From: Flavobacteriales bacterium
GTDB taxonomy: Bacteria > Bacteroidota > Bacteroidia > UBA10329
Length of the DNA stretch: 64,000 nucleotides
NCBI GenBank assembly: GCA_016124845.1
Contig: WGMW01000022.1
Coordinates: 1 to 64,000, forward strand
Direction: 5' to 3'
Positions 1 through 64,000 of this stretch are shown in pieces (position 1 is the stretch's first letter; each line of letters opens with the position of its first letter). The notes beneath the pieces are model-generated. The model had not been told where the DNA came from. It searched no databases and saw only the letters and a list, made by a program, of their open reading frames with translations. Both the position numbers and the translations under genes were made by a program.

Positions 1-177
1 CAACTCTGAAAAATGGGTTGCAGAAAACTATCATATTACCAAGCTGACCAACTGCCTGAACTAAAGGCGGTACGCCAAAAAAATGAACTGACCTTAAAGT
101 ATAGTTTTGAAAAAGCACGTAGGAGTTATGTTTTCGGCTTCAACGGACAGGAAAAAGAAGATGAGAGAAAGAGCTAA
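1..177 (+). pseudogene. RHS-repeat core fragment (remnant)
   Basis: Reading frame 1 gives QL, a stop at 7-9, then a 54-residue stretch from the ATG at 13 to the TAA at 175. It starts with MGCRKLSYY and ends with YVFGFNGQEKEDE. From memory of the family, the pairs MGCLKLxYY and YRYGFNGxEKDDE are typical of the module near the C-terminal core of Bacteroidota RHS/YD-repeat proteins, just before the variable toxin tip. Here the frame stops right after EKEDERKS, where an intact protein would continue into the core. The in-frame stop at 7-9 and the abrupt end suggest a broken or displaced RHS tail. The upstream part lies outside the window, so an intact parent gene further left cannot be excluded. 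Family assignment rests on motif recognition only. Confidence 0.6.
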
Positions 178-180
178 TAA

Positions 181-254
181 GATCAGTTCGGAAACTGATC
201 GTACTGAACACCACACGAGTGACCCTTCGGAACACTCGGGTGAGCGGGGGAATG
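181..254 (-). repeat. Structured repeat copy A (two hairpins)
   Basis: Two hairpins in tandem. The first is GATCAGTT/AACTGATC (181-188 and 193-200). The second is CGAGTG/CACTCG (216-221 and 233-238) with a loop holding CTTCGGAA, followed by GAGCGGGGGAATG (242-254). It is an inverted partner of copy B at 733-803 and close to copy C at 59223-59294. It lies just 5' of the secreted-protein gene at 290-718, so that gene sits between inverted copies. Confidence 0.75.
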
Positions 255-289
255 AGAGACAATCGCATTTTGACGAGTGCTATCTTGGA

Positions 290-718
290 ATGGGAGTATT
301 TATCATCTGGTTTTTAGCTCTGTTTCTTTTGATGACATTTACTATGGACTCTCATGCCCAAACTCGGGACTCTATTGAAATTCGAGTCTGTGATGAGATG
401 CACCGTAAAAAAAGGGATTCTTTGGTTGAGATAGACCTTGTCATTTGTGGAGACACGATACAGTTTCCTTGGACAAAGGAGACGAAGTATCGCAGACCTA
501 CTTGTCTTGATGGAAAGAGTGACAACATAATTCCCGTAATCTTAAAAACTTGTCGATACATATACAGTTTTGCGATTCTACCGGAAGAGTGGGATCAGTG
601 TCGCGATTTTACTTTTTGCATCACAGGAGAAAGAGGCAGGCATGGGACCTACGGTTATCATTATTATTATTGCTATAATGTGAGTTCTGCTGGCTATTGC
701 CTCAGAACAAGAAGGTAA
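290..718 (+). CDS. Small secreted cysteine-containing protein, unknown function
   Basis: I do not recognise the family. From the ATG at 290 the protein has 142 residues and opens with a strong signal peptide (MGVFIIWFLALFLLM, cleavage probably after SHAQ). The frame is open further upstream to 107, but that part overlaps the RHS fragment and repeat A, so 290 is preferred because it places the signal peptide at the N terminus. The mature part has about seven cysteines and ends in a Tyr-rich, basic stretch. The gene lies between inverted repeats A and B and next to an RHS remnant. This position fits an orphan effector or immunity gene of an RHS cassette, but nothing in the protein proves it. 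Confidence 0.5.
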   Translation: MGVFIIWFLALFLLMTFTMDSHAQTRDSIEIRVCDEMHRKKRDSLVEIDLVICGDTIQFPWTKETKYRRPTCLDGKSDNIIPVILKTCRYIYSFAILPEEWDQCRDFTFCITGERGRHGTYGYHYYYCYNVSSAGYCLRTRR

Positions 719-732
719 AGGCGACTGGCTAC

Positions 733-803
733 TTCCCCCGCTCGCGCAAGTCTTCGGAACGATGACTTGTGTGGAACAGAACACGATCAGTCTCTGACTG
801 ATC
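733..803 (+). repeat. Structured repeat copy B (two hairpins)
   Basis: It begins TTCCCCCGCTCGCG, then has the stem CAAGTC/GACTTG (747-752 and 764-769) around a loop with TTCGGAA, and ends with the hairpin GATCAGT/ACTGATC (785-791 and 797-803). It starts 14 bases after the stop of the gene at 290-718. The stem bases differ from copy A but pair equally well, as expected if structure rather than sequence is kept. Confidence 0.75.
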
Positions 804-816
804 TATAAGAATGAGA

Positions 817-843
817 GTCGTCAACTTTCAAAAAGTTGACGAC
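817..843. terminator. Hairpin GTCGTCAACTTT / AAAGTTGACGAC
   Basis: Perfect 12-base inverted repeat with a 2-3 base loop. A near-identical hairpin occurs after tadA at 54344-54374. The A/T-rich tip and the lack of a long U-tract make a simple intrinsic terminator uncertain; it may be a small dispersed palindrome. Confidence 0.45.
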
Positions 844-857
844 CCTGATGCACGGAT

Positions 858-869
858 CCCCCCCCCCCC
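858..869. repeat. Homopolymer tract of 12 C
   Basis: Twelve consecutive C residues about 150 bases upstream of parD. The tract occupies the place where repeat copies B and C have CCCCC, and a degraded hairpin of the same family follows. Such tracts can vary in length by slippage. Confidence 0.8.
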
Positions 870-876
870 AATGTAT

Positions 877-899
877 CAAGTGTTCCGAAGGGTCGCTTG
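877..899 (+). repeat. Partial structured repeat copy E
   Basis: CAAGTG (877-882) pairs with CGCTTG (894-899), with one G-T pair, around TTCCGAAGGGT. Loop and orientation match hairpin 2 of copies B and C, but the GATCAGT hairpin is absent. It lies between the C12 tract and parD. Confidence 0.55.
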
Positions 900-1018
900 G
901 TCGGAAGCAGGTACCACCTTACATACAGCTTCCTCTGCTTTTGAAGAACAACGCAAAGCAGCCGGTTCCATATAGCACCACATTTCCGTATCTTCGTTCT
1001 ATCAGATTCCAATACAGC

Positions 1019-1276
1019 ATGGCAACTATTCGTAAATCCATCACCTTTACCGACACACTCAGCAACTGGATGCAATCGCTTGTGGCATCGGGCGAGTATG
1101 CCAACGAAAGCGAATACGTGCGAGAGCTGGTAAGAAAAGATAGGGAGAAGAACGCGAAGCTGTTGGCCTTGCGCGAGGCCATAGATGAAGGTCTGAAGAG
1201 TGGCGTGAGCCCGAGGTCGGTCACCGACATCCTCACTGCCAAGGAAGCACAATTGCGCAAGGATGGCCGCCTATAG
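1019..1276 (+). CDS. parD: ParD-family type II antitoxin
   Basis: An 85-residue antitoxin of the ParD/CC2985 ribbon-helix-helix type. The N-terminal MATIRKSITFTD forms the DNA-binding strand, and GEYANESEYVRELVRKD is the helix pair typical of the family. The C-terminal part (about 50-85) should bind and neutralise ParE. The frame is open upstream to 836, but that extension runs through repeat E and the C tract and has no domain, so the ATG at 1019 is chosen. It overlaps parE by 14 bases, typical of coupled translation. The RHH dimer normally represses its own promoter; the operator should lie in 900-1018, but I cannot pick it out. Confidence 0.88.
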   Translation: MATIRKSITFTDTLSNWMQSLVASGEYANESEYVRELVRKDREKNAKLLALREAIDEGLKSGVSPRSVTDILTAKEAQLRKDGRL

Positions 1277-1553
1277 GCTATCGGTGGCGGCAGCTACCGA
1301 TCTGGAGGACATTTTCGAATACGGCATTTTCCAATTCGGGCTCGCACAGGCCAAAAGCTATGTGCAGGCCATGGAGCAGCATTTTCTGGTATTGTCAGAC
1401 CATATCGGGCTGGGGCGTGGGGCGGATGAGTTGTCCAAAGGGCTGAAAAGGTTCACCTATGGTTCGCACGTTATCTTTTACATGGCCATACCCGATGGTG
1501 TTCTGGTTGTACGGGTGCTTCATCAGAGCATGGATTTTGAGCAGCATTTGTAG
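1263..1553 (+). CDS. parE: ParE/RelE-family toxin
   Basis: A 96-residue toxin of the ParE branch of the RelE/ParE superfamily. ParE proteins usually poison DNA gyrase; this is family knowledge, not shown here. Visible features are the opening YRLSVAAATDLEDIFEYG, the central RGADELSKGLKRFTYGSHVIFY (the usual G.R..P/L..G.R.F.Y.SHVIFY pattern) and the tail VVRVLHQSMDFEQHL, all characteristic of ParE. Length is normal. It follows parD with a 14-base overlap, completing an addiction module next to repeat-rich accessory DNA, which may help stabilise that segment. Confidence 0.9.
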   Translation: MAAYRLSVAAATDLEDIFEYGIFQFGLAQAKSYVQAMEQHFLVLSDHIGLGRGADELSKGLKRFTYGSHVIFYMAIPDGVLVVRVLHQSMDFEQHL

Positions 1554-1557
1554 CAGA

Positions 1558-2088
1558 TCACTTCCCACTCCCATACCACCCGCTGTACATCACATACTTG
1601 GCAGCAATGCCTTTGAGGGTTTCGGCAGAGGTGTCGGGGTCAAGCTGTTTCACCTTTCTGGCGGGTGTGCCCGCATAGATGGCGTTGGGTTCCAGCACTT
1701 GGTTTTCCAGCACCACGGCCCCGGCCGCCACAATGGTACCTGAGGGCACAATGGCGTTGTCCATTACAATGGCACCCATGCCTATCAGCACGTTATCGTG
1801 TATATGGCAGCCATGCACAATGGCGTTGTGGCCCACGGTCACATCATTTCCCATGCGAGTGGCACTTTTTTCAAAGGTTCCGTGCACCACGGCCCCGTCC
1901 TGTATGTTCACGCGGTCGCCCAGAATAAGGTCGTTCACATCGCCACGTAGCACGCAGTTGTACCAGAAACTACAGTTGTCACCGGCCGTAATGCGGCCAA
2001 TGAGCGTAGCATTCTCGGCCACAAAACAATCCTTTCCAAGTTGGGGCGTCTTCCCGTTCAATGTCCTAATCAATCCCATATTTCGCAC
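1558..2088 (-). CDS. Gamma-class carbonic anhydrase-like hexapeptide protein
   Basis: A 176-residue left-handed beta-helix protein of the gamma-carbonic anhydrase/YrdA/PaaY group. Hexapeptide repeats run from about 12 to 145. The metal-binding histidines are in AVVHGTF, VGHNAIVHGCHI, where family members place three Zn/Fe ligands. The RGDVNDLILGDRVNIQDGAVVHG motif is highly characteristic. Members hydrate CO2 or act as CoA-related acyl hydrolases/transferases, and activity cannot be told from sequence. The start could be the first Met or Met4 (MGLIRTL). The gene converges on parE with only 4 bases between stops. Confidence 0.9.
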   Translation of the reverse strand: MRNMGLIRTLNGKTPQLGKDCFVAENATLIGRITAGDNCSFWYNCVLRGDVNDLILGDRVNIQDGAVVHGTFEKSATRMGNDVTVGHNAIVHGCHIHDNVLIGMGAIVMDNAIVPSGTIVAAGAVVLENQVLEPNAIYAGTPARKVKQLDPDTSAETLKGIAAKYVMYSGWYGSGK

Positions 2089-2194
2089 AACCTCGTTTAC
2101 AAGTTTCCGTTAAATATGCGAAATGCCTCGTTTACTGCATGGTCGGTTACCTGTACAGAGGCATAATTTCCGTAAAATTGTCAGTCCTGTGAGA

Positions 2195-5100
2195 ATGGCG
2201 TTGAAGACATCCCGAAATCCGATCCTTTTAGTGTTGATGCTGCTGGCTTTCAGCAGCGGTTATGCGCAGGAATGCGGCATCATTTACGTTTCGCCCACGG
2301 GCGCCACAAGCGGTGTTGCCGGCACGCGCGATACACCTGCGGAACTTCAGTACGCCTTCACCCTCGTAGACCCTACCAACAACCACATGCGGTTGGCGCA
2401 TGGCGTTTACGAGCTGACAGAAACGCTCGACATTCCATCAGACCTGGTGGTTGAAGGAGGTTTTGAAGCAGGAACATGGATAAAAACGAATGCCGATACT
2501 ACCATCTTCCATCGCGATGCGAGCAACTATGATGTGGTGAACAAGGCCCTCATCGGTGTGCGGATGGAGAATCAGTCCAATTTCCGTTTTCAGGACATCA
2601 CTCTCAAAGTGGATGATGCACCTGCGGGTGGTGTGAGCATTTATGGTATCTACATCTCCGGATGTTCAGATTATTACATTTCGCGCTGCATGGTCTTTAC
2701 TGGAAATGCTTCGGATGGGTCGCCCGGAGCCAATGGCCAGCAGGGTTTGCCCGGAGCAGACGGAGCAGACGGTGAAACAGGCGAGCAGGAAGGAAATTGC
2801 TGTCGTGCCGGTGGTGCCGGTGGTTCTGGTTCATTCTCCGGTAGTAATGCCGGAGGAGCTGGGGGCGATGGTGGCGAATGGGGCGGCTTTCAGGTAATGG
2901 AGCAGTGCGTATTGGGTTTTTGTACGTGGGTTGTAACGCCCAGTAGTGAGTACACCAATCCGGGAAATGACGGTAGCAACGGGGTCGGTCAGGGTTACGG
3001 ACATGGCGGATTGCGGGGAGTTGGCCTATGTGAGTTGACCTATGCGAACACAAATTGTTCATCTACTCAATTGAATGCAGGTGGTGTAGGTACGGATGGC
3101 CTTGAAGGAATTGATGGCAATCCGGGTTCTCAGGGTGTTGCTACCTATGCAGGAGGTTTCTACGTTCCAGGCACCGGAACTACCGGTGATCCTGGACAGA
3201 CAAACGGTGCCGGTGGCGGTGGCGGTGGCGGTGGCGGTGGTAAAGGTTGCGAGCCAGCTGCCATCAACGTGAGTGTGACCTCGGGATCAAGTCCTTATAA
3301 TGGAGATACGGTCTACAATACTGCCGGTTCGGGAGCTGGTGGCGGTGGAGGTGGCGAAGGTGGCCAGGCCGGTGCGGGAGGTATCGGTGGCGAAGGCGGA
3401 GGAGGCATCTTCTGCGTCTTTGCGTACAATAATGGTAGCAATGGGGTCATTCAAGACTGCCGATACCTGATGGGTAATGGTGGTCAAGGAGGTGAAGGTG
3501 GAGCAGGCGGCCCTGGTGGCCCTGGAGGGCAAGGAGGCATGGGAGGTGTTTTGGGCGACAATGGCCCCAATCACAGTTGCAACAATGGCGAAGGAGGTGA
3601 TGGTGGCCGAGGTGGCGATGGCGGCATTGGAGGCCCTGGCGGGAAAGGCTCGGATGGTGTGCGGAAAGGACTTTACCAACTGGATGCAACTCCTGCGCTC
3701 GACCCCAACATTTACAATCCTTGGGAGCCGGAGATCCATGTGGAGTATTTCGGTTGTACCAACTCCAACGTAAGGGTAGAAACAAATGCTACAGGGATTA
3801 TCAATTGGATATTCGGTTTCGGGGCCGAACCACAGAATAGTACCGAACAGGTCGATACCGTTCAGTATTCAGGATTGCTCGGTTCAAGGAACTTGACGCT
3901 TATTGTGGACGGGGTTCCGTACTTCTATGCCAATTATATTTTGGTGGAGGAGGATTTCGACCCACCTGTCATCGATGCTTCACGCTTCACCATCTGTGCA
4001 GGAGAATCAACAGACCTTTCCACCACTTTTGTGGGTGAAACCTACGAATGGACCATTCCTGGAGGCTCCATTACATCTTCTACAGATCAGAATCCGGGAA
4101 CGGTGACCTTCAATACGCCCGGTGATTATGTCATCGAACTCATCACCACCAGTTGTTGTGGAACATCGAAAGCTGTAGATACGGTTCATGTGTTGCAGCA
4201 GGTGCAGCCAGATCTTGGACCGGACCTACGCGCCTGCTTCCTTGGCGGGCTTCCGGTGCTGGATGGTGGAGGAAATGACGGTGCCACATATATGTGGTAT
4301 CTCAATGGATTTCCAACAGGACTTCCTCAACAGCACCTTGAAACCACAGTTACTGGAACGTATGGAGTGGAGGTAAGCTACGGTCCGGGTTGTTCGGGAA
4401 CGGATAGTGTATACGTGGAGATTTACACCATCACGCCCGTTGATCTTGGGCCCGATCAGGCCATCTGTCCGGGAAATCCGCTGCCTGTCCTTAACGCTGG
4501 AATCGATAGTGCCGATTACTCATGGACGTTGAACGGAAATCCGGTCGGAACCAACGATATAGAATTGGAGGTTAACCTTCCGGGAAACTACGCGGTTTCT
4601 GTGGTGGAACAGGATGGCTGTTCTGGGCAGGATGAGGTGGAAGTGCTGGTGAGTGAGCCCTCTGTTTTCTTGGGGGCAGATATCAACGTGTGTGCGAATG
4701 AGTCCTTTCCCGTTTTGGATGCACTGAACCAAGGTTCGACCTACGAGTGGTTTTACGAAACTCAGAGCATTCCAGGTGCCACATCGCAGACCTATCAACC
4801 TACGCAAGGTGGTACTTACGATGTGACCATCACCAATATTTACGGCTGTCAGGCTTCCGATCAGATTGATATAAACACATTCCCATCGTTGAATGCTTCG
4901 TTCTCAGGGCCGTCCACTGCCACATTAGGAGCATCGGTCTCATTTCAGGATCAGACCACGCCAGCGGTCAATTCTTGGACATGGAATTTCGGTGATGGAA
5001 CTCCGTTGGTCACACAGCAGAGTCCAAGTCATGCCTTTGCTGCGGTTGGAGTGCGCCCCGTGTTCATGATCGCATCAAACGGAATCTGTTCTGATACGGC

Positions 5101-5665
5101 TTACAGTGAAGTGGATGTGAACTGGAACTGTCCGAACATCGGCCTTACGGCCGCATTTACTATGAACACAGATACAGTTGTGCTTTCGGGTCTTGGCAAT
5201 GTGGAATTGACCAACAACAGCCAGAATGCCACCGAATACCAATGGGATTTCGGGGATGGAACGGGAACGGATCCAACGGTGAATCCGATACACGTTTACA
5301 GCAACGAAGGCACATACACCATAACGCTTACGGCCATCAACTACAACTGCACCACTACGGTTTCGCAGAGCATTGTTGTTGTTCCGTTCGGTGTTGGCAT
5401 TACGGAAGTGCTTTCCGATCAGCATTTGGTGGTCTATCCCAATCCGAACACAGGCCAGTTTGCCGTAGAAGTTTCGTTGGATGCGGCTTCCGAAATGCAG
5501 GTCGAGTTGAACAATGTCTTGGGTCAGCGGGTTTATCAGACCAAACTGTCTGCCCGTTCTTATTGGAGAAAGGAATTCGATATGAGTTCGTATGTCAAAG
5601 GAATCTACGTACTCAGAATTTCAACCGACAAAGGCGTTTTGCAGCGAAGAATCGTGATTGAATAA
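2195..5665 (+). CDS. Large secreted glycine-rich/PKD protein with T9SS type A sorting domain
   Basis: A 1156-residue secreted protein. The ATG at 2195 puts the signal peptide (ILLVLMLLAFSSGYAQ) first; the frame extends upstream to 2123 without a plausible signal. Residues about 25-170 resemble the start of a right-handed parallel beta-helix. About 170-490 alternate collagen-like Gly-X-Y stretches (SPGANGQQGLPGADGADG) with Gly-rich loops, including ten consecutive Gly codons near 3211-3240. Immunoglobulin/PKD-like modules follow: two PKD repeats with WNFGDG and WDFGDG lie near 900-960 and 985-1055. The last ~80 residues (VVYPNPNTGQF to LQRRIVIE) form a type A T9SS sorting domain, so the protein should be exported and attached to or released from the cell surface. 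Its role is unknown; adhesion or a matrix role is plausible. nfuA follows by 3 bases. Confidence 0.85.
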   Translation: MALKTSRNPILLVLMLLAFSSGYAQECGIIYVSPTGATSGVAGTRDTPAELQYAFTLVDPTNNHMRLAHGVYELTETLDIPSDLVVEGGFEAGTWIKTNADTTIFHRDASNYDVVNKALIGVRMENQSNFRFQDITLKVDDAPAGGVSIYGIYISGCSDYYISRCMVFTGNASDGSPGANGQQGLPGADGADGETGEQEGNCCRAGGAGGSGSFSGSNAGGAGGDGGEWGGFQVMEQCVLGFCTWVVTPSSEYTNPGNDGSNGVGQGYGHGGLRGVGLCELTYANTNCSSTQLNAGGVGTDGLEGIDGNPGSQGVATYAGGFYVPGTGTTGDPGQTNGAGGGGGGGGGGKGCEPAAINVSVTSGSSPYNGDTVYNTAGSGAGGGGGGEGGQAGAGGIGGEGGGGIFCVFAYNNGSNGVIQDCRYLMGNGGQGGEGGAGGPGGPGGQGGMGGVLGDNGPNHSCNNGEGGDGGRGGDGGIGGPGGKGSDGVRKGLYQLDATPALDPNIYNPWEPEIHVEYFGCTNSNVRVETNATGIINWIFGFGAEPQNSTEQVDTVQYSGLLGSRNLTLIVDGVPYFYANYILVEEDFDPPVIDASRFTICAGESTDLSTTFVGETYEWTIPGGSITSSTDQNPGTVTFNTPGDYVIELITTSCCGTSKAVDTVHVLQQVQPDLGPDLRACFLGGLPVLDGGGNDGATYMWYLNGFPTGLPQQHLETTVTGTYGVEVSYGPGCSGTDSVYVEIYTITPVDLGPDQAICPGNPLPVLNAGIDSADYSWTLNGNPVGTNDIELEVNLPGNYAVSVVEQDGCSGQDEVEVLVSEPSVFLGADINVCANESFPVLDALNQGSTYEWFYETQSIPGATSQTYQPTQGGTYDVTITNIYGCQASDQIDINTFPSLNASFSGPSTATLGASVSFQDQTTPAVNSWTWNFGDGTPLVTQQSPSHAFAAVGVRPVFMIASNGICSDTAYSEVDVNWNCPNIGLTAAFTMNTDTVVLSGLGNVELTNNSQNATEYQWDFGDGTGTDPTVNPIHVYSNEGTYTITLTAINYNCTTTVSQSIVVVPFGVGITEVLSDQHLVVYPNPNTGQFAVEVSLDAASEMQVELNNVLGQRVYQTKLSARSYWRKEFDMSSYVKGIYVLRISTDKGVLQRRIVIE

Positions 5666-5668
5666 CCC

Positions 5669-6274
5669 ATGGAAAAGACCGTCCCATACACCATTTATGC
5701 TGAAGCTACGCCCAACCCTACCACAATGAAGTTTGTGGCCAATCGGGTGCTTTTGGAAAGCGGCTTGGCCGAATACACCAGTTTTGAAGATGCCAAGGGA
5801 AGCCCATTGGCAATGAAGCTGTTCGCGTTCCCGTTCATTACAGGGGTTTTCATCCAGTACAATTTCATCACTTTGATGAAGTCTGATATGGTCGCATGGG
5901 AAGATGTGGTGATGGAACTCCGCGAGTTCGTCCGCGATTATCTGAACGGTGGTGGAACCATTGTAACCGAACTTCCTGAAGGTGCTTTGAAGACCGAAGA
6001 AGACATTGCTGCTACACGCGTACATTCTGAACCAAGTTCAGACCTCGAAGAGAAGATCATTGCCATTTTGGACAATGAGATCGCTCCTGCCGTGGCGCAA
6101 GACGGTGGCAATATCACCTTTAAAGGCTATGAGAACGGAGTGGTGAACGTGGTACTCCGTGGAGCTTGTAGCGGCTGTCCTTCCTCAACGGTAACGTTGA
6201 AGAATGGTATCGAAACCTTGCTAAAGAACCGGCTTCCGGGAGAAGTTAGGGAGGTTGTGGCCATTAACGGGTGA
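5669..6274 (+). CDS. NfuA-like Fe-S cluster carrier
   Basis: A 201-residue protein with an N-terminal Nfu_N domain (about 5-95, from YAEATPNPTTMKFVANRVL) and a C-terminal NifU domain (about 125-200). The latter has the cluster-binding GACSGCPSS motif with Cys167 and Cys170. Two monomers bridge one [4Fe-4S] cluster and pass it to apo-enzymes in the cytoplasm. Full-length two-domain forms are common in Bacteroidota and mitochondria. It starts 3 bases after the T9SS gene, and its TGA overlaps the GTG of the next gene, suggesting translational coupling with the cysteine-cluster protein. Confidence 0.9.
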   Translation: MEKTVPYTIYAEATPNPTTMKFVANRVLLESGLAEYTSFEDAKGSPLAMKLFAFPFITGVFIQYNFITLMKSDMVAWEDVVMELREFVRDYLNGGGTIVTELPEGALKTEEDIAATRVHSEPSSDLEEKIIAILDNEIAPAVAQDGGNITFKGYENGVVNVVLRGACSGCPSSTVTLKNGIETLLKNRLPGEVREVVAING

Positions 6275-6735
6275 TTTCCGCCCGCGTGACTATAGAACGG
6301 AAGAAACTAATTCAACGGCTTAAAAAGGTCAATCCACGCCAGTTGGATGCACTTTTTCATGAGGCACATGAGAAAGCGTTTTCGTGTATCGATTGCTTGC
6401 AATGCGCCAATTGCTGTACAACCACTGGCCCACTTTTAACAGACACCGACATCAAGCGAGTTTCTAAGCACCTTCGGATGAAAGATGCCGAGTTTGTGGA
6501 GCAATACGTTCGTGTGGATGAGTATGGCGACCAAGTTTTCAAATCAATGCCATGCCCATTTTTAGGTGCGGATAATTACTGTTCCATTTATGAACATCGG
6601 CCAAAGGCTTGTAGAGAATACCCGCACACCGACCGTGTAAAGCAGCACCAATTACTGAAGCTGCATTTGAAGAACGCGGAAATATGTCCTGCGGTTGAGC
6701 AGGTTTTGGAGGATGTTTCCAAAAACCTTTCGTAG
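6271..6735 (+). CDS. YkgJ-family cysteine-cluster protein
   Basis: A 154-residue protein of the YkgJ (CxxCxxCC) family. SCIDCLQCANCC near residue 45 and later Cys in MPCPFLGADNYCSIYEHRPKACREYP form the conserved set thought to bind zinc or an Fe-S cluster. The exact function of the family is unknown. Two GTG starts are possible: 6271, overlapping the upstream stop as GTGA, and 6286, giving 149 residues and MTIERKKLI. The coupling with nfuA makes a metal- or cluster-related job reasonable, but this is inference. Confidence 0.8.
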   Translation: MISARVTIERKKLIQRLKKVNPRQLDALFHEAHEKAFSCIDCLQCANCCTTTGPLLTDTDIKRVSKHLRMKDAEFVEQYVRVDEYGDQVFKSMPCPFLGADNYCSIYEHRPKACREYPHTDRVKQHQLLKLHLKNAEICPAVEQVLEDVSKNLS

Positions 6736-6741
6736 CATGTC

Positions 6742-6789
6742 ATGCTGAACTTGGTTCAGCATCCAGTAGACCCTGAAACAAGTTCAGGG
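6742..6789. repeat. Double hairpin between convergent genes
   Basis: Two adjacent inverted repeats: ATGCTGAAC/GTTCAGCAT (6742-6750, 6754-6762) and CCCTGAA/TTCAGGG (6771-6777, 6783-6789). They lie between the stop of the YkgJ gene and that of odhB, where termination from both sides is needed. The TCATGCTGAAC...TTCAGCAT wording is like small dispersed palindromes found in many bacteria, so this may be a REP-like element. Confidence 0.6.
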
Positions 6790-6796
6790 TGACCAA

Positions 6797-8068
6797 TCAA
6801 AGTCCTAAAAGAACTTCTTCGCCCGTCTTACCACCGAATAGCATGGTTGCAGGGTTTTCGAGCATGTTCTTCACTTTCACCAAGAACGAAACAGACTCTT
6901 TTCCATCAATGATGCGGTGGTCATAGCTCAACGCCAGGTACATCATCGGACGAGCAACGACCTGACCGTCTTCCACAACCGCGCGCTCTACGATATTGTG
7001 CATTCCAAGAATGGCGCTCTGTGGTGGGTTCAGAATCGGGGTGCTCATCATCGAACCGAAAACTCCACCATTCGTTATGGTGAATGTTCCGCCAGTCATT
7101 TCCTCTACCGTGATCTTTCCATCGCGCGCTTTGATGGCCAAACGCTTGATCTCAGCCTCAATTTCGGCCAAGCTCATCTGCTCTGCATTGCGCACAACTG
7201 GAACCATCAGTCCTTTCGGAGAACTTACTGCAATACCGATGTCGCAGTAATCGTGGAACACCAATTCCTGACCATCGATCATGGCATTCACCGCAGGGAA
7301 ATGATACAAGGCTTCAGTCACCGCTTTGGTGAAGAAGCTCATGAAACCAAGGTTCACTCCGTGAGAATCGGCAAACTGGTTCTTGTACTTGTTGCGCAGA
7401 TCCATTATCGGCTTCATGTTCACCTCGTTGAACGTGGTGAGCATGGCCGTTTCGTTCTTCACAGAAACCAAACGCTCCGCCACTTTCCTGCGCAGCATGC
7501 TCATTTTCTCTCTGCGTTCTTCGCGACCACCAGCCCAACTCTGACCTGCATCGCCCAACGCAAATCCTGAAGACATCGCAGCCAGCACATCTTGCTTGGT
7601 AATGCGACCATCTTTTCCAGTGGCTTTCACCTGGTTGGCACCAATTCCGTTCTCACTCATCAGTTTCTTAGCCGCTGGAGAAGGCGTTCCGCTTGCATAC
7701 GAATCAGCTTTGGCGGCAGCAACAGGTGCTTTCTTTTCTTCCTTAGCTGCGGGTGGCGCCTCTTGCTTCGCAGGTGCAGGATCTGGAGCTTTTTCTTCTT
7801 TCGGAGCTTCGCTACCAGCAGGTGCCTCGGCATCGGTGTCGATGGTGGCGATCACACCGCCAACAGGCACCGCATCGCCTTCCGCAACTTTCCAAGTAAT
7901 GGTTCCTGCCTTCTCGGCTGGAATGGCCAATGTGGCCTTGTCTGAATCAACTTCACAGATCTCCTCGTCAAGGAAAACGTAATCGCCATCTTCCTTCAGA
8001 AGTGTTGCGATTTCAACTTCGGTGATCGACTCTCCAGGACTCGGAACGGTAATTTCTACAACTGGCAT
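6797..8068 (-). CDS. odhB: 2-oxoglutarate dehydrogenase E2 (dihydrolipoyl succinyltransferase)
   Basis: A 423-residue E2 subunit of the TCA-cycle 2-oxoglutarate dehydrogenase complex, which transfers succinyl from lipoate to CoA. The lipoyl domain covers 1-75, with the lipoylated lysine at about 44 in DSDKATLAI. An Ala/Pro/Glu-rich linker runs to about 125. The E1/E3-binding domain follows ([13 protein letters not shown], about 130-165), then the catalytic acyltransferase domain with the active-site pattern YDHRIIDG near the C terminus. The start at 8068 gives [14 protein letters not shown], the standard E2 beginning; the frame continues 28 codons further upstream without meaning. sucA lies immediately upstream on the same strand. 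No E3 gene is in the window. Confidence 0.95.
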
Positions 8069-8152
8069 TTTGTGGTGTTTGCTGATTTGATACTGTGATG
8101 ATTCGCTTTTGTACAATACTCTAAAAGAGACATTTTTTGGCCACACTAACAC

Positions 8153-8241
8153 AGATTTTCTGTGAAAACCTCTGTGTTTTCTGCGTCTCTGTGGCTATTT
8201 CATGTTCCTTGTTCATACAGGCGAACTATCATATTTTGATT
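8153..8241. other. Intergenic spacer between sucA and odhB
   Basis: No gene or clear signal. It contains a CTCTGTG...TCTGCGTCTCTGTGG stretch with an imperfect inverted partner TTTTCTGTGAAAA. The wording is similar to the low-complexity sequence around the GxxExxY gene near 24350-24890. Confidence 0.4.
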
Positions 8242-10977
8242 TTAAGCCGTGACCTTCAGGTTGGCGAATGCTTGATCCAATAGTTTTGCCTGCTCGGCTC
8301 GATGTCGCTGCCCGGAGCCTGTGGCTGGCGCACCAGAAGACGGACGCGAAACAAGTTCAAGGTCAACTTGGCGAAGCTTGCGCAACAGATGCGCCCAAGC
8401 GCCCATGTTGGCCGACTCTTCCTGAACCCAAACCCATTTGGCTTTTCCGTATTTCTCCTGAAGCTTAGCGATCTGCGTACGTGGTAGAGGGTCCAATTGC
8501 TCCAAACGAACGATGGCTACCTCTTCCGCGTTCAATTCCTCTTTCTTCTCAAGAAGGTCATAGTAAACCTTTCCCGTACACATGATCACGCGCTCCACTT
8601 TCTTCGGATCTGCAGTTGCATCATCGATCACTTCTTGGAAACGGCCAGAGGCCAATTCCTTCAGCGATGAAGTACAACGTGGATGGCGCAACAGGCTTTT
8701 CGGTGTGAACACGACCAACGGCTTGCGGAACTCACGCTTCATCTGTCTTCGAAGCACATGGAAGAAATTGGCTGGCGTGGTGCAGTTCACCATTTGCATG
8801 TTATCGTCTGCGCAAAGCATGAGGAAACGCTCCACGCGCGCGCTGCTGTGCTCTGCGCCCATGCCTTCGTAGCCGTGCGGCAACAGCATCACAATGCCGT
8901 TCATGCCTTTCCATTTCTCTTCAGCAGAGGAAATGAACTGGTCGATGATGATCTGCGCACCGTTGTTGAAATCACCGAACTGCGCTTCCCAGATGGTCAG
9001 GCAATTCGGGCAACCGAAGGCGTAACCGTAGTCGAAACCGAGCACGGCATATTCAGAAAGGAACGAGTTGTAAATGTTGAATTCTCCTTGGCCTTCGCCC
9101 AAGTGATCCAACGGCACATATTCCGCTCCTGAATCTTCAATTTTAAGTACGGCATGGCGGTGTGAGAACGTTCCGCGCTCCACATCCTGACCAGAAATAC
9201 GCACTTCGTGACCTTCTTTCAGAACGGAGCCATAAGCCAACAGTTCGGCCATGCCCCAATCCAATTTGTCGGTTTCAAAGACCATATTCTCACGATCTTT
9301 CAGGATCTTCTGCATTTTGCGGAACACCTTCACATCCTTCGGAATCGTGGTCAGCACCTTCGAAATTTCCTTCAGTGTGTTCTCCTCAACTCCCGTTTCG
9401 GGAGACACTTCAAAATCTTCCTTTTTCGCAAAGCGATAACCTTTCCACGTGTCTTCGAGGAACTGCGTTACTGTAGCTTTCTGCACTTCTTTCGACTCAT
9501 CCAAACGCTCTTGCAGCATCTTGCTGAAATCGGCTTCCATGTGTTTTACAAGATCGGCACCTACCACGCCAGATGAGGTCAATTGCTGGCTGTAAATGGC
9601 CAACGGATTCGGGTGCTTCGCGATGATGTCGTAAAGTTGAGGCTGTGTGAAACGAGGCTCATCGCCTTCGTTGTGGCCGTACTTGCGGTAGCAAAGCAGG
9701 TCCACAAACACATCGCTTTTGTATTTCTGACGGAACTTCATGGCCATACGAACCGTGTGAGCTACCGCTTCCACGTCATCTCCGTTCACGTGGAACACAG
9801 GAGAATGCGTCACTTTGGCCACATCCGTACAGTAAATGCTCGAGCGGCCATCCAGATAGTTGGTGGTAAAACCAACCTGGTTGTTGATGACGATATGAAT
9901 GGTTCCGCCCGCTTGGTAGCCATCGAGCTTGGCCATCTGAACTACTTCGTAAACCACGCCTTGTCCAGCCACGGCAGCATCGCCATGGATCAAGATCGGG
10001 CAAAGTCGGCTGTTATCACCTTTGAATTTTCGGTCGATCTTCGCTCTTGAAAGTCCTTCAACCACAGGGTCAACCGCCTCTAAGTGCGAAGGGTTGGGGC
10101 AAAGGTTCAACTTCACCTTTTTGCCATTGTCGCAGGTCATGTACGAAGTGTAACCCATGTGGTATTTCACATCGCCTTCGATGTCTGCGTCTTCGTAATC
10201 TTTCCCTTCAAATTCGGTGAAGATCTCTTTGTAGGTCTTGTTGAGAATGTTGGCCAACACGTTCAAACGACCGCGGTGCGCCATGCCCATTACGAATTCC
10301 TCTATTCCGAGCACGGCTCCTTCTTCCACAACCATGTCCAAAGCTGGAATGAGCGATTCGGCTCCTTCCAACGAGAAACGTTTCTGGCCTGTGAACTTCT
10401 TACCAAGAAACTCCTCAAAAAGTACTGCTTGACTGAGTTTTTTAAGCACTTGCTTCTTTTCCTCAAGCGAGAAATTCGGTTGGTTCTGGTTGCTTTCCAG
10501 CATCTTTTGCATCCACTCCAAAACCTCTGGTTTGCGGATGTACATGTACTCCACGCCAATGCTCTCGCAGTAGGTTTTCTCCAGATGCTGAATGATCTCT
10601 TTCAGGGTGGCTGCTCCGATACCGATCATCGTTCCCGCACGGAACGTTGTGTTGAGGTCATCATCGGTCAGCTCAAAGTTCTCTTTGGCCAACGTGGGCG
10701 AGTATTTTCTACGCTCACGAACGGGGTTGGTACGCGTAAAAAGGTGTCCGTTCTTTCGGTATGCATCGATCAGGTTGATGACATCGAACTCCTTCTTGAC
10801 GTTGGCTGGAATGCCAAAGGTCGCATCATCCTGGTCGTAAAGCTCTTGCGCAAAGTCGAAACCAGCGAAGAACTGTCGCCAGTCTTCTGATACGGATTCA
10901 GGGTCGGATTTGAACGATTGGTAAAGATGTTCCACAGCGGAAACATCCATGTTTGAGAGGTAGGAAAATTGATCCAT
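8242..10977 (-). CDS. sucA: 2-oxoglutarate dehydrogenase E1 component
   Basis: A 911-residue thiamine-diphosphate enzyme that decarboxylates 2-oxoglutarate and succinylates the lipoyl group of OdhB. The N-terminal peptide (SYLSNMDVSAVEHLYQSFK...WRQFFAGF) is the conserved segment that docks to the complex. The ThDP-binding core includes MGMAHRGRLNVLANIL, HGDAAVAGQGVVYE and HIVINNQVGFTT. The transketolase-like pyrimidine domain includes GTFSHRHAVL and VMLLPHGYEGMGAEHSSAR, and the C terminus has ESANMGAWAHL. Length is in the usual 900-950 range. It is transcribed ahead of odhB with an 89-base spacer after its stop, so one operon is likely. Confidence 0.96.
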   Translation of the reverse strand: MDQFSYLSNMDVSAVEHLYQSFKSDPESVSEDWRQFFAGFDFAQELYDQDDATFGIPANVKKEFDVINLIDAYRKNGHLFTRTNPVRERRKYSPTLAKENFELTDDDLNTTFRAGTMIGIGAATLKEIIQHLEKTYCESIGVEYMYIRKPEVLEWMQKMLESNQNQPNFSLEEKKQVLKKLSQAVLFEEFLGKKFTGQKRFSLEGAESLIPALDMVVEEGAVLGIEEFVMGMAHRGRLNVLANILNKTYKEIFTEFEGKDYEDADIEGDVKYHMGYTSYMTCDNGKKVKLNLCPNPSHLEAVDPVVEGLSRAKIDRKFKGDNSRLCPILIHGDAAVAGQGVVYEVVQMAKLDGYQAGGTIHIVINNQVGFTTNYLDGRSSIYCTDVAKVTHSPVFHVNGDDVEAVAHTVRMAMKFRQKYKSDVFVDLLCYRKYGHNEGDEPRFTQPQLYDIIAKHPNPLAIYSQQLTSSGVVGADLVKHMEADFSKMLQERLDESKEVQKATVTQFLEDTWKGYRFAKKEDFEVSPETGVEENTLKEISKVLTTIPKDVKVFRKMQKILKDRENMVFETDKLDWGMAELLAYGSVLKEGHEVRISGQDVERGTFSHRHAVLKIEDSGAEYVPLDHLGEGQGEFNIYNSFLSEYAVLGFDYGYAFGCPNCLTIWEAQFGDFNNGAQIIIDQFISSAEEKWKGMNGIVMLLPHGYEGMGAEHSSARVERFLMLCADDNMQMVNCTTPANFFHVLRRQMKREFRKPLVVFTPKSLLRHPRCTSSLKELASGRFQEVIDDATADPKKVERVIMCTGKVYYDLLEKKEELNAEEVAIVRLEQLDPLPRTQIAKLQEKYGKAKWVWVQEESANMGAWAHLLRKLRQVDLELVSRPSSGAPATGSGQRHRAEQAKLLDQAFANLKVTA

Positions 10978-11070
10978 TTACTCGGGGACGGTGCCTGTTC
11001 TTTTTTGTTGTGGCAAAAGTACGATTCTCAAAGCGGGTTAAGAATACGTTACCTTGACAAAACGCGAATT

Positions 11071-11451
11071 TCAGGGAAGTTGTTTACCTGAATAGTAATA
11101 ACGGATCACGACCTTTTGCAATTCGCGTTTCAGAATCAGGTCGGTGAGTTCGCGGATGGCGTCAAGGTTTTCATCATTACCGAACAGAATGCGTCTTACC
11201 TTGCTTTCGCTCAGATCAATACCGTAGATCAGATTCCAAAAGGTTTCGGTCTGGTTTTCGAGCATGTATTCGATCACAGGTTTGAGCTGATCGGTGAGTT
11301 CTTGGTAGGCGGTTTCGCCTTCGCCAGAAAATTCCACATCGAAACCCTGTAAGCGGAAATCCTTGTTGATCTGCGCCACAACTTCCTGTAGGAGGCCAAC
11401 GCTCCGTTCGTAGCGGTCGAAATCGGTTTTGGATAATGGCAGGTTTTCCAT
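11071..11451 (-). CDS. Conserved hypothetical protein, Bacteroidota-type
   Basis: A 126-residue protein, mostly helical, acidic in the middle, without signal peptide or membrane segment. I do not recognise a characterised family. It lies between the prenyl synthase and sucA on the same strand, 51 bases after the prenyl synthase stop, and is probably in that operon. The sequence ends ILKRELQKVVIRYYYSGKQLP. Codon use looks like its neighbours, so it is a real gene rather than a shadow. Function unknown. Confidence 0.7.
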   Translation of the reverse strand: MENLPLSKTDFDRYERSVGLLQEVVAQINKDFRLQGFDVEFSGEGETAYQELTDQLKPVIEYMLENQTETFWNLIYGIDLSESKVRRILFGNDENLDAIRELTDLILKRELQKVVIRYYYSGKQLP

Positions 11452-11502
11452 TCTTTGGCTGAGACCTTCAAGGTTTCCGAAACCTTGAAGGAAGGTCTGA
11501 GA

Positions 11503-12468
11503 TTATGATTCGCGGTGCATCAGCGCGTGGGTAAACCCTTTCAAAGTGGCGATCCACTCTTGGTTTCCATTCACTTTTTCGAGGTTTTCAATTCCTGAAT
11601 TGTAGAACTGCCACATGCGTTCTTCGGCCAATTGGCGGATGTTGAGTTTGTGGTAAATGGCCGTCACCGCCTCAACTTTTCCTTCATTACTTGAAGCAAG
11701 CCAATTCTTGAGTTCCAACGCATCGTTTCCTTCGGCCAATTCCATGGCTTTCAGCAGCAGGAAAGTCTTTTTGTTGGCGATGATGTCGCCTCCTTTCTGC
11801 TTTCCGACCTTGTTGCTTTCGCCATACACATCCAGAATGTCGTCCTGCAATTGGAAGGCGATTCCTGTGTTCAGTCCGAAATCGTACAGTAACTGCGATT
11901 GCTCTTCATTCGCACCACCAATGGTTGCACCGACTTTCAAACAAGCTGCTAAAAGCACAGCGGTTTTCAGTCGGATCATATTCAGATAATCATCGATGGA
12001 GACACGCTCCATTTGCTCAAAGTCCATGTCGAGTTGCTGCCCGTCACAAACCTCCAAAGCTGTACTGTTGAATACTCGAAGGATCGTTGCCAGCGCATCT
12101 TGCTTGGTCTCCAGCACATGCTGATACGCTTGGATCATCATGGCATCGCCAGAAAGAATGGCCACGTTGGCGTTCCATTTCCGATGCACGGTGGGTTTGC
12201 CTCTGCGCAGTGGCGCATCGTCCATAATATCGTCATGCAGCAGCGTGAAGTTGTGGAACAGCTCCATGCCAATGGCCGGGTGAACGGCATTCTCAATGGA
12301 TTCGCTGAAGATCTTGCAGCCGAGCAGTACCAACAGCGGTCGCATGCGCTTGCCGCTGTTGGCAAGTGTGTACGAAATGGGTTGGTAAAGATTTTTCGGC
12401 TCCGCAGGCATTTCCAGGCTGTTGATGACCTGTTCGATGCGCGATCTAAGCTCTTCGAGTTTCTGCAT
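11503..12468 (-). CDS. Polyprenyl (farnesyl/geranylgeranyl) diphosphate synthase
   Basis: A 321-residue trans-isoprenyl diphosphate synthase. The first aspartate-rich motif is LLHDDIMDDAPLRRGKPTVH and the second is FQLQDDILDVYGE; both bind Mg-diphosphate. GKRMRPLLVLL at about 35 is the usual IPP-binding region. The residues before the first motif (GMELFHNFTLLHDD) set product length; which of C15, C20 or longer is made cannot be decided here. The enzyme supplies precursors for quinones, lipids or undecaprenyl phosphate. Its start abuts the stop of the upstream epimerase (12468/12469), indicating coupled expression with sugar nucleotide genes. Confidence 0.92.
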   Translation of the reverse strand: MQKLEELRSRIEQVINSLEMPAEPKNLYQPISYTLANSGKRMRPLLVLLGCKIFSESIENAVHPAIGMELFHNFTLLHDDIMDDAPLRRGKPTVHRKWNANVAILSGDAMMIQAYQHVLETKQDALATILRVFNSTALEVCDGQQLDMDFEQMERVSIDDYLNMIRLKTAVLLAACLKVGATIGGANEEQSQLLYDFGLNTGIAFQLQDDILDVYGESNKVGKQKGGDIIANKKTFLLLKAMELAEGNDALELKNWLASSNEGKVEAVTAIYHKLNIRQLAEERMWQFYNSGIENLEKVNGNQEWIATLKGFTHALMHRES

Positions 12469-13434
12469 TTACTTGATCAGCGAAATGAACTGACCGCGTT
12501 GGATCACTTCTTTCAAGCCCTCTTTGAGCGGGGTCACCTCACGGTCGAGCAACACTTTCATCTTGCTTGTGTCGGGCAGTCTACGCGTCATATCACCTTC
12601 TTCCAAAGCAGGCAAATGAATCACCTTGGAACTGGAACCGGTTACATCAATAATGATGTTGGCGAGTTCGAGGATCGGCACTTCGATGTTGCCACCGATG
12701 TTCACCACATCATTCACGTACATGTCTTTGTAGAATGCGCCCACGCATGCATCCACGTTATCGTTGATGTAGCAGAACGTTCGTGTTTGCGAACCATCGC
12801 CATAGATGGTGATGTCCTGATTCTGCAATGCCATGGAAAGAAACCGTGAGATGACGAATTCCTTGCTCTGTTTCGGTCCGTAGGTATTGAAGAATCGGAA
12901 AATGGTGTACTCCAAACCGTATTCGCGGTGGAATGACTTCAAGTAAGCCTCGCCCACGTTCTTCACAATGGCGTACGGAAGCCGCGAGTTGAGCGGAGTG
13001 GTCTCTTCATTCTGCGGGAATTCAACAGGTTCTCCATAAACCTCAGAAGAACTTGAATAATACACGCGCTTTACGCCAGTATTCTTGCTCAGAGAAAGAA
13101 TGTTGTTGATGCCCGTAATGTCATTCAGCACCATTACAGGATTCTGCAACGTGCGCTTTACACCAACCACAGCAGCATAGTGGAACACGTAATCGAACGT
13201 GTAAGCGTAAAAGACACTCGAAATGTCCTTGTGGTCGTTCACATCGCACTTGATGAAACGGATGTTGTTGTGATCTGATTCGGGAACCTTTTTGATCGAT
13301 CCTGTGAGCAGATTATCGACAATGACCACGTAATTCTCGGGGTCTTTGGCCAATTTTTCCGCCACAGCGCTACCAATGAAACCAGCACCGCCCGTTACCA
13401 GGATCTTGTTCTTGATGTTTGCGGGATATCTCAT
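12469..13434 (-). CDS. NAD-dependent sugar epimerase/dehydratase
   Basis: A 321-residue extended short-chain dehydrogenase. It has the NAD-binding motif [18 protein letters not shown], an active-site [10 protein letters not shown] and Y(AIV)K in [13 protein letters not shown], plus [11 protein letters not shown] and a late [17 protein letters not shown]. These resemble UDP-glucose 4-epimerase, UDP-glucuronate decarboxylase and related nucleotide-sugar enzymes; the substrate cannot be fixed. It overlaps rfbA by 4 bases and abuts the prenyl synthase. An activated-sugar role for surface polysaccharide is likely, although the main polysaccharide locus lies 14 kb away. Confidence 0.85.
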
Positions 13435-14297
13435 TTCTGCTTGAGCAATTTCATCAGGTAATCTCCGTAACCACTTTTCTGTAGCGGCTCGGCAATGGTT
13501 TTCAATTGATCGGCCGTAATGAATTTCTGCCGATAGGCAACTTCTTCGATACAGCCAATGGCCAATCCCTGTCTCTCTTCAATTGTCTGAACGTACTGTC
13601 CTGCTTGCATCAGCGAAGCGAATGTTCCTGTATCCAACCAAGCAGTTCCACGGCCCAACAGGCCGACCTTCAGTTTGCCTTCAGCCAAATAGTGTTTGTT
13701 CACATCCGTGATCTCGTACTCGCCACGTGCACTCGGCTTCAGGTTCTTAGCTACTTCCACAACCGAATTATCGTAGAAATACAGTCCTGGAACGGCATAG
13801 TTCGACTTCGGCTCTTTCGGCTTTTCCTCAATTGTAAGGGCATTGAATTCCTTGTCGAATTCAACTACTCCGTAACGCTCAGGGTCACTTACGTGATAGG
13901 CGAAAACCACCCCACCATCGGGGTCATTCACAGATTTGAGCGTTTGCTCCAGTCCATGTCCGTAGAAGATGTTGTCGCCCAAAACCAGCGCTACTTTATC
14001 GTCTCCAATAAATTCCTCGCCAATTACAAATGCTTGGGCGAGGCCGTTCGGAACTTCCTGCACCTTATAGCTGAATTTGCAGCCGATCTGTTCTCCCGAA
14101 CCAAGCAGTCTTTCAAAGTTTGGAAGATCCTGCGGAGTCGAGATGATGAGAATTTCACGGATTCCCGCCAGCATCAATACGCTGAGCGGATAGTAGATCA
14201 TGGGTTTGTTGTAAACAGGCATCAGTTGCTTGCTCACCGCCAAGGTCAGCGGATGAAGCCTGGTGCCCGAGCCACCAGCGAGTATAATTCCTTTCAT
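13431..14297 (-). CDS. rfbA: Glucose-1-phosphate thymidylyltransferase
   Basis: A 288-residue nucleotidyltransferase making dTDP-glucose from dTTP and glucose 1-phosphate. The N terminus [18 protein letters not shown] is the signature nucleotide loop, followed by [22 protein letters not shown] and later VLGDNIFYG and EITDVN, all matching RmlA. Length is typical. It starts inside the end of the MMPL transporter (ATGA-type 4-base overlap) and overlaps the epimerase by 4 bases. No rmlB, rmlC or rmlD is present in the window, so rhamnose synthesis would need genes elsewhere. Confidence 0.95.
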
Positions 14298-16684
14298 GCA
14301 GAGTGGTTTTGAACGCTCAATTCTTTTTCAGGGTCATCTTCTGGGTCGTAAGAATCCAGATCTGCGTTTTTGAAGTATTTGATGGTCATCGACCGTTCCA
14401 AAGTTAGCAATAGAGACGGTAGAAGGATGAGATTTGAGAACATCGCGACTAACAGCGTAATTGATACCAGAAGCCCCAATGCCTTTGTTCCACCGAAGGT
14501 GCTCATGTTGAAGATGGAGAACCCGAAAAACAGCACAATGGATGTGTACGCCATGCTGATGCCAACTTCTCGCAAAGCAAGTATTACGCTACGCTTGATC
14601 TTCCAATTGTTGGCCTCCAGTTCCTGACGGTATTTCGCCAAGAAGTGAATGGTGTCATCCACCGAAATGCCGAACGCAATGCTGAAAACCAAGATGGTGG
14701 ATGGCTTGATGGTGATGCCCAAGAAACCCATCAATGCGCCTGTAAGAATGAGGGGAATGATGTTCGGGATGAGCGAAACCGCCACCATGCGCCAACTGCG
14801 GAACATGTACGCCATCAGCAAGGAGATGAGCACTACGGCAATTCCCAAACTCACAAATAGGTTTTTGACCAGATACTCGGTGCCGCGCAGGTAAACCACC
14901 GATGTTCCTGTGATGAGCGTTTTGTACTTCTCGGGATTGAAAATGCTGTCAACCTTGGGTTGAATTTCAGCCAGCAGATTCTCCAATTTTTCAGTTCCCA
15001 CATCCTTCATCTGAAAGCTGACACGCGTAACCTGCTGTGCGCTGTCGATGAAACTGTTCAGCAGTTCACGACCATTTCCAGTGTTACCGTTATTGGCGTA
15101 CGAAAGGATGAACCCGCGTTCGCTACCGTTCGGGAGGCTGTATTTGCTTGGCAGACCACCGTAATAGGCCTGTTTCAGCGATTTCACGATCTCGGCAATG
15201 CTCACCGCCCGCGAAAATTCGGGGTATTCGGCCATCGCTTCTTCCAATTGGTCAATGCGCTTCAGCGTAGCTGGAGAAATCGCCTTTCCTGGTTTCAGAG
15301 CGTTGATCTCGATCTCGAACGGCATCACTCCATTCAGGTGATCCTCAAAGAAGGCAAGGTCTTCCAACACGTGGTGACCTTTCGGAAAATCGTCCACGAT
15401 CTTGCCATCCGAAGTAATGAGTGTGATGCCGTAGATGCCCACAACCACCAGCGTTCCGAAGAACCAGTAAACACGCGTTCGGTAGGAGAGGACGATCTCA
15501 ATGATCTTGGAAATGAAGGTCTGTGAATACTTTCGGTCCAAGTGCTTCACGTGGCGCGCTTTCGGTCCTTTCAGGAAGCTGAAAACGATCGGCACCAACA
15601 GCAGCGAAAGCACGAAAATGCACATGATGGAAGCTGCGGCCACCACTCCGAATTCCTTCATCACCGAACTTTCCACAACCGTAAAAGTGGCGAAGCCTGC
15701 GGCCGTGGTGGCGTTGGTCAAAAGCGTGGCCTTACCCACCTTTCGCACCACGCGTTGCAGTCCTTTTATCTTGTTTCCGTGCAAGCGGTATTCTGTGTGG
15801 TATTTGTTCAGCAGGAAGATGCAATTGGCCACACCGATCACAATGATCAGCGGTGGAACAAGTCCCGTAAGAATGGATAGCTGAAAGCCGAGAATGGACA
15901 CAAAACCGATGGACCACAGCGAGCCGATGGCCACCACCAGCATGGCCACCATCACCACTTTGAACGAGCGGAAGAAAATGAACATGATAAGCGCGGTGAC
16001 AAGCAGCGCGTACAGAATGAACAGGAACATTTCCGACTCCACGATCTTGGCCAGCAGACTGCGGATGTACGGCATGCCCGAATAGCGCAATTTCGCTCCT
16101 AACCGACCTTCGTATTTCTCGCCTGTTTTGATGATCTGGTTGGTGAGCCCAACGCGCTTCTTGCTGTCCAGCACTTTGGCGTTCATCGTTATCGCCATCA
16201 CCGAGATGTGCGATTCATCATCCCAAAGCATTTTGTCGTAGAACTTGAGATCGATGATCTGCTGTTTGATGGAGTCCAATTCCGCCTGTGAGGTTGCTTC
16301 ACCGTCTTTCAGCAACTTGAAATCGAAGCGTTTCAGACTATCATTCCTAACCAAATGATAACATCGGGCAGAGGAGATCACCTGCTCAATTCCATCCAGA
16401 TTGCGGATGTCCTCGCCCAGTTCGTACCACGCATTGTAGATGTCTTTGGTAAAGAGTTTCTCCTGCTGAATGCCGATCACCAGCACATCGCCATCCTCTC
16501 CGAACTGCTTCTTAAAAGCCTTGTAATTGATCAGCGTGCTGTCCGTAGCAGGTAGCAGCGCAGCAAAATCATAGCGGATCTTGACCGAAGTGGCCATGTA
16601 TCCCATCAAAACCGTGATGAGGCCGATAACCACCAGAATGGCTATGCGGTTCTTAAGAATGATGTGCGCTACACGCTCCCACAT
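14294..16684 (-). CDS. MMPL/RND-family transporter
   Basis: A 796-residue membrane protein with the duplicated RND layout: one N-terminal helix ([18 protein letters not shown]), a periplasmic loop, six helices (about 220-390), a second helix plus loop, and a final group of helices. The [15 protein letters not shown] motif in the second half is the conserved charged helix of the MMPL/Patched type; the matching place in the first half reads [14 protein letters not shown], lacking the aspartates. Such proteins move lipids, hopanoids or other hydrophobic molecules using the proton gradient. The operon with rfbA, epimerase and prenyl synthase suggests an envelope component, but the cargo is unknown. 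Confidence 0.85.
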
Positions 16685-16820
16685 TTTCGCTACTGAAACT
16701 CAGTCTGTTGGTGGATTTTTTGGGGTTGCGAAGCTAAGAAAATCACGTAGCCAACGCAACGGATCTTGTCACACGAAAGACCGAACTGAAACTGCCTTTA
16801 ACCGAGGAAAGTCAATTCCT

Positions 16821-16828
16821 TACCTTCG
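16821..16828 (+). promoter_or_regulatory. Possible Bacteroidota -7 box (TACCTTCG)
   Basis: TACCTTCG resembles the Bacteroidota -7 element TAnnTTTG and sits 14 bases before the desaturase ATG. The same octamer precedes cysC at a similar distance (16 bases). No clear -33 TTG was found, so the call is tentative. Confidence 0.35.
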
Positions 16829-16834
16829 CGGCCA

Positions 16835-17884
16835 ATGCGCCACGTTTCCGAAATAGCCTTCACCGATCCGGTTTTCAAAGACCGTTCGGGTTCTGGTTTC
16901 ACCAAGTTCATGATGCGCTACATCCGCGATGAGCGCGATATCGTGTTCATTCACCTCATTCTCAAGATTCTGTTGGTGATCGTTCCGATCGCGGTGTATC
17001 TGTATCTGCCAGGAAGGTTCAATTGGTGGATTGCCTCGGCTTATTTGGCCATCAACTGGGCGTTCTTCACACCGCCCTACATTCTCATGCTTCATTGCAC
17101 CAGCCACCGGCCGCTGTTTCAGCGCAAGTACGATTGGATGAACAAGATCATTCCGTGGTTCTTGGGTCCGTTCTTTGGCGAAACGCCCGAAACGTATTTC
17201 GGCCATCACATGGGCATGCATCATCCAGAAAATAACCTGCGCGAAGACCTCAGTAGCACCATCGAGTACCAGCGCGACAGTTTTGGTGATTTCATGAAGT
17301 ATTTCCTACGGTTCTTCACCTTGGGAATGATTGATCTGACCAATTATTTCACACGGAAAAAGCGGTTCAAACTGCGCAAGAACACGGTGCTTGGCGAATT
17401 GAGCTGGTACGCGTTTGTAATTGCGATGAGTTTCGTGAACTGGCAAGCGACCTTGGCCGTTTTCATCATCCCGTTCGTATTCACGCGTTTTATGATGATG
17501 GCAGGAAACTGGGGACAGCACGCCTTTGTGGATGCCGATGCACCCGCGAACTGCTACCGCAACAGCATTACGTGCATTGAGGTCTCATACAACAAGCGGT
17601 GCTTCAACGATGGGTATCACATCATCCATCACATAAAACCCAGCATGCATTACACCGAAATGGCCAAGGAGTTCCGCGACCATTTGGATGACTATGCCCG
17701 CGAAAAGGCCATCGTGTTCGAAGGCATCGATTTCTTCATTGTGTGGTTCTTTCTTATGACGCACAATTACAAGGCGCTGGCCAAGCGGTTCGTTCGGTTG
17801 GATGATTCGCTGAAGACCGATGAAGACGTCATCGCCTTTCTGAAAAGCAGAACGAAGCGGCTGCCAGAAGATAAGTTGGTGTAA
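16835..17884 (+). CDS. Membrane fatty acid desaturase family protein
   Basis: A 349-residue membrane di-iron enzyme. The three histidine boxes are HCTSH at about 87-91, GHHMGMHH at about 123-130 and HIIHH at 262-266, the spacing expected for fatty acid desaturases and hydroxylases. Hydrophobic pairs lie at about 38-58, 66-86 and 195-220. It would use oxygen and a reduced electron donor to insert a double bond or hydroxyl in a lipid acyl chain, or act on a carotenoid. Exact substrate is unknown. It is transcribed divergently from the MMPL gene across a 150-base promoter region. Confidence 0.85.
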   Translation: MRHVSEIAFTDPVFKDRSGSGFTKFMMRYIRDERDIVFIHLILKILLVIVPIAVYLYLPGRFNWWIASAYLAINWAFFTPPYILMLHCTSHRPLFQRKYDWMNKIIPWFLGPFFGETPETYFGHHMGMHHPENNLREDLSSTIEYQRDSFGDFMKYFLRFFTLGMIDLTNYFTRKKRFKLRKNTVLGELSWYAFVIAMSFVNWQATLAVFIIPFVFTRFMMMAGNWGQHAFVDADAPANCYRNSITCIEVSYNKRCFNDGYHIIHHIKPSMHYTEMAKEFRDHLDDYAREKAIVFEGIDFFIVWFFLMTHNYKALAKRFVRLDDSLKTDEDVIAFLKSRTKRLPEDKLV

Positions 17885-17984
17885 GCCTCATTTCAGAATT
17901 CATTAATTCTTCACGGAAAACTGTAACACTCGTTGGTTGGCTTTGCCGTAAGATTGCATGACACAATCCTAAAAGAATGAAGCC

Positions 17985-18557
17985 ATGAAGAATGTGATCT
18001 TACTATTCAGCGTAGCCATTGCGCTCACTTTTTTGAATTCCTGCAAGAAGGATGAAACGGCCACAGGCGATTTCACGCTGACGAGCATTGCCGTTTCCAA
18101 CGGAGAACTTTTGGACGATTACAAGTGTGAGCAAAAAGTGAACGACATTGAGGCTTCGATTCCGCTTTCGTGGTCGAATGTTCCAGAAGGAACAGGCTCG
18201 TTGGCGGTATCGATGGTCCATTATCCCAACCCGAACGACCTTGCGCATCCGAACAGCTACCTCGTGCTTTGGGACATCGATCCATCGGTCACTTCTATCG
18301 CGCATGGCGCTGCCGATGATGGCCCGTGGTTCATGGGTTCGAACAAGGATGGTACGGCCATTTCCTACACTTCGCCCTGTTCGCCAGATGCTGGTTCGCA
18401 CGAATACACCATTACCATCTACGCACTTTCGGAAACGCCTGCAAGTCTTCCATCCAACAGTAGCATCGATGTGACGTACAACGTGCTGATGGACGCGATT
18501 TCAACCGTGACCATCGTGGATCAGGCTTCGCTCACATTTGTAAGCATCACGGAGTAA
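17985..18557 (+). CDS. PEBP (YbhB/YbcL-like) lipoprotein
   Basis: A 190-residue protein with an N-terminal lipoprotein signal (VAIALTFLNSC, lipid-accepting Cys20), so it should be anchored in an envelope membrane. The rest is a phosphatidylethanolamine-binding/Raf kinase inhibitor-like domain: IPLSWSNVPEGTGSLAVSMV, YLVLWDIDPS and the later DAGSHEYTITIYALS. Bacterial homologues are of unknown function. Spacing of about 100 bases from the desaturase suggests its own promoter. Confidence 0.85.
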   Translation: MKNVILLFSVAIALTFLNSCKKDETATGDFTLTSIAVSNGELLDDYKCEQKVNDIEASIPLSWSNVPEGTGSLAVSMVHYPNPNDLAHPNSYLVLWDIDPSVTSIAHGAADDGPWFMGSNKDGTAISYTSPCSPDAGSHEYTITIYALSETPASLPSNSSIDVTYNVLMDAISTVTIVDQASLTFVSITE

Positions 18558-18623
18558 GCGAAGTCGATCGATTCACCTTTTTGAGGTATTGCTTACCGCA
18601 GTTGGCACAGATATTTTTGGTCT

Positions 18624-18785
18624 GTGCAATCGAAACCGCAGCAAATAGATGAGGTACGGGAACCGTTCGCGTTCACGGATTTTCATGTTTTCGAGTTCAA
18701 GAAGAAGAAAAAGAAGCAGTGCTGCGAGAAGTACAAGCGCAAAGGCAAGCGTTGCGGTTCGTGTCCGCTGAAGAGTTGTGCTTAG
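18624..18785 (+). CDS. Small lysine/cysteine-rich protein
   Basis: A 53-codon frame with a GTG start candidate ends FEFKKKKKKQCCEKYKRKGKRCGSCPLKSCA. The tail has six Cys in CC, C..C and C patterns among many lysines, which looks like a small metal- or nucleic-acid-binding protein rather than chance. No ATG is in frame; the frame stays open back to about 18581, so the start is uncertain. The TAG at 18783 overlaps the stop of the convergent DUF1287 gene by 4 bases. I do not know the family for certain. Confidence 0.4.
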   Translation: MQSKPQQIDEVREPFAFTDFHVFEFKKKKKKQCCEKYKRKGKRCGSCPLKSCA

Positions 18786-19351
18786 TCGCTGTAGCTGTAA
18801 TGACCTGTTATCTGGAAGTTGAAAAGGCAATCTTCCAGCACTTGGCCTGCGCCAATGTTGTGAACGACCATTGGCCGCTTGCCGTCTGACGAATGCTGGT
18901 CTACCACAATTCCAATGTGCGTGATACCTCCGCCCAAATTCCAAGTAACGATGTCGCCTGCTTGGTAATCGGCAGCGTTTTTGGAAACGGCTTTCACCGT
19001 TCCGTGACGTTCAAAGAACTTCATCAAGTTCGGAACCCTTCGGTGATCGATGTTCGAATCGGTGGATTTCAGTCCCCAATTTTTCGGGTAGAGGTTGAAA
19101 TTGGCTTTCATGTCTTCATGAACCAATTTCTGCAGGTCGATGCCAAGTTTTCGGTAAGCGCGAATGACCACATCGGTGCAAACGCCCTTGTCGCGCGGAA
19201 CATCCCCGTTAGGATAATCGATCTTGAAATAACTCGGGTCGTAGGTCACTTTCTGTTTGGTGAGTTCGGTGGCTGCGGCTGAAAGACGTGCATTTTGGGC
19301 AGAGATTGCCAAACTCGAAAGCGCAAGAAAAAGGGTAAAGAATATTCGCAT
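18782..19351 (-). CDS. DUF1287 secreted protein
   Basis: A 189-residue protein with a signal peptide (MRIFFTLFLALSSLAISAQ) and a DUF1287 domain. The conserved GVCTDVVIRAYRKLG contains the likely nucleophilic Cys, and GGGITHIGIVVD the likely His, an arrangement resembling NlpC/P60-type cysteine hydrolases. A periplasmic peptidoglycan or amide hydrolase is plausible but not proven for the family. Start at 19351 is preferred because it begins the signal peptide; the frame runs 22 codons further into the divergent hydrolase gene. Confidence 0.85.
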   Translation of the reverse strand: MRIFFTLFLALSSLAISAQNARLSAAATELTKQKVTYDPSYFKIDYPNGDVPRDKGVCTDVVIRAYRKLGIDLQKLVHEDMKANFNLYPKNWGLKSTDSNIDHRRVPNLMKFFERHGTVKAVSKNAADYQAGDIVTWNLGGGITHIGIVVDQHSSDGKRPMVVHNIGAGQVLEDCLFNFQITGHYSYSD

Positions 19352-19377
19352 CGATTGAATAACGTAGTATTGTATGA

Positions 19378-20286
19378 ATGAAACGACTTTTGGTTTTTCT
19401 GGTCGTTCTGACCACAACTTTCAACGCCATGGCTACCATCAATATTGTAAACAAGGAAGTAAACGGATTCACCTTTAAGTGCCGTGTGGCTGGAGACACT
19501 TCGGGCGAGCCTGTGATTCTCTTGCATGGTTTTCCAGAAACATCCCACATGTGGATTCCGTTGATGGAACGTCTTTCAGAAAATGGCTACTACTGCATTG
19601 CACCCGATCAGCGTGGTTACAGTCCGCAGGCCAGACCAACGGATGTAAAAGCATACGAGATAGAGGAACTGGTTTCGGATGTGGTGGGATTAGCTGATGC
19701 TTTCGGTTTCGAGAAGTTCCAACTTATTGGGCACGATTGGGGTTCGGCTGTTGGTTGGGGAGTGGTGGCCTATCATCCCGATAGGGTAAAGAGCTGGACT
19801 GCACTTTCTGTTCCGCACTTAAAAGCTTTTAGCGATGCAGTTCGGTTCGATAAGAAACAGAAGAAGATGAGCCAGTACATGGGCTTTTTCCAACTGCGCG
19901 GAATTCCAGAGTGGTTCATGCTTCGGAAAGACCGCAAAATGCTGAAAGGAACATGGCGTTCAAGTTCAGAAGAAGAAAAGCTAGATTACTTGGATGTGAT
20001 CGGCAACAAACCTGGACTGAAAGCTGCTCTGGCCTGGTATCGTGCCAATTATAAAGTCCTTAAAAAAGGGCAGAAAATGGATAATTATCTGGAAGTAAAA
20101 ACACCAACATTATTGCTTTGGGGCAAGAAGGATTTTGCCATTGGGCCTGTTGGTGTGGAAGGAACTGCCCAGTACATGAAAGGCGAGTACAAGCGGGTTG
20201 ATCTGGATGCGAGTCATTGGTTGATCCAAGAAGATTTTGAAGGATGTGCAGTTCCCATTTTGGAGCATCTGAACAGCCACAAGTAA
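19378..20286 (+). CDS. Alpha/beta hydrolase, epoxide hydrolase/dehalogenase type
   Basis: A 302-residue alpha/beta hydrolase with a possible signal peptide (LLVFLVVLTTTFNAMA). HGFPETSHMW forms the oxyanion region and GHDWGSA carries an aspartate nucleophile, as in epoxide hydrolases and haloalkane dehalogenases rather than serine esterases. DASHWLIQED near the end holds the catalytic His. The substrate is unknown. The TAATG overlap (20284-20288) couples it to the phosphopantetheinyl transferase. It is divergent from the DUF1287 gene with 26 bases between starts. Confidence 0.85.
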   Translation: MKRLLVFLVVLTTTFNAMATINIVNKEVNGFTFKCRVAGDTSGEPVILLHGFPETSHMWIPLMERLSENGYYCIAPDQRGYSPQARPTDVKAYEIEELVSDVVGLADAFGFEKFQLIGHDWGSAVGWGVVAYHPDRVKSWTALSVPHLKAFSDAVRFDKKQKKMSQYMGFFQLRGIPEWFMLRKDRKMLKGTWRSSSEEEKLDYLDVIGNKPGLKAALAWYRANYKVLKKGQKMDNYLEVKTPTLLLWGKKDFAIGPVGVEGTAQYMKGEYKRVDLDASHWLIQEDFEGCAVPILEHLNSHK

Positions 20287-20879
20287 TGCCGCTTATCGAA
20301 GACAAACAGGTTGGAAACAACCGCCTTGGCCTGTGGCGAATAGATGGCTCGGAAATCCGATTTGAAAAAGATTTTCCCGAATTGGCTATGCAACTTTCCG
20401 TCCGCCATCCAAGAACGCAATTGCAGCGTTATGCTTCGCGATTACTTATTGCTGAAATGCTGGGCGAAATGCCCGAAGTTTCAAAAGATGAGAACGGCAA
20501 ACCGCTGCTGCCGAATCATGCTTTGGAGATTTCCATTTCGCACACCGAAGGTTATGCGGCTGTTCTACTTGGGACGGGAAAATTGGGCGTAGATGTGCAG
20601 CACTACAAACCCAATGTGATGAAAGTGCGCGACCGTTTTCTCGATGAAAATGAACTCGGAATGGCGCAGGACATCGAAACCACCACGCTTTTCTGGGCCG
20701 CCAAAGAGGCGGTTTACAAATACAACGCAAAGCCTGGTCTGGATTTCCGTGACCCGATCAAGGTGCATTCCATCGAACCAGAAATTCTACCCAGCAGTTT
20801 TGTTTATGATGGTGTTGAAACGAAGATCGATCTTGGGTGGAAGAAACTGGACGGAGCGATGCTTGTCTGGACGACTTAG
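20286..20879 (+). CDS. 4'-Phosphopantetheinyl transferase
   Basis: A 197-residue Sfp/AcpS-superfamily enzyme that attaches the CoA-derived phosphopantetheine arm to carrier proteins. GVDVQHY (Mg-binding) and FWAAKEAVYKY (WxxKEA) are the defining motifs, and ISHTEGYAAVLL precedes them as usual. The start at 20286 overlaps the TAA of the hydrolase; the longer frame from 20244 is a shadow of that gene. Whether it serves acyl carrier protein or a secondary pathway cannot be seen; no carrier protein gene is near. Confidence 0.88.
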   Translation: MPLIEDKQVGNNRLGLWRIDGSEIRFEKDFPELAMQLSVRHPRTQLQRYASRLLIAEMLGEMPEVSKDENGKPLLPNHALEISISHTEGYAAVLLGTGKLGVDVQHYKPNVMKVRDRFLDENELGMAQDIETTTLFWAAKEAVYKYNAKPGLDFRDPIKVHSIEPEILPSSFVYDGVETKIDLGWKKLDGAMLVWTT

Positions 20880-21667
20880 CGCTTAATGATGAACCATGGG
20901 TTCAGCAGATTCTCTTTATTGTAGCGAAGCGGAGTAACCTCATCCTTTTCGGTTACAACGCAGCCAGCGTTTCTAGCAATGGCATCGCCTGCGCCCGTGT
21001 CCCATTCCATGGTCGGAGCAAAACGTGGGTAAACATCCGCAACGCCTTCCGCAACTAAGCAAAGTTTCAGCGAACTTCCCATCGAGACCATTTCAACGTC
21101 TCCGTGTTCGGCTTTCATTTTGTCGAAATACTCCAACGTCTCATCGCTCATGTGAGAACGGCTTCCGACCATAGAGAAGGTTTTTCTGTTGGATGCGATC
21201 GGAAGTTTATCTCCTTTTGAAAGCAGATCGTTCAGGTCAGTATGAGAAGCATGGATCTTTGAATAATCATTGATTTTGAAAGCACCTTTTCCCTTGATTC
21301 CGAGGTACATTTCATCCTTCACAGGAACGTAGATCACGCCCGAAACAGGAACGCCATCCTCAATCAGAGCAATATTCACCGTGAACTCACCATTGCGCTT
21401 CACAAACTCCTTGGTGCCATCCAACGGATCGACCAACCAGAACCGTTTCCAGTCTTTTCTTTCAGCGAATGGAATGTCTTTTCCTTCCTCACTCAACACA
21501 GGAATACCAGTGTCTTTCAGGTATTCCATGATCTTCAGATGGGCGCGTCTGTCGGCTTCAGTCAGCGGACTTTTGTCCTCTTTCACATCAACGGTGAACT
21601 CCGTTCCGTAAACTTCAAGTATTTCCAATCCGCCTTCGAAGGCACCTTTAATAGCCTGTTCAATCAT
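20876..21667 (-). CDS. cysQ: 3'(2'),5'-bisphosphate nucleotidase
   Basis: A 263-residue Mg-dependent, lithium-sensitive phosphatase-fold enzyme. Motifs are SEEGKDIPF (Glu), WLVDPLDGTKEF (Asp cluster) and WDTGAGDAI. CysQ splits PAP, the by-product left after sulfotransferases use PAPS, into AMP and phosphate. Its place directly after the SLC13 permease (31 bases) and about 6 kb from cysCDN and two sulfotransferases fits PAP recycling for sulfation. It overlaps the convergent transferase gene by 4 bases. Confidence 0.93.
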   Translation of the reverse strand: MIEQAIKGAFEGGLEILEVYGTEFTVDVKEDKSPLTEADRRAHLKIMEYLKDTGIPVLSEEGKDIPFAERKDWKRFWLVDPLDGTKEFVKRNGEFTVNIALIEDGVPVSGVIYVPVKDEMYLGIKGKGAFKINDYSKIHASHTDLNDLLSKGDKLPIASNRKTFSMVGSRSHMSDETLEYFDKMKAEHGDVEMVSMGSSLKLCLVAEGVADVYPRFAPTMEWDTGAGDAIARNAGCVVTEKDEVTPLRYNKENLLNPWFIIKR

Positions 21668-21698
21668 GGCCGCGAAAGTAGGGTTTGATACGCTAATG

Positions 21699-23459
21699 CT
21701 ACATTAGATCGTATTTCCAGACAAGCAAAAGTGTACCAAGTGCTATGTAGATCAGCGTAAGCGGTAGGCCGATTTTCATGAAATCTTTGAAGGTGTATCC
21801 GCCCGAACCGTATACCATGAGGTTGGTCTGGTAGCCAATAGGCGTGATGAAACTGGCCGCGCCTCCGAACGCCACAACCAGCACAAAAGGTTCAACAGGT
21901 AAATTCATGCTGTGCGCCAAACTCACCGAGATCGGGAAGATGAGGGCAACGGCCGCTTTGTTCGTCATGTAGGCGCCAAGAATGTTGGTCACCGCGAAAA
22001 TTCCTGCTATTACGGCAATTGGCCCCAGGTTCTTGCCAACGTTTAGGACTGTTTCGGCAATGATGTCAGCAGCACCGCTGTTGATCAGTGCTTTTCCCAA
22101 TGCAAGCCCGAAAGCCATGATGGCCAACAGGTTCACATCCAACCCCTTGCGCACTTCGGTAGCCGTAAGAATACCTCCAAGGAGTGTTCCCGCAAGAACG
22201 ATCAACAAGCAAGTGAACAGCGGAACGGGAGTAGTTGCGGAAACAATAATGGAGGCCAATACACCAAGAATGACGTAAAGTGCTTTTCGCCCCTGAACGC
22301 GCACATTCTGCTTCCGCGAAATGGTGTAGAACGCATTTTCCGTGGCACGTTTGTAGAAATCGCGACCCGCGAAAAGAAGCAACGCATCGCCTGCCTGGAG
22401 TTCAATATCGCCCAGTTTGCCCGATAGTTTTTCGCCATTTCGGTGAACGGCTACAATGGCCGCATCATATTTACCTCGGAAATCCGAATCCTTCACGGTT
22501 TTACCGATGAGTGAACTGTTGTACGAGATAACCACTTCCACCACATCCGAGAGGTTGTCGCCTTCGCAGGTTTTTGGCAGACTCAAACCCATTTCGGCTT
22601 TCACCATGTCTTGAATCGTGTCCAAACCACCCGTGAAGATCAGTCGGTCGTAAGAACGCAGAACGTGCGTAGGCGAAACGGGTGTGATGATGCGCTCATT
22701 GCGCACGATCTCAACCAAGAAATTGCCTTTCAGATTCCGTAATCCTGCCTGTTGGATGGTTTTTCCAATAAGTGATGAGGTTTGCCCGACCTCCGTTTCC
22801 ACGAAATACTCGCGCCAATCCTCGCTGAATTCATCCACCGCATCCTTATGGTCGGGAAGCAACCGATTGGAGAAAAAGAACATATAAATGCCTCCAACGA
22901 TCGCCAGCGGCAAGCCGATCCACGTGAAATCGAAAATGTCGAGGCCTGGAAGTCCCGCATCCACAGCCATACCGTTGACGATCAGGTTGGTGCTGGTTCC
23001 GACCAACGTCATACAACCACCCACAATGGTCACATACGAAAGCGGGATGAGCAGTTTTGCGGGCGACATGCCATTGCGCTTCGACCAGCTATGCACGTAC
23101 GGCATCATCATCGCCACAAGTGGAGTATTATTGAAGAATGCCGAGGCTGGCGCAATGAAAAGCATCATCCGCCCAACGAACGACCGCTGACTTTTCGTTC
23201 CCTTGAAAAGACGGTTGAATAGCGCGTCCATCACGTTCGTTTTTCGGATGGTATCGCTAAGAATCAGCAGAAGAATGATGACTGCTAACTGCTCATTGGC
23301 GAAACCGCTGATGGCCTCTTTCGGGGTGAGTACACCTAAAACCGTTAGGAACATCACAGCCGAGAAAAAGGCTACTTCCGCCCGTATTTTCCCTGAGTAA
23401 AGGGCTACAAGCAGAAATAGGACCGAGATCCCGACCAATATGGGCGCGAATTCAGGCAT
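21699..23459 (-). CDS. SLC13/DASS-family permease with TrkA-C domains
   Basis: A 586-residue anion transporter. Transmembrane segments at the N terminus (about 5-190) and C terminus (about 395-586) flank two cytoplasmic TrkA-C (RCK_C) domains, seen around SSLIGKTIQQAGLRNLKG and SSLIGKTVKDSDFRGKY. Motifs such as FFNNTPLVAMMMPYV and VGTSTNLIVNG match the family. SLC13-type proteins with RCK_C domains include sulfate importers. Here cysQ follows 31 bases later and cysCDN lies close by, so sulfate is the best guess, by context. Start is 5 bases after the stop of the upstream dehydrogenase-like gene. Confidence 0.88.
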   Translation of the reverse strand: MPEFAPILVGISVLFLLVALYSGKIRAEVAFFSAVMFLTVLGVLTPKEAISGFANEQLAVIILLLILSDTIRKTNVMDALFNRLFKGTKSQRSFVGRMMLFIAPASAFFNNTPLVAMMMPYVHSWSKRNGMSPAKLLIPLSYVTIVGGCMTLVGTSTNLIVNGMAVDAGLPGLDIFDFTWIGLPLAIVGGIYMFFFSNRLLPDHKDAVDEFSEDWREYFVETEVGQTSSLIGKTIQQAGLRNLKGNFLVEIVRNERIITPVSPTHVLRSYDRLIFTGGLDTIQDMVKAEMGLSLPKTCEGDNLSDVVEVVISYNSSLIGKTVKDSDFRGKYDAAIVAVHRNGEKLSGKLGDIELQAGDALLLFAGRDFYKRATENAFYTISRKQNVRVQGRKALYVILGVLASIIVSATTPVPLFTCLLIVLAGTLLGGILTATEVRKGLDVNLLAIMAFGLALGKALINSGAADIIAETVLNVGKNLGPIAVIAGIFAVTNILGAYMTNKAAVALIFPISVSLAHSMNLPVEPFVLVVAFGGAASFITPIGYQTNLMVYGSGGYTFKDFMKIGLPLTLIYIALGTLLLVWKYDLM

Positions 23460-23464
23460 TTACA

Positions 23465-24337
23465 TTAATATCCCGATTTCGCTCCCGCGATGTTCTCGAT
23501 CGGATGCCAAGTGGTTTTCACTTCCTGAGTTTCGAGAAGAAGGTAAGGGTCTTCGCCCTGTCTGTTCCAATCGTATTTGGCCCAATTGAGCACACGTTTT
23601 ACGTTGAGTGCTCCGTTCTCTTGGATTTTTTTCAAGTGCTTTTCACGGCAGTAAATGGTGGCATTCACATCCATGTGGCTACTGAAATGCTCGGCCAATT
23701 CATCCTCTTTTCCTGTGAGAATGTTGACCGCGCCACCTGGAACGTCTGACGAATTCAATACCTCGGCAAACGTTACCGCCACGTGTGGTGAATTCTCTGA
23801 AGCAAGTACTACGCAGGTGTTCCCACCAGCGATGACAGGCATGATACAACTCACCAACCCAAGCAATGATGGAGTTTCAGGTGCGATGATGGTCACAACA
23901 CCCGTTGGTTCGTGAACGCTGAAGTTGAAATGGGAGGATGAAACGGGGTTTACACTTCCGAAAGCCTGTGTGAACTTATCGCACCAACCCGCGAAATAAA
24001 CGCAGCGGTCGATGGAGGTTTCGACCTCTTTCGTTGCAGCAGCTCGCGAAGCACCAACGGCCACCAATTCCTCAACGAATTGTGCTTTTCTTCCTTCAAG
24101 CATTTCGGCAATGCGATACAGAATTTGGCTTCGGTTAAAAGCCGCTCTGCTGCTCCACCCTTCGAAGGCATTTCGCGCAGCAACAACTGCGTTGCGGAGG
24201 TCTTTTCTACTGCTAAGGCAGATGTTGGTCACCGTGCCGTCTTTCAACTCAACGGGATAAAAACGACCACTTTCCGTTCTCGGAAACTGCCCCCCGATGT
24301 AGATCTTGTATGTTTTGAGTACTTCCAATCTGCACAT
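23465..24337 (-). CDS. Catalytically dead half-length aldehyde dehydrogenase homologue
   Basis: A 290-residue protein matching only the NAD-binding half of aldehyde dehydrogenases (RNAVVAARNAFEGWSSRAAFNRSQILYRIAEMLEGR; later AGGNTCVVLASENSPHVAVTFAEVL). The catalytic Cys domain is missing, and the usual LKPAE lysine site reads LASEN, so it should be inactive. The start YKIYIGGQFPRTESGR resembles the second, non-catalytic domain of ALDH16-type proteins. It sits in the same minus-strand run as a full-length enzyme and deoC. A structural or regulatory partner of that enzyme is plausible. The frame ends cleanly with no sign of decay. Confidence 0.75.
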   Translation of the reverse strand: MCRLEVLKTYKIYIGGQFPRTESGRFYPVELKDGTVTNICLSSRKDLRNAVVAARNAFEGWSSRAAFNRSQILYRIAEMLEGRKAQFVEELVAVGASRAAATKEVETSIDRCVYFAGWCDKFTQAFGSVNPVSSSHFNFSVHEPTGVVTIIAPETPSLLGLVSCIMPVIAGGNTCVVLASENSPHVAVTFAEVLNSSDVPGGAVNILTGKEDELAEHFSSHMDVNATIYCREKHLKKIQENGALNVKRVLNWAKYDWNRQGEDPYLLLETQEVKTTWHPIENIAGAKSGY

Positions 24338-24344
24338 GTTTTTT

Positions 24345-24443
24345 CTTTTACCGCGGAGACGCGGAGTTTTCGCAGAGAGCGCGGAGTTTTCCGTTAATAA
24401 TTCCTTGCGCTCTTCGCGCAGTCTCAGCGTCTTTGCGGTTAAA
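24345..24443. repeat. Imperfect inverted/direct repeat flank of the GxxExxY gene
   Basis: Starts ACCGCGGAGACGCGGAG and ends GCGTCTTTGCGGT, inverted with respect to each other. The last 17 bases (GCGTCTTTGCGGTTAAA, 24427-24443) recur exactly at 24876-24892 on the other side of the GxxExxY gene. It lies downstream of that gene. Confidence 0.6.
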
Positions 24444-24445
24444 TA

Positions 24446-24844
24446 TCATAGCCCATTTACAACTCGTTGTATTCCTTTCTTCAACACGGAAACGTTGAAA
24501 TTCATCAACAGACCCAATTTACATCCGCTTAGCTTCAGGTAAGTAAGCGTTTGAGCCATATGAACGTCCATTAGCCTTTCAACCGCTTTTAACTCAATAA
24601 TCAGTTTGCCTTCCACCAACAGATCAATTCTGTAGCCACAATCCATTTCAACTTCCTCATAAACTAACGGCATCGGCTTTTGAACCTCGACCCGAAAACC
24701 AGATTGACGTAACTCATATGCGAGGCATTGTTCGTAGGCACTTTCCAGCAATCCAGGCCCCAAAGCACGATGAACGGCAATTGCACATCCAATGACCTCT
24801 GTCGCCAGCTCATTTTCAGTCATTGTATTTAGTTCGTTCACCAT
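24446..24844 (-). CDS. GxxExxY family protein (predicted nuclease fold)
   Basis: A 132-residue protein of the GxxExxY family, named for the motif seen here as GPGLLESAYE. YRIDLLVEGKLIIELKAVERL contains the D...ExK pattern of PD-(D/E)XK nucleases. Function is not established. Such genes often occur singly, dispersed through Bacteroidota genomes. Here it splits two aldehyde dehydrogenase-type genes and is bracketed by 17-base direct repeats and A/T-rich flanks, which suggests late insertion into the operon. Start is the first Met; MTENELATEVIG (Met8) is an alternative. Confidence 0.85.
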   Translation of the reverse strand: MVNELNTMTENELATEVIGCAIAVHRALGPGLLESAYEQCLAYELRQSGFRVEVQKPMPLVYEEVEMDCGYRIDLLVEGKLIIELKAVERLMDVHMAQTLTYLKLSGCKLGLLMNFNVSVLKKGIQRVVNGL

Positions 24845-24875
24845 AATCTCTTTGCGCCCTTTGCGAAAACTCTCC

Positions 24876-24892
24876 GCGTCTTTGCGGTTAAA
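24876..24892. repeat. 17-base direct repeat, upstream copy
   Basis: GCGTCTTTGCGGTTAAA, identical to 24427-24443. This copy overlaps the last codon region and stop of the full-length aldehyde dehydrogenase gene (stop at 24888-24890). Confidence 0.7.
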
Positions 24893-26360
24893 CCAAATTC
24901 ACGTAAGGCAATAATCCATGCAGCCCGCCTTCCCTTCCAAAACCACTTTCCTTGTAACCACCGAATGGCGATGTCGGGTCAAATTTGTTGTAGGTGTTCG
25001 CCCAAACCACACCCGCGCGAAGTTTGGTCGTCAGGTTGAAAATCTTTGACCCTTTATCTGTCCAAACCCCGGCCGAAAGCCCGAAAGGCGTGTTGTTCGC
25101 CTTGTCAATCACCTCATCAACCGTACGGAACGTTTGCACCGTTAGGACCGGTCCAAAAATCTCTTCCTGCACAATGCGGTGGCTTTGCGAAGTCTCGCAG
25201 AAAAGTGTTGGCGGACACCAATTCCCTTTTTTCGGTAGCGAGCATTTCGGCTGATAGATCTCCGCGCCTTCTTCTTGGCCGATCTTCAAATATTTATTGA
25301 TGGTGTTCAGCTGCTCCTTCGAGTTGATGGCACCCACATCCGTGTTCTTGTCAAGCGGGTCACCAACGATCAGAGAACTCATGCGATCTTTCAGTTTTCG
25401 GAGCACTTCATCTTTCACATTTTCCTGAACGAAAAGCCTTGATCCCGCACAGCAAACATGCCCTTGATTGAAGAAAATACCGTTGACGATGCCTTCAACC
25501 GCTTGGTCGATAGGTGCATCATCAAAAATGATGTTGGCCGCTTTTCCGCCCAGTTCCAGCGTGGCTTTCTTATATGTTCCAGCAATCGCTTTCTGAATGA
25601 TCTTTCCAACTCCCGTTGAACCTGTGAACGCGATCTTATCCACATCAGGGTGATTGACGATGGCAGCACCCGTAGCACCTGCGCCCGTCACCACATTCAC
25701 CACGCCAGCAGGCAGTCCGCTATCGTGAATGAGTTCGGCCAATTTCATGGCTGTGAGTGGAGTGGTTTCCGCTGGTTTCAGCACAACGGTGTTTCCGCAG
25801 GCCAAAGCTGGCGCGAGTTTCCAAGCGGCCATTAGCAATGGGAAATTCCATGGAATGATCTGCCCAGCCACGCCAACGGGCTCGATTTTCTTTCCTGGGA
25901 AAGCGTATTCCAATTTATCGGCCCAGCCAGCGTAGTAGAAAAAATGGTTGGCCGCCAGCGGAATATCAATATCACGGCTCTCGCGGATCGGCTTGCCGCC
26001 ATCCATGCTTTCCAACACGGCAAACTCACGCGCGCGTTCCTGTATCAACCGCGCAATGCGGAAAATATACTTGGCGCGCTCCTTCGCAGGCATCACGCTC
26101 CAAACTTCCTTGTAAGCCTTTCGCGCGGCCTTCACCGCCTTGTCCACATCCTTGTCAGACGCTTCCGCGAAATGGGCAATGCGCTGGTCGTTGCTCGGGT
26201 TGATGGAAGCGAACTTCTTGCCGCCCTCGGCCTTCACAAATTTGCCGTTGATGTACAGTCCGTATTCTTCCTTGATGGTGGCGTGGTCGGCACTTTCAGG
26301 TGCAGCCGCGTATTCCCATTTTGAACCGAAATCGAGTTTGTTTTCTGTCTTTTTTGCCAT
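24888..26360 (-). CDS. Aldehyde dehydrogenase (NAD(P)-dependent)
   Basis: A 490-residue full-length enzyme oxidising an aldehyde to the acid. PWNFPLLMAAWKLAPALACGN and FTGSTGVG form the cofactor site, ELGGKAANI carries general-base Glu269, and NQGHVCCAGSR has the catalytic Cys303. The ATGA overlap with deoC (26360) means coupled translation. DeoC releases acetaldehyde and glyceraldehyde 3-phosphate, so acetaldehyde is a likely substrate, by context. The last bases fall in a short direct repeat shared with the far side of the GxxExxY gene. Confidence 0.93.
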   Translation of the reverse strand: MAKKTENKLDFGSKWEYAAAPESADHATIKEEYGLYINGKFVKAEGGKKFASINPSNDQRIAHFAEASDKDVDKAVKAARKAYKEVWSVMPAKERAKYIFRIARLIQERAREFAVLESMDGGKPIRESRDIDIPLAANHFFYYAGWADKLEYAFPGKKIEPVGVAGQIIPWNFPLLMAAWKLAPALACGNTVVLKPAETTPLTAMKLAELIHDSGLPAGVVNVVTGAGATGAAIVNHPDVDKIAFTGSTGVGKIIQKAIAGTYKKATLELGGKAANIIFDDAPIDQAVEGIVNGIFFNQGHVCCAGSRLFVQENVKDEVLRKLKDRMSSLIVGDPLDKNTDVGAINSKEQLNTINKYLKIGQEEGAEIYQPKCSLPKKGNWCPPTLFCETSQSHRIVQEEIFGPVLTVQTFRTVDEVIDKANNTPFGLSAGVWTDKGSKIFNLTTKLRAGVVWANTYNKFDPTSPFGGYKESGFGREGGLHGLLPYVNLV

Positions 26361-27262
26361 CAGTCTTTACTGAAATAATCCAATCCTTGATATCGGCCCT
26401 CGGCCTGTTTCACAAGCTGCATCAGCACATCGTTGGCAAGGCTGCTGGCCCCAAAACGGAACCATTCGTTGCTCAGCCAAGCATCGCCCAACGTCTCCTT
26501 CACCATTACCAGATAATGAAGCGCCAACTTGGCTTTGCTGATGCCGCCCGCGGGCTTCATGCCCACCATTTTTCCTGTGGCGTAATAGTGATCGCGAATG
26601 GCTTCCAGCATCACCAACGTCACAGGCATCGTAGCCGCTGGACTGATCTTTCCTGTGGAGGTTTTGATGAAATCGGCTCCCGCCAAAATCGCGATGTCGC
26701 TGGCGTGGCGCACGTTATCCAATGTGGAAAGTTCGCCTGTTTCCAAAATCACTTTTAAGCGCGCTTTACCACAGGCTTCTTTAATGGCCGCAATCTCATC
26801 GAACACGAAACTGAAGTTCCCAGAAAGGAATTCACCCCGCGAGATGACCATATCCACTTCGTCCGCTCCAGCATCAACCGCAATCTTGGTATCGGCCAAT
26901 TTTATTTCTCTCGATGAATTTCCCGAAGGAAAGGCCGTTGCCACCGAGGCCACTTTGATACCCGTTCCTTTCAGCGCATCGACCGCTGTCGCCACATAAG
27001 TCGGATACACACAAACGGCCGCAACCGTTGGCAGGTCGGGTAGCGCATCATGCAAATGGGCCGCCTTGTAGCACATCTGCCGCACCTTTCCTTCCGTGTC
27101 CTTGCCCTCAAGCGTGGTCAGATCGATCATGTTCAAGGCCATTTTCAGCCCTTGAATCTTTGTCGCATTCTTGATGCTCCGTGTCTGAAAACGGGCCGTT
27201 CTTTCCTCCACTCCAACTTGGTCGATGGAGCGTTTCAGACCTACCAATTCGTTGTTCGTCAT
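26360..27262 (-). CDS. deoC: Deoxyribose-phosphate aldolase
   Basis: A 300-residue class I aldolase cleaving 2-deoxyribose 5-phosphate into glyceraldehyde 3-phosphate and acetaldehyde. VAAVCVYPTYV, ADEVDMVISRG, LKVILETGEL and GADFIKTSTGK (Schiff-base lysine) are the DeoC signatures, with MVGMKPAGGI near the end. It is longer than the ~220-residue short type and matches the long type common in Bacteroidota and animals. The start at 27262 (MTNNELVGLKRSID) is preferred over an upstream in-frame start that would overlap the divergent cysC. It leads the operon with the aldehyde dehydrogenases. Confidence 0.94.
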   Translation of the reverse strand: MTNNELVGLKRSIDQVGVEERTARFQTRSIKNATKIQGLKMALNMIDLTTLEGKDTEGKVRQMCYKAAHLHDALPDLPTVAAVCVYPTYVATAVDALKGTGIKVASVATAFPSGNSSREIKLADTKIAVDAGADEVDMVISRGEFLSGNFSFVFDEIAAIKEACGKARLKVILETGELSTLDNVRHASDIAILAGADFIKTSTGKISPAATMPVTLVMLEAIRDHYYATGKMVGMKPAGGISKAKLALHYLVMVKETLGDAWLSNEWFRFGASSLANDVLMQLVKQAEGRYQGLDYFSKD

Positions 27263-27337
27263 CCTACAGATTGATGGTGCTAATGTACAATTTCGGCTGT
27301 TCGGGGCGCTGATTCGGTAAAGCGAAACCAAATACGT

Positions 27338-27345
27338 ACCTTCGC
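27338..27345 (+). promoter_or_regulatory. Possible -7 box (TACCTTCG) of the sulfation/polysaccharide operon
   Basis: TACCTTCG resembles TAnnTTTG and lies 16 bases before the cysC ATG, in the 91-base gap between divergent deoC and cysC. A TTCG at 27314-27317 is a poor -33 candidate 20 bases upstream. No other strong promoter-like site was noticed before the genes that follow. Confidence 0.35.
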
Positions 27346-27353
27346 GCGCCCAA

Positions 27354-27953
27354 ATGAGCACGCCCGAAAACATTCATACTACCTTCGACCGCATCCTTCA
27401 GCGAGAGGATAAGGAAAGCCTTCTGAACCAGAAGGGTTTGGTGATTTGGATGACGGGACTTTCGGGTTCTGGCAAGACCACCATCGCAGCAGCAGCCGAA
27501 AAACTTTTTGCTGAAGAAGGAATTCTGACGCAGGTTTTGGATGGCGACAATATCCGTTCGGGGATTAACAACAATCTTGGGTTTTCGGAGGAAGACCGAA
27601 AAGAGAACATCCGCAGAATTGCTGAGGTATCGAAGCTGTTTGTGAACTGCGGAATTGTGACCTTGAACTGTTTCGTGAGCCCGACCAAAGACATCCGCCA
27701 ACAGGCGAAGGACATTTTGGGAGATGACATGCTGGAAGTGTTCGTGAACACGCCATTTGAAGAATGTGAGAAACGCGATGTGAAAGGGCTTTACGCCAAG
27801 GCGCGTGCTGGTCAGATCAAGAATTTCACGGGATTGGATGCTCCCTTCGAAGCACCAGAAAATCCGTTTTTGGATGTAAAAACAGTAGGCCGTTCGGTTG
27901 ACGAATGTGCCCAACAGATATTTGATGCGGTTCTGCCGCTTATCAAAAAGTAG
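27354..27953 (+). CDS. cysC: Adenylyl-sulfate kinase
   Basis: A 199-residue kinase converting APS to PAPS, the universal sulfate donor. Walker A is GLSGSGKTT near residue 40; LDGDNIRSGINNNLGFSEEDRKENIRRIAEV and CFVSPTKDIRQQAK are the APS-binding signatures. It heads a long plus-strand run and precedes cysD by 3 bases. Free-standing CysC with CysDN is expected where PAPS itself is required; the run also encodes two sulfotransferases, so PAPS for polysaccharide sulfation is a good reading. Confidence 0.95.
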   Translation: MSTPENIHTTFDRILQREDKESLLNQKGLVIWMTGLSGSGKTTIAAAAEKLFAEEGILTQVLDGDNIRSGINNNLGFSEEDRKENIRRIAEVSKLFVNCGIVTLNCFVSPTKDIRQQAKDILGDDMLEVFVNTPFEECEKRDVKGLYAKARAGQIKNFTGLDAPFEAPENPFLDVKTVGRSVDECAQQIFDAVLPLIKK

Positions 27954-27956
27954 AAT

Positions 27957-28862
27957 ATGGAATCATACAAATTATCACACCTAAGAGAGCTGGAATCGGA
28001 GTCGATGTTCGTGTTGCGCGAAGTTGCCGCCCAGTTCGAAAACCCTGTCCTTTTATTTTCAGGAGGAAAGGACTCGATCGTTGTAGCCCATTTGGCCCGA
28101 AAGGCTTTTTGGCCAGCCAAGATTCCGTTCCCGATGATGCATGTTGACACAGGTCACAACTTCCCAGAAACCATCGAGTTTCGTGACAGGTACATGGAGA
28201 AATTGGGAGCGAATCTGATCGTGGCTTCGGTTCAGGATAGCATCGATCAAGGAAAAGTTGTGGAGGAAACAGGCTTCAACGCAAGTCGAAACGGTTTGCA
28301 GACCGTGACCCTTTTGGAGGCCATCGAAACGGGCAAGTTTGATTGTGCCATCGGTGGTGCAAGACGTGATGAGGAAAAGGCTCGTGCGAAAGAGCGTTTC
28401 TTCTCTCACCGAGATGATTTCGGACAATGGGATCCGAAGAATCAGCGGCCAGAGCTTTGGAACATTTTCAATGGAAAGAAGCACATGGGCGAGCATTTCC
28501 GTGTGTTCCCGATCAGCAACTGGACGGAAATGGACATCTGGCAGTATATCCTTTTGGAGGGAATTGAGCTCCCAAGCCTGTATTTCAGTCACAAACGCGA
28601 GTGTTTCATGCGTGATGGAATGATTCTCGGAAAGACCGATTTCATTCAGACACGGGACAGCGAAGAGGTAAAGGAAATGCAGATCCGTTTCAGAACGATC
28701 GGTGATGCCACGTGTACGGGAGCCGTTCTTTCTGATGCGTCAACGCTCGAAGCCATTATTGATGAAGTGGCTTCAACACGCGTAACCGAGCGTGGTGGTC
28801 GTGCGGACGACAAGCGTTCGGAGGCTGCAATGGAAGACAGGAAGAAACAAGGTTATTTCTGA
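27957..28862 (+). CDS. cysD: Sulfate adenylyltransferase subunit 2
   Basis: A 301-residue ATP-sulfurylase small subunit making APS from ATP and sulfate. The PP-loop SGGKDSIVVAHLARKAFWP and MMHVDTGHNFPE are the nucleotide motifs; GGARRDEEKARAKERFFS and the final GRADDKRSEAAMEDRKKQGYF match CysD exactly in style. It works with CysN, 42 bases downstream, whose GTPase drives the unfavourable reaction. Confidence 0.96.
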   Translation: MESYKLSHLRELESESMFVLREVAAQFENPVLLFSGGKDSIVVAHLARKAFWPAKIPFPMMHVDTGHNFPETIEFRDRYMEKLGANLIVASVQDSIDQGKVVEETGFNASRNGLQTVTLLEAIETGKFDCAIGGARRDEEKARAKERFFSHRDDFGQWDPKNQRPELWNIFNGKKHMGEHFRVFPISNWTEMDIWQYILLEGIELPSLYFSHKRECFMRDGMILGKTDFIQTRDSEEVKEMQIRFRTIGDATCTGAVLSDASTLEAIIDEVASTRVTERGGRADDKRSEAAMEDRKKQGYF

Positions 28863-28904
28863 TCAGGGAATTAGAGATTAGGTAATTAGTGAATTAGGAT
28901 AAAC

Positions 28905-30191
28905 ATGGCTGAAGTAGCAGAAAAATACGATAGCAAAGGATACCTGAACATGGAGCTTTTGCGCTTCACCACTGCTGGTAGCGTGGATGACGGAAAGAGC
29001 ACACTCATCGGTCGATTGCTGTACGATAGCAAGTCGATCTTCGAGGATCAGATGGAAGCTATTGAGTCGGTAAGCAAAAGAAAAGGCGAGGAGCATGTGA
29101 ATCTTGCGCTTCTGACAGACGGACTTCGTGCTGAGCGTGAACAAGGAATCACCATTGACGTGGCTTATCGCTACTTCGCAACGCCAAAGCGTAAGTTCAT
29201 CATTGCCGACACTCCAGGACACATTCAGTACACCAGAAACATGGTCACGGGTGCGTCAACCGCCAATTTGGCCATCATACTTGTTGATGCCAGAAATGGC
29301 GTGATCGAGCAGACCAAGCGTCATGCTTACATCGCCTCGTTATTGCAGATTCCACACGTGGTTGTTTGTGTGAACAAGATGGATCTTGTGGATTTCGATG
29401 AGAAGGCATTCGAAAAAGTACACAACGATTTTGAGGACTTCTCAGCCAAATTGGCCATCAAGGATGTCCGCTTCGTGCCGATCAGTGCTTTGATGGGCGA
29501 TAACGTGGTTGACCGTTCCAAGAAAATGGATTGGTATCAAGGCCCAACGTTGATGCACATTTTGGAGAACGTTCACATCGGAAGCGATCAGAACCATATC
29601 GATCCTCGTTTCCCAGTTCAGTACGTAGTGCGTCCGATGACAACCGAGTACCACGATTATCGCGGTTATGCGGGTCGCGTGGCTGGTGGTGTCTTCCGTG
29701 CAGGAGAGGAGATTTCGGTTCTTCCTTCAGGATTCACCTCCAAGATCAAATCCATCGACACCATGAATGGCCCTGTAAAAGAGGCATTCCCGCCAATGAG
29801 TGTGACAATGACCTTGGAGGATGACATCGACATTAGTCGTGGTGACATGATCGTGAAGGTGAACAATCAGCCAGAGGCTAAGCAGGAATTTGATGTAATG
29901 ATATGCTGGTTGAATGAGAAACCGATGCAGATCGGTGGTAAGTACGCCTTAAAACACACGTCACGCGATGCGCGTTGCATCATCAAGGATGTGAAGTACA
30001 AGATGAACATCAATACACTTCACAAGATCGAAGATGATAAGACCATCGGCTTGAACGACATTGGCCGAATCACGCTGCGAACAACCGTTCCGATCTTCTT
30101 GGACGGATACCGCAAAAACCGCAACACGGGGTCGATGATTCTTATTGACGAAGCAACCAACAATACCGTTGGTGCGTGTATGGTTGTGTAA
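28905..30191 (+). CDS. cysN: Sulfate adenylyltransferase subunit 1 (GTPase)
   Basis: A 428-residue EF-Tu-like GTPase subunit of ATP sulfurylase. G1 is AGSVDDGKSTLIGRLLYDS, G2/G3 are in GITIDVAYRYF and IADTPGH, and G4 is VNKMDL. Two beta-barrel domains follow (about 230-428). It lacks a fused CysC domain, consistent with the separate cysC gene. Together with CysC and CysD it makes PAPS. hldE follows 15 bases later. Confidence 0.96.
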   Translation: MAEVAEKYDSKGYLNMELLRFTTAGSVDDGKSTLIGRLLYDSKSIFEDQMEAIESVSKRKGEEHVNLALLTDGLRAEREQGITIDVAYRYFATPKRKFIIADTPGHIQYTRNMVTGASTANLAIILVDARNGVIEQTKRHAYIASLLQIPHVVVCVNKMDLVDFDEKAFEKVHNDFEDFSAKLAIKDVRFVPISALMGDNVVDRSKKMDWYQGPTLMHILENVHIGSDQNHIDPRFPVQYVVRPMTTEYHDYRGYAGRVAGGVFRAGEEISVLPSGFTSKIKSIDTMNGPVKEAFPPMSVTMTLEDDIDISRGDMIVKVNNQPEAKQEFDVMICWLNEKPMQIGGKYALKHTSRDARCIIKDVKYKMNINTLHKIEDDKTIGLNDIGRITLRTTVPIFLDGYRKNRNTGSMILIDEATNNTVGACMVV

Positions 30192-30206
30192 ATTCAACCT
30201 CAATTT

Positions 30207-31583
30207 ATGGGAGCTCAACCGCGCATATTGGTAATTGGCGACATCATGCTCGACCAGTATGTGGCAGGAAACGTGACGCGCATAAGCCCTGAAGCTCCAG
30301 TTCCCGTAGTGAAAGTTAACCGTGAATGGTCAACGCTTGGTGGTGCTGGAAACGTGGCTGCGAATGTGGCTTCGTTGGGTGGAAAAGCAACGCTTCTCGG
30401 ACTGGTCGGAAATGATGCGGCTTCAGCTACAATTCTCGATTCTTGCACTAATGTTGGGATTACTTCTGCTTTGATTCAAGGAAGCCAACCAACGATTGTG
30501 AAAACACGCGTGGTCTCTGGTCAGCAGATCGTTCGTTTCGATAGAGAAGAGGAACTTGTTTGGAATGATGCGCAGTTGGCGGAATTCTCTACAAAATTGG
30601 AGGCTATAATTCCTGATTCAGATGTAATTCTGCTGTCAGATTATGCCAAGGGAACACTTTCTGATCAGGTCTTGAAATTGATTTTCGAATTGGCCTCAGC
30701 TAACGGTAAACGAGTTCTGATTGATCCGAAACGGGCTGATTGGTCAGCTTACAGCGGAGCATTTCTTATCACTCCGAATTTGGCCGAACTGGCCATGACC
30801 GGAGCTGGAAAAAGCATCAAGAATGACGATAATCTGGTTGTGAGTGCTTGTCAGAAATTGCGTAATCAGTTTGCCATTGAAAATATCGTTGCTACGCGAT
30901 CCAGTTATGGAATGACGGTGGTTTCTGACAGGAAAGTTCTCAACATTCCAACGCGCGCATTAGAGGTTTTCGATGTGAGCGGTGCTGGAGACACGGTCCT
31001 TGCCGCATTCGGCATGAGTTTGGCCGAAGGAAAAACGGTCACCGAAAGCGCATTCGTTGCCAATGCGGCAGCTGGAATTGTGGTCAGTAAGCGCGGAACG
31101 GCCGTGGTTCATCATTCAGAATTGGAAACTTTTCTGAAAGGCGGTTTCAAAGAAGTTTCCCGAACGCAGGTTGAAGATTTCAAGCAGACCAATGCTGGAA
31201 GAAAAATGGTTTTCACCAACGGCTGTTTCGATGTGCTGCATCAAGGTCACAGAAAACTGTTGCAGGAAGCCCGCGAGTTGGGCGATCTGCTTGTGGTCGG
31301 TCTCAATTCCGATGATTCCATCAAACGCCTAAAAGGAGAATCACGACCAATAAACATGGTTGACCAGCGCGTTGAAGCATTAGCTGCATTGCCATTTATT
31401 GATGCCATTATTGTCTTTGAAGAAGACACGCCTTACGAACTCCTTACGCAGTTGCAACCCAAGATTCTTGTAAAAGGAGGCGATTACGAACCGAAGGATG
31501 TCGTAGGAGCGGATCTGGTGGACGAAGTGGTGATCATTCCATTGGTTCAAGGCGTTTCTACAACTGATCTGCTTGGCCAATGA
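30207..31583 (+). CDS. hldE: Bifunctional heptose 7-phosphate kinase / heptose 1-phosphate adenylyltransferase
   Basis: A 458-residue fusion. Residues 1-310 form a PfkB-type kinase ([51 protein letters not shown]). About 328-458 form a cytidylyltransferase-fold adenylyltransferase ([13 protein letters not shown], then [12 protein letters not shown]). In other bacteria HldE makes ADP-D-glycero-beta-D-manno-heptose for LPS core. No gmhA/gmhB or heptosyltransferase is nearby. Placement between PAPS and GDP-fucose genes suggests a heptose or related activated sugar for the surface polysaccharide. It overlaps the next gene by 4 bases. Confidence 0.93.
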
Positions 31584-32524
31584 TGCAGCCCGATTCCAAG
31601 ATCTATGTGGCTGGCCACAATGGAATGGTCGGTTCTTCCATGGTGCGATTGCTGGGAAAATCGGGGTTTACAAACATCATCGCCCGAAGCTCCTCGGAGC
31701 TTGATCTTCGAAATCAGGTTTTGGTGAATGAATTCTTCGAAAACGAAAAACCTGAATTTGTGTTTTTGGCGGCCGCCAAGGTCGGTGGCATTCTTGCCAA
31801 CGACACCTACCGTGCTGATTTCATCTACGATAACTTGATGATCGAGGCCAATGTGATTCATGCTGCGTATCAGTACCAGGTCAAGAAGCTGCTGTTTTTG
31901 GGGTCATCCTGCATCTATCCGAAAATGGCCGATCAGCCCATCAAGGAAGAATATCTCCTGTCAGGCGCTTTGGAACCGACCAACGAACCGTATGCCATTG
32001 CCAAGATCGCAGGAATCAAACTATGTGAGAATTACCGAAAGCAGTACGGTTGCAACTTCGTTAGTGCGATGCCGACAAACCTTTATGGCGTTGGCGACAA
32101 CTACCATCCGCAGAACTCGCATGTGTTGCCAGCGCTCATCCGCAAGTTCCATTTGGCAAAAGAGAATGGAGATGCTACAGTGGAACTTTGGGGTTCTGGA
32201 ACGCCAAAACGAGAGTTCCTTTATATTGACGACCTTGCTTCTGCATGTTTGTTCATGATGCAGAATTACAATGAAGCCGCGTTCTTGAATGTCGGTGTTG
32301 GCGAGGACATCTCCATTGCCGAACTGGCCGAAACCATCAAAGGAATTATCGGTTTTGAGGGGGAAATAAAATGGAATACCGAAATGCCAGATGGCACGCC
32401 CAGAAAACTGCTGGATGTAAGTAAATTGGCCGCTATGGGCTGGAAACCGACCATCGGATTAGATGAAGGCATCAAATTGGCGTATGCCGATTTTCTGAAC
32501 AGAAAGGACCAGTTGAATGGCTAA
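31580..32524 (+). CDS. fcl: GDP-L-fucose synthase
   Basis: A 314-residue epimerase/reductase that turns GDP-4-keto-6-deoxymannose into GDP-L-fucose using NADPH. The cofactor motif is [51 protein letters not shown] contains the Ser and Tyr-x-x-x-Lys catalytic set in the fcl/WcaG wording. It overlaps hldE by 4 and gmd by 8 bases. Gene order fcl-gmd supplies GDP-fucose. Confidence 0.95.
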
Positions 32525-33581
32525 GAAGGTTGCGCTGATAACGGGTGTCACAGGACAGGACGGTGCTTACCTATCCGAACTTTTGCTGAGCAAAGGCTAT
32601 GAAGTTCACGGCATCAAGCGAAGAAGTTCGCTTTTCAATACCGAGCGTGTCGATCACTTGTATCAGGATCCGCACGAGAAGGATATTCGTTTCAAGTTGC
32701 ATTATGGCGATCTGACCGATTCCAATTGCATCACCCGTATTATTCAAGAAGTGCAGCCTGATGAGATCTATAATCTCGGAGCGATGAGCCATGTACAGGT
32801 CAGTTTCGAAATTCCTGAGTACACCGCAGATGCAGATGGAATTGGCGCATTGCGGGTTCTGGAAGCAGTTCGATTGCTTGGCCTGAAGGACAAGACAAAA
32901 GTCTATCAGGCATCAACGTCCGAACTGTTCGGCATGGCAAAGGAATTTCCGCAGAATGAGAACACACCGTTCCATCCGCGTTCACCATATGGAGTGGCAA
33001 AATTGTACGCCTATTGGATCGCGGTCAATTACCGCGAAGCACACGGAATCTTTACCTGTAACGGAATTCTGTACAATCACGAATCGCCATTACGTGGTGA
33101 GACATTCGTCACCAGAAAAGTGACGCGTGCGGTTGCCAATATCGTGGCAGGAAAACAGGATGTTCTCTTTTTGGGAAATCTCAACGCCAAACGCGACTGG
33201 GGTCACGCCAAGGATTTTGTAGAGGCCATGTGGCTCATGTTGCAGCAAGATGAACCTGAGGATTTTGTGATCGCGACAGGTGTCAGCACATCTGTTAGGG
33301 ATTTCACAAGGATGGCATTTGCCGAAGCAGGAGTAGAACTCGAATTCAAAGGTACAGGACAGCATGAGGTTGGGGTTATTTCCGGTCTTTCCGTGCAGCA
33401 TGAGCAGTTGAAGATCGGACAGGAAGTGGTAAAGATCGATCCGAACTATTTCCGCCCTGCGGAGGTGGATACGTTAATAGGTGACGCATCCAAAGCAAAA
33501 GAAACATTGGGATGGCAGCCGAAAATCACTTTGAAAGAACTGGTTTCTGAGATGGTCCGTAATGATGTTTCCAGATTTTGA
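32517..33581 (+). CDS. gmd: GDP-mannose 4,6-dehydratase
   Basis: A 354-residue NADP-dependent short-chain dehydrogenase making GDP-4-keto-6-deoxy-D-mannose. [31 protein letters not shown] is the nucleotide motif; [16 protein letters not shown] and [15 protein letters not shown] have the active-site residues; [19 protein letters not shown] is typical of GMD. Works with fcl for GDP-fucose and could share GDP-mannose with the AlgD-like dehydrogenase downstream. About 165 bases follow before the first sulfotransferase gene. Confidence 0.96.
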
Positions 33582-33747
33582 CCTTGTATACTCTGAGAAT
33601 AAATGAGAGGTCGCAATCGTCATCAAATGGCTTTAGTAGCTTTGCATGGCCAATATTATTGTAAGGGTGTTGACCACGGAAAAACCTTATTGGGATGAAG
33701 AGAAAGTCTCGGATTGAAATTTATTGACGGTATTGACAAACCTACAA

Positions 33748-34785
33748 ATGAATAATCTTAACTCGAATGCACTTAAGGTGGGACTGATTCTTTATGACAG
33801 TCGGTCGGGGTCAACATTTTTGTCATCACTTTTGGATCGTTATTCGGGGATTCTTGTTCTTCCGGAAACAAGCCTGCTTTATAATATACTGTTAGACGGG
33901 AATCAGGTTTATGACAGTATCGAGAAAATAGATGCTCTTCTGCATCGTCTATATGAGGAAAAGCAATTTGAGGAGTTGTCAATGGATAGGTCGGTGCTTC
34001 GACAGGCCATTCTATCAGGTGGAGAATTGAAAATTGAAGTTTTCTATTCCATCCTGTGCGTTTACTTCGGCATGGATCGACTTGACGATCATGTGGTTGT
34101 TATGAAAATCCCAAGAGCACATGAGCGACTGGAGCATTTTAATAGATTCTTGCCCGATTTTCGTGTAGTGCATTTGATAAGGGATGGACGGGCGGTTTTT
34201 TACTCCAAAATGAAGTCAAGATCGCTCACAAAAAGGGTCTTTGAGAAAAATCTAATTGTAGCGGCCTTAGGTTGGAGGTCAAAGATAAGGTCTTCGACAT
34301 CTTACGGGGATGAGATTATTACGGTTCGCTACGAAGACATTCTTGCTGATGAGGAATCCAATGTGCAGAAAATCTTAGATTTTCTGCACATTTCTGAAAA
34401 GGGGCGAGTCATAAGCAATGACGCCTCCAACTATTTAAGGAAAATTGGCAAGGAGCAACAGAAATTTCACCGTAACATAGGTAAAAAACCAAAAGAGTTG
34501 AACCCGAACCGGTATCTGGAAGAATTGTCATCAGCACAGATTTCTCTTTATGAGTGTATTGCTGGAGATATCTTGCGAAAACACGGATATACGGCCCACA
34601 GGAATGAAATGAGTCTGTATGAACGTTTCATCGGGCCATTCTTTCTTTTGGGATTTTATTGTCTCCAGTTCGTTGGCTCAAGGTCTATGATTGTTATGCA
34701 TTCTGTTTTTGAGGGTACGTTTAAAGAAAAGGTGCGCAATAAGCTGATTGACCTTGGTCTCTTAAAGATCAAAGTGTCGACATGA
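33748..34785 (+). CDS. PAPS-dependent sulfotransferase
   Basis: A 345-residue sulfotransferase-family protein. The 5'-phosphosulfate loop reads LILYDSRSGSTFLSSLLDRY near residue 15, and the 3'-phosphate motif reads VVHLIRDGRAVFYSK near 145. A later hydrophobic stretch (FIGPFFLLGFYCLQFVG) near 300 suggests membrane association. The ATG at 33748 is chosen over a TTG at 33724. It should transfer sulfate from PAPS to a sugar hydroxyl, probably in the polysaccharide made by this locus; the acceptor is unknown. It overlaps the polymerase gene by 4 bases. Confidence 0.82.
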   Translation: MNNLNSNALKVGLILYDSRSGSTFLSSLLDRYSGILVLPETSLLYNILLDGNQVYDSIEKIDALLHRLYEEKQFEELSMDRSVLRQAILSGGELKIEVFYSILCVYFGMDRLDDHVVVMKIPRAHERLEHFNRFLPDFRVVHLIRDGRAVFYSKMKSRSLTKRVFEKNLIVAALGWRSKIRSSTSYGDEIITVRYEDILADEESNVQKILDFLHISEKGRVISNDASNYLRKIGKEQQKFHRNIGKKPKELNPNRYLEELSSAQISLYECIAGDILRKHGYTAHRNEMSLYERFIGPFFLLGFYCLQFVGSRSMIVMHSVFEGTFKEKVRNKLIDLGLLKIKVST

Positions 34786-36035
34786 ATTATTTCACCCCTT
34801 CATACAAAAGCCTGCTCAAGATAGCATTAATGGCTCCGTTTGCGACACTTGTTCTGCACGCGGAAACAAAGGCAAGTACCGCTAACCTCGGTTTTCTTTT
34901 CAAACTAATAATCATGCTTTTTTTTGTTTTTGGGGCGCTATGGAAGGTCCGAAACAAAAGGCTTCCGGACTTCTTTGTGTTGGGCGTACTATTCCTTATC
35001 AAAGGGATAATCATTGTGCCCGACAAAGTCATATATCTGGAAACGGCAGTAAAGGTCAGTTTCATAGCATTCATTTTACCGTTGACCGTTCTGTACGCTT
35101 TGAAAAGTCCAATCGCAAAAATTGATAAGTACATATTTTACCTATGCGCATTATTGATTTCTAGTACAGTTCCATATCATTTGGGTCTGCTTCAGAATGA
35201 TTTGGCAATCGAGGTGGGTAAGTATGATATGAGGAAGTATAGTGCTGAAGGTGTGCTGTTCACTGGACCGTTCGAAAATATCCACAATGCAGCCATTACG
35301 CTCACGTTTTGTTCGATAGGCACCCTCAAGTTCTTTCGTGCTACAAGGAAATTGGGTGTTAAACTGATTCTTCTTCTTCTGGTACTGGTTGGATTACTCG
35401 GTGTTTACTTGACCTATGTCCGGACAGCATGGGTCATGCTGCTTTTCGGTGGCGTGGTTATGCTCTTCTACAACCAAAGGACGTTGAAGAAAAAAATCCG
35501 GAACTATGCCTTGGCAGTTTTGACGGTCATTTGTGTTCTTTGGGTTTATTCACAGTCTGAGGTTGTGCAAATGCGGCTAAACAATACGAATGCTTACGGT
35601 GGTGAGGCATTGTCTGAAGGCTCTGGACGATTGGTTTTCTGGGGAACGATGATTCAGTATTTGGGAGAACTCGACCTGTTTCGTCTTGCGTTTGGTACAG
35701 GCAGAGAGAGTGGAATGGATTACATGTATGAGAAAATCAACCGTAGGCTCTTTTCCCACAATGGATTTTTGGATATTTTGGTTTCTACCGGTGTTATTGG
35801 ATTGTTGCTGTTCTTGGCAATGATTGGCAAAATCGGGGTAAAAATTATCCAACCTTTTCATTTGTCTCAACGAACAAGACACCACAATCTCAGCATTGTT
35901 TTCAGCATCATGCTCATGGTCAGTATTTTCTTTCAGTCTCATCAGATGTTTTGGGCGTTGATTTTGGTGGGGTTGCTGGTAGGAATGAACATGCACGAGG
36001 TGAGACAACTGGAACTGACAAAAAATGGTAGATAA
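34782..36035 (+). CDS. O-antigen ligase/polymerase-type membrane protein (Wzy-like)
   Basis: A 417-residue protein with about ten membrane helices and the O-antigen ligase/Wzy_C features: YVRTAWVMLLFGGVVML, the large loop after it with GSGRLVFWGTMIQYL, and SHNGFLDILVSTGVIGLLLF. In Wzx/Wzy loci this is the repeat-unit polymerase in the inner membrane. Wzx follows with an 11-base overlap, which supports Wzy over a WaaL-type ligase. Confidence 0.85.
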   Translation: MNYFTPSYKSLLKIALMAPFATLVLHAETKASTANLGFLFKLIIMLFFVFGALWKVRNKRLPDFFVLGVLFLIKGIIIVPDKVIYLETAVKVSFIAFILPLTVLYALKSPIAKIDKYIFYLCALLISSTVPYHLGLLQNDLAIEVGKYDMRKYSAEGVLFTGPFENIHNAAITLTFCSIGTLKFFRATRKLGVKLILLLLVLVGLLGVYLTYVRTAWVMLLFGGVVMLFYNQRTLKKKIRNYALAVLTVICVLWVYSQSEVVQMRLNNTNAYGGEALSEGSGRLVFWGTMIQYLGELDLFRLAFGTGRESGMDYMYEKINRRLFSHNGFLDILVSTGVIGLLLFLAMIGKIGVKIIQPFHLSQRTRHHNLSIVFSIMLMVSIFFQSHQMFWALILVGLLVGMNMHEVRQLELTKNGR

Positions 36036-37311
36036 ACCCGCTCAATTTGAGAAACGGAAAATACTGTTCCAGTCCTTTCTGGCGTTGATTACCCGTACGT
36101 TTGCGGCTGGAATATCATTCTTACTTACAGTAGTTGTAACAAACTCATTGAGTCAGGTCGATAGTGGCTTGTTTTTCATTTCGCTTACAATGTTTAATGT
36201 GCTTTCAGTCGTTTTTACTTTGGGGTTTGACACCGTTCTCTTGAAAAAAATGAGCTTTGTTGAAAATGATGAGGCGGTAAAACAGGACGTTTTCGCTTCC
36301 TTGTTCTTGAGTTTTGTAGTTTCTGGACTTGTTGCTTTAGCACTGACCGCGACTTCCGGATGGATGTCGCTGGTAGTATTCAATAAACCAGAGCTCAATA
36401 ACGCCCTATTTTTCATGATTATTTGTTTCCCGTTCCAAGCGGGTTTACAGATAATCTCAAATATGTTACAGGCGCTACAAAAAACAGTTCTTGCGATTTC
36501 CGTTGTCAAGTTAATTATTCCGACAATGGTGGTTTTAGTCGTTTTTCTTGCAGGAGTTTCAGATTTGAGGTTGCTGGTCGGGCTGTACCTTTTGGTCACG
36601 GCTATCACCTTCACTTTCTCCGTATTTCTTATAAGGAATTATCTCATTGTCTCATCTGGTTCACTGAGACGGTTTGCAAACCTTTTTCGAGAAGCAAGGA
36701 ATTTCTGGATGATAACCGTATTCCAACAAATTTCAATTTGGGCAGGACAATTGGTTGTAGGTGTTTACCTACCAGCTGAGGATGCCGCCATTTATGCAGT
36801 TTGCAGAAACACAACCATGATGATGAGCTTTCTGCTTGTGGCGGTCAATTTTGTGAGTGCACCCCGGTTTGCAAAGTTTTTTGAAGAAGGGCGTCACGAA
36901 TCGTTGCGCGAACATTTCATCTTCACCAATAAGATTCTTCTGACCGTTTCGGTTCCTGTTATGATCGTAATGGTTTTTGGCGCTGATTTCATTCTCAGTT
37001 TATTTGGAAGCGGATACAGTAGTGAAGTCTCAAAACAAACCCTTATCATTCTGTCCATAGGGCAATTTGTCAATGTTGTTTCTGGCTCCGTAGGATATAT
37101 GCTCTTAATGACCGGAAACGAGCGCTACTACAGAAATGGAGTTGTTATTAACGGCATTCTTGCGATAGGACTTTCATTTCTTCTCGTTCCGAATTATGGC
37201 GTTATTGGCAGCGCTCTTGCAACGGTTATATCCATGATTTTCGTCAATGGCTATAATGCATATTTCGTGAACCTAAAGTTGGGCATTCCAGCACTGGTCT
37301 TCAGAAAATGA
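36025..37311 (+). CDS. Polysaccharide flippase (Wzx-like, MOP superfamily)
   Basis: A 428-residue membrane protein with about twelve helices, resembling oligosaccharide flippases. The N-terminal FQSFLALITRTFAAGISFLLTVVVTNSL and the middle ARNFWMITVFQQISIWAGQLVVGVYLP are typical of RfbX/Wzx. It should move lipid-linked repeat units across the inner membrane for Wzy. Substrate is unknown; sulfated and uronate units would be unusual cargo. Overlaps the polymerase gene by 11 and the glycosyltransferase gene by 4 bases. Confidence 0.87.
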   Translation: MVDKPAQFEKRKILFQSFLALITRTFAAGISFLLTVVVTNSLSQVDSGLFFISLTMFNVLSVVFTLGFDTVLLKKMSFVENDEAVKQDVFASLFLSFVVSGLVALALTATSGWMSLVVFNKPELNNALFFMIICFPFQAGLQIISNMLQALQKTVLAISVVKLIIPTMVVLVVFLAGVSDLRLLVGLYLLVTAITFTFSVFLIRNYLIVSSGSLRRFANLFREARNFWMITVFQQISIWAGQLVVGVYLPAEDAAIYAVCRNTTMMMSFLLVAVNFVSAPRFAKFFEEGRHESLREHFIFTNKILLTVSVPVMIVMVFGADFILSLFGSGYSSEVSKQTLIILSIGQFVNVVSGSVGYMLLMTGNERYYRNGVVINGILAIGLSFLLVPNYGVIGSALATVISMIFVNGYNAYFVNLKLGIPALVFRK

Positions 37312-38378
37312 AAAAAGTACTACTCATTATACCCCACCGATCAGGTAAAGGTGGCGTTGCCAGTTACTGGAATGGTCTTATTCCCCACCTCGAAGAAAAG
37401 GAGTTGGATCTAACAATTTTTGAAATGGGGGGGCAGACAGGTGGTGGAATCTTGCACTACTTTACCGACCAATTTAAGCTCTGGAAACTTCTCATTTCAG
37501 AGAATTTTGATCTTGCGCATTTGAACCCATCGTTAGATGTAAGGAGTTTTATTCGTGAATTATTGTTCATTGCGGCACTCAGAATTCGGGTTGTTCCTTT
37601 TATGATAACATTTCATGGTTGGGAAGTGCCATTAGCTACAAAAATTCAAAACCACTTTAAATGGCTAGTACGGATTACTTATCTGAAGGCACGGTTGATC
37701 AATGTGCTGTCTACACAGTTTGTAGAGCCGATAAAAGAGTGGGGTTACCAAGGGGTGATACAAGTTCATACAACCTGTGTGGACACAAATTTGGTTCAGA
37801 GTGTTTCTGTACGTGCAAAAATATTGACACCCGATTCTAGAATAAGATTGTTGTACATTTCAAGAATAGTTAAATCCAAGGGTGTACTTGAGGCCATTAA
37901 AGCTGTTGAGCCCTTAGTGTCAAAGTATAATGTAGAGCTTACTATTGCTGGTGATGGCCCATTCTATGATGAGATGGAACAATATGTGACGAGCAATAAA
38001 CTGAGCTTCGTTAGATTAATGGGGTATGTTACTGGAGAGCAAAAAATGCAACTTTTCGCTACACACCATCTTCTTTGCTTTCCGACCTATTACCCAGAGG
38101 GCTTACCGGTTTCAATTCTGGAGGGGATATCAACTGGTTGCGTATTGGTATGCACAGCAGTTGGAGGTATTTCCGATGTGTTCTTGGACGGAAAAATGGG
38201 GTCAATCTGCACTCCAGACATCGAGGATATTTTCAATAAACTGGAACACTGGGTAAAGGATGTGAACGCCATGAATAGGGTTATGGACTTCAACTATGAG
38301 TACGGCAAAAACCACTTCGGATCGGATGTTATAGCCTCGTCCATATACAAACAGTATACGTCTGACCTATGTGGGTGA
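37308..38378 (+). CDS. Glycosyltransferase family 4 protein
   Basis: A 356-residue GT-B glycosyltransferase. HRSGKGGVASYWNGLIPHL at the N terminus is the acceptor domain start; LLYISRIVKSKGVLEAIKAV and FPTYYPEGLPVSILEGISTG are the donor-binding GT4 motifs, with E-x7-E in the latter. One of only two clear glycosyltransferases in the locus besides the priming enzyme. Donor sugar unknown. The stop overlaps the next start as TGATG (38376-38380). Confidence 0.9.
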   Translation: MKKVLLIIPHRSGKGGVASYWNGLIPHLEEKELDLTIFEMGGQTGGGILHYFTDQFKLWKLLISENFDLAHLNPSLDVRSFIRELLFIAALRIRVVPFMITFHGWEVPLATKIQNHFKWLVRITYLKARLINVLSTQFVEPIKEWGYQGVIQVHTTCVDTNLVQSVSVRAKILTPDSRIRLLYISRIVKSKGVLEAIKAVEPLVSKYNVELTIAGDGPFYDEMEQYVTSNKLSFVRLMGYVTGEQKMQLFATHHLLCFPTYYPEGLPVSILEGISTGCVLVCTAVGGISDVFLDGKMGSICTPDIEDIFNKLEHWVKDVNAMNRVMDFNYEYGKNHFGSDVIASSIYKQYTSDLCG

Positions 38379-39583
38379 TGAGCGAAGTGGATTTCAATAG
38401 TTTCTTGTTCAGGCCAACTTTAGTAAGTCGCGACCCCAAGGATCTGTGGTTTTCATCCATAGGCAGGCAACTTCGTACACTGTATTTTAAAAATAGAATA
38501 CTTGGGGTTTTGCCTGTTGGGCTAGCGGTGGTTTTAGATCATCTTGCTGGTTCAATTCTTCCATATTCCGCAAGGGCCTATCCAATTTCCCACGCGTTTA
38601 ACATTATGGTTTGCATCGCCAGGTTTGTTGTGACAGGTGATATACGCAATAAGGAGTCCGCAACAAATTCTTTGGATTGGTTACTTAATAATTCCTGTTC
38701 TGGGTATTCTGGCTATTGCTGGGGAACAGGAAATCCTCGGGTAACAAAGAATGCAACCTATGACGAGAATGTGCCTTATGCAACCATTACGCCATACGTG
38801 GTTGAAGCATTACTCTTGTATCGACACTTTTTTGATGATAAACGGATTGATGCGGTGCTCCAAACTACCTATAAATTTTTTGTAGAAGATCTGGTTGTGC
38901 TCAATGAAACCTCTTCGAACTTGGTTTTATCCTACGCGCCAACGGATGAACGCTTGCAAGTGTACAACTCCAATTCTTATTGCCTCTATATGCACGCACT
39001 TTTTCTGCGTAATGGTATTGGCAGTGAGGAGGTCAATCGAATCAGGGTGAATAAGCTTTTTAACGCACTGAAGGAAGGTCAGCAACCAGACGGTTTTTGG
39101 TACTATTACACAGACGTTGACTTTCAGGGTAACTTCATAGATTGTTTTCACACCGTTTTCATACTTAAGAATTTGTGGAAGACATCTAAACTGACAGAAC
39201 TAGCGGGTGTGGATAAGCTCATAGATTCGGGCCATCTTTTTTTGAGGAACTTCCAGGAAAAAAATGGTCTCTATAAACAGTTCTATAAGTCAGACAAATA
39301 CTCACTGCTGAAGTTTGACCTTTATGACCAAGCAGAAATGCTTAATTGGCATTTGCTGAGGGGAGAATTAGTTGAGTTTGATAAACTTGACGCTACAGTG
39401 ATAAGTGCTTTTGGTGGCCGTTCGGATGAGATTTATTCTCACATTGATCTATTCGGCTTTAAGAAGAATCGGAACACTCTCCGATGGGCAGTTTTCCCAT
39501 ATTTGCATGCCGTTAGCCAACGTCAGTTAATCGCAACCGGAAATGAAGAAAGTACTTTACATGCTGTATTACTTGGTTGTTGA
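38378..39583 (+). CDS. Unknown polysaccharide-locus protein, probable alpha/alpha-barrel fold
   Basis: A 401-residue protein I cannot assign firmly. Repeating helical segments with the pieces GYCWGTG, VPYATITPYVVEALL, GFWYYYTDVDFQGNFIDCFHTVFILKNL and a later HAFNIM look like an (alpha/alpha)-barrel of the sort seen in polysaccharide lyases, hydrolases and glucuronyl C5-epimerases. No signal peptide is seen, so it should act in the cytoplasm. A sugar epimerase or modifying enzyme is a possibility; this is inference from fold-like features and context only. The ATG at 38378 (TGATG overlap) is preferred over one 9 bases upstream. It overlaps the acetyltransferase gene by 41 bases. Confidence 0.65.
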   Translation: MSEVDFNSFLFRPTLVSRDPKDLWFSSIGRQLRTLYFKNRILGVLPVGLAVVLDHLAGSILPYSARAYPISHAFNIMVCIARFVVTGDIRNKESATNSLDWLLNNSCSGYSGYCWGTGNPRVTKNATYDENVPYATITPYVVEALLLYRHFFDDKRIDAVLQTTYKFFVEDLVVLNETSSNLVLSYAPTDERLQVYNSNSYCLYMHALFLRNGIGSEEVNRIRVNKLFNALKEGQQPDGFWYYYTDVDFQGNFIDCFHTVFILKNLWKTSKLTELAGVDKLIDSGHLFLRNFQEKNGLYKQFYKSDKYSLLKFDLYDQAEMLNWHLLRGELVEFDKLDATVISAFGGRSDEIYSHIDLFGFKKNRNTLRWAVFPYLHAVSQRQLIATGNEESTLHAVLLGC

Positions 39584-40055
39584 TAAGCTGCCAAATTCAA
39601 GATACCTTTCCTTAACACGCAAATTCAGGGTTTTCTACACCAAAAATATCCTTGGGGTATCTAAAGGTGGCAGCAACGCTTATTTTGAAGAAAATGTATA
39701 CATCGGTTCTCCTGGAAAGGTCCTGATAGGAATTGATTGTCAGATCAATGAAAATGTTTTCATCCAATCTGCCGAAATTGGAGATCATGTAATGATCGCT
39801 CCGGGAGTGGCAATCATTTCAACTTCTCACGATTATCAGAGAGTTGATATCCCAATGGCTTTGCAGGGCAAATTGCAGGAGCGGAAGGTAATTGTTGAAA
39901 ATGATGTTTGGATAGGTCGAAACGCCATCATTATGCCAGGTCTAAAGATTGGTAGAGGCTCAATTATAGGTGCTGGAGCAGTGGTGACGAAAAATGTTGA
40001 GCCGTTCAGCGTTGTTGGGGGAGTGCCTGCAAAAACAATTAGAACAAGACGATAA
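39543..40055 (+). CDS. Hexapeptide-repeat acetyltransferase
   Basis: A 170-residue left-handed beta-helix O- or N-acetyltransferase of the Maa/WcaF/LacA type. Repeats run from about 50 to 155, with the catalytic His in STSHDYQRV, VIVENDVWIGRNAIIMPGLKIGRGSIIGAGAVVTKN and the closing VVGGVPAKTIRTR. It would transfer acetyl from acetyl-CoA to a sugar of the repeat unit. It starts 41 bases inside the preceding gene and its stop overlaps the asnB start (TAATG). Confidence 0.9.
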   Translation: MKKVLYMLYYLVVDKLPNSRYLSLTRKFRVFYTKNILGVSKGGSNAYFEENVYIGSPGKVLIGIDCQINENVFIQSAEIGDHVMIAPGVAIISTSHDYQRVDIPMALQGKLQERKVIVENDVWIGRNAIIMPGLKIGRGSIIGAGAVVTKNVEPFSVVGGVPAKTIRTRR

Positions 40056-41905
40056 TGTGCGGAATACTTGGTAGCGTGAATTTTGAATTGACCGATTCTG
40101 AACTGAATCTGTTGAAGCATCGTGGCCCCGAGTATCAACGCTTAGACAGGTTTAACTGCAATGATGTTCCTGTTTGCCTGGGACACACCAGATTAGCAAT
40201 TGTTGATGTCTCAGAATCTGGAAATCAACCGATGAGTAATGAATCGGTTGGAAGTAAGCTGGTTTTCAACGGAGAGATATACAACCACATGGATCTACGG
40301 CCATTGCATACTCAATTTGAGTATCACAGCCATTCAGATTCAGAAACGTTGCTCAAAGCGTTCGACCAGTCAAATGTGGCGATTCTCAATAAACTCAATG
40401 GCATCTTTGCCTTTTGCCACTACAATCCGACCGCACAAGAACTGGTGTTGGCACGAGACCCGTTCGGGGTTAAACCAATCTACTATTTCTGGGATGGTAA
40501 ACGGTTTATTTTCTCCTCTGAACTGAAAGTGATCAGGTCAGCGGTCAAGGATCTGGAACTGCAACAAGAGAACTTAGAGACGTTTCTTAAGCTTAGATAT
40601 AATCCTTCGCCTGAAACACTGTTCAAGAACGTTTTCAAGTTAAGACCTGGTCATTACATCAAGTTCGACCTGAAATCCAACCGACTTTCCGGCCAGATTT
40701 TCTACAGCTACAGGCCTAAAAAGGCTGATTACAGTGTAGAAGAAGCACTCGAAGCGTACGAACAGAAGCTGGTTAAGGCTGTTGAGCGGCAGTTGCTAAG
40801 CGATGTTCCTATTTCAATTATGTTGAGTGGCGGTGTTGACTCGGCCTTAGTAGCTCAGATTGCTAAAAATATCACAGGTGAAAGCTATAATTCTTATACG
40901 GCCGGTTTTGATGATGTTACTGAGATAGACGAGGTCAAAAGTGCGGCTCGAAGTGCCCAGATCATTGGACTGAATCATGTTCCTGTTATTATACCTAAGT
41001 CCAACTTCGTTGAAGATCTGGCAAAGTTTATCAAGATAATTGAAGAGCCGCTTGGTTCTCAGTCAATCACACCCATGTTCCATTTGGCCAAGAACATACA
41101 CCAAGATGGATATAAGGTAGTATTGAGCGGCCAAGGTGTTGATGAGCCTTGGGGCGGATATCCCAAGTACAACTTGCAGAACCTTATGGGTAAGATGCCA
41201 AATCTTCCTTACAGCTCTGTTCCTTTTGTTTTCGAGGTGTTGAAAGGTGACAAAAGCCGTAGGGCATTGAACACCATGTCAAAAAAGTCTCGCAGTGAGC
41301 GATTCATCGAAACCTGTTCTGTGCTGGATGACCGATTTCTTGGCAAATTAGTGAATGAATATCATCCAGAAAGGACCAAAGCAAACCTGACTGCGCACTT
41401 CGAATATGCACTGGATACGTACGGTCTAAACAAGATGACGGAAGCAGATGCATTAATGGCATTTGACGCACGAATGAACCTGAGTGATGATCTTCTTCTC
41501 TACACGGACAAGATAGCAATGTACCATTCGTTAGAAGTGCGGGTGCCTTTCTTGGACATTGAGTTGATGGAGTTTGCCGAATCAGTCAAGTCAGCACTTA
41601 AGGTCTCGTTAAAGAAGAATAAGTTGCTCCATAAGCGATTTGCAGAAAAGTACCTGCCAAGCGAAATCGTACATCGAAAGAAGCAGCACTTTGCAACCCC
41701 ACGTAAAAAGTGGTTGAAGGAAGAGACCGGCAAGCAAATAGAATCGTTGCTGATGAATGACAACGGTTTCTTCGGAAACTACTTCAACAAGAAGGAACTG
41801 GCCCAACTTTTTGCACATCATCGTAATGGAAAACAGAACTACGAAAAACAGCTTTACCAGCTCATTTCCATGTACTTTTGGATGAAGAGTTTTGTAGATA
41901 AGTAG
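40055..41905 (+). CDS. asnB: Asparagine synthase-type amidotransferase
   Basis: A 616-residue glutamine-dependent amidotransferase. The N-terminal nucleophile domain starts MCGILGSV with Cys2, followed by LKHRGPEYQ and NGEIYN. The synthetase domain has SGGVDSALVAQIA (ATP loop) and LSGQGVDEPWGGYPKY. In polysaccharide loci, relatives such as WbpS amidate uronic acids instead of making asparagine. The dehydrogenase producing a uronic acid lies two genes downstream, so amidation of that sugar is an attractive, unproven role. Translational coupling to the acetyltransferase supports a locus-specific function. Confidence 0.9.
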   Translation: MCGILGSVNFELTDSELNLLKHRGPEYQRLDRFNCNDVPVCLGHTRLAIVDVSESGNQPMSNESVGSKLVFNGEIYNHMDLRPLHTQFEYHSHSDSETLLKAFDQSNVAILNKLNGIFAFCHYNPTAQELVLARDPFGVKPIYYFWDGKRFIFSSELKVIRSAVKDLELQQENLETFLKLRYNPSPETLFKNVFKLRPGHYIKFDLKSNRLSGQIFYSYRPKKADYSVEEALEAYEQKLVKAVERQLLSDVPISIMLSGGVDSALVAQIAKNITGESYNSYTAGFDDVTEIDEVKSAARSAQIIGLNHVPVIIPKSNFVEDLAKFIKIIEEPLGSQSITPMFHLAKNIHQDGYKVVLSGQGVDEPWGGYPKYNLQNLMGKMPNLPYSSVPFVFEVLKGDKSRRALNTMSKKSRSERFIETCSVLDDRFLGKLVNEYHPERTKANLTAHFEYALDTYGLNKMTEADALMAFDARMNLSDDLLLYTDKIAMYHSLEVRVPFLDIELMEFAESVKSALKVSLKKNKLLHKRFAEKYLPSEIVHRKKQHFATPRKKWLKEETGKQIESLLMNDNGFFGNYFNKKELAQLFAHHRNGKQNYEKQLYQLISMYFWMKSFVDK

Positions 41906-41908
41906 AGC

Positions 41909-42754
41909 TTGGAGATCATTTATATTATTGGGGCTGGCCGTAGCGGCACCACGCTTTTGGATATTCTTCTCGGAAACCAGCATGAGGTGTTTTCGGCTGG
42001 GGAACTCAATCGGTTTTTAAAGCGCAATGGGGTGCCTCATTCCGCAAGAGATAAAGAGGTGGCAGATTTGTGGTCTGACGTTCGAAATTGCGTTGGTCTT
42101 CTTTCTGAACAACTGAAGAAAACTGCGGAAAAGTTGGAATATCACAGCGGTTTCTTTTACAAGTACGTTGTTGGAAGGAAGCAGATGGAAGCCTACGAAA
42201 TCTTCAATCAACAACTGTTTGCAGCAATTGACGAAAGATCGGGAGGTTGTTCGATAATTATCGACTCGTCAAAATATCCAATGCGTGCAGAGCATCTGTC
42301 TAAGATTTTCGGAGACAAGATCAGCTTTGTTTATCTGCAAAGAAATCCGGGCGATGTGGTCAATTCATTTGGCAAAAAGGATGTTGAGCAACCGGCAAAG
42401 TCTGCATTTTCTGCACACGTCTATTTATTTGTGGTTAACGTGCTTGCCAGGTATGTTCTTTACGGCCTCAAAAAATCGCATCGATGCTCTACAATAAGTT
42501 ACGACCAACTGGTGTCTGAACCTGAAAAACTCTTTAACCAACTCTCTGAAGATCTGAACGTGGATTTAAGCCACGTACTGTCTATGCTGAGCAACCAAGA
42601 AAAATTCAAGGTAGGGATGCTGTTTGACGGGAACAGGCTGCGGTCAAAGTCAGAGGTAGAACTTAAACTTAAAGGAAAGGACAAAAAAGAGGGCGGGTCT
42701 GTGCTAAATTCCATTCTTTTGCCGATTCATAGATTTTTTTGGTACCAGTTTTAA
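41909..42754 (+). CDS. Second sulfotransferase
   Basis: A 281-residue sulfotransferase-family protein. The phosphosulfate loop is IIYIIGAGRSGTTLLDILLGNQ at the N terminus, and the 3'-phosphate region is VYLQRNPGDVVNSF. The only start that keeps the loop complete is TTG at 41909, 3 bases after the asnB stop. Sequence shows little resemblance to the first sulfotransferase outside the motifs, so the two probably modify different positions or sugars. Acceptor unknown. Confidence 0.82.
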   Translation: MEIIYIIGAGRSGTTLLDILLGNQHEVFSAGELNRFLKRNGVPHSARDKEVADLWSDVRNCVGLLSEQLKKTAEKLEYHSGFFYKYVVGRKQMEAYEIFNQQLFAAIDERSGGCSIIIDSSKYPMRAEHLSKIFGDKISFVYLQRNPGDVVNSFGKKDVEQPAKSAFSAHVYLFVVNVLARYVLYGLKKSHRCSTISYDQLVSEPEKLFNQLSEDLNVDLSHVLSMLSNQEKFKVGMLFDGNRLRSKSEVELKLKGKDKKEGGSVLNSILLPIHRFFWYQF

Positions 42755-42756
42755 AT

Positions 42757-44067
42757 ATGAGAGTAAGCATTTTCGGATTAGGCTATGTGGGCTGTGTAAG
42801 CTTGGGATGTTTGGCAAAGAACGGATTCAAGGTTATAGGGGTTGATGTAAACCAGGATAAGGTCAATCAGATAAATCAAGGCATTGCCACAATTGTAGAA
42901 AAGGATATTGATGCGATAATTGAGAATGGAGTGAAAAGTGGCTTGGTCAGTGCCACTATCGACTCTAAAGAGGCAGTTCTTAATTCGGATACATCCATTA
43001 TCTGTGTTGGCACCCCTTCTACAGAGAAAGGACACCTGAATCTTGACTACATATTCAAGGTTGCTGAGAATATTGGCAAAGCGATCAAAGAAAAACAAGA
43101 ATACCACGTAGTGGCCGTAAGATCAACTATTCTGCCAGGTACCTGCGAAAAGGTAGGGCGCATAATAGAGTCCGTTTCAGGTAAAAAAGAAGGAAAGGAT
43201 TTCGATATTGTGGATAATCCGGAGTTCCTTCGAGAAGGTTCAGCTGTCCATGATTACTTCAATCCACCGCTTACGCTCATTGGTGGCGGATCAGAAAAAG
43301 CCTTGGATATGGTGGGAAAACTCTATGCTTCGTTATCTGCCCCTCTTGTAAGGGTCGATACCCGTACTGCAGAGATAATGAAGTATATAAACAACACCTT
43401 TCATGCACTCAAAATATCCTTTGCCAATGAGGTGGGCAACATCTGTAGTGAGCTGAACATTGATTCTAAGCAGGTGATGGACATTCTCTGTATGGACACG
43501 CAGCTCAACATTTCACCATATTACATGAAGCCTGGATTTGCCTATGGCGGCTCATGTCTTCCAAAAGACTTAGGTGGTCTCCAAACCTTAGCACATGACC
43601 TCTATCTTGATGTTCCGCTGATAGACAGTATCAATCGAACCAATGAAATTCAAGTACAAAGAGCCATAAAGAAATTGAGCAAGTACTTTGGCAAACGGAT
43701 CCTTTTTCTTGGAATCAGCTTCAAGGCAGGAACAGACGACTTACGGAACAGCCCAAACGTTGAGGTTGTGGAAAGTCTGTTGGGGCGCGGGTTTGACATC
43801 GGTATTTATGATAAGAACATCAACTTGGCACGCCTGACGGGTAAAAATCTGGACTTTATCAACCGGAAAATTCCTCATCTCACAGAACTCATGTTGGACG
43901 GAGACCTGAAGGACGAAATCGATACCGCTGATGTTATTGTACTCTGCAACAAGGAATCTTATTTCGTGTCTGCAATCGAAAAATGTGAAAATAAAGTGAT
44001 TTTGGACATGGTGGGAATAGCAGACCGCATTAAGGATTCCAATCAATACATGGGCATCAACTGGTAG
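42757..44067 (+). CDS. GDP-mannose 6-dehydrogenase-like nucleotide-sugar dehydrogenase
   Basis: A 436-residue NAD-dependent enzyme that oxidises a nucleotide sugar twice to the uronic acid. MRVSIFGLGYVGCVSLGCLAKNG is the NAD motif; TPSTEKGHLNLDYI, NPEFLREGSAVHDY, FAYGGSCLPKDLGGL (catalytic Cys and Lys) and GISFKAGTDDLRNSPNVE follow. Wording such as GYVGCVSLGCL and RKIPHLTEL is closer to AlgD (GDP-mannose dehydrogenase) than to UDP-glucose dehydrogenase, to my memory. GDP-mannose is also the gmd substrate, so one precursor could feed both fucose and mannuronate. The ATG at 42757 is chosen over a TTG at 42739. Confidence 0.85.
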   Translation: MRVSIFGLGYVGCVSLGCLAKNGFKVIGVDVNQDKVNQINQGIATIVEKDIDAIIENGVKSGLVSATIDSKEAVLNSDTSIICVGTPSTEKGHLNLDYIFKVAENIGKAIKEKQEYHVVAVRSTILPGTCEKVGRIIESVSGKKEGKDFDIVDNPEFLREGSAVHDYFNPPLTLIGGGSEKALDMVGKLYASLSAPLVRVDTRTAEIMKYINNTFHALKISFANEVGNICSELNIDSKQVMDILCMDTQLNISPYYMKPGFAYGGSCLPKDLGGLQTLAHDLYLDVPLIDSINRTNEIQVQRAIKKLSKYFGKRILFLGISFKAGTDDLRNSPNVEVVESLLGRGFDIGIYDKNINLARLTGKNLDFINRKIPHLTELMLDGDLKDEIDTADVIVLCNKESYFVSAIEKCENKVILDMVGIADRIKDSNQYMGINW

Positions 44068-44068
44068 A

Positions 44069-45262
44069 ATGAGACCTTTCGAAGGGAAACATATTCTGAT
44101 CATTGTTGAGAACCTTCCTCTTCCATTTGACCGAAGAGTTTGGCAAGAGGCCAATACCTTAAAGGAAAATGGAGCCAAGGTCAGCATCATTTGCCCTGTA
44201 ATGAAAGGATATACGAAAAGACATGAGACTCTTAACGGTATTGATATTTATCGCCATCCACTTCCATTTGAGGCCGATGGGGCCATCGGATACCTGCTCG
44301 AATATTCCACGGCTCTTTTCTGGGAATGGTGGCTTGCTTGGAAAGTATATTTCAAGCATCGGTTCGATATTATCCACGGTTGTAACCCACCGGATCTCAT
44401 CTTCCTTGTTGCTTTGTGGTTCAGGCTACTCGGGGTGAAGTTCGTCTTCGACCATCATGACATCAATCCCGAATTATATATCGCCAAGTATAATAAGAAG
44501 GGCGTATTTTACCATCTTATGATGGTACTTGAAAAGCTGACATTCTTAACTGCCAGCTACAGCATTGCCACAAACGAATCTTACAAGGAGATAGCCATAC
44601 GGAGAGGAGGAATAGACCCTGATAAGGTTCAGGTTGTGCGTAGTGGTCCGAAACTGGAAAGGCTCAGTCTGATAAATCCTATCCCAAAATACAAGAAAGG
44701 AAAGAGGTTTCTGGTTGGATATGTTGGTGTGATAGGAGCACAGGAAGGGATTGACCTTCTACTTGAGAGTTTCAAGATGCTGCTCGAAATACGTGATGAC
44801 GTGCAATTAGCAATTATTGGAGACGGAACATCTTTACAACCGATGAAATCCTATTGCGACAAACTCGGAATCAGAGATAATGTAGATTTTTATGGAAGGG
44901 TTGACGACCGAACCCTAATCGAAGTGCTCAACACATCGGATATCTGCGTAAATCCAGATCGTCCCACAGAAATGAACAATCTCAGCACGATGAACAAAAT
45001 AATGGAGTACATGGCACTGAAAAAGCCGATTGTCCAGTTCGATTTGAAGGAAGGGAAATTCTCGGCCCGCGAAGCATCTCTGTATGCCGTGGATGTAAAT
45101 GATTTCGCATTAAAGATGAACGAGTTATTGGAATATGATGAGAGGAGGGCTGAAATGGGAAACTATGGATATGAGAGGGTCGTCAAAGAACTGTCATGGG
45201 AGCATGAGTCTCAAAAGCTGATAGCTTTTTACAGGCGCGTCTTTAACTTAGGGCCGAGATAA
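44069..45262 (+). CDS. Glycosyltransferase family 4, WbuB-like
   Basis: A 397-residue GT-B enzyme. VENLPLPFDRRVWQEANTLKENGAKVSIICP at the start and the acceptor-side FDHHDINPELY are typical of WbuB-like transferases, which often add the second sugar after the priming enzyme. GYVGVIGAQEGIDLLLESF and the E-x7-E region near KPIVQFDLKEGKFSAREASLY form the donor site. It begins 1 base after the dehydrogenase stop. Donor sugar unknown. Confidence 0.9.
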   Translation: MRPFEGKHILIIVENLPLPFDRRVWQEANTLKENGAKVSIICPVMKGYTKRHETLNGIDIYRHPLPFEADGAIGYLLEYSTALFWEWWLAWKVYFKHRFDIIHGCNPPDLIFLVALWFRLLGVKFVFDHHDINPELYIAKYNKKGVFYHLMMVLEKLTFLTASYSIATNESYKEIAIRRGGIDPDKVQVVRSGPKLERLSLINPIPKYKKGKRFLVGYVGVIGAQEGIDLLLESFKMLLEIRDDVQLAIIGDGTSLQPMKSYCDKLGIRDNVDFYGRVDDRTLIEVLNTSDICVNPDRPTEMNNLSTMNKIMEYMALKKPIVQFDLKEGKFSAREASLYAVDVNDFALKMNELLEYDERRAEMGNYGYERVVKELSWEHESQKLIAFYRRVFNLGPR

Positions 45263-45276
45263 TCCAACCTACCAGG

Positions 45277-46692
45277 ATGTCATTGCTTAGACTCCTCGCT
45301 TCTTACAGATTCTCCCGTTATGTGAAGTTAACGGTGTTGCTGTGGGATTTGGTATTGCTGAATGCGGGATTCCTTACTTCGCTTTACCTCCGTCATGGCA
45401 ACACGTCACGATTGGCCGAATCGGAAACACGTACCATCTGGTTACTGGCAAACGTACTTTGGATAGCCTTAGTGCTGTACATGGACGCCTATGCTTTGCT
45501 ACGCGTTGACAGAATTGAAAAGTTACTGATGAGGACCATAAGAATGCTACTCATCCACATCATGTCTGTTGCGCTATTCCTGCTTATGTTAGACTACGAC
45601 CATCTCTCGAGGTTGCACCTGTTTTTCTTTTACTTGGCATTCGGTGCGAGTGTGGCCATTTCAAGAGTACTTTTTCTGAAGTCCCTCAAGTATGCGCGTT
45701 CCAAGGGCTACAACTTCAGGAGAATTGTAGTGATAGGTACTGGAAATATGGCCGTAAAGATCGCGGAGGTGTTGGAGTCTGATATTTCGTTCGGGTTCAG
45801 ACTTCTGGGGTTTTTCGGAGACAGAAACGTGGCTGAGGTCGATTTGGCTCGAATCATCGGTCCAATAGCAGAATTGGAGCCGTTTCTCCAACACAATAAG
45901 GTACATGAGATCTATATGGCACTTCGGTCGGATAGACCAGAGATCATCAGGCAGACCATTTTTCTGGCAGAGAAATACATGGTTCGGATCAAGTTCATAC
46001 CCAACTTTTACTCCTACACCAAGGGAAGACATGTGAATATTGACTTTTACGGCCATATCCCGGTAATGATGGTTCGGAAAGAACCTTTGGAACTGCCCAT
46101 GAACAGGCTACTGAAAAAGCTTTTCGACATGGCATTTTCATTGGCTGTCATTGTCCTCATATTCTCCTGGTTGTTCCCCATTCTCATCGTATTGGTCAAG
46201 ATGAGTTCCCGAGGGCCTGTTTTTTTCCGGCAACTGCGTACGGGGGAGGATAATCATGAATTCATATGCATGAAGTTCCGTACAATGAGAGTCAACGATC
46301 TTTCGGATGAACTACAGGCAACATCGGCCGATCCACGGATAACAACTGTTGGAAAATTGATGCGGAAGACCAATCTTGATGAGCTTCCGCAATTTTTCAA
46401 TGTTCTTACAGGAAGCATGTCAGTGGTTGGGCCGCGGCCTCATATGCTGAAACATACAGAGCAGTACTCTGCCCTGATTGACAATTACCTCGTTCGCCAT
46501 TTTGCCAAACCCGGCATAACGGGGTGGGCACAGGTAAATGGTTACCGAGGAGAAACCAAGGAACTTATCGACATGGAGAAGAGGGTAGAATATGATATCT
46601 GGTATATTGAAAATTGGTCGTTTCTGTTAGACCTGAAAATCATTTGGAGAACGGTGTGGAACATGGTTCGAGGTGAGAAAAACGCAGTATGA
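45277..46692 (+). CDS. Undecaprenyl-phosphate sugar phosphotransferase (WcaJ-type)
   Basis: A 471-residue initiating enzyme. Four membrane helices (about 15-115), a CoA-binding-like middle ([18 protein letters not shown]), another helix near 285, and a C-terminal bacterial sugar transferase domain with [47 protein letters not shown] and [13 protein letters not shown]. It attaches the first sugar phosphate to undecaprenyl phosphate, starting each repeat unit. Wzi follows with a 4-base overlap. Confidence 0.93.
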
Positions 46693-48368
46693 TGAAGAGA
46701 ATCTTCTTACTTGTGGTCAGTCTGACTGTTCTTTCTTTTTCATCAATAAGCGTGCATGCACAGTATATTCCGTATCACACAGATCATGAGGATGTGTATA
46801 ATTTTCTCTCGGAACTGCGAATCTTGGGCATTGTAGAGTACAACCCGGCCGTAAAACCGCTTTCCAGAAAGGAAATTGCCACCATGCTTTGGGCTGCGGA
46901 TTCCTCCGCCAGACTGAATAAGGTACAGCGGGCAGAATTGGATTTTTGGAAACAGGAATTCGGTAAAGACCTGGGAACCGGTAAGGTGCATCGAACAGGC
47001 AAATTCTTCAAACGAAGAACCTTTGATGAACACGGCATTAAGAAACGCTTGGACCTGCTCTATTTCGCCAATGATCTGTTTCAGGTAACCGTAAACCCGA
47101 TAATCACAGGTGTGGGGATGATAAATACAGACCGAGACCTGAGGCGATTTCAGAATTGGGGTGGAGAAGTGTTTGGCAGAATAGGCAAAGGGTTCGGGTT
47201 TTATTTCAGTGCCAGAGACTACCTCGATCAGCCCAATTGGAACTCATTGCCCAATCTGAGTCCGGATCTTGGAGGGGTTTCACGTAAAAGCGCAACCGTC
47301 CAAAACGCCAAAGAGTATTATGAGATCCGTGGTGGCGTAACCTATGGATGGAAGTGGGGACAGGTGGGAATACTGAAAGACCATCTACAGTTAGGTTCTG
47401 CTCCGCAGGATCAGATAATACTATCGAAACGTGCTCCGAGTTTTCCTCGTTTCCATCTACAGCTGAAGCCCATCAAGTGGGCGGAGCTTACGTACACCTT
47501 CGGTTGGTTAAGCTCCGATATTGTAGACTCTACAAGGTCCTACATGACCGGAAATGGAGTGTATAGGGAGGTTTATCACCCGAAGTTCTTTGTGGCCAAC
47601 CTTATTACGGTACGGCCATGGAAGTATCTGACTTTTAGTTTAGGAAGCTCGGTCATCGTATCAGACAATAACATCAATGCTGGTCATTTTATCCCGATCA
47701 TGTTCTACAATGCACTTGATCAGAGTTTCAACGGACAGGTGAACAATGCCGGTCAGAACAGCCAAGTATATGCCGACCTCAATTTCGACCTCTTCAGCTG
47801 GGGGCAACTTTATGCGAGCATCCTTATAGACGAGATAAGACTCTCAACCATGTTCAAACCGAACGAACAGCGCAATTCATTGGGATATCAGGTGGGAATC
47901 CGTTCGCGTCCATTTACCGGATGGAACTTGAAAGCTTATGCAAGTTATACGCGCATACGTCCTGGCGTTTATGCCCACTATATTCCCACAACTACTTACG
48001 CACATGCAAATTATGGGCTGGGTTATTTTCTCGGTGAAAACTCTGATGCGTGGGTCGGTGGCGTGCAAATGAGACCTCTTCCCAAGTTCAGGATAATAAT
48101 CGAATACCAACGTTGGCGCAGGGGACCCGATGTGGTTTTCAATTCGACTCCGGCTATCCTTACCGGTGCAAAGTTCATGACAAGTACTGTAACTGCATCC
48201 GACCGCTTGAATTTCCGCGTACGCTACCAGGTAATAAATGATGTATCTGTACAGTTAACGGTTGACTATCTGAAAGGATATACAGACGGGAAACATCTAT
48301 TTCCAGGTATTTCCTCTGGGAATGTTTCCAGTTTGTGGTTCGGTTTCGGCCTCAATATCGGACATTGA
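46689..48368 (+). CDS. Capsule assembly Wzi-family outer membrane protein
   Basis: A 559-residue protein with a signal peptide (IFLLVVSLTVLSFSSISVHAQ), then YIPYHTDHEDVYNFLSELRILGIVE, the typical Wzi start, and a long series of beta-strand segments ending in an aromatic residue pattern (WFGFGLNIGH). Wzi is an 18-stranded barrel lectin that attaches capsule to the surface in E. coli. Its presence argues for a capsule, not free slime only. It is the last gene of the plus-strand run and faces wzc with 22 bases between. Confidence 0.87.
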   Translation: MMKRIFLLVVSLTVLSFSSISVHAQYIPYHTDHEDVYNFLSELRILGIVEYNPAVKPLSRKEIATMLWAADSSARLNKVQRAELDFWKQEFGKDLGTGKVHRTGKFFKRRTFDEHGIKKRLDLLYFANDLFQVTVNPIITGVGMINTDRDLRRFQNWGGEVFGRIGKGFGFYFSARDYLDQPNWNSLPNLSPDLGGVSRKSATVQNAKEYYEIRGGVTYGWKWGQVGILKDHLQLGSAPQDQIILSKRAPSFPRFHLQLKPIKWAELTYTFGWLSSDIVDSTRSYMTGNGVYREVYHPKFFVANLITVRPWKYLTFSLGSSVIVSDNNINAGHFIPIMFYNALDQSFNGQVNNAGQNSQVYADLNFDLFSWGQLYASILIDEIRLSTMFKPNEQRNSLGYQVGIRSRPFTGWNLKAYASYTRIRPGVYAHYIPTTTYAHANYGLGYFLGENSDAWVGGVQMRPLPKFRIIIEYQRWRRGPDVVFNSTPAILTGAKFMTSTVTASDRLNFRVRYQVINDVSVQLTVDYLKGYTDGKHLFPGISSGNVSSLWFGFGLNIGH

Positions 48369-48390
48369 TATTGTCGACATAGAAAAAGTG

Positions 48391-50802
48391 TCAGCTTCTT
48401 TTGAATGGAGATAGTACGCGATCAAAGATGCTTTTCGGTTTTTCCTGATGGTAGGATCCGTATCCATAACCATATCCATAGCCGTAACCGAAACGGGAGG
48501 CTTTCACGTCATTGAGAATGACAGAGATGCTCTTGATCTTCCCAGATTGATAGATGTCGTTGATATATCTGAGCGAATGAAAGCTCGTGACATTCTGCCG
48601 TACAACATAAATGGTTGTAATGGCATGTTCTGCAATGATGAGGCTATCCGTTACGAGACCGATTGGCGGAGTATCGAGTATCACATAATCATATTCTTCG
48701 CTCAGTTCCGAAAGGATATCCTTCAATTTAGAGCTCATAAGCAACTCAGCCGGATTGGGCGGAACCGGTCCGGCTACCAACACATCCATGTTTTTCACCT
48801 GTGTTTTGCAGATGGTATCATTTAGCACACTAAGGCCTGCAAGCACCGAACTTACCCCGGTATCGTTGGACAGGTTGAAATACTCAGCAAGTTTCGGTTT
48901 TCGAAGGTCCAGCCCCACAACAATGGTCTTTGAACCGCCTAATGCCATGGATGCCGCCAGATTGATTGACGAGAAGGATTTTCCCTCAGATCCCATCGCG
49001 GAGGTCAACTGAATGATTTTGGTAGAAGCGTTGGAATCATGTTCCTGCCCGACAATAAAGCTAAGATTAGTACGGATGGAGCGGAACGCTTCTGCCACTG
49101 GTGAATTGACGTTGGAACCCACCACGATATACCCTTCCTCATTGTGGTGGGGAATGATGCCCAAAAATGGGATGTTGGTGGCTCTTTTCAATTCCTCTAT
49201 ATCTTTGATTCTGCTATCGAAAATGGAAACGAGAAGGACATAAATCACTGGCAATCCGCCTCCCAAGGCCAGCCCCATCAGATAGACCAGCATTTTCTTT
49301 GGTGCTATTGGTTCGTCTGAGCTTCTTGCGTTATCAATAATGGTGTTATCTGATACCGTTGAGGCAAGAACGATAGCATTCTCAGATTTCTTCTCAAGCA
49401 GTAGCAGATAAAGGCTTTCTTTGATAGAGTACTGGCGTTGCAGTGCCAGAAGTTCATATTCCGCCTTGGGCAATCCCTTCACCTTTGATTCAACAGCATC
49501 CAGTTGTGTCTGAACTTCGGATTTTGATGCCAACAGCCCACTTCTGATACTGGCAATGTTCTTTCTCAACGATTCCTTGGTTTCGGAGATCTGTATGTCG
49601 ATGGAATTCACTACCGGGTTGTCAACTTTGGTGAATCGTAAACTGTTTGCCCTTTCGGCAGCAAGCTCGCTCAGTTTTACGATGAGTTCCTGAAGAAGAG
49701 GATCCTCGATTCCTAAACTCGATGGAGACGCATTAAGAAGGTCCTTGTCGCTATTTATATACTCCTCCAAGTAGTTGATGATACTAAGTTGCACATCAAT
49801 TTTCGATATGGTCTGATCCAAACCTGCAACCTGCGTTAAGAAGAACTCCGCTTCAGAACTTACGTCAGATACACCACTGGTCGTTTTAAAGGACTTGATT
49901 CCTTCCTCAAGTTCTCCAAGGTCCGCTGTTATCTGATCAAGCTGGCGGTCGATGAACTTCAGCGAATTGGCTGCCAGCTGATTCTTCTTCTCAATATTAT
50001 TTTCAATATATACTTCCAGCAGCATATTGATAATATCAACGCCTCTGCTTGGAACCTCATCTTCCAGCTTAATACGCAGAATGCTGGCACCATCGCGCGC
50101 CTCGGCTACGTTGAGTGCATCCATATAGGTACTGGCAAGCGCATCTACATCTCTGTAAGTAAGCGTAAAACTTTTGCTTACTGCAGAGTCTCCCGATGTG
50201 AACTTATCGAAGGACTCGGCCTTTCTTATCTTGAACTTTCCAAGTCGGTTCTCAAACGATTCTTCCAAAGCAACGGATTCTGAAAACTCCACTATATCCC
50301 CGGAAGGGGTTGGCACCTCATAATCCAGAGATGCCGAGTTCCCATCTTCTGATACCTCAACGTGTATGACGAAAGAAGAAGGCGCGGCATAGGACGCTTT
50401 GTAATCCAACGCTATAGGATTGTTCTGGTAAAGGACCCGTTTTCTCAATCCCATGTCCACCTGATATGAGATGCCAAGGTCGAGTTTCCGCATGGCTTGT
50501 TCCATATACGAACGAGAGGAGAGCAATGCAATCTCGTTCTCGATGTTTCTTTTCTTACTCAAGAATCCGACCTCATCAAGAATGTTCTGGGAGATGTCAT
50601 TTCCTTCATCTTCGGCAAGAACTGTTGCCTGCATTACATACGTGGGCTGCGAGTACCACACGAAGGCATAACTGACCAAAATTCCAAGAAATATGAAAAT
50701 CGCGAACAGATACCATTTGTCCGCAGCTATGTTCAGAATTCTACGGATGTCGATCTCCTCGTCATCCGGGTATTGATTGGCAAAATTCGGTAGGTCGCTC
50801 AT
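48391..50802 (-). CDS. wzc: Polysaccharide co-polymerase and tyrosine autokinase (Wzc-like)
   Basis: An 803-residue protein. A cytoplasmic start, helix near 35 (YLFAIFIFLGILVSYAFVW), a long periplasmic coiled-coil part (about 60-500), a second helix near 515 and a C-terminal kinase domain. Kinase motifs are TSAMGSEGKSFSSINL (Walker A), VVGLDLRKPKL and YVILDTPPIG. The C terminus has a GYGYGYGYGYGSY tract that is a likely autophosphorylation cluster. Wzc cycling controls chain length and export through Wza. It is convergent with the biosynthetic run and follows wza by 9 bases. Confidence 0.93.
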   Translation of the reverse strand: MSDLPNFANQYPDDEEIDIRRILNIAADKWYLFAIFIFLGILVSYAFVWYSQPTYVMQATVLAEDEGNDISQNILDEVGFLSKKRNIENEIALLSSRSYMEQAMRKLDLGISYQVDMGLRKRVLYQNNPIALDYKASYAAPSSFVIHVEVSEDGNSASLDYEVPTPSGDIVEFSESVALEESFENRLGKFKIRKAESFDKFTSGDSAVSKSFTLTYRDVDALASTYMDALNVAEARDGASILRIKLEDEVPSRGVDIINMLLEVYIENNIEKKNQLAANSLKFIDRQLDQITADLGELEEGIKSFKTTSGVSDVSSEAEFFLTQVAGLDQTISKIDVQLSIINYLEEYINSDKDLLNASPSSLGIEDPLLQELIVKLSELAAERANSLRFTKVDNPVVNSIDIQISETKESLRKNIASIRSGLLASKSEVQTQLDAVESKVKGLPKAEYELLALQRQYSIKESLYLLLLEKKSENAIVLASTVSDNTIIDNARSSDEPIAPKKMLVYLMGLALGGGLPVIYVLLVSIFDSRIKDIEELKRATNIPFLGIIPHHNEEGYIVVGSNVNSPVAEAFRSIRTNLSFIVGQEHDSNASTKIIQLTSAMGSEGKSFSSINLAASMALGGSKTIVVGLDLRKPKLAEYFNLSNDTGVSSVLAGLSVLNDTICKTQVKNMDVLVAGPVPPNPAELLMSSKLKDILSELSEEYDYVILDTPPIGLVTDSLIIAEHAITTIYVVRQNVTSFHSLRYINDIYQSGKIKSISVILNDVKASRFGYGYGYGYGYGSYHQEKPKSIFDRVLSPFKRS

Positions 50803-50811
50803 AGAGGAAGA

Positions 50812-51579
50812 TCAAAAGGTTATGCCAGCCCTCCCAAGGAATAGCCCTAAGGCCGTCAGACCGCTGAACACGATCGGAAGAATCTTATACCAAGCATCTG
50901 CAGACGCGAACTTTCCTTTTCCCGGTTCCACGTAAATAATGTCGTTGCTGTGCAGATAGTAGTAGTCCGATTCGAAGAATTCTTTGGATGTGAGGTCAAG
51001 TTTTACAAATTCCCTTTGCCCCCGGTCCTCTCTTATAAGAAGTACATTCACCCGCTTGGCAAAGATTGTCATATCGCCAGCCAGACCCAGCGCTTCCATC
51101 AAGGTGATCTTCTCATTGGGAATGGTATAAACCCCAGGTTGAGCCACCTCTCCAAGAACGGTGACCTTGAAGTTTCGGATTCGAATATTGACCGTAGGAT
51201 CTACAAGATACTTGTCCAAATGCTGTTTAAGGCTGTCTCTGGCTACCTGAGTAGTGAGGTTGCTTACATGGATCAGACCAATAAGCGGCATTTCTATGTT
51301 GCCATCAGCATCAACCAAATAGGTGTTGGCCACCTGTTGATCGGTTGTTTCTCCAACAACATTGAAGAAGCTGCTGGCCTCTTTGCTCAAACTGGAAACA
51401 TGTACCGAGAGGATATCGCCTGATTGAATAACCGCTTCAAAGCCTTTTGAGATTTTTTGCGTACTCAGAGAATCCGAAACATCTTGAAAATAAGAGATGT
51501 CTTTTCTTGTGATACACGATTCGTTCAGTATCAGAACAGAAAATAAGAATAACAGCAGAACCGCTGGTCTGAATTTCAT
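50812..51579 (-). CDS. Polysaccharide export lipoprotein (Wza-like)
   Basis: A 255-residue outer membrane lipoprotein. Signal LLLFLFSVLILNESC with lipid-accepting Cys22, then the Poly_export domain (FEAVIQSGDILSVHVSSL) and one or two SLBB domains (VTVLGEVAQPGVYTIPNEKITLMEALGLAGDM). A C-terminal hydrophobic helix ends IVFSGLTALGLFLGRAGITF. It forms the export channel partner of Wzc. It is transcribed first in the wza-wzc pair. Confidence 0.92.
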   Translation of the reverse strand: MKFRPAVLLLFLFSVLILNESCITRKDISYFQDVSDSLSTQKISKGFEAVIQSGDILSVHVSSLSKEASSFFNVVGETTDQQVANTYLVDADGNIEMPLIGLIHVSNLTTQVARDSLKQHLDKYLVDPTVNIRIRNFKVTVLGEVAQPGVYTIPNEKITLMEALGLAGDMTIFAKRVNVLLIREDRGQREFVKLDLTSKEFFESDYYYLHSNDIIYVEPGKGKFASADAWYKILPIVFSGLTALGLFLGRAGITF

Positions 51580-51584
51580 GGCCG

Positions 51585-51592
51585 CAAATATA
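51585..51592 (-). promoter_or_regulatory. Bacteroidota -7 box TATATTTG of the wza-wzc operon
   Basis: On the minus strand TATATTTG matches TAnnTTTG exactly and lies 5 bases before the wza ATG (GCGGCC between). That spacing implies a very short or no 5' leader. No clear -33 TTG is found 18-20 bases upstream. Confidence 0.45.
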
Positions 51593-51606
51593 ATTCTTAA
51601 AACTAC

Positions 51607-53370
51607 CTAAGACGACACGTCTTTTGTGCTTAGAACGCCAATACTGAGTTCATCCAACTGCGCCTTGTCAATCACAGAAGGCGAATCGATCATCATATCG
51701 CGGCCAGCGTTGTTCTTTGGGAAGGCAATGAAGTCGCGGATGTCCTTCTGGCCACCGAAAATGGCCGAAAGCCTGTCGAAACCGAAGGCGATACCACCAT
51801 GCGGAGGTGCCCCGAATTCAAAGGCGTCCATCAAAAAGCCGAACTGGTTCTTGGCCTCTTCTTCGGTGAACCCGAGCAGGTCGAACATCCGCTTCTGTTG
51901 CTGCTTATCGTGAATACGGATAGAGCCTCCGCCCAACTCGGTGCCGTTGATCACCATGTCATACGCATTGGCGCGAACGTTGCCCGGGTCGGTCTCCATC
52001 AGATGAAGGTCTTCCGGTTTGGCCGATGTGAACGGGTGGTGCATGGCATGGAAACGGTTGGTCTCCTCATCCCACTCCAACAGCGGGAAATTGACCACCC
52101 ACAACGGTGCAAACTCGTTCGGATTCATCAATCCTTGTTCTGCGGCCACATGCAAGCGCAGTTCCGACAATTGCTTGCGCACCTTATCGGTCTGTCCGGC
52201 AAGCACCAGCATCAGGTCTCCGGCCTCCGATTCGAACGCACGGCTCCAATCGGCCAGTTTGTCTTCGGTAAAGAATTTATCCACCGAACTCTTGAAAGTT
52301 CCGTCCTCATTGTGGCGACAGTAGATCAATCCTGTGGCACCGATCTGCGGACGCTTCACAAAATCGGTCAGCGCATCTATCTGCTTGCGGGTGAAAGCAT
52401 TTCCGCCTTTTACGTTGATGCCCACAACCAATTCGGCATTGTCGAACACACCGAAACCTTGGTTCTTCACCACCTCATTCAGTTCTACGAACTGCATACC
52501 GAAACGCAGGTCTGGTTTGTCCGAACCGTACAAACGCATGGCATCGGCATATTCCATGCGTGGAAAGCTGTTCAGTTCCACACCTTTCACGGTTTTGAAA
52601 AGGTGGCGCACCAACGCTTCGAACATGTTCAGAATGTCTTCCTGCTCAATGAACGCCATTTCGCAGTCCAACTGAGTAAACTCAGGCTGGCGGTCGGCAC
52701 GAAGGTCCTCATCGCGGAAGCAACGCACGATCTGGTAATACTTATCGAAGCCTGAGACCATCAGCAATTGCTTGAAGGTCTGCGGACTCTGGGGCAGTGC
52801 ATAGAACTCGCCCTGATTCATACGCGAAGGCACCACGAAATCGCGCGCGCCTTCGGGGGTGCTCTTGATGAGGTAAGGCGTTTCCACTTCCAAGAATCCC
52901 TGCTCGTCCATGAACTTGCGGGTTTCGATGGAAAGGCGGTGACGCAGTTCCAAGTTGCTGCGCATCTTCTTTCTGCGAAGGTCCAGGTAGCGGTATTTCA
53001 TGCGGATCTCCTCGCCACCGTCCGTATCGTCCTCAATGGTGAACGGAGGTGTTTTGGCCGCATTCAGCACTTCGAGTTTCGAAACAATGATCTCCACATC
53101 GCCCGTGGGCATGTTCCTGTTCTTGCTCTCGCGTTCGGCCACTTTGCCCGTTGCTTTTATCACGAACTCACGCCCAAGCGAACGCGCTTTGAGGCACAGC
53201 TCCTTGTTCACTTCCAGGTTGAAGGCCAACTGCGTGATGCCGTATCGGTCGCGGAGGTCGATGAAGGTCATTCCACCAAGGTCGCGGCCACGTTGGACCC
53301 AGCCGCTCAATGTCACTTCTTGGCCGATGTTCTCGGCACGCAGTTCTCCGCAGGTATGTGTACGATGCAT
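51607..53370 (-). CDS. aspS: Aspartate-tRNA ligase
   Basis: A 587-residue class II tRNA synthetase. The anticodon-binding OB domain is near 1-110 ([26 protein letters not shown]), motif 2 is [20 protein letters not shown], the bacterial insertion domain lies at about 290-420, and motif 3 is [13 protein letters not shown]. Length is normal for the bacterial type. It charges tRNA-Asp in the cytoplasm. Its stop is 27 bases from the wza start. Upstream is a ~510-base gap with a minisatellite. Confidence 0.97.
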
Positions 53371-53545
53371 CTGTACTTGATTTTGAGGCCGCCAAGGTAG
53401 GAATTTCGAAGCCTTGCGACCACCCGGCCATTGAGGGGTTTTCTGCCACCTTTTCTGTCAGTACCCTGAGGGCTTTTTGCAATGAGATGAGGAACTCTCT
53501 CAGACCGTTCAGACCCTCTTGCAGCATTTTTTGGAGACCCGAACG

Positions 53546-53777
53546 GACCTTCAAGCACCCCGAAGCGGTCTTCTATGGAACATTGGCCGCCTTCTATGGA
53601 AACGAAGCGGCTTTCTATGGCCGCGAAGCGGTCTGCAAGGGCTCTTTACGGCTCTGAACGGACGCGTAACGGCTTTTCAAAGACCTCAATGGGCTCTGCA
53701 AAGCAATCTAATGGAGCTGCAAAGCCTTCTCACGGCTCTGCAAAGCAACATAGCGGAATATACGGACACGTAGCGCC
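53546..53777. repeat. 21-nt minisatellite, about eleven degenerate units
   Basis: Consecutive units at 53569, 53590, 53611, 53632 (20 nt), 53652, 53673, 53694, 53715, 53736 and 53757, most starting CTCTGCAAAG or CTTTCTATGG and ending in CGG or TGG. One unit is a base short. All three plus-strand frames are largely open here because the period is a multiple of three, giving peptide repeats such as AFYGNEA and GSAKQSN. It lies in the 513-base gap between aspS and tadA (53371-53883); I see no gene or RNA there. Confidence 0.85.
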
Positions 53778-53883
53778 TTATTCCGCCCGGTAGAGGCGGT
53801 CATGTTCATCGGTTCGGGATGTGAACGCACGGCAAATGGAAGTTGCAGGATTGAACTTTATACTTGTAGCTCAATTTAGCGGC

Positions 53884-54330
53884 ATGGAACTCAGCGTTTT
53901 TTCGGACGAGCATTTTATGAAGGAGGCCCTGAAGGAGGCGAACAAGGCCTTCGATAAGGACGAGGTGCCTGTTGGGGTGGTGGTAGTGGCCAACAAGCGC
54001 GTCATTGCGCGGGCGCACAACCTTACCGAAGCGTTGAATGATGTAACGGCCCATGCCGAGATGCAGGCCATTACCTCGGCAGCCGATTTTATCGGTGGCA
54101 AGTACCTGAAGGGGTGCACGGTTTATGTAACGTTGGAGCCCTGCGTGATGTGTGCAGGTGCGCTTTTCTGGAGCCAAGCGGACCGCGTGGTGTATGGTGC
54201 CAGCGATGACAAACGGGGTTTTTCAACGGTAGGGAATCTGCTGCATCCCAAAACCAAAGTGACGGCTGGTGTGATGGCCGATGACTGTGCCGACCTGCTT
54301 AAGCTGTTCTTCAGCAAGAAGCGGAAGTGA
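53884..54330 (+). CDS. tadA: tRNA adenosine(34) deaminase-type nucleoside deaminase
   Basis: A 148-residue zinc deaminase. AHAEMQAI supplies the zinc-binding His and catalytic Glu, and LEPCVMCAGAL the two zinc cysteines, the TadA pattern. TadA makes inosine at position 34 of tRNA-Arg. Later NLLHPKTKVTAGV matches TadA rather than cytosine deaminases. The ATG at 53884 (MELSVFSDEHFMKEAL) is chosen; the longer frame from 53821 has no support. A hairpin follows at 54344. Confidence 0.93.
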   Translation: MELSVFSDEHFMKEALKEANKAFDKDEVPVGVVVVANKRVIARAHNLTEALNDVTAHAEMQAITSAADFIGGKYLKGCTVYVTLEPCVMCAGALFWSQADRVVYGASDDKRGFSTVGNLLHPKTKVTAGVMADDCADLLKLFFSKKRK

Positions 54331-54343
54331 TCACAACCGAAAA

Positions 54344-54374
54344 GCGTTGTCAACTTTCAAAAAGTTGACAACGC
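54344..54374. terminator. Hairpin after tadA (same element as 817-843)
   Basis: GCGTTGTCAACTTT (54344-54357) pairs with AAAGTTGACAACGC (54361-54374). Fourteen perfect pairs, 3-base loop, 13 bases after the tadA stop. The inner GTCAACTTT...AAAGTTGAC part is shared with the hairpin at 817-843, while the outer base pairs differ but still pair. A terminator or small dispersed palindrome. Confidence 0.55.
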
Positions 54375-54520
54375 TAATCTACAGGTCGCCATTCAGAAGA
54401 TTTGAGCGGGTGTTTTTTTTCGTCACTCATTGCTTTATCAAGGCCATTTATCAATTGATTCCTCACCGTTCATCAATTGGGACAAGAAGGTTGTTGGTTT
54501 ATTGGGTATGTTTGGGATGG

Positions 54521-55894
54521 ATGAAGTTGGTTATGAGGTTCTTACTGTATATAATGGCAATTGTCCCAAGTCTGAGCTGCGCACAGATATGCTCAAATTC
54601 AATTGTACCTCCTGCAACCATCAATGGGGTTGATGTCACAGCAACCTATAGTGGCTCCGTTTCCTTTTTCGGTACCAGTTATTCATCTTGCGGACTGTTG
54701 TACACCACGCCTCCTGGTTCAATTCATATTGGTGAAGGTGGTGCTTATGAATACACGTTCAATTTCAGCATACAGGTCAATGATATAGATTTTGTGTTAA
54801 CTGCGACAGGAAATGATGCGAACGAAGTTTTTACGTTCACTACCAATGCAGGTATACCTACAATAATCGATCATGGCTCTTGTTTCACGACTGTATCAGC
54901 TAACGTGATCACGTCTGGATTAGGTGCTCCGAGTTCCAGTGGAGGCGGAGGCGGGATTTTTACGGTGACCAACTCCGAGCCATTCAGCTCTTTGACGGTG
55001 TCCGGAGATGGTGGTTCTGCAGGAAGTTTACTGGCAGTTTGTTCTTCTTCTATTGTTCCAGCTGTGCAGACAGTAGAAATCTGTACCGGAGACAGTATGC
55101 TACTTGCTGGAATGTATCAATACGAAACCGGTCTTTACTCAGATACAATTCACGGTGGAAGTGTAAATGGTAATGACAGTATTGCAATAACTTACTTGGT
55201 GGTTAACCCCGTGCCGTCTGTTAACTTGGGACAGGACACTTCATTGTGTATAGGTGATAGTTTGGCCATTGATGCAATGACAAATGGCGCAACTTACGTT
55301 TGGCAAGACGGGTCTGAAAATGCATTCTTCGAAGTTACCCACCAAGGAACATACTGGGTTGAGGTTACTATCGAAAATTGCAGTTCGGTCGATACCCTGA
55401 ATGTAGCTTATAATGAGTTGCCTACAGATGTACTTGGAAACGATACCGTGGTCTGCTTGGGTAAGGAATTTCTTCTTGATGCAACCATCCCAGGAGCGAC
55501 CTACCTGTGGCAGGATAACTCGATGAATCCAACTTTGGTAGCGGTCGAGGATGGGGTCTATTGGGTCGAACTCAGTTTGAACAACTGTAGTGTAAGTGAT
55601 ACGGTAACGGTCCATCATGAAATATGTGATCCAATTCTATTGATTCCCAACGTTTTCACACCCAACAAAGATGGTATAAATGAACTTTTCACCCCAGAAA
55701 CCAACTTAGGGATTGCAGAAATGAGAACCGCGATCTACAATAGATGGGGGAGATCGGTTTTTAAGTCAAATGACCTTACAATAGATTGGAATGGAGATAA
55801 TGTAGATGCAGGAACTTATTTCTACATTATCACCTACGTTGACTTTCTGCAGAACGTAGGACATGCGACCGGTTATGTGACAATCGTTAAATGA
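54521..55894 (+). CDS. Secreted protein with gliding motility-associated C-terminal (T9SS type B) domain
   Basis: A 457-residue secreted protein. The signal peptide (MRFLLYIMAIVPSLSCAQ) starts at 54521 or 54533; the frame is open far upstream into tadA without meaning. The middle holds beta-sandwich modules with GATYVWQDGSENAF and GATYLWQDNSMNPT, similar to the Ig-like repeats of the T9SS protein at 2195. The end, LIPNVFTPNKDGINELFTP...YNRWGRSVFKS...WNGDNVDAGTYFYII, is the gliding motility-associated sorting domain. The Bacteroidota T9SS should export it. Function unknown, probably adhesive. Confidence 0.87.
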   Translation: MKLVMRFLLYIMAIVPSLSCAQICSNSIVPPATINGVDVTATYSGSVSFFGTSYSSCGLLYTTPPGSIHIGEGGAYEYTFNFSIQVNDIDFVLTATGNDANEVFTFTTNAGIPTIIDHGSCFTTVSANVITSGLGAPSSSGGGGGIFTVTNSEPFSSLTVSGDGGSAGSLLAVCSSSIVPAVQTVEICTGDSMLLAGMYQYETGLYSDTIHGGSVNGNDSIAITYLVVNPVPSVNLGQDTSLCIGDSLAIDAMTNGATYVWQDGSENAFFEVTHQGTYWVEVTIENCSSVDTLNVAYNELPTDVLGNDTVVCLGKEFLLDATIPGATYLWQDNSMNPTLVAVEDGVYWVELSLNNCSVSDTVTVHHEICDPILLIPNVFTPNKDGINELFTPETNLGIAEMRTAIYNRWGRSVFKSNDLTIDWNGDNVDAGTYFYIITYVDFLQNVGHATGYVTIVK

Positions 55895-55967
55895 AAATCC
55901 TGCGCCCGCGAGTGTTCAGAAGAGACATTATCATGGTACTGAACACCACCAATTACAGATTGGTCCA

Positions 55968-56043
55968 TATCCTCCATGCCGATGAAGCATGAATGAAAAG
56001 TAAACAAAAAGCCCCGCCAAGCAATTCGCTTGGCGGGGCTTTC
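55968..56043. repeat. 76-bp direct repeat, left copy
   Basis: Matches 59315-59390 with about five differences. It includes TATCCTCCATGCC, TGAATGAAAAGTAAAC and the terminator hairpin. The two copies bracket the five small minus-strand genes between 56066 and 59087. A partial third copy (ATTGAAAAGTAAACAAAAAG) occurs near 57029-57049. Confidence 0.85.
56008..56042. terminator. Bidirectional intrinsic terminator
   Basis: AAAGCCCCGCCAAGC (56008-56022) pairs perfectly with GCTTGGCGGGGCTTT (56028-56042) around AATTC, with A-runs before and T-runs after. It lies between the convergent ends of the gliding-motility-type gene and the gene at 56066-56941, and can serve both. Confidence 0.9.
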
Positions 56044-56065
56044 AGCGTTGACCGCATCAGCAACC

Positions 56066-56941
56066 TCATGGTAGCAAACTGTGGATGAAAGCGTGCAGTA
56101 AGATAATGTCGTTGCGGCTCTTTTTATTCTTCCGGTCTTCGTACAGATGGCATACATCTGCAATGATGTAATTGGAATATTCCTGTTGGTTTCGATACTC
56201 CAATAGCCATGGGTCGCCCGTTATACACGCAACAGGTTCGGTGGGAATGGCGCTCAATCGTTTCCGTATGCGTTTCAAGCTGTTCGCGTCTATTGTAAAG
56301 GATTCTCTGCGGGTTACACGGAAACCGTTGAAGTCGATGGATTCACCTTCAATTCGTGTGCAAATGGCCGAGTCTTTTCCAAAAACAATTTTCTCTACCA
56401 AAAAGGTTGGATGCTTCTGGAAGCTACCTGGGAAATAATCTACTGTACGAAGTGCAATGATGTCTTCATCAAGAGGGTGCTCATCTGCAGATTGCAGGAT
56501 CTCTGAAAACCGCATGTCATCATACAATGCCGAATTGAAATAGTGAACGCCTTTGACCACCACGTCCGAAAAGGTCGTGTCATAGTTCACATTCGCGCTC
56601 TTTCGGTAACTGTAGATGGTGTCGACCTGAGGGTTGAACGCGGGTTCGAGCCTGTAGACAGAACCATCAGCGGTGAAAACAAGATCGGGGTCTATCGTGT
56701 GGGTTGAATCGGCAAAACCAACCTGAAAATACATGTACCCGTTTTCTTCCGTGAATCGGGTAAATCGATAAACGGTGTCGCTTGCCATAAAACAAACCCG
56801 GTTGAATTCGATGGTGTACGGAATCTGTTGTTTTGGAAGTTCAGCCGCCCGCGAATCTTTGTTCAACGTTTGACCAGCTACCTCCATGAAGCCAAGGACC
56901 AAAGCGGAGAAAAGAAGCGTGACGTGTCTTGAAGTTACCAT
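56066..56941 (-). CDS. Secreted hypothetical protein
   Basis: A 291-residue protein I do not recognise. It begins with a signal peptide (HVTLLFSALVLGFMEVAGQ) if the ATG at 56941 is used; the frame runs 41 codons further upstream but that part reads into the partial 76-bp repeat. The rest looks like a beta-rich periplasmic or surface protein (VYRFTRFTEENGYMYFQVGF). A late VACITGDPWLLEYRNQQ and LLHAFIHSLLP end it. It is the last gene in the array of small minus-strand genes; repeat D1 lies upstream of it. Confidence 0.65.
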   Translation of the reverse strand: MVTSRHVTLLFSALVLGFMEVAGQTLNKDSRAAELPKQQIPYTIEFNRVCFMASDTVYRFTRFTEENGYMYFQVGFADSTHTIDPDLVFTADGSVYRLEPAFNPQVDTIYSYRKSANVNYDTTFSDVVVKGVHYFNSALYDDMRFSEILQSADEHPLDEDIIALRTVDYFPGSFQKHPTFLVEKIVFGKDSAICTRIEGESIDFNGFRVTRRESFTIDANSLKRIRKRLSAIPTEPVACITGDPWLLEYRNQQEYSNYIIADVCHLYEDRKNKKSRNDIILLHAFIHSLLP

Positions 56942-57080
56942 CGGGTGTTCTTCTTCATCAATGCAAAAGGCCGAACGGGTTTTCAATAAACTTATTCTAG
57001 GATGGGCAGCACTTCTTTTCTCAACCCATTGAAAAGTAAACAAAAAGCTGCCGATGCCGCGCATTGTAAGGGCGTGGCCT

Positions 57081-57129
57081 GTTTGCTTGTGTACCTACGA
57101 ACGGGTCACGGACGCGCCTGAGCTGGAAG
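57081..57129 (-). repeat. Structured cassette repeat D1 (most diverged)
   Basis: On the minus strand it begins about 10 bases after the stop of the gene at 57138-57644. It contains the CGCGTCCGTGACCCG core and GTACACAAGC, matching D2-D4 with more differences. One stem mismatch is present. Confidence 0.7.
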
Positions 57130-57137
57130 TCATTATG

Positions 57138-57644
57138 CTATCTCTCCAAAATGACTTCCGAGTCCCATGTGCAATCTTCCTTAAGAAAGTATCGAATCGT
57201 CCAAATTCTGTTGAGGGCTCCAATAGATGATCTGCCCTTCTTGAAGAAGTTCTTGTCAAGAGGAAAAGCGACATCGCGCATTACAAATACAATTTCATTT
57301 GGCGCACTACTTTTAACCATTACACTTCTGGTGCTCAAGGTATTTCCAGTCCGATTCAGGCCGTATGCTCTTGCCAATTCCCTACCTTGAAACAGGTTGA
57401 TCTGGATACCATTTATTATGGTATCCCTCAAATCGAACATTTTTATCAATTCTGAACTGATGTAATATGGCATCCTACCCCTGTTCTCGGAATGAGAGAT
57501 GTAAAATGAACATGTTGTTTTATTCGAAAACTCGAAAAATATATTGGCCTTTAAATCAAAAAGCTGACCATAACCAAGATAGGGTGAAATGAGAAGAACA
57601 GCGGTTACCAATGTGCGTGTCAGTATGATTTTTCTGTTTTTCAT
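57138..57644 (-). CDS. Small secreted hypothetical protein
   Basis: A 168-residue protein with a signal peptide (TLVTAVLLISPYLGYGQ). No family recognised. The mature part has few features: a stretch FYISHSENRGRMPYYISSELIKMFDLRD and a C-terminal IWTIRYFLKEDCTWDSEVILER. It ends 9 bases before repeat D1 and is preceded by repeat D2, the same unit layout as its neighbours. Confidence 0.6.
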   Translation of the reverse strand: MKNRKIILTRTLVTAVLLISPYLGYGQLFDLKANIFFEFSNKTTCSFYISHSENRGRMPYYISSELIKMFDLRDTIINGIQINLFQGRELARAYGLNRTGNTLSTRSVMVKSSAPNEIVFVMRDVAFPLDKNFFKKGRSSIGALNRIWTIRYFLKEDCTWDSEVILER

Positions 57645-57690
57645 TTTTCACAATCGTGTTGATTAGTATCGACATTTGCCTTAAGAACCC

Positions 57691-57738
57691 TGTTCGCTTG
57701 CGTGCCAACAAACGCACAGATGCGCCCGATCGGGGAGA
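57691..57738 (-). repeat. Structured cassette repeat D2
   Basis: On the minus strand TCTCCCCGATCGGGCGCATC, then a short loop and GCGTTTGTTGGCACGCAAGCGAACA. It starts 11 bases after the stop of the gene at 57749-58201. The GATCGGG variation keeps the flank similar to D4; the inner stem has lost two bases compared with D3 and D4. Confidence 0.75.
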
Positions 57739-57748
57739 TAAGAAGGAA

Positions 57749-58201
57749 CTATTTCGAAAGCACCTGAATATCCAAAACCTTCAGTTTTGTTGGTTTGACT
57801 GTCAGTTCACCCTCTTGCGATTGACCTTCACAGCCCGAAACAAGTCCTCCCAAAGAATCATCTGAATAGAACTCTACAGTGACCTTGTAATGATTGCCCA
57901 AAAACAAACCATTTAATACTTCAGGACAGGTGATGATAAACAAAACACTCTTATCACCGAAAATCGATGCGGATTCTACGGTGCCTTTCACACAAATGGA
58001 GTACACGACTGTACCACAGCCAACATAATTCCTCCCCAATCCGTCTATAACCGCATCAACTTCAAACTTATGTTTCTCACTTGAATTATATCCTATCTGT
58101 CCGATAGCAGCGGAATAGGTAAACATCAAGCCCGATAGCACCAAAAATCCAATCTTTACCCTCCTGCCCGCGTTTGCAACCCACGACTTGTTCGCTTGCA
58201 T
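57749..58201 (-). CDS. Small hypothetical protein with a membrane anchor or signal
   Basis: A 150-residue protein from the ATG at 58201, which lies inside repeat D3; the frame runs 20 codons further upstream through the repeat. A hydrophobic segment (IGFLVLSGLMFTYSAAIGQ) near residue 20 is a probable signal peptide. A possible start between the repeat and the hydrophobic segment was not found, so the first ~15 residues (MQANKSWVANAGRRVK) may be repeat-derived. The remainder, beta-rich with VGCGTVVYSICVKGTVE, is unrecognised. Confidence 0.5.
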   Translation of the reverse strand: MQANKSWVANAGRRVKIGFLVLSGLMFTYSAAIGQIGYNSSEKHKFEVDAVIDGLGRNYVGCGTVVYSICVKGTVESASIFGDKSVLFIITCPEVLNGLFLGNHYKVTVEFYSDDSLGGLVSGCEGQSQEGELTVKPTKLKVLDIQVLSK

Positions 58202-58237
58202 GCCTACAAACGCGTCACAGATGCGACCGAGCAGGGA
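58188..58237 (-). repeat. Structured cassette repeat D3
   Basis: On the minus strand it reads TCCCTGCTCGGTCGCATC, TGT, GACGCGTTTGTAGGCATGC and AAGCGAAC. CGCATC/GACGCG form the stem, with one G-T pair. The upstream gene's last codons (VPARSHL) and stop are inside it, and the downstream gene's ATG is too. Confidence 0.8.
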
Positions 58238-58511
58238 CTTTAAATGTGATGTCATCGCCATTCATAATTTGGACATTAAGCATTTTTTCTCCACTATCTT
58301 TCAACTTCAAACCATATCCTTCTATTTCGAAATCTATATCGTCTAACAGGCTCAACATTTGGTTATTGGCATAGTCTTCATACCTCCTGAATAACTCCAT
58401 CAATTCAGATGGCATGGAGATAGCCTCAAATTTCCCAGAGTAGGAGTTTCCACTTTTTATAGGTGACTTCACCTTCCCCACTAATTGATTTGTTCTATCC
58501 ACTACATCCAT
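58215..58511 (-). CDS. Small cytoplasmic hypothetical protein
   Basis: A 98-residue protein without signal peptide: MDVVDRTNQLVGKVKSP, then KFEAISMPSELMELFRRYEDYANNQM and IDFEIEGYGLKLKDSGEKMLNVQIMNGD. The C-terminal PARSHL and stop lie in repeat D3. It is the only gene of the array lacking a secretion signal, so it could be an immunity or chaperone partner for a secreted neighbour, purely by analogy with toxin loci. No family recognised. Confidence 0.5.
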   Translation of the reverse strand: MDVVDRTNQLVGKVKSPIKSGNSYSGKFEAISMPSELMELFRRYEDYANNQMLSLLDDIDFEIEGYGLKLKDSGEKMLNVQIMNGDDITFKVPARSHL

Positions 58512-58525
58512 GATTATTCTTTTCT

Positions 58526-58566
58526 GCTACCTACAAACGCGTCACAGATGCGCCCGAGCGGGGAGA
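58526..58566 (-). repeat. Structured cassette repeat D4
   Basis: On the minus strand TCTCCCCGCTCGGGCGCATC, TGT, GACGCGTTTGTAGGTAGC. It starts 2 bases after the stop of the gene at 58569-59087 and ends about 14 bases before the start of the next gene. This copy is closest to an apparent consensus. Confidence 0.8.
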
Positions 58567-58568
58567 CA

Positions 58569-59087
58569 TTAAAAATCATACGAATTATCGCGCTTTCTAT
58601 ATTCTTTACAACTCATCAAATAAGGGTAGTGAGTTCTTATACTGTCAAATGCAAATGACATTTGAAGTCTCTTGCTGAATCGTGGTTTAGCGTGAGGATC
58701 ATGCTTAGCATTTAGACGCCTACTCTTAATATGAAAACCAAGCAGACCGTCATGTTCCGTTTCTACTGAGTCACAGAACACGTTCGGAAAGTGCGTCACA
58801 AAACATGAGTTTGAATTAGAAAACCGAACAATGGCGTATTTTGAATTTTTCAAACCTTCGCACTCTTCGGGGTTTAGTACCGGAAGTCGAAACTCAGATT
58901 CCGACAGTCGTATCAGCTCGTAGTATTGAGATTCGATAATGAGCTCCATCTTGAATTCCTGAAGCATAGCCTTTGTGAAATCTGGATTAGTGCCGTTCCA
59001 ATCATGTCTAATATGCAGTATAGACTGAGCAACTCCACAATGACTCATCACTATTAGAAAGAAAATAGTTATCAATTTATCGCTCAC
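58569..59087 (-). CDS. Small secreted hypothetical protein
   Basis: A 172-residue protein with signal peptide (LITIFFLIVMSHCGVAQ). No family recognised. The mature part has three cysteines, including one in PEECEGLKN and one in VFCDSVETEHDG. A basic region RRLNAKHDPHAKPRFSKRLQ precedes the C terminus SCKEYRKRDNSYDF. It is the first gene of the minus-strand array; D4 directly follows its stop, and copy C of the inverted-type repeat lies 135 bases upstream. Confidence 0.6.
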   Translation of the reverse strand: MSDKLITIFFLIVMSHCGVAQSILHIRHDWNGTNPDFTKAMLQEFKMELIIESQYYELIRLSESEFRLPVLNPEECEGLKNSKYAIVRFSNSNSCFVTHFPNVFCDSVETEHDGLLGFHIKSRRLNAKHDPHAKPRFSKRLQMSFAFDSIRTHYPYLMSCKEYRKRDNSYDF

Positions 59088-59221
59088 AACTCATTTCATA
59101 TCAAGGTTAAGACTATTCAACAATGCCAAGAGGGTTTCTTCTATCATTTTTCTCCGTCAAAACGTTATTGTGAGAGTCTCGAAACAATTATGAATTATCT
59201 ATTAGTCTACAGAAAACGGAC
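59088..59221. other. Short gap upstream of the small-gene array
   Basis: No open gene. A/T-rich and possibly the array promoter, but no clear TAnnTTTG box was identified on the minus strand. The rest of the 320-base gap to 59407 is repeat C and the right 76-bp repeat. Confidence 0.35.
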
Positions 59222-59222
59222 A

Positions 59223-59294
59223 TTCCCCTCGCCCAAGCGAGTGTTCCGAAGGATCGCTCCTGTGGTGTTGGTTACGATCGGTCATAGACTGATC
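59223..59294 (+). repeat. Structured repeat copy C (two hairpins)
   Basis: TTCCCCTCGCCC, then AAGCGA...TCGCTC with GTGTTCCGAAGGA between, TGTGGTGTTGG, then GATCGGTC (59276) pairing with GACTGATC (59287). Orientation and parts match copy B at 733-803 and the reverse of copy A. About 58 kb separate it from them. Confidence 0.75.
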
Positions 59295-59314
59295 TATTTG
59301 ACATCCATTGTCAT

Positions 59315-59390
59315 TATCCTCCATGCCATTGAAGCGTGAATGAAAAGTAAACAAAAAGCCCCGCCAAACGATTCGCTTGGCGGGGCTTTC
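59315..59390. repeat. 76-bp direct repeat, right copy
   Basis: Second copy of 55968-56043, with about five differences. It sits at the stop side of the M16 peptidase gene and contains its terminator. Confidence 0.85.
59355..59389. terminator. Intrinsic terminator of the M16 peptidase gene
   Basis: AAAGCCCCGCCAA (59355-59367) pairs with TTGGCGGGGCTTT (59377-59389), loop ACGATTCGC. On the minus strand it follows the peptidase stop by about 18 bases. Nearly the same hairpin as at 56008-56042. Confidence 0.9.
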
Positions 59391-59407
59391 GCTTGTGTCT
59401 GTCCGAA

Positions 59408-62272
<2,865 letters not shown>

Positions 62273-62348
62273 AGTTTTGGTTTAAAGAGCGTCAAATATA
62301 GAAAACCACCAAGCCGTGGTTTCCAAAGGTGTTACAATATGTGTTAAA

Positions 62349-62385
62349 AACAGGTTGGGGCGGCCATTGGCCGCCCCAACCTGTT
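62349..62385 (-). terminator. Intrinsic terminator of the gene at 62408
   Basis: AACAGGTTGGGGCGGCC (62349-62365) and GGCCGCCCCAACCTGTT (62369-62385) form a 17-pair stem with a 3-base loop. On the minus strand the stem is followed by TTTTTAACAC, giving the U-run of a strong terminator 22 bases after the stop at 62408. Confidence 0.92.
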
Positions 62386-62407
62386 CGGGAACAATCGGAT
62401 CGGACCG

Positions 62408-64000
62408 TTATTTCAATTCAACACGGATCAATCGCTGTGTGCCTTTTCCTCCTTGGATGTAAACGATCACTTCATCAGAGAACAATTGATCGACCTTCGA
62501 ATCATTTTCAAGCATTCCGCCCGCTTCGTCGGTGGTCCAAGCTTTTTCTCTGGTTATTTCTCCATCATTGGAAATATCGCAGGTGGCTATTACAACTGGG
62601 TTGTCTCCGGTAGCGAATGTGTAAACCTTGGAACCATCCCAACCTGGAGCAATGTTCTTAAAGTTGTCGTTGTAGATGAAGTAAAGCTTGTCGTTGGTGT
62701 AAGCAAACGAGTAACCCACGCTATTGGGGTTCGCACTGTCCTGATGCTTAGGGATCTTCTTCGACCACAGGATATTTCCTTCGGGATCGACATTGATGAC
62801 GATGATATTTCCATGCACGTACTTCTTGATCTGCATTTTACCGACCCGCTGGTAATAGGTGTAAAAACGCTCGCCTACCAAGAGTACTCCGCCATCAGAT
62901 TTCTGAACCGTGTGATCCAGATAGAAAAGGTCCATTCCCACACGGTCTTTCCCTTTGCTTTTCTCTTTCTCAAACTTTTTCACTTTTCGTTCTGACCAGT
63001 ATTGAGTCTTGAACTCCTCGGTAAATGCATCGAAGCTGATGTGTGTCGGTTCGCCAGCGTCCACATCCCAAAAGCTCAGATAGGCACCATCTATCAGGTT
63101 GTATTTGGTTTTTGGATTGTCATTATAAAACCCGCTGATCATCACTTTACCGTCTTGCGACCATCTGATGCTTGAACTGAGGATCTTCTTGTCTTTGAAT
63201 CCAACCTTTGCATTTTTGGTCGATTCCTTGGTGATCTTGAAAACGTAGGTTTCAAACCGCTTGCTTGCATCATAGTCGCGTCCTTTGTCCTGCACGCCCC
63301 AGGTCAGCACCTCTCCTTCATTGTTGATGCTGAAAGCATTGTAGCTTCCGCTGTTCGCCATGCGGAAAAAGAAATTTCCACCTCCCGCAGAAACCCAATC
63401 CTGATTGACAACCTTGAATACCTTGTCTTTGCTTATGTAGAACTTTTCGGTCTTTTCCCATAGAGGTTTGAATTCGCGGTCGAAGACCATGAATTTGAAC
63501 CTTCTGTAACGGTCTTTCTCTTCGGGCAGTTTGAGGGTTACCAGAAACAGGCCTCCGTCCGGTGACCGGTCCACTTGTGTAAATGCATTTGCGAAATTCT
63601 TGTAGAACGCCTCTCCTTTAAGAGTGAAGATCTCCGTGTCATCCTTATTTGGGGCCAACTTGTCCTTGTTCAGGGTTCGGCAATAGAGTTTGTTGGTCTT
63701 TGCTTTTTTGTCCGATATCGAGTAGAACTCATAGATGGCATCGTCAATTTCCATGTGGAACTCTGAGTTGCGCAGTACTTTCTCTTTCGGGTACTCTATC
63801 TCATTCTTGTTCTTGCGCTTGAGGTCATAGCCGTATTTGGCGTATGTTACCTCCCGTCCTTTGGCAAAATGGGTATAGAATGCTTCGCTGTCGCCACCAA
63901 TGAAGGAGCCAACGGTTGTGCCAACATCACGCTTTTCCTTCGGGCCAAAGAAGACATCGAAATTTTTTGCTTCGGTCTGAACCTTCTGAGCAAATGCTAC
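62408..64000 (-). CDS. Secreted hypothetical protein, 5' end cut by the window
   Basis: The frame is open through the right edge: 530 residues are visible, 82 of them beyond the first in-window ATG at 63754. The first visible residues are VAFAQKVQTEAKNFDVFFG, and VAFAQ looks like the end of a signal peptide, so only a few residues are probably missing. The rest resembles a beta-propeller or repeated-strand protein with segments like WVSAGGGNFFFRM, VMISGFYND, GGVLLVGERFYTYYQR and KLYFIYNDN. No known enzyme motif is seen and no T9SS sorting domain is present. Function unknown. Confidence 0.75.
   Translation of the reverse strand, partial: VAFAQKVQTEAKNFDVFFGPKEKRDVGTTVGSFIGGDSEAFYTHFAKGREVTYAKYGYDLKRKNKNEIEYPKEKVLRNSEFHMEIDDAIYEFYSISDKKAKTNKLYCRTLNKDKLAPNKDDTEIFTLKGEAFYKNFANAFTQVDRSPDGGLFLVTLKLPEEKDRYRRFKFMVFDREFKPLWEKTEKFYISKDKVFKVVNQDWVSAGGGNFFFRMANSGSYNAFSINNEGEVLTWGVQDKGRDYDASKRFETYVFKITKESTKNAKVGFKDKKILSSSIRWSQDGKVMISGFYNDNPKTKYNLIDGAYLSFWDVDAGEPTHISFDAFTEEFKTQYWSERKVKKFEKEKSKGKDRVGMDLFYLDHTVQKSDGGVLLVGERFYTYYQRVGKMQIKKYVHGNIIVINVDPEGNILWSKKIPKHQDSANPNSVGYSFAYTNDKLYFIYNDNFKNIAPGWDGSKVYTFATGDNPVVIATCDISNDGEITREKAWTTDEAGGMLENDSKVDQLFSDEVIVYIQGGKGTQRLIRVELK

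Follow-up and report, generated by a model that had tools for sequence, protein, structure and literature searches.

The analysed window, a stretch of 64,000 nucleotides, has the end of contig C22 as its left border, so that the locus is cut on this side. Close to this end, two inverted repeats (copies A and B) enclose the gene of a small secreted protein, with a probable RHS core end on the left and a ParDE-like toxin-antitoxin pair on the right (Table 1). As claimed by the first-pass annotation, exactly one plausible gene lies between A and B; upstream of it, the reading frame continues without a stop through A. The encoded protein is an orphan, which matched no family in Pfam or NCBIfam and for which homologues were found neither in the genus nor, beyond noise, in 395 genomes of the phylum, nor in plasmids, viral contigs or other loci of the repeat family. 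Its single-sequence AlphaFold model reached a pLDDT of 47, too poor for use. The 54-aa frame to the left of A ends in SYVFGFNGQEKEDERKS followed by the stop. Comparison with RHS tips having TIGR03696 matches suggests an RHS end, but only the last ~14 residues resemble an RHS core and no Pfam or NCBIfam profile matched the frame. Hence, the RHS remnant noticed earlier just outside A is a probable one.

Table 1. Features of the locus at the contig end and of the second island discussed below (window coordinates).
Feature	Start	End	Strand	Remarks
Probable RHS core end	13	177	+	Motif FGFNGQEKEDE; truncated just before A
REP copy A	180	251	+	Alignment, folding, covariance model
Orphan secreted protein, 142 aa	290	718	+	ATG at 290, stop 716-718; hydrophobic N-terminal signal by eye
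REP copy B	734	804	- (inverted to A)	Alignment, folding, covariance model
27-nt hairpin GTCGTCAACTTTCAAAAAGTTGACGAC	817	843	+	Adjoins B
Third REP, partial	877	914	-	Hairpin 2 only; just outside B; 21.8 bits
ParD-like antitoxin	1019	1276	+	PF03693, 5.7e-9
ParE-like toxin	1263	1553	+	PF05016, 3.3e-17
Degenerate REP	55898	55966	-	Inside second island; 21 bits
Full REP copy	59225	59295	-	Right edge of second island; 77.3 bits

Both repeats consist of two hairpins, as described before. Hairpin 1 of copy A reads GATCAGTT-CGGA-AACTGATC and is followed by a linker, hairpin 2 (CGAGTG..CACTCG) and the foot TGAGCGGGGG; the corresponding parts of copy B are GATCAGTC-AGA-GACTGATC, the linker GTGTTCTGTTCCACA, CAAGTC..GACTTG and the foot GCGAGCGGGGG. 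Folded as single-stranded DNA, A and B each adopt the two-hairpin structure (-16.6 kcal/mol, z -4.0, and -15.1 kcal/mol, z -3.2, respectively). Their inverted arrangement could be confirmed as well, with arms of 65 nt on opposite strands (188-252 and 733-797) that are 72% complementary and spaced by 480 nt. Nevertheless, A and B are no matched pair: their identity is 74%, a value of at least 0.74 is found in 29% of all copy pairs, and the nearest copy to B, a lone REP with 89% identity, belongs to another species (G004). Rfam contained no meaningful match to the repeats.

A covariance model built from nine copies, with copies counted at E <= 0.01, revealed a family of 63 copies distributed over all nine genomes of the genus. 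The earlier suggestion to look for A and B elsewhere in the genome was thus rewarded with 13 copies in the own genome (G000), where A and B themselves scored E-values of 1.7e-18 and 2.6e-20 (both are among the training copies of the model). Outside the genus, the same search found copies in just 1 of 30 genomes, and the exact pattern was absent from viral contigs. The element has a length of ~71 nt, with the foot lying 3' of the two hairpins. A longer variant, represented by some of the copies in G002, G004, G006 and G008, has GGAACACTTAGCCGGGCGGGGG after hairpin 2. In an alignment of 36 copies, made by sequence only, standard pairs occupy 93% of the pair cells, 11 of the 17 pairs show double-sided changes, and the covariation score of 0.356 (0.118 in shuffled alignments) was reached in none of 500 shuffles. 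Hairpin 1, for example, occurs as GATCAGT/ACTGATC, GCCCAGT/ACTGGGC, GGACGGT/ACCGTCC and GCGAAGT/ACTTCGC with the pairing kept. The copies are palindromic, several in number and mostly intergenic, as expected for the REPs of a RAYT. However, the aligned copies show no conserved tetranucleotide before hairpin 1 that would correspond to the canonical 5' foot GT[AG]G, and therefore we file them as atypical REPs only. Their orientation relative to genes is not random, since the foot points toward the 3' end of a gene in 29 of 38 cases (within 250 bp). At two loci (L082:2982-3557 and L073:2766-3257) a REP is translated, forming a lipoprotein C-terminus in one gene and lying in the N-terminal region of the other.

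The corresponding transposase is encoded on contig C33 of the same genome. This RAYT (G000:C33:46256-46807, 184 aa) matches the NCBIfam equivalog NF047646 REP_Tyr_transpos with 99.6 bits (cut-off 80) and also Pfam Y1_Tnp; a sequence search of the PDB gave no match at E 0.01. The gene is enclosed by inverted REPs at 46164(-) and 46862(+), the same arrangement is found in G008:C97, and in G005:C13 a REP lies on one side of the RAYT. RAYT remnants directly adjoin REPs in G002, G003, G004 (two), G000:C14 and G037; such fragments face hairpin 1 of the REP, like the RAYT gene of the intact units, and the foot-side flanks contain just short RAYT matches. In G004:C6 (L081 2930-4700), a T9SS-type secreted gene lies between inverted REPs with 5' and 3' fragments of a RAYT directly outside each, as if the gene were sitting between two decayed RAYT units. 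Directly to the left of A, blastn found no RAYT relic and we do not claim one, although ~20 bp resemble the C14 flank by eye. A clean empty site for the C33 unit was not found, the right-hand neighbour of the REP-side gene being different in relatives. RAYT homologues occur across Bacteroidota with 51-84% identity, and many of them are flanked by inverted repeats with CCCCCGCTnCCGC at their ends, which is the A/B foot in complement; the foot AGCGGGGG thus recurs beside many RAYT homologues of the phylum.

Because of the family, its covariation and a RAYT flanked by inverted copies, we regard A and B as atypical REPs like those of subclass-2.6 RAYTs. The former proposal of MITE-like mobile DNA holds in this sense: the repeats are REP elements of a RAYT, a kind already described in general terms, and the family is a further member. 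The RAYT may be active and may mobilise these REPs. According to the subclass description in PMC6006769, subclass 2.6 RAYTs occur mostly in Bacteroidetes, lack a GTAG foot, have atypical secondary structures alongside with copies elsewhere in the genome, and are defined by NH[LIV]H, YIH[QN]NP and about 179 aa without GTAG; the reported median HuH-Y distance is 82 residues. The C33 RAYT agrees with this description in its length of about 180 aa, the tyrosine motif YIHNNP, a HuH-Y distance of ~83 residues and flanking inverted structures that lack GTAG and recur in the genome. However, its HuH motif is NHAH and not NH[LIV]H, hence its membership in subclass 2.6 is likely but unproven. The two covarying hairpins and the phylum-wide foot AGCGGGGG go beyond that subclass description; they provide a defined anatomy for the atypical REPs of Bacteroidota RAYTs, so that the way in which the transposase recognises them can be put to the test. 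REPINs or BIMEs are inverted REP doublets mobilised by a RAYT in the proposed model; 93% of the doublets are inverted, and REPINs are short and contain no gene (PMC3116915). Here, in contrast, only 2 of 13 pairs are inverted with the feet inward, each with a gene inside. TIRtrons or TIRYTs, in which a tyrosine transposase is framed by long terminal inverted repeats and these repeats constitute a modest family (PMC3733652), share with our system a transposase between inverted repeats recurring as such a family, but they have the motif GGGGWSAS instead of AGCGGGGG.

The site itself is an accessory island. In G001, G004, G006, G007 and G008, murI is the direct neighbour of a gamma-carbonic-anhydrase-like gene, the two genes converging; in G000, a different contig carries murI, and the sequence on that side spans 25 kb and includes an RHS tip. 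Since the two genes are neighbours in these relatives, the first 1557 bases of the window are accessory and the insertion is much larger than A, the gene and B. The search for an empty site in relatives, as proposed earlier, was therefore successful for the whole island, the left portion of which is missing beyond the contig end, but not for the unit of A, gene and B. The same spot carries other accessory genes in G005 and G002, in the latter toxin-antitoxin-like genes with a ParDE relative. ParDE-like toxin-antitoxin genes also follow the RHS modules of G002:C1 (L091 4600-7700) and G004:C36 (L084 1500-3200).

A second island in the window is a genome-specific insertion of 5.1 kb (54330-59408) flanked by tadA and the gene of an M16 peptidase. 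Among the REP-edged islands with an empty site it is the cleanest: in G002, G003, G005, G006 and G007, only a short terminator separates the two genes. The island contains five co-oriented orphan genes and a CHU_C (T9SS) gene. Its degenerate REP and the following terminator (55898-56043) form an imperfect direct repeat of ~150 bp with the REP and terminator at the right edge (59225-59390). The left-edge candidate (54363-54417) reached a non-significant 6.7 bits. Furthermore, a 35-nt repeat occurs in four copies at or between the ends of the orphan genes (57094, 57702, 58203 and 58530) and folds no better than shuffled sequences.

The layout at the contig end had been read as a one-gene mobile cassette, to be doubted if copies were always found alone. 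Indeed, 38 of the 63 copies stand alone, yet some do pair around genes, and the family is strongly clustered: 13 pairs of neighbouring copies are no more than 2 kb apart, compared to 0.32 expected (~40-fold). Two of these pairs enclose a RAYT, four contain no gene (44-211 bp apart) and seven enclose other genes. Among the latter, two are inverted with the feet inward (the window and G004:C6) and five are direct (C19, G002:C57, G004:C1, G005:C11 and G002:C1, the last around an RHS tip and a small gene). Hence, a further single gene between inverted copies, as was to be looked for, exists in G004:C6, but the remaining pairs around such genes are direct. A crude signal-peptide rule was applied to the genes between REP pairs; its baseline was 18% in the window and 48% in the relatives, and it missed the window gene itself and therefore we do not claim any enrichment of secreted genes.

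We consider it probable that A and B go back to independent insertions of an atypical REP, or to one insertion combined with a local rearrangement, and that the enclosure of the gene is a by-product. REPs would spread in trans as single-stranded DNA through the RAYT/TnpA-REP transposase of contig C33 and would accumulate in islands, in the case of A and B in the island between murI and the gamma-carbonic-anhydrase-like gene with its RHS debris and ParDE pair. The enclosure of the orphan, a gene of this island and possibly a stranded RHS immunity gene, would follow from this build-up, as the REPs cluster; for the same reason, independent insertion does not mean random insertion. A finding against this explanation is that both strong inverted pairs with cargo, in the window and in G004:C6, have their feet inward. 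One could imagine that the inverted REPs are the left and right ends of a cassette, in which the RAYT moves A, the gene and B together like a REPIN composite. The inverted copies around exactly one gene, the same layout in G004:C6 with its secreted gene and outer RAYT fragments, and the order of degenerate REP, lipoprotein gene and REP beside the RAYT on C33 are consistent with such a cassette. Moreover, A shares CACCACACGAGTGACCCTTCGG with the REP 3' of the RAYT (by eye), and the REP on its 5' side has 87% identity to B. However, the likeness of A and B does not exceed that of randomly chosen copies, direct pairs are as common around genes, most copies are single, and among the matches listed neither a recurring end pair with cargo nor a cargo gene common to two REP loci was found. 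The cassette thus appears quite unlikely. A broader version, which we regard as similarly doubtful, states that orphan genes for secreted proteins or lipoproteins form modules delimited by REP pairs with their feet inward (window 180-804, 54.3-59.4 kb, G004:C6 and C33), and that these modules are placed at convergent gene ends by the RAYT via single strands or by recombination between REPs. If true, the RAYT/REP system would be a vehicle for accessory genes in the genus.

The REPs, often together with a shared leader of ~100 bp, could also serve as a recombination scaffold, i.e. as homology for swapping RHS tips, immunity genes and other accessory genes. In G002:C1, two modules of RHS tip and partner gene stand in a row, each followed by a REP(-) and the same leader, one of the partners being a lipoprotein gene. 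G004:C36 shows the order RHS tip, secreted gene, REP(-) and leader, the window RHS end, REP, orphan and REP, and the repeated REP plus terminator segment of the second island would fit as well. Nevertheless, the RHS is linked to a minority of the copies, and no two of the compared strains differ by exactly one exchange, which makes the scaffold an unlikely explanation. The RHS core end adjoining a small secreted gene resembles orphan RHS tip-immunity modules, of which clear examples with TIGR03696 tips lie beside REPs in G002 and G004; unlike these, the window contains no toxin tip. Given the tip and partner modules beside REPs in G002:C1 and G004:C36, the enclosed orphan is possibly a stranded RHS immunity gene. 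Finally, unrelated hairpins or an assembly fault might be suspected, as the window begins at a contig end. But the family extends over nine genomes with covariation, which rules out chance hairpins for the repeats and makes this reading extremely improbable as a whole. As to the build-up of REPs in islands, the preferred explanation, their concentration next to RHS modules and orphan secreted genes may provide a seed for gene exchange.

Some smaller sequence elements accompany the REPs. The hairpin of 27 nt beside B (GTYGTCAACTTTCAAAAAGTTGACRAC) is found at three sites (817-843, 54346-54372 and L268:1624-1650 on contig C20), all of which adjoin a REP or REP-like sequence, and it may be a stand-in for hairpin 1 in a variant REP. 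A poly-C tract of ~10 C (857-869) lies in the space from copy B to the partial REP, and a similar tract precedes the REP in L084, around 3005.
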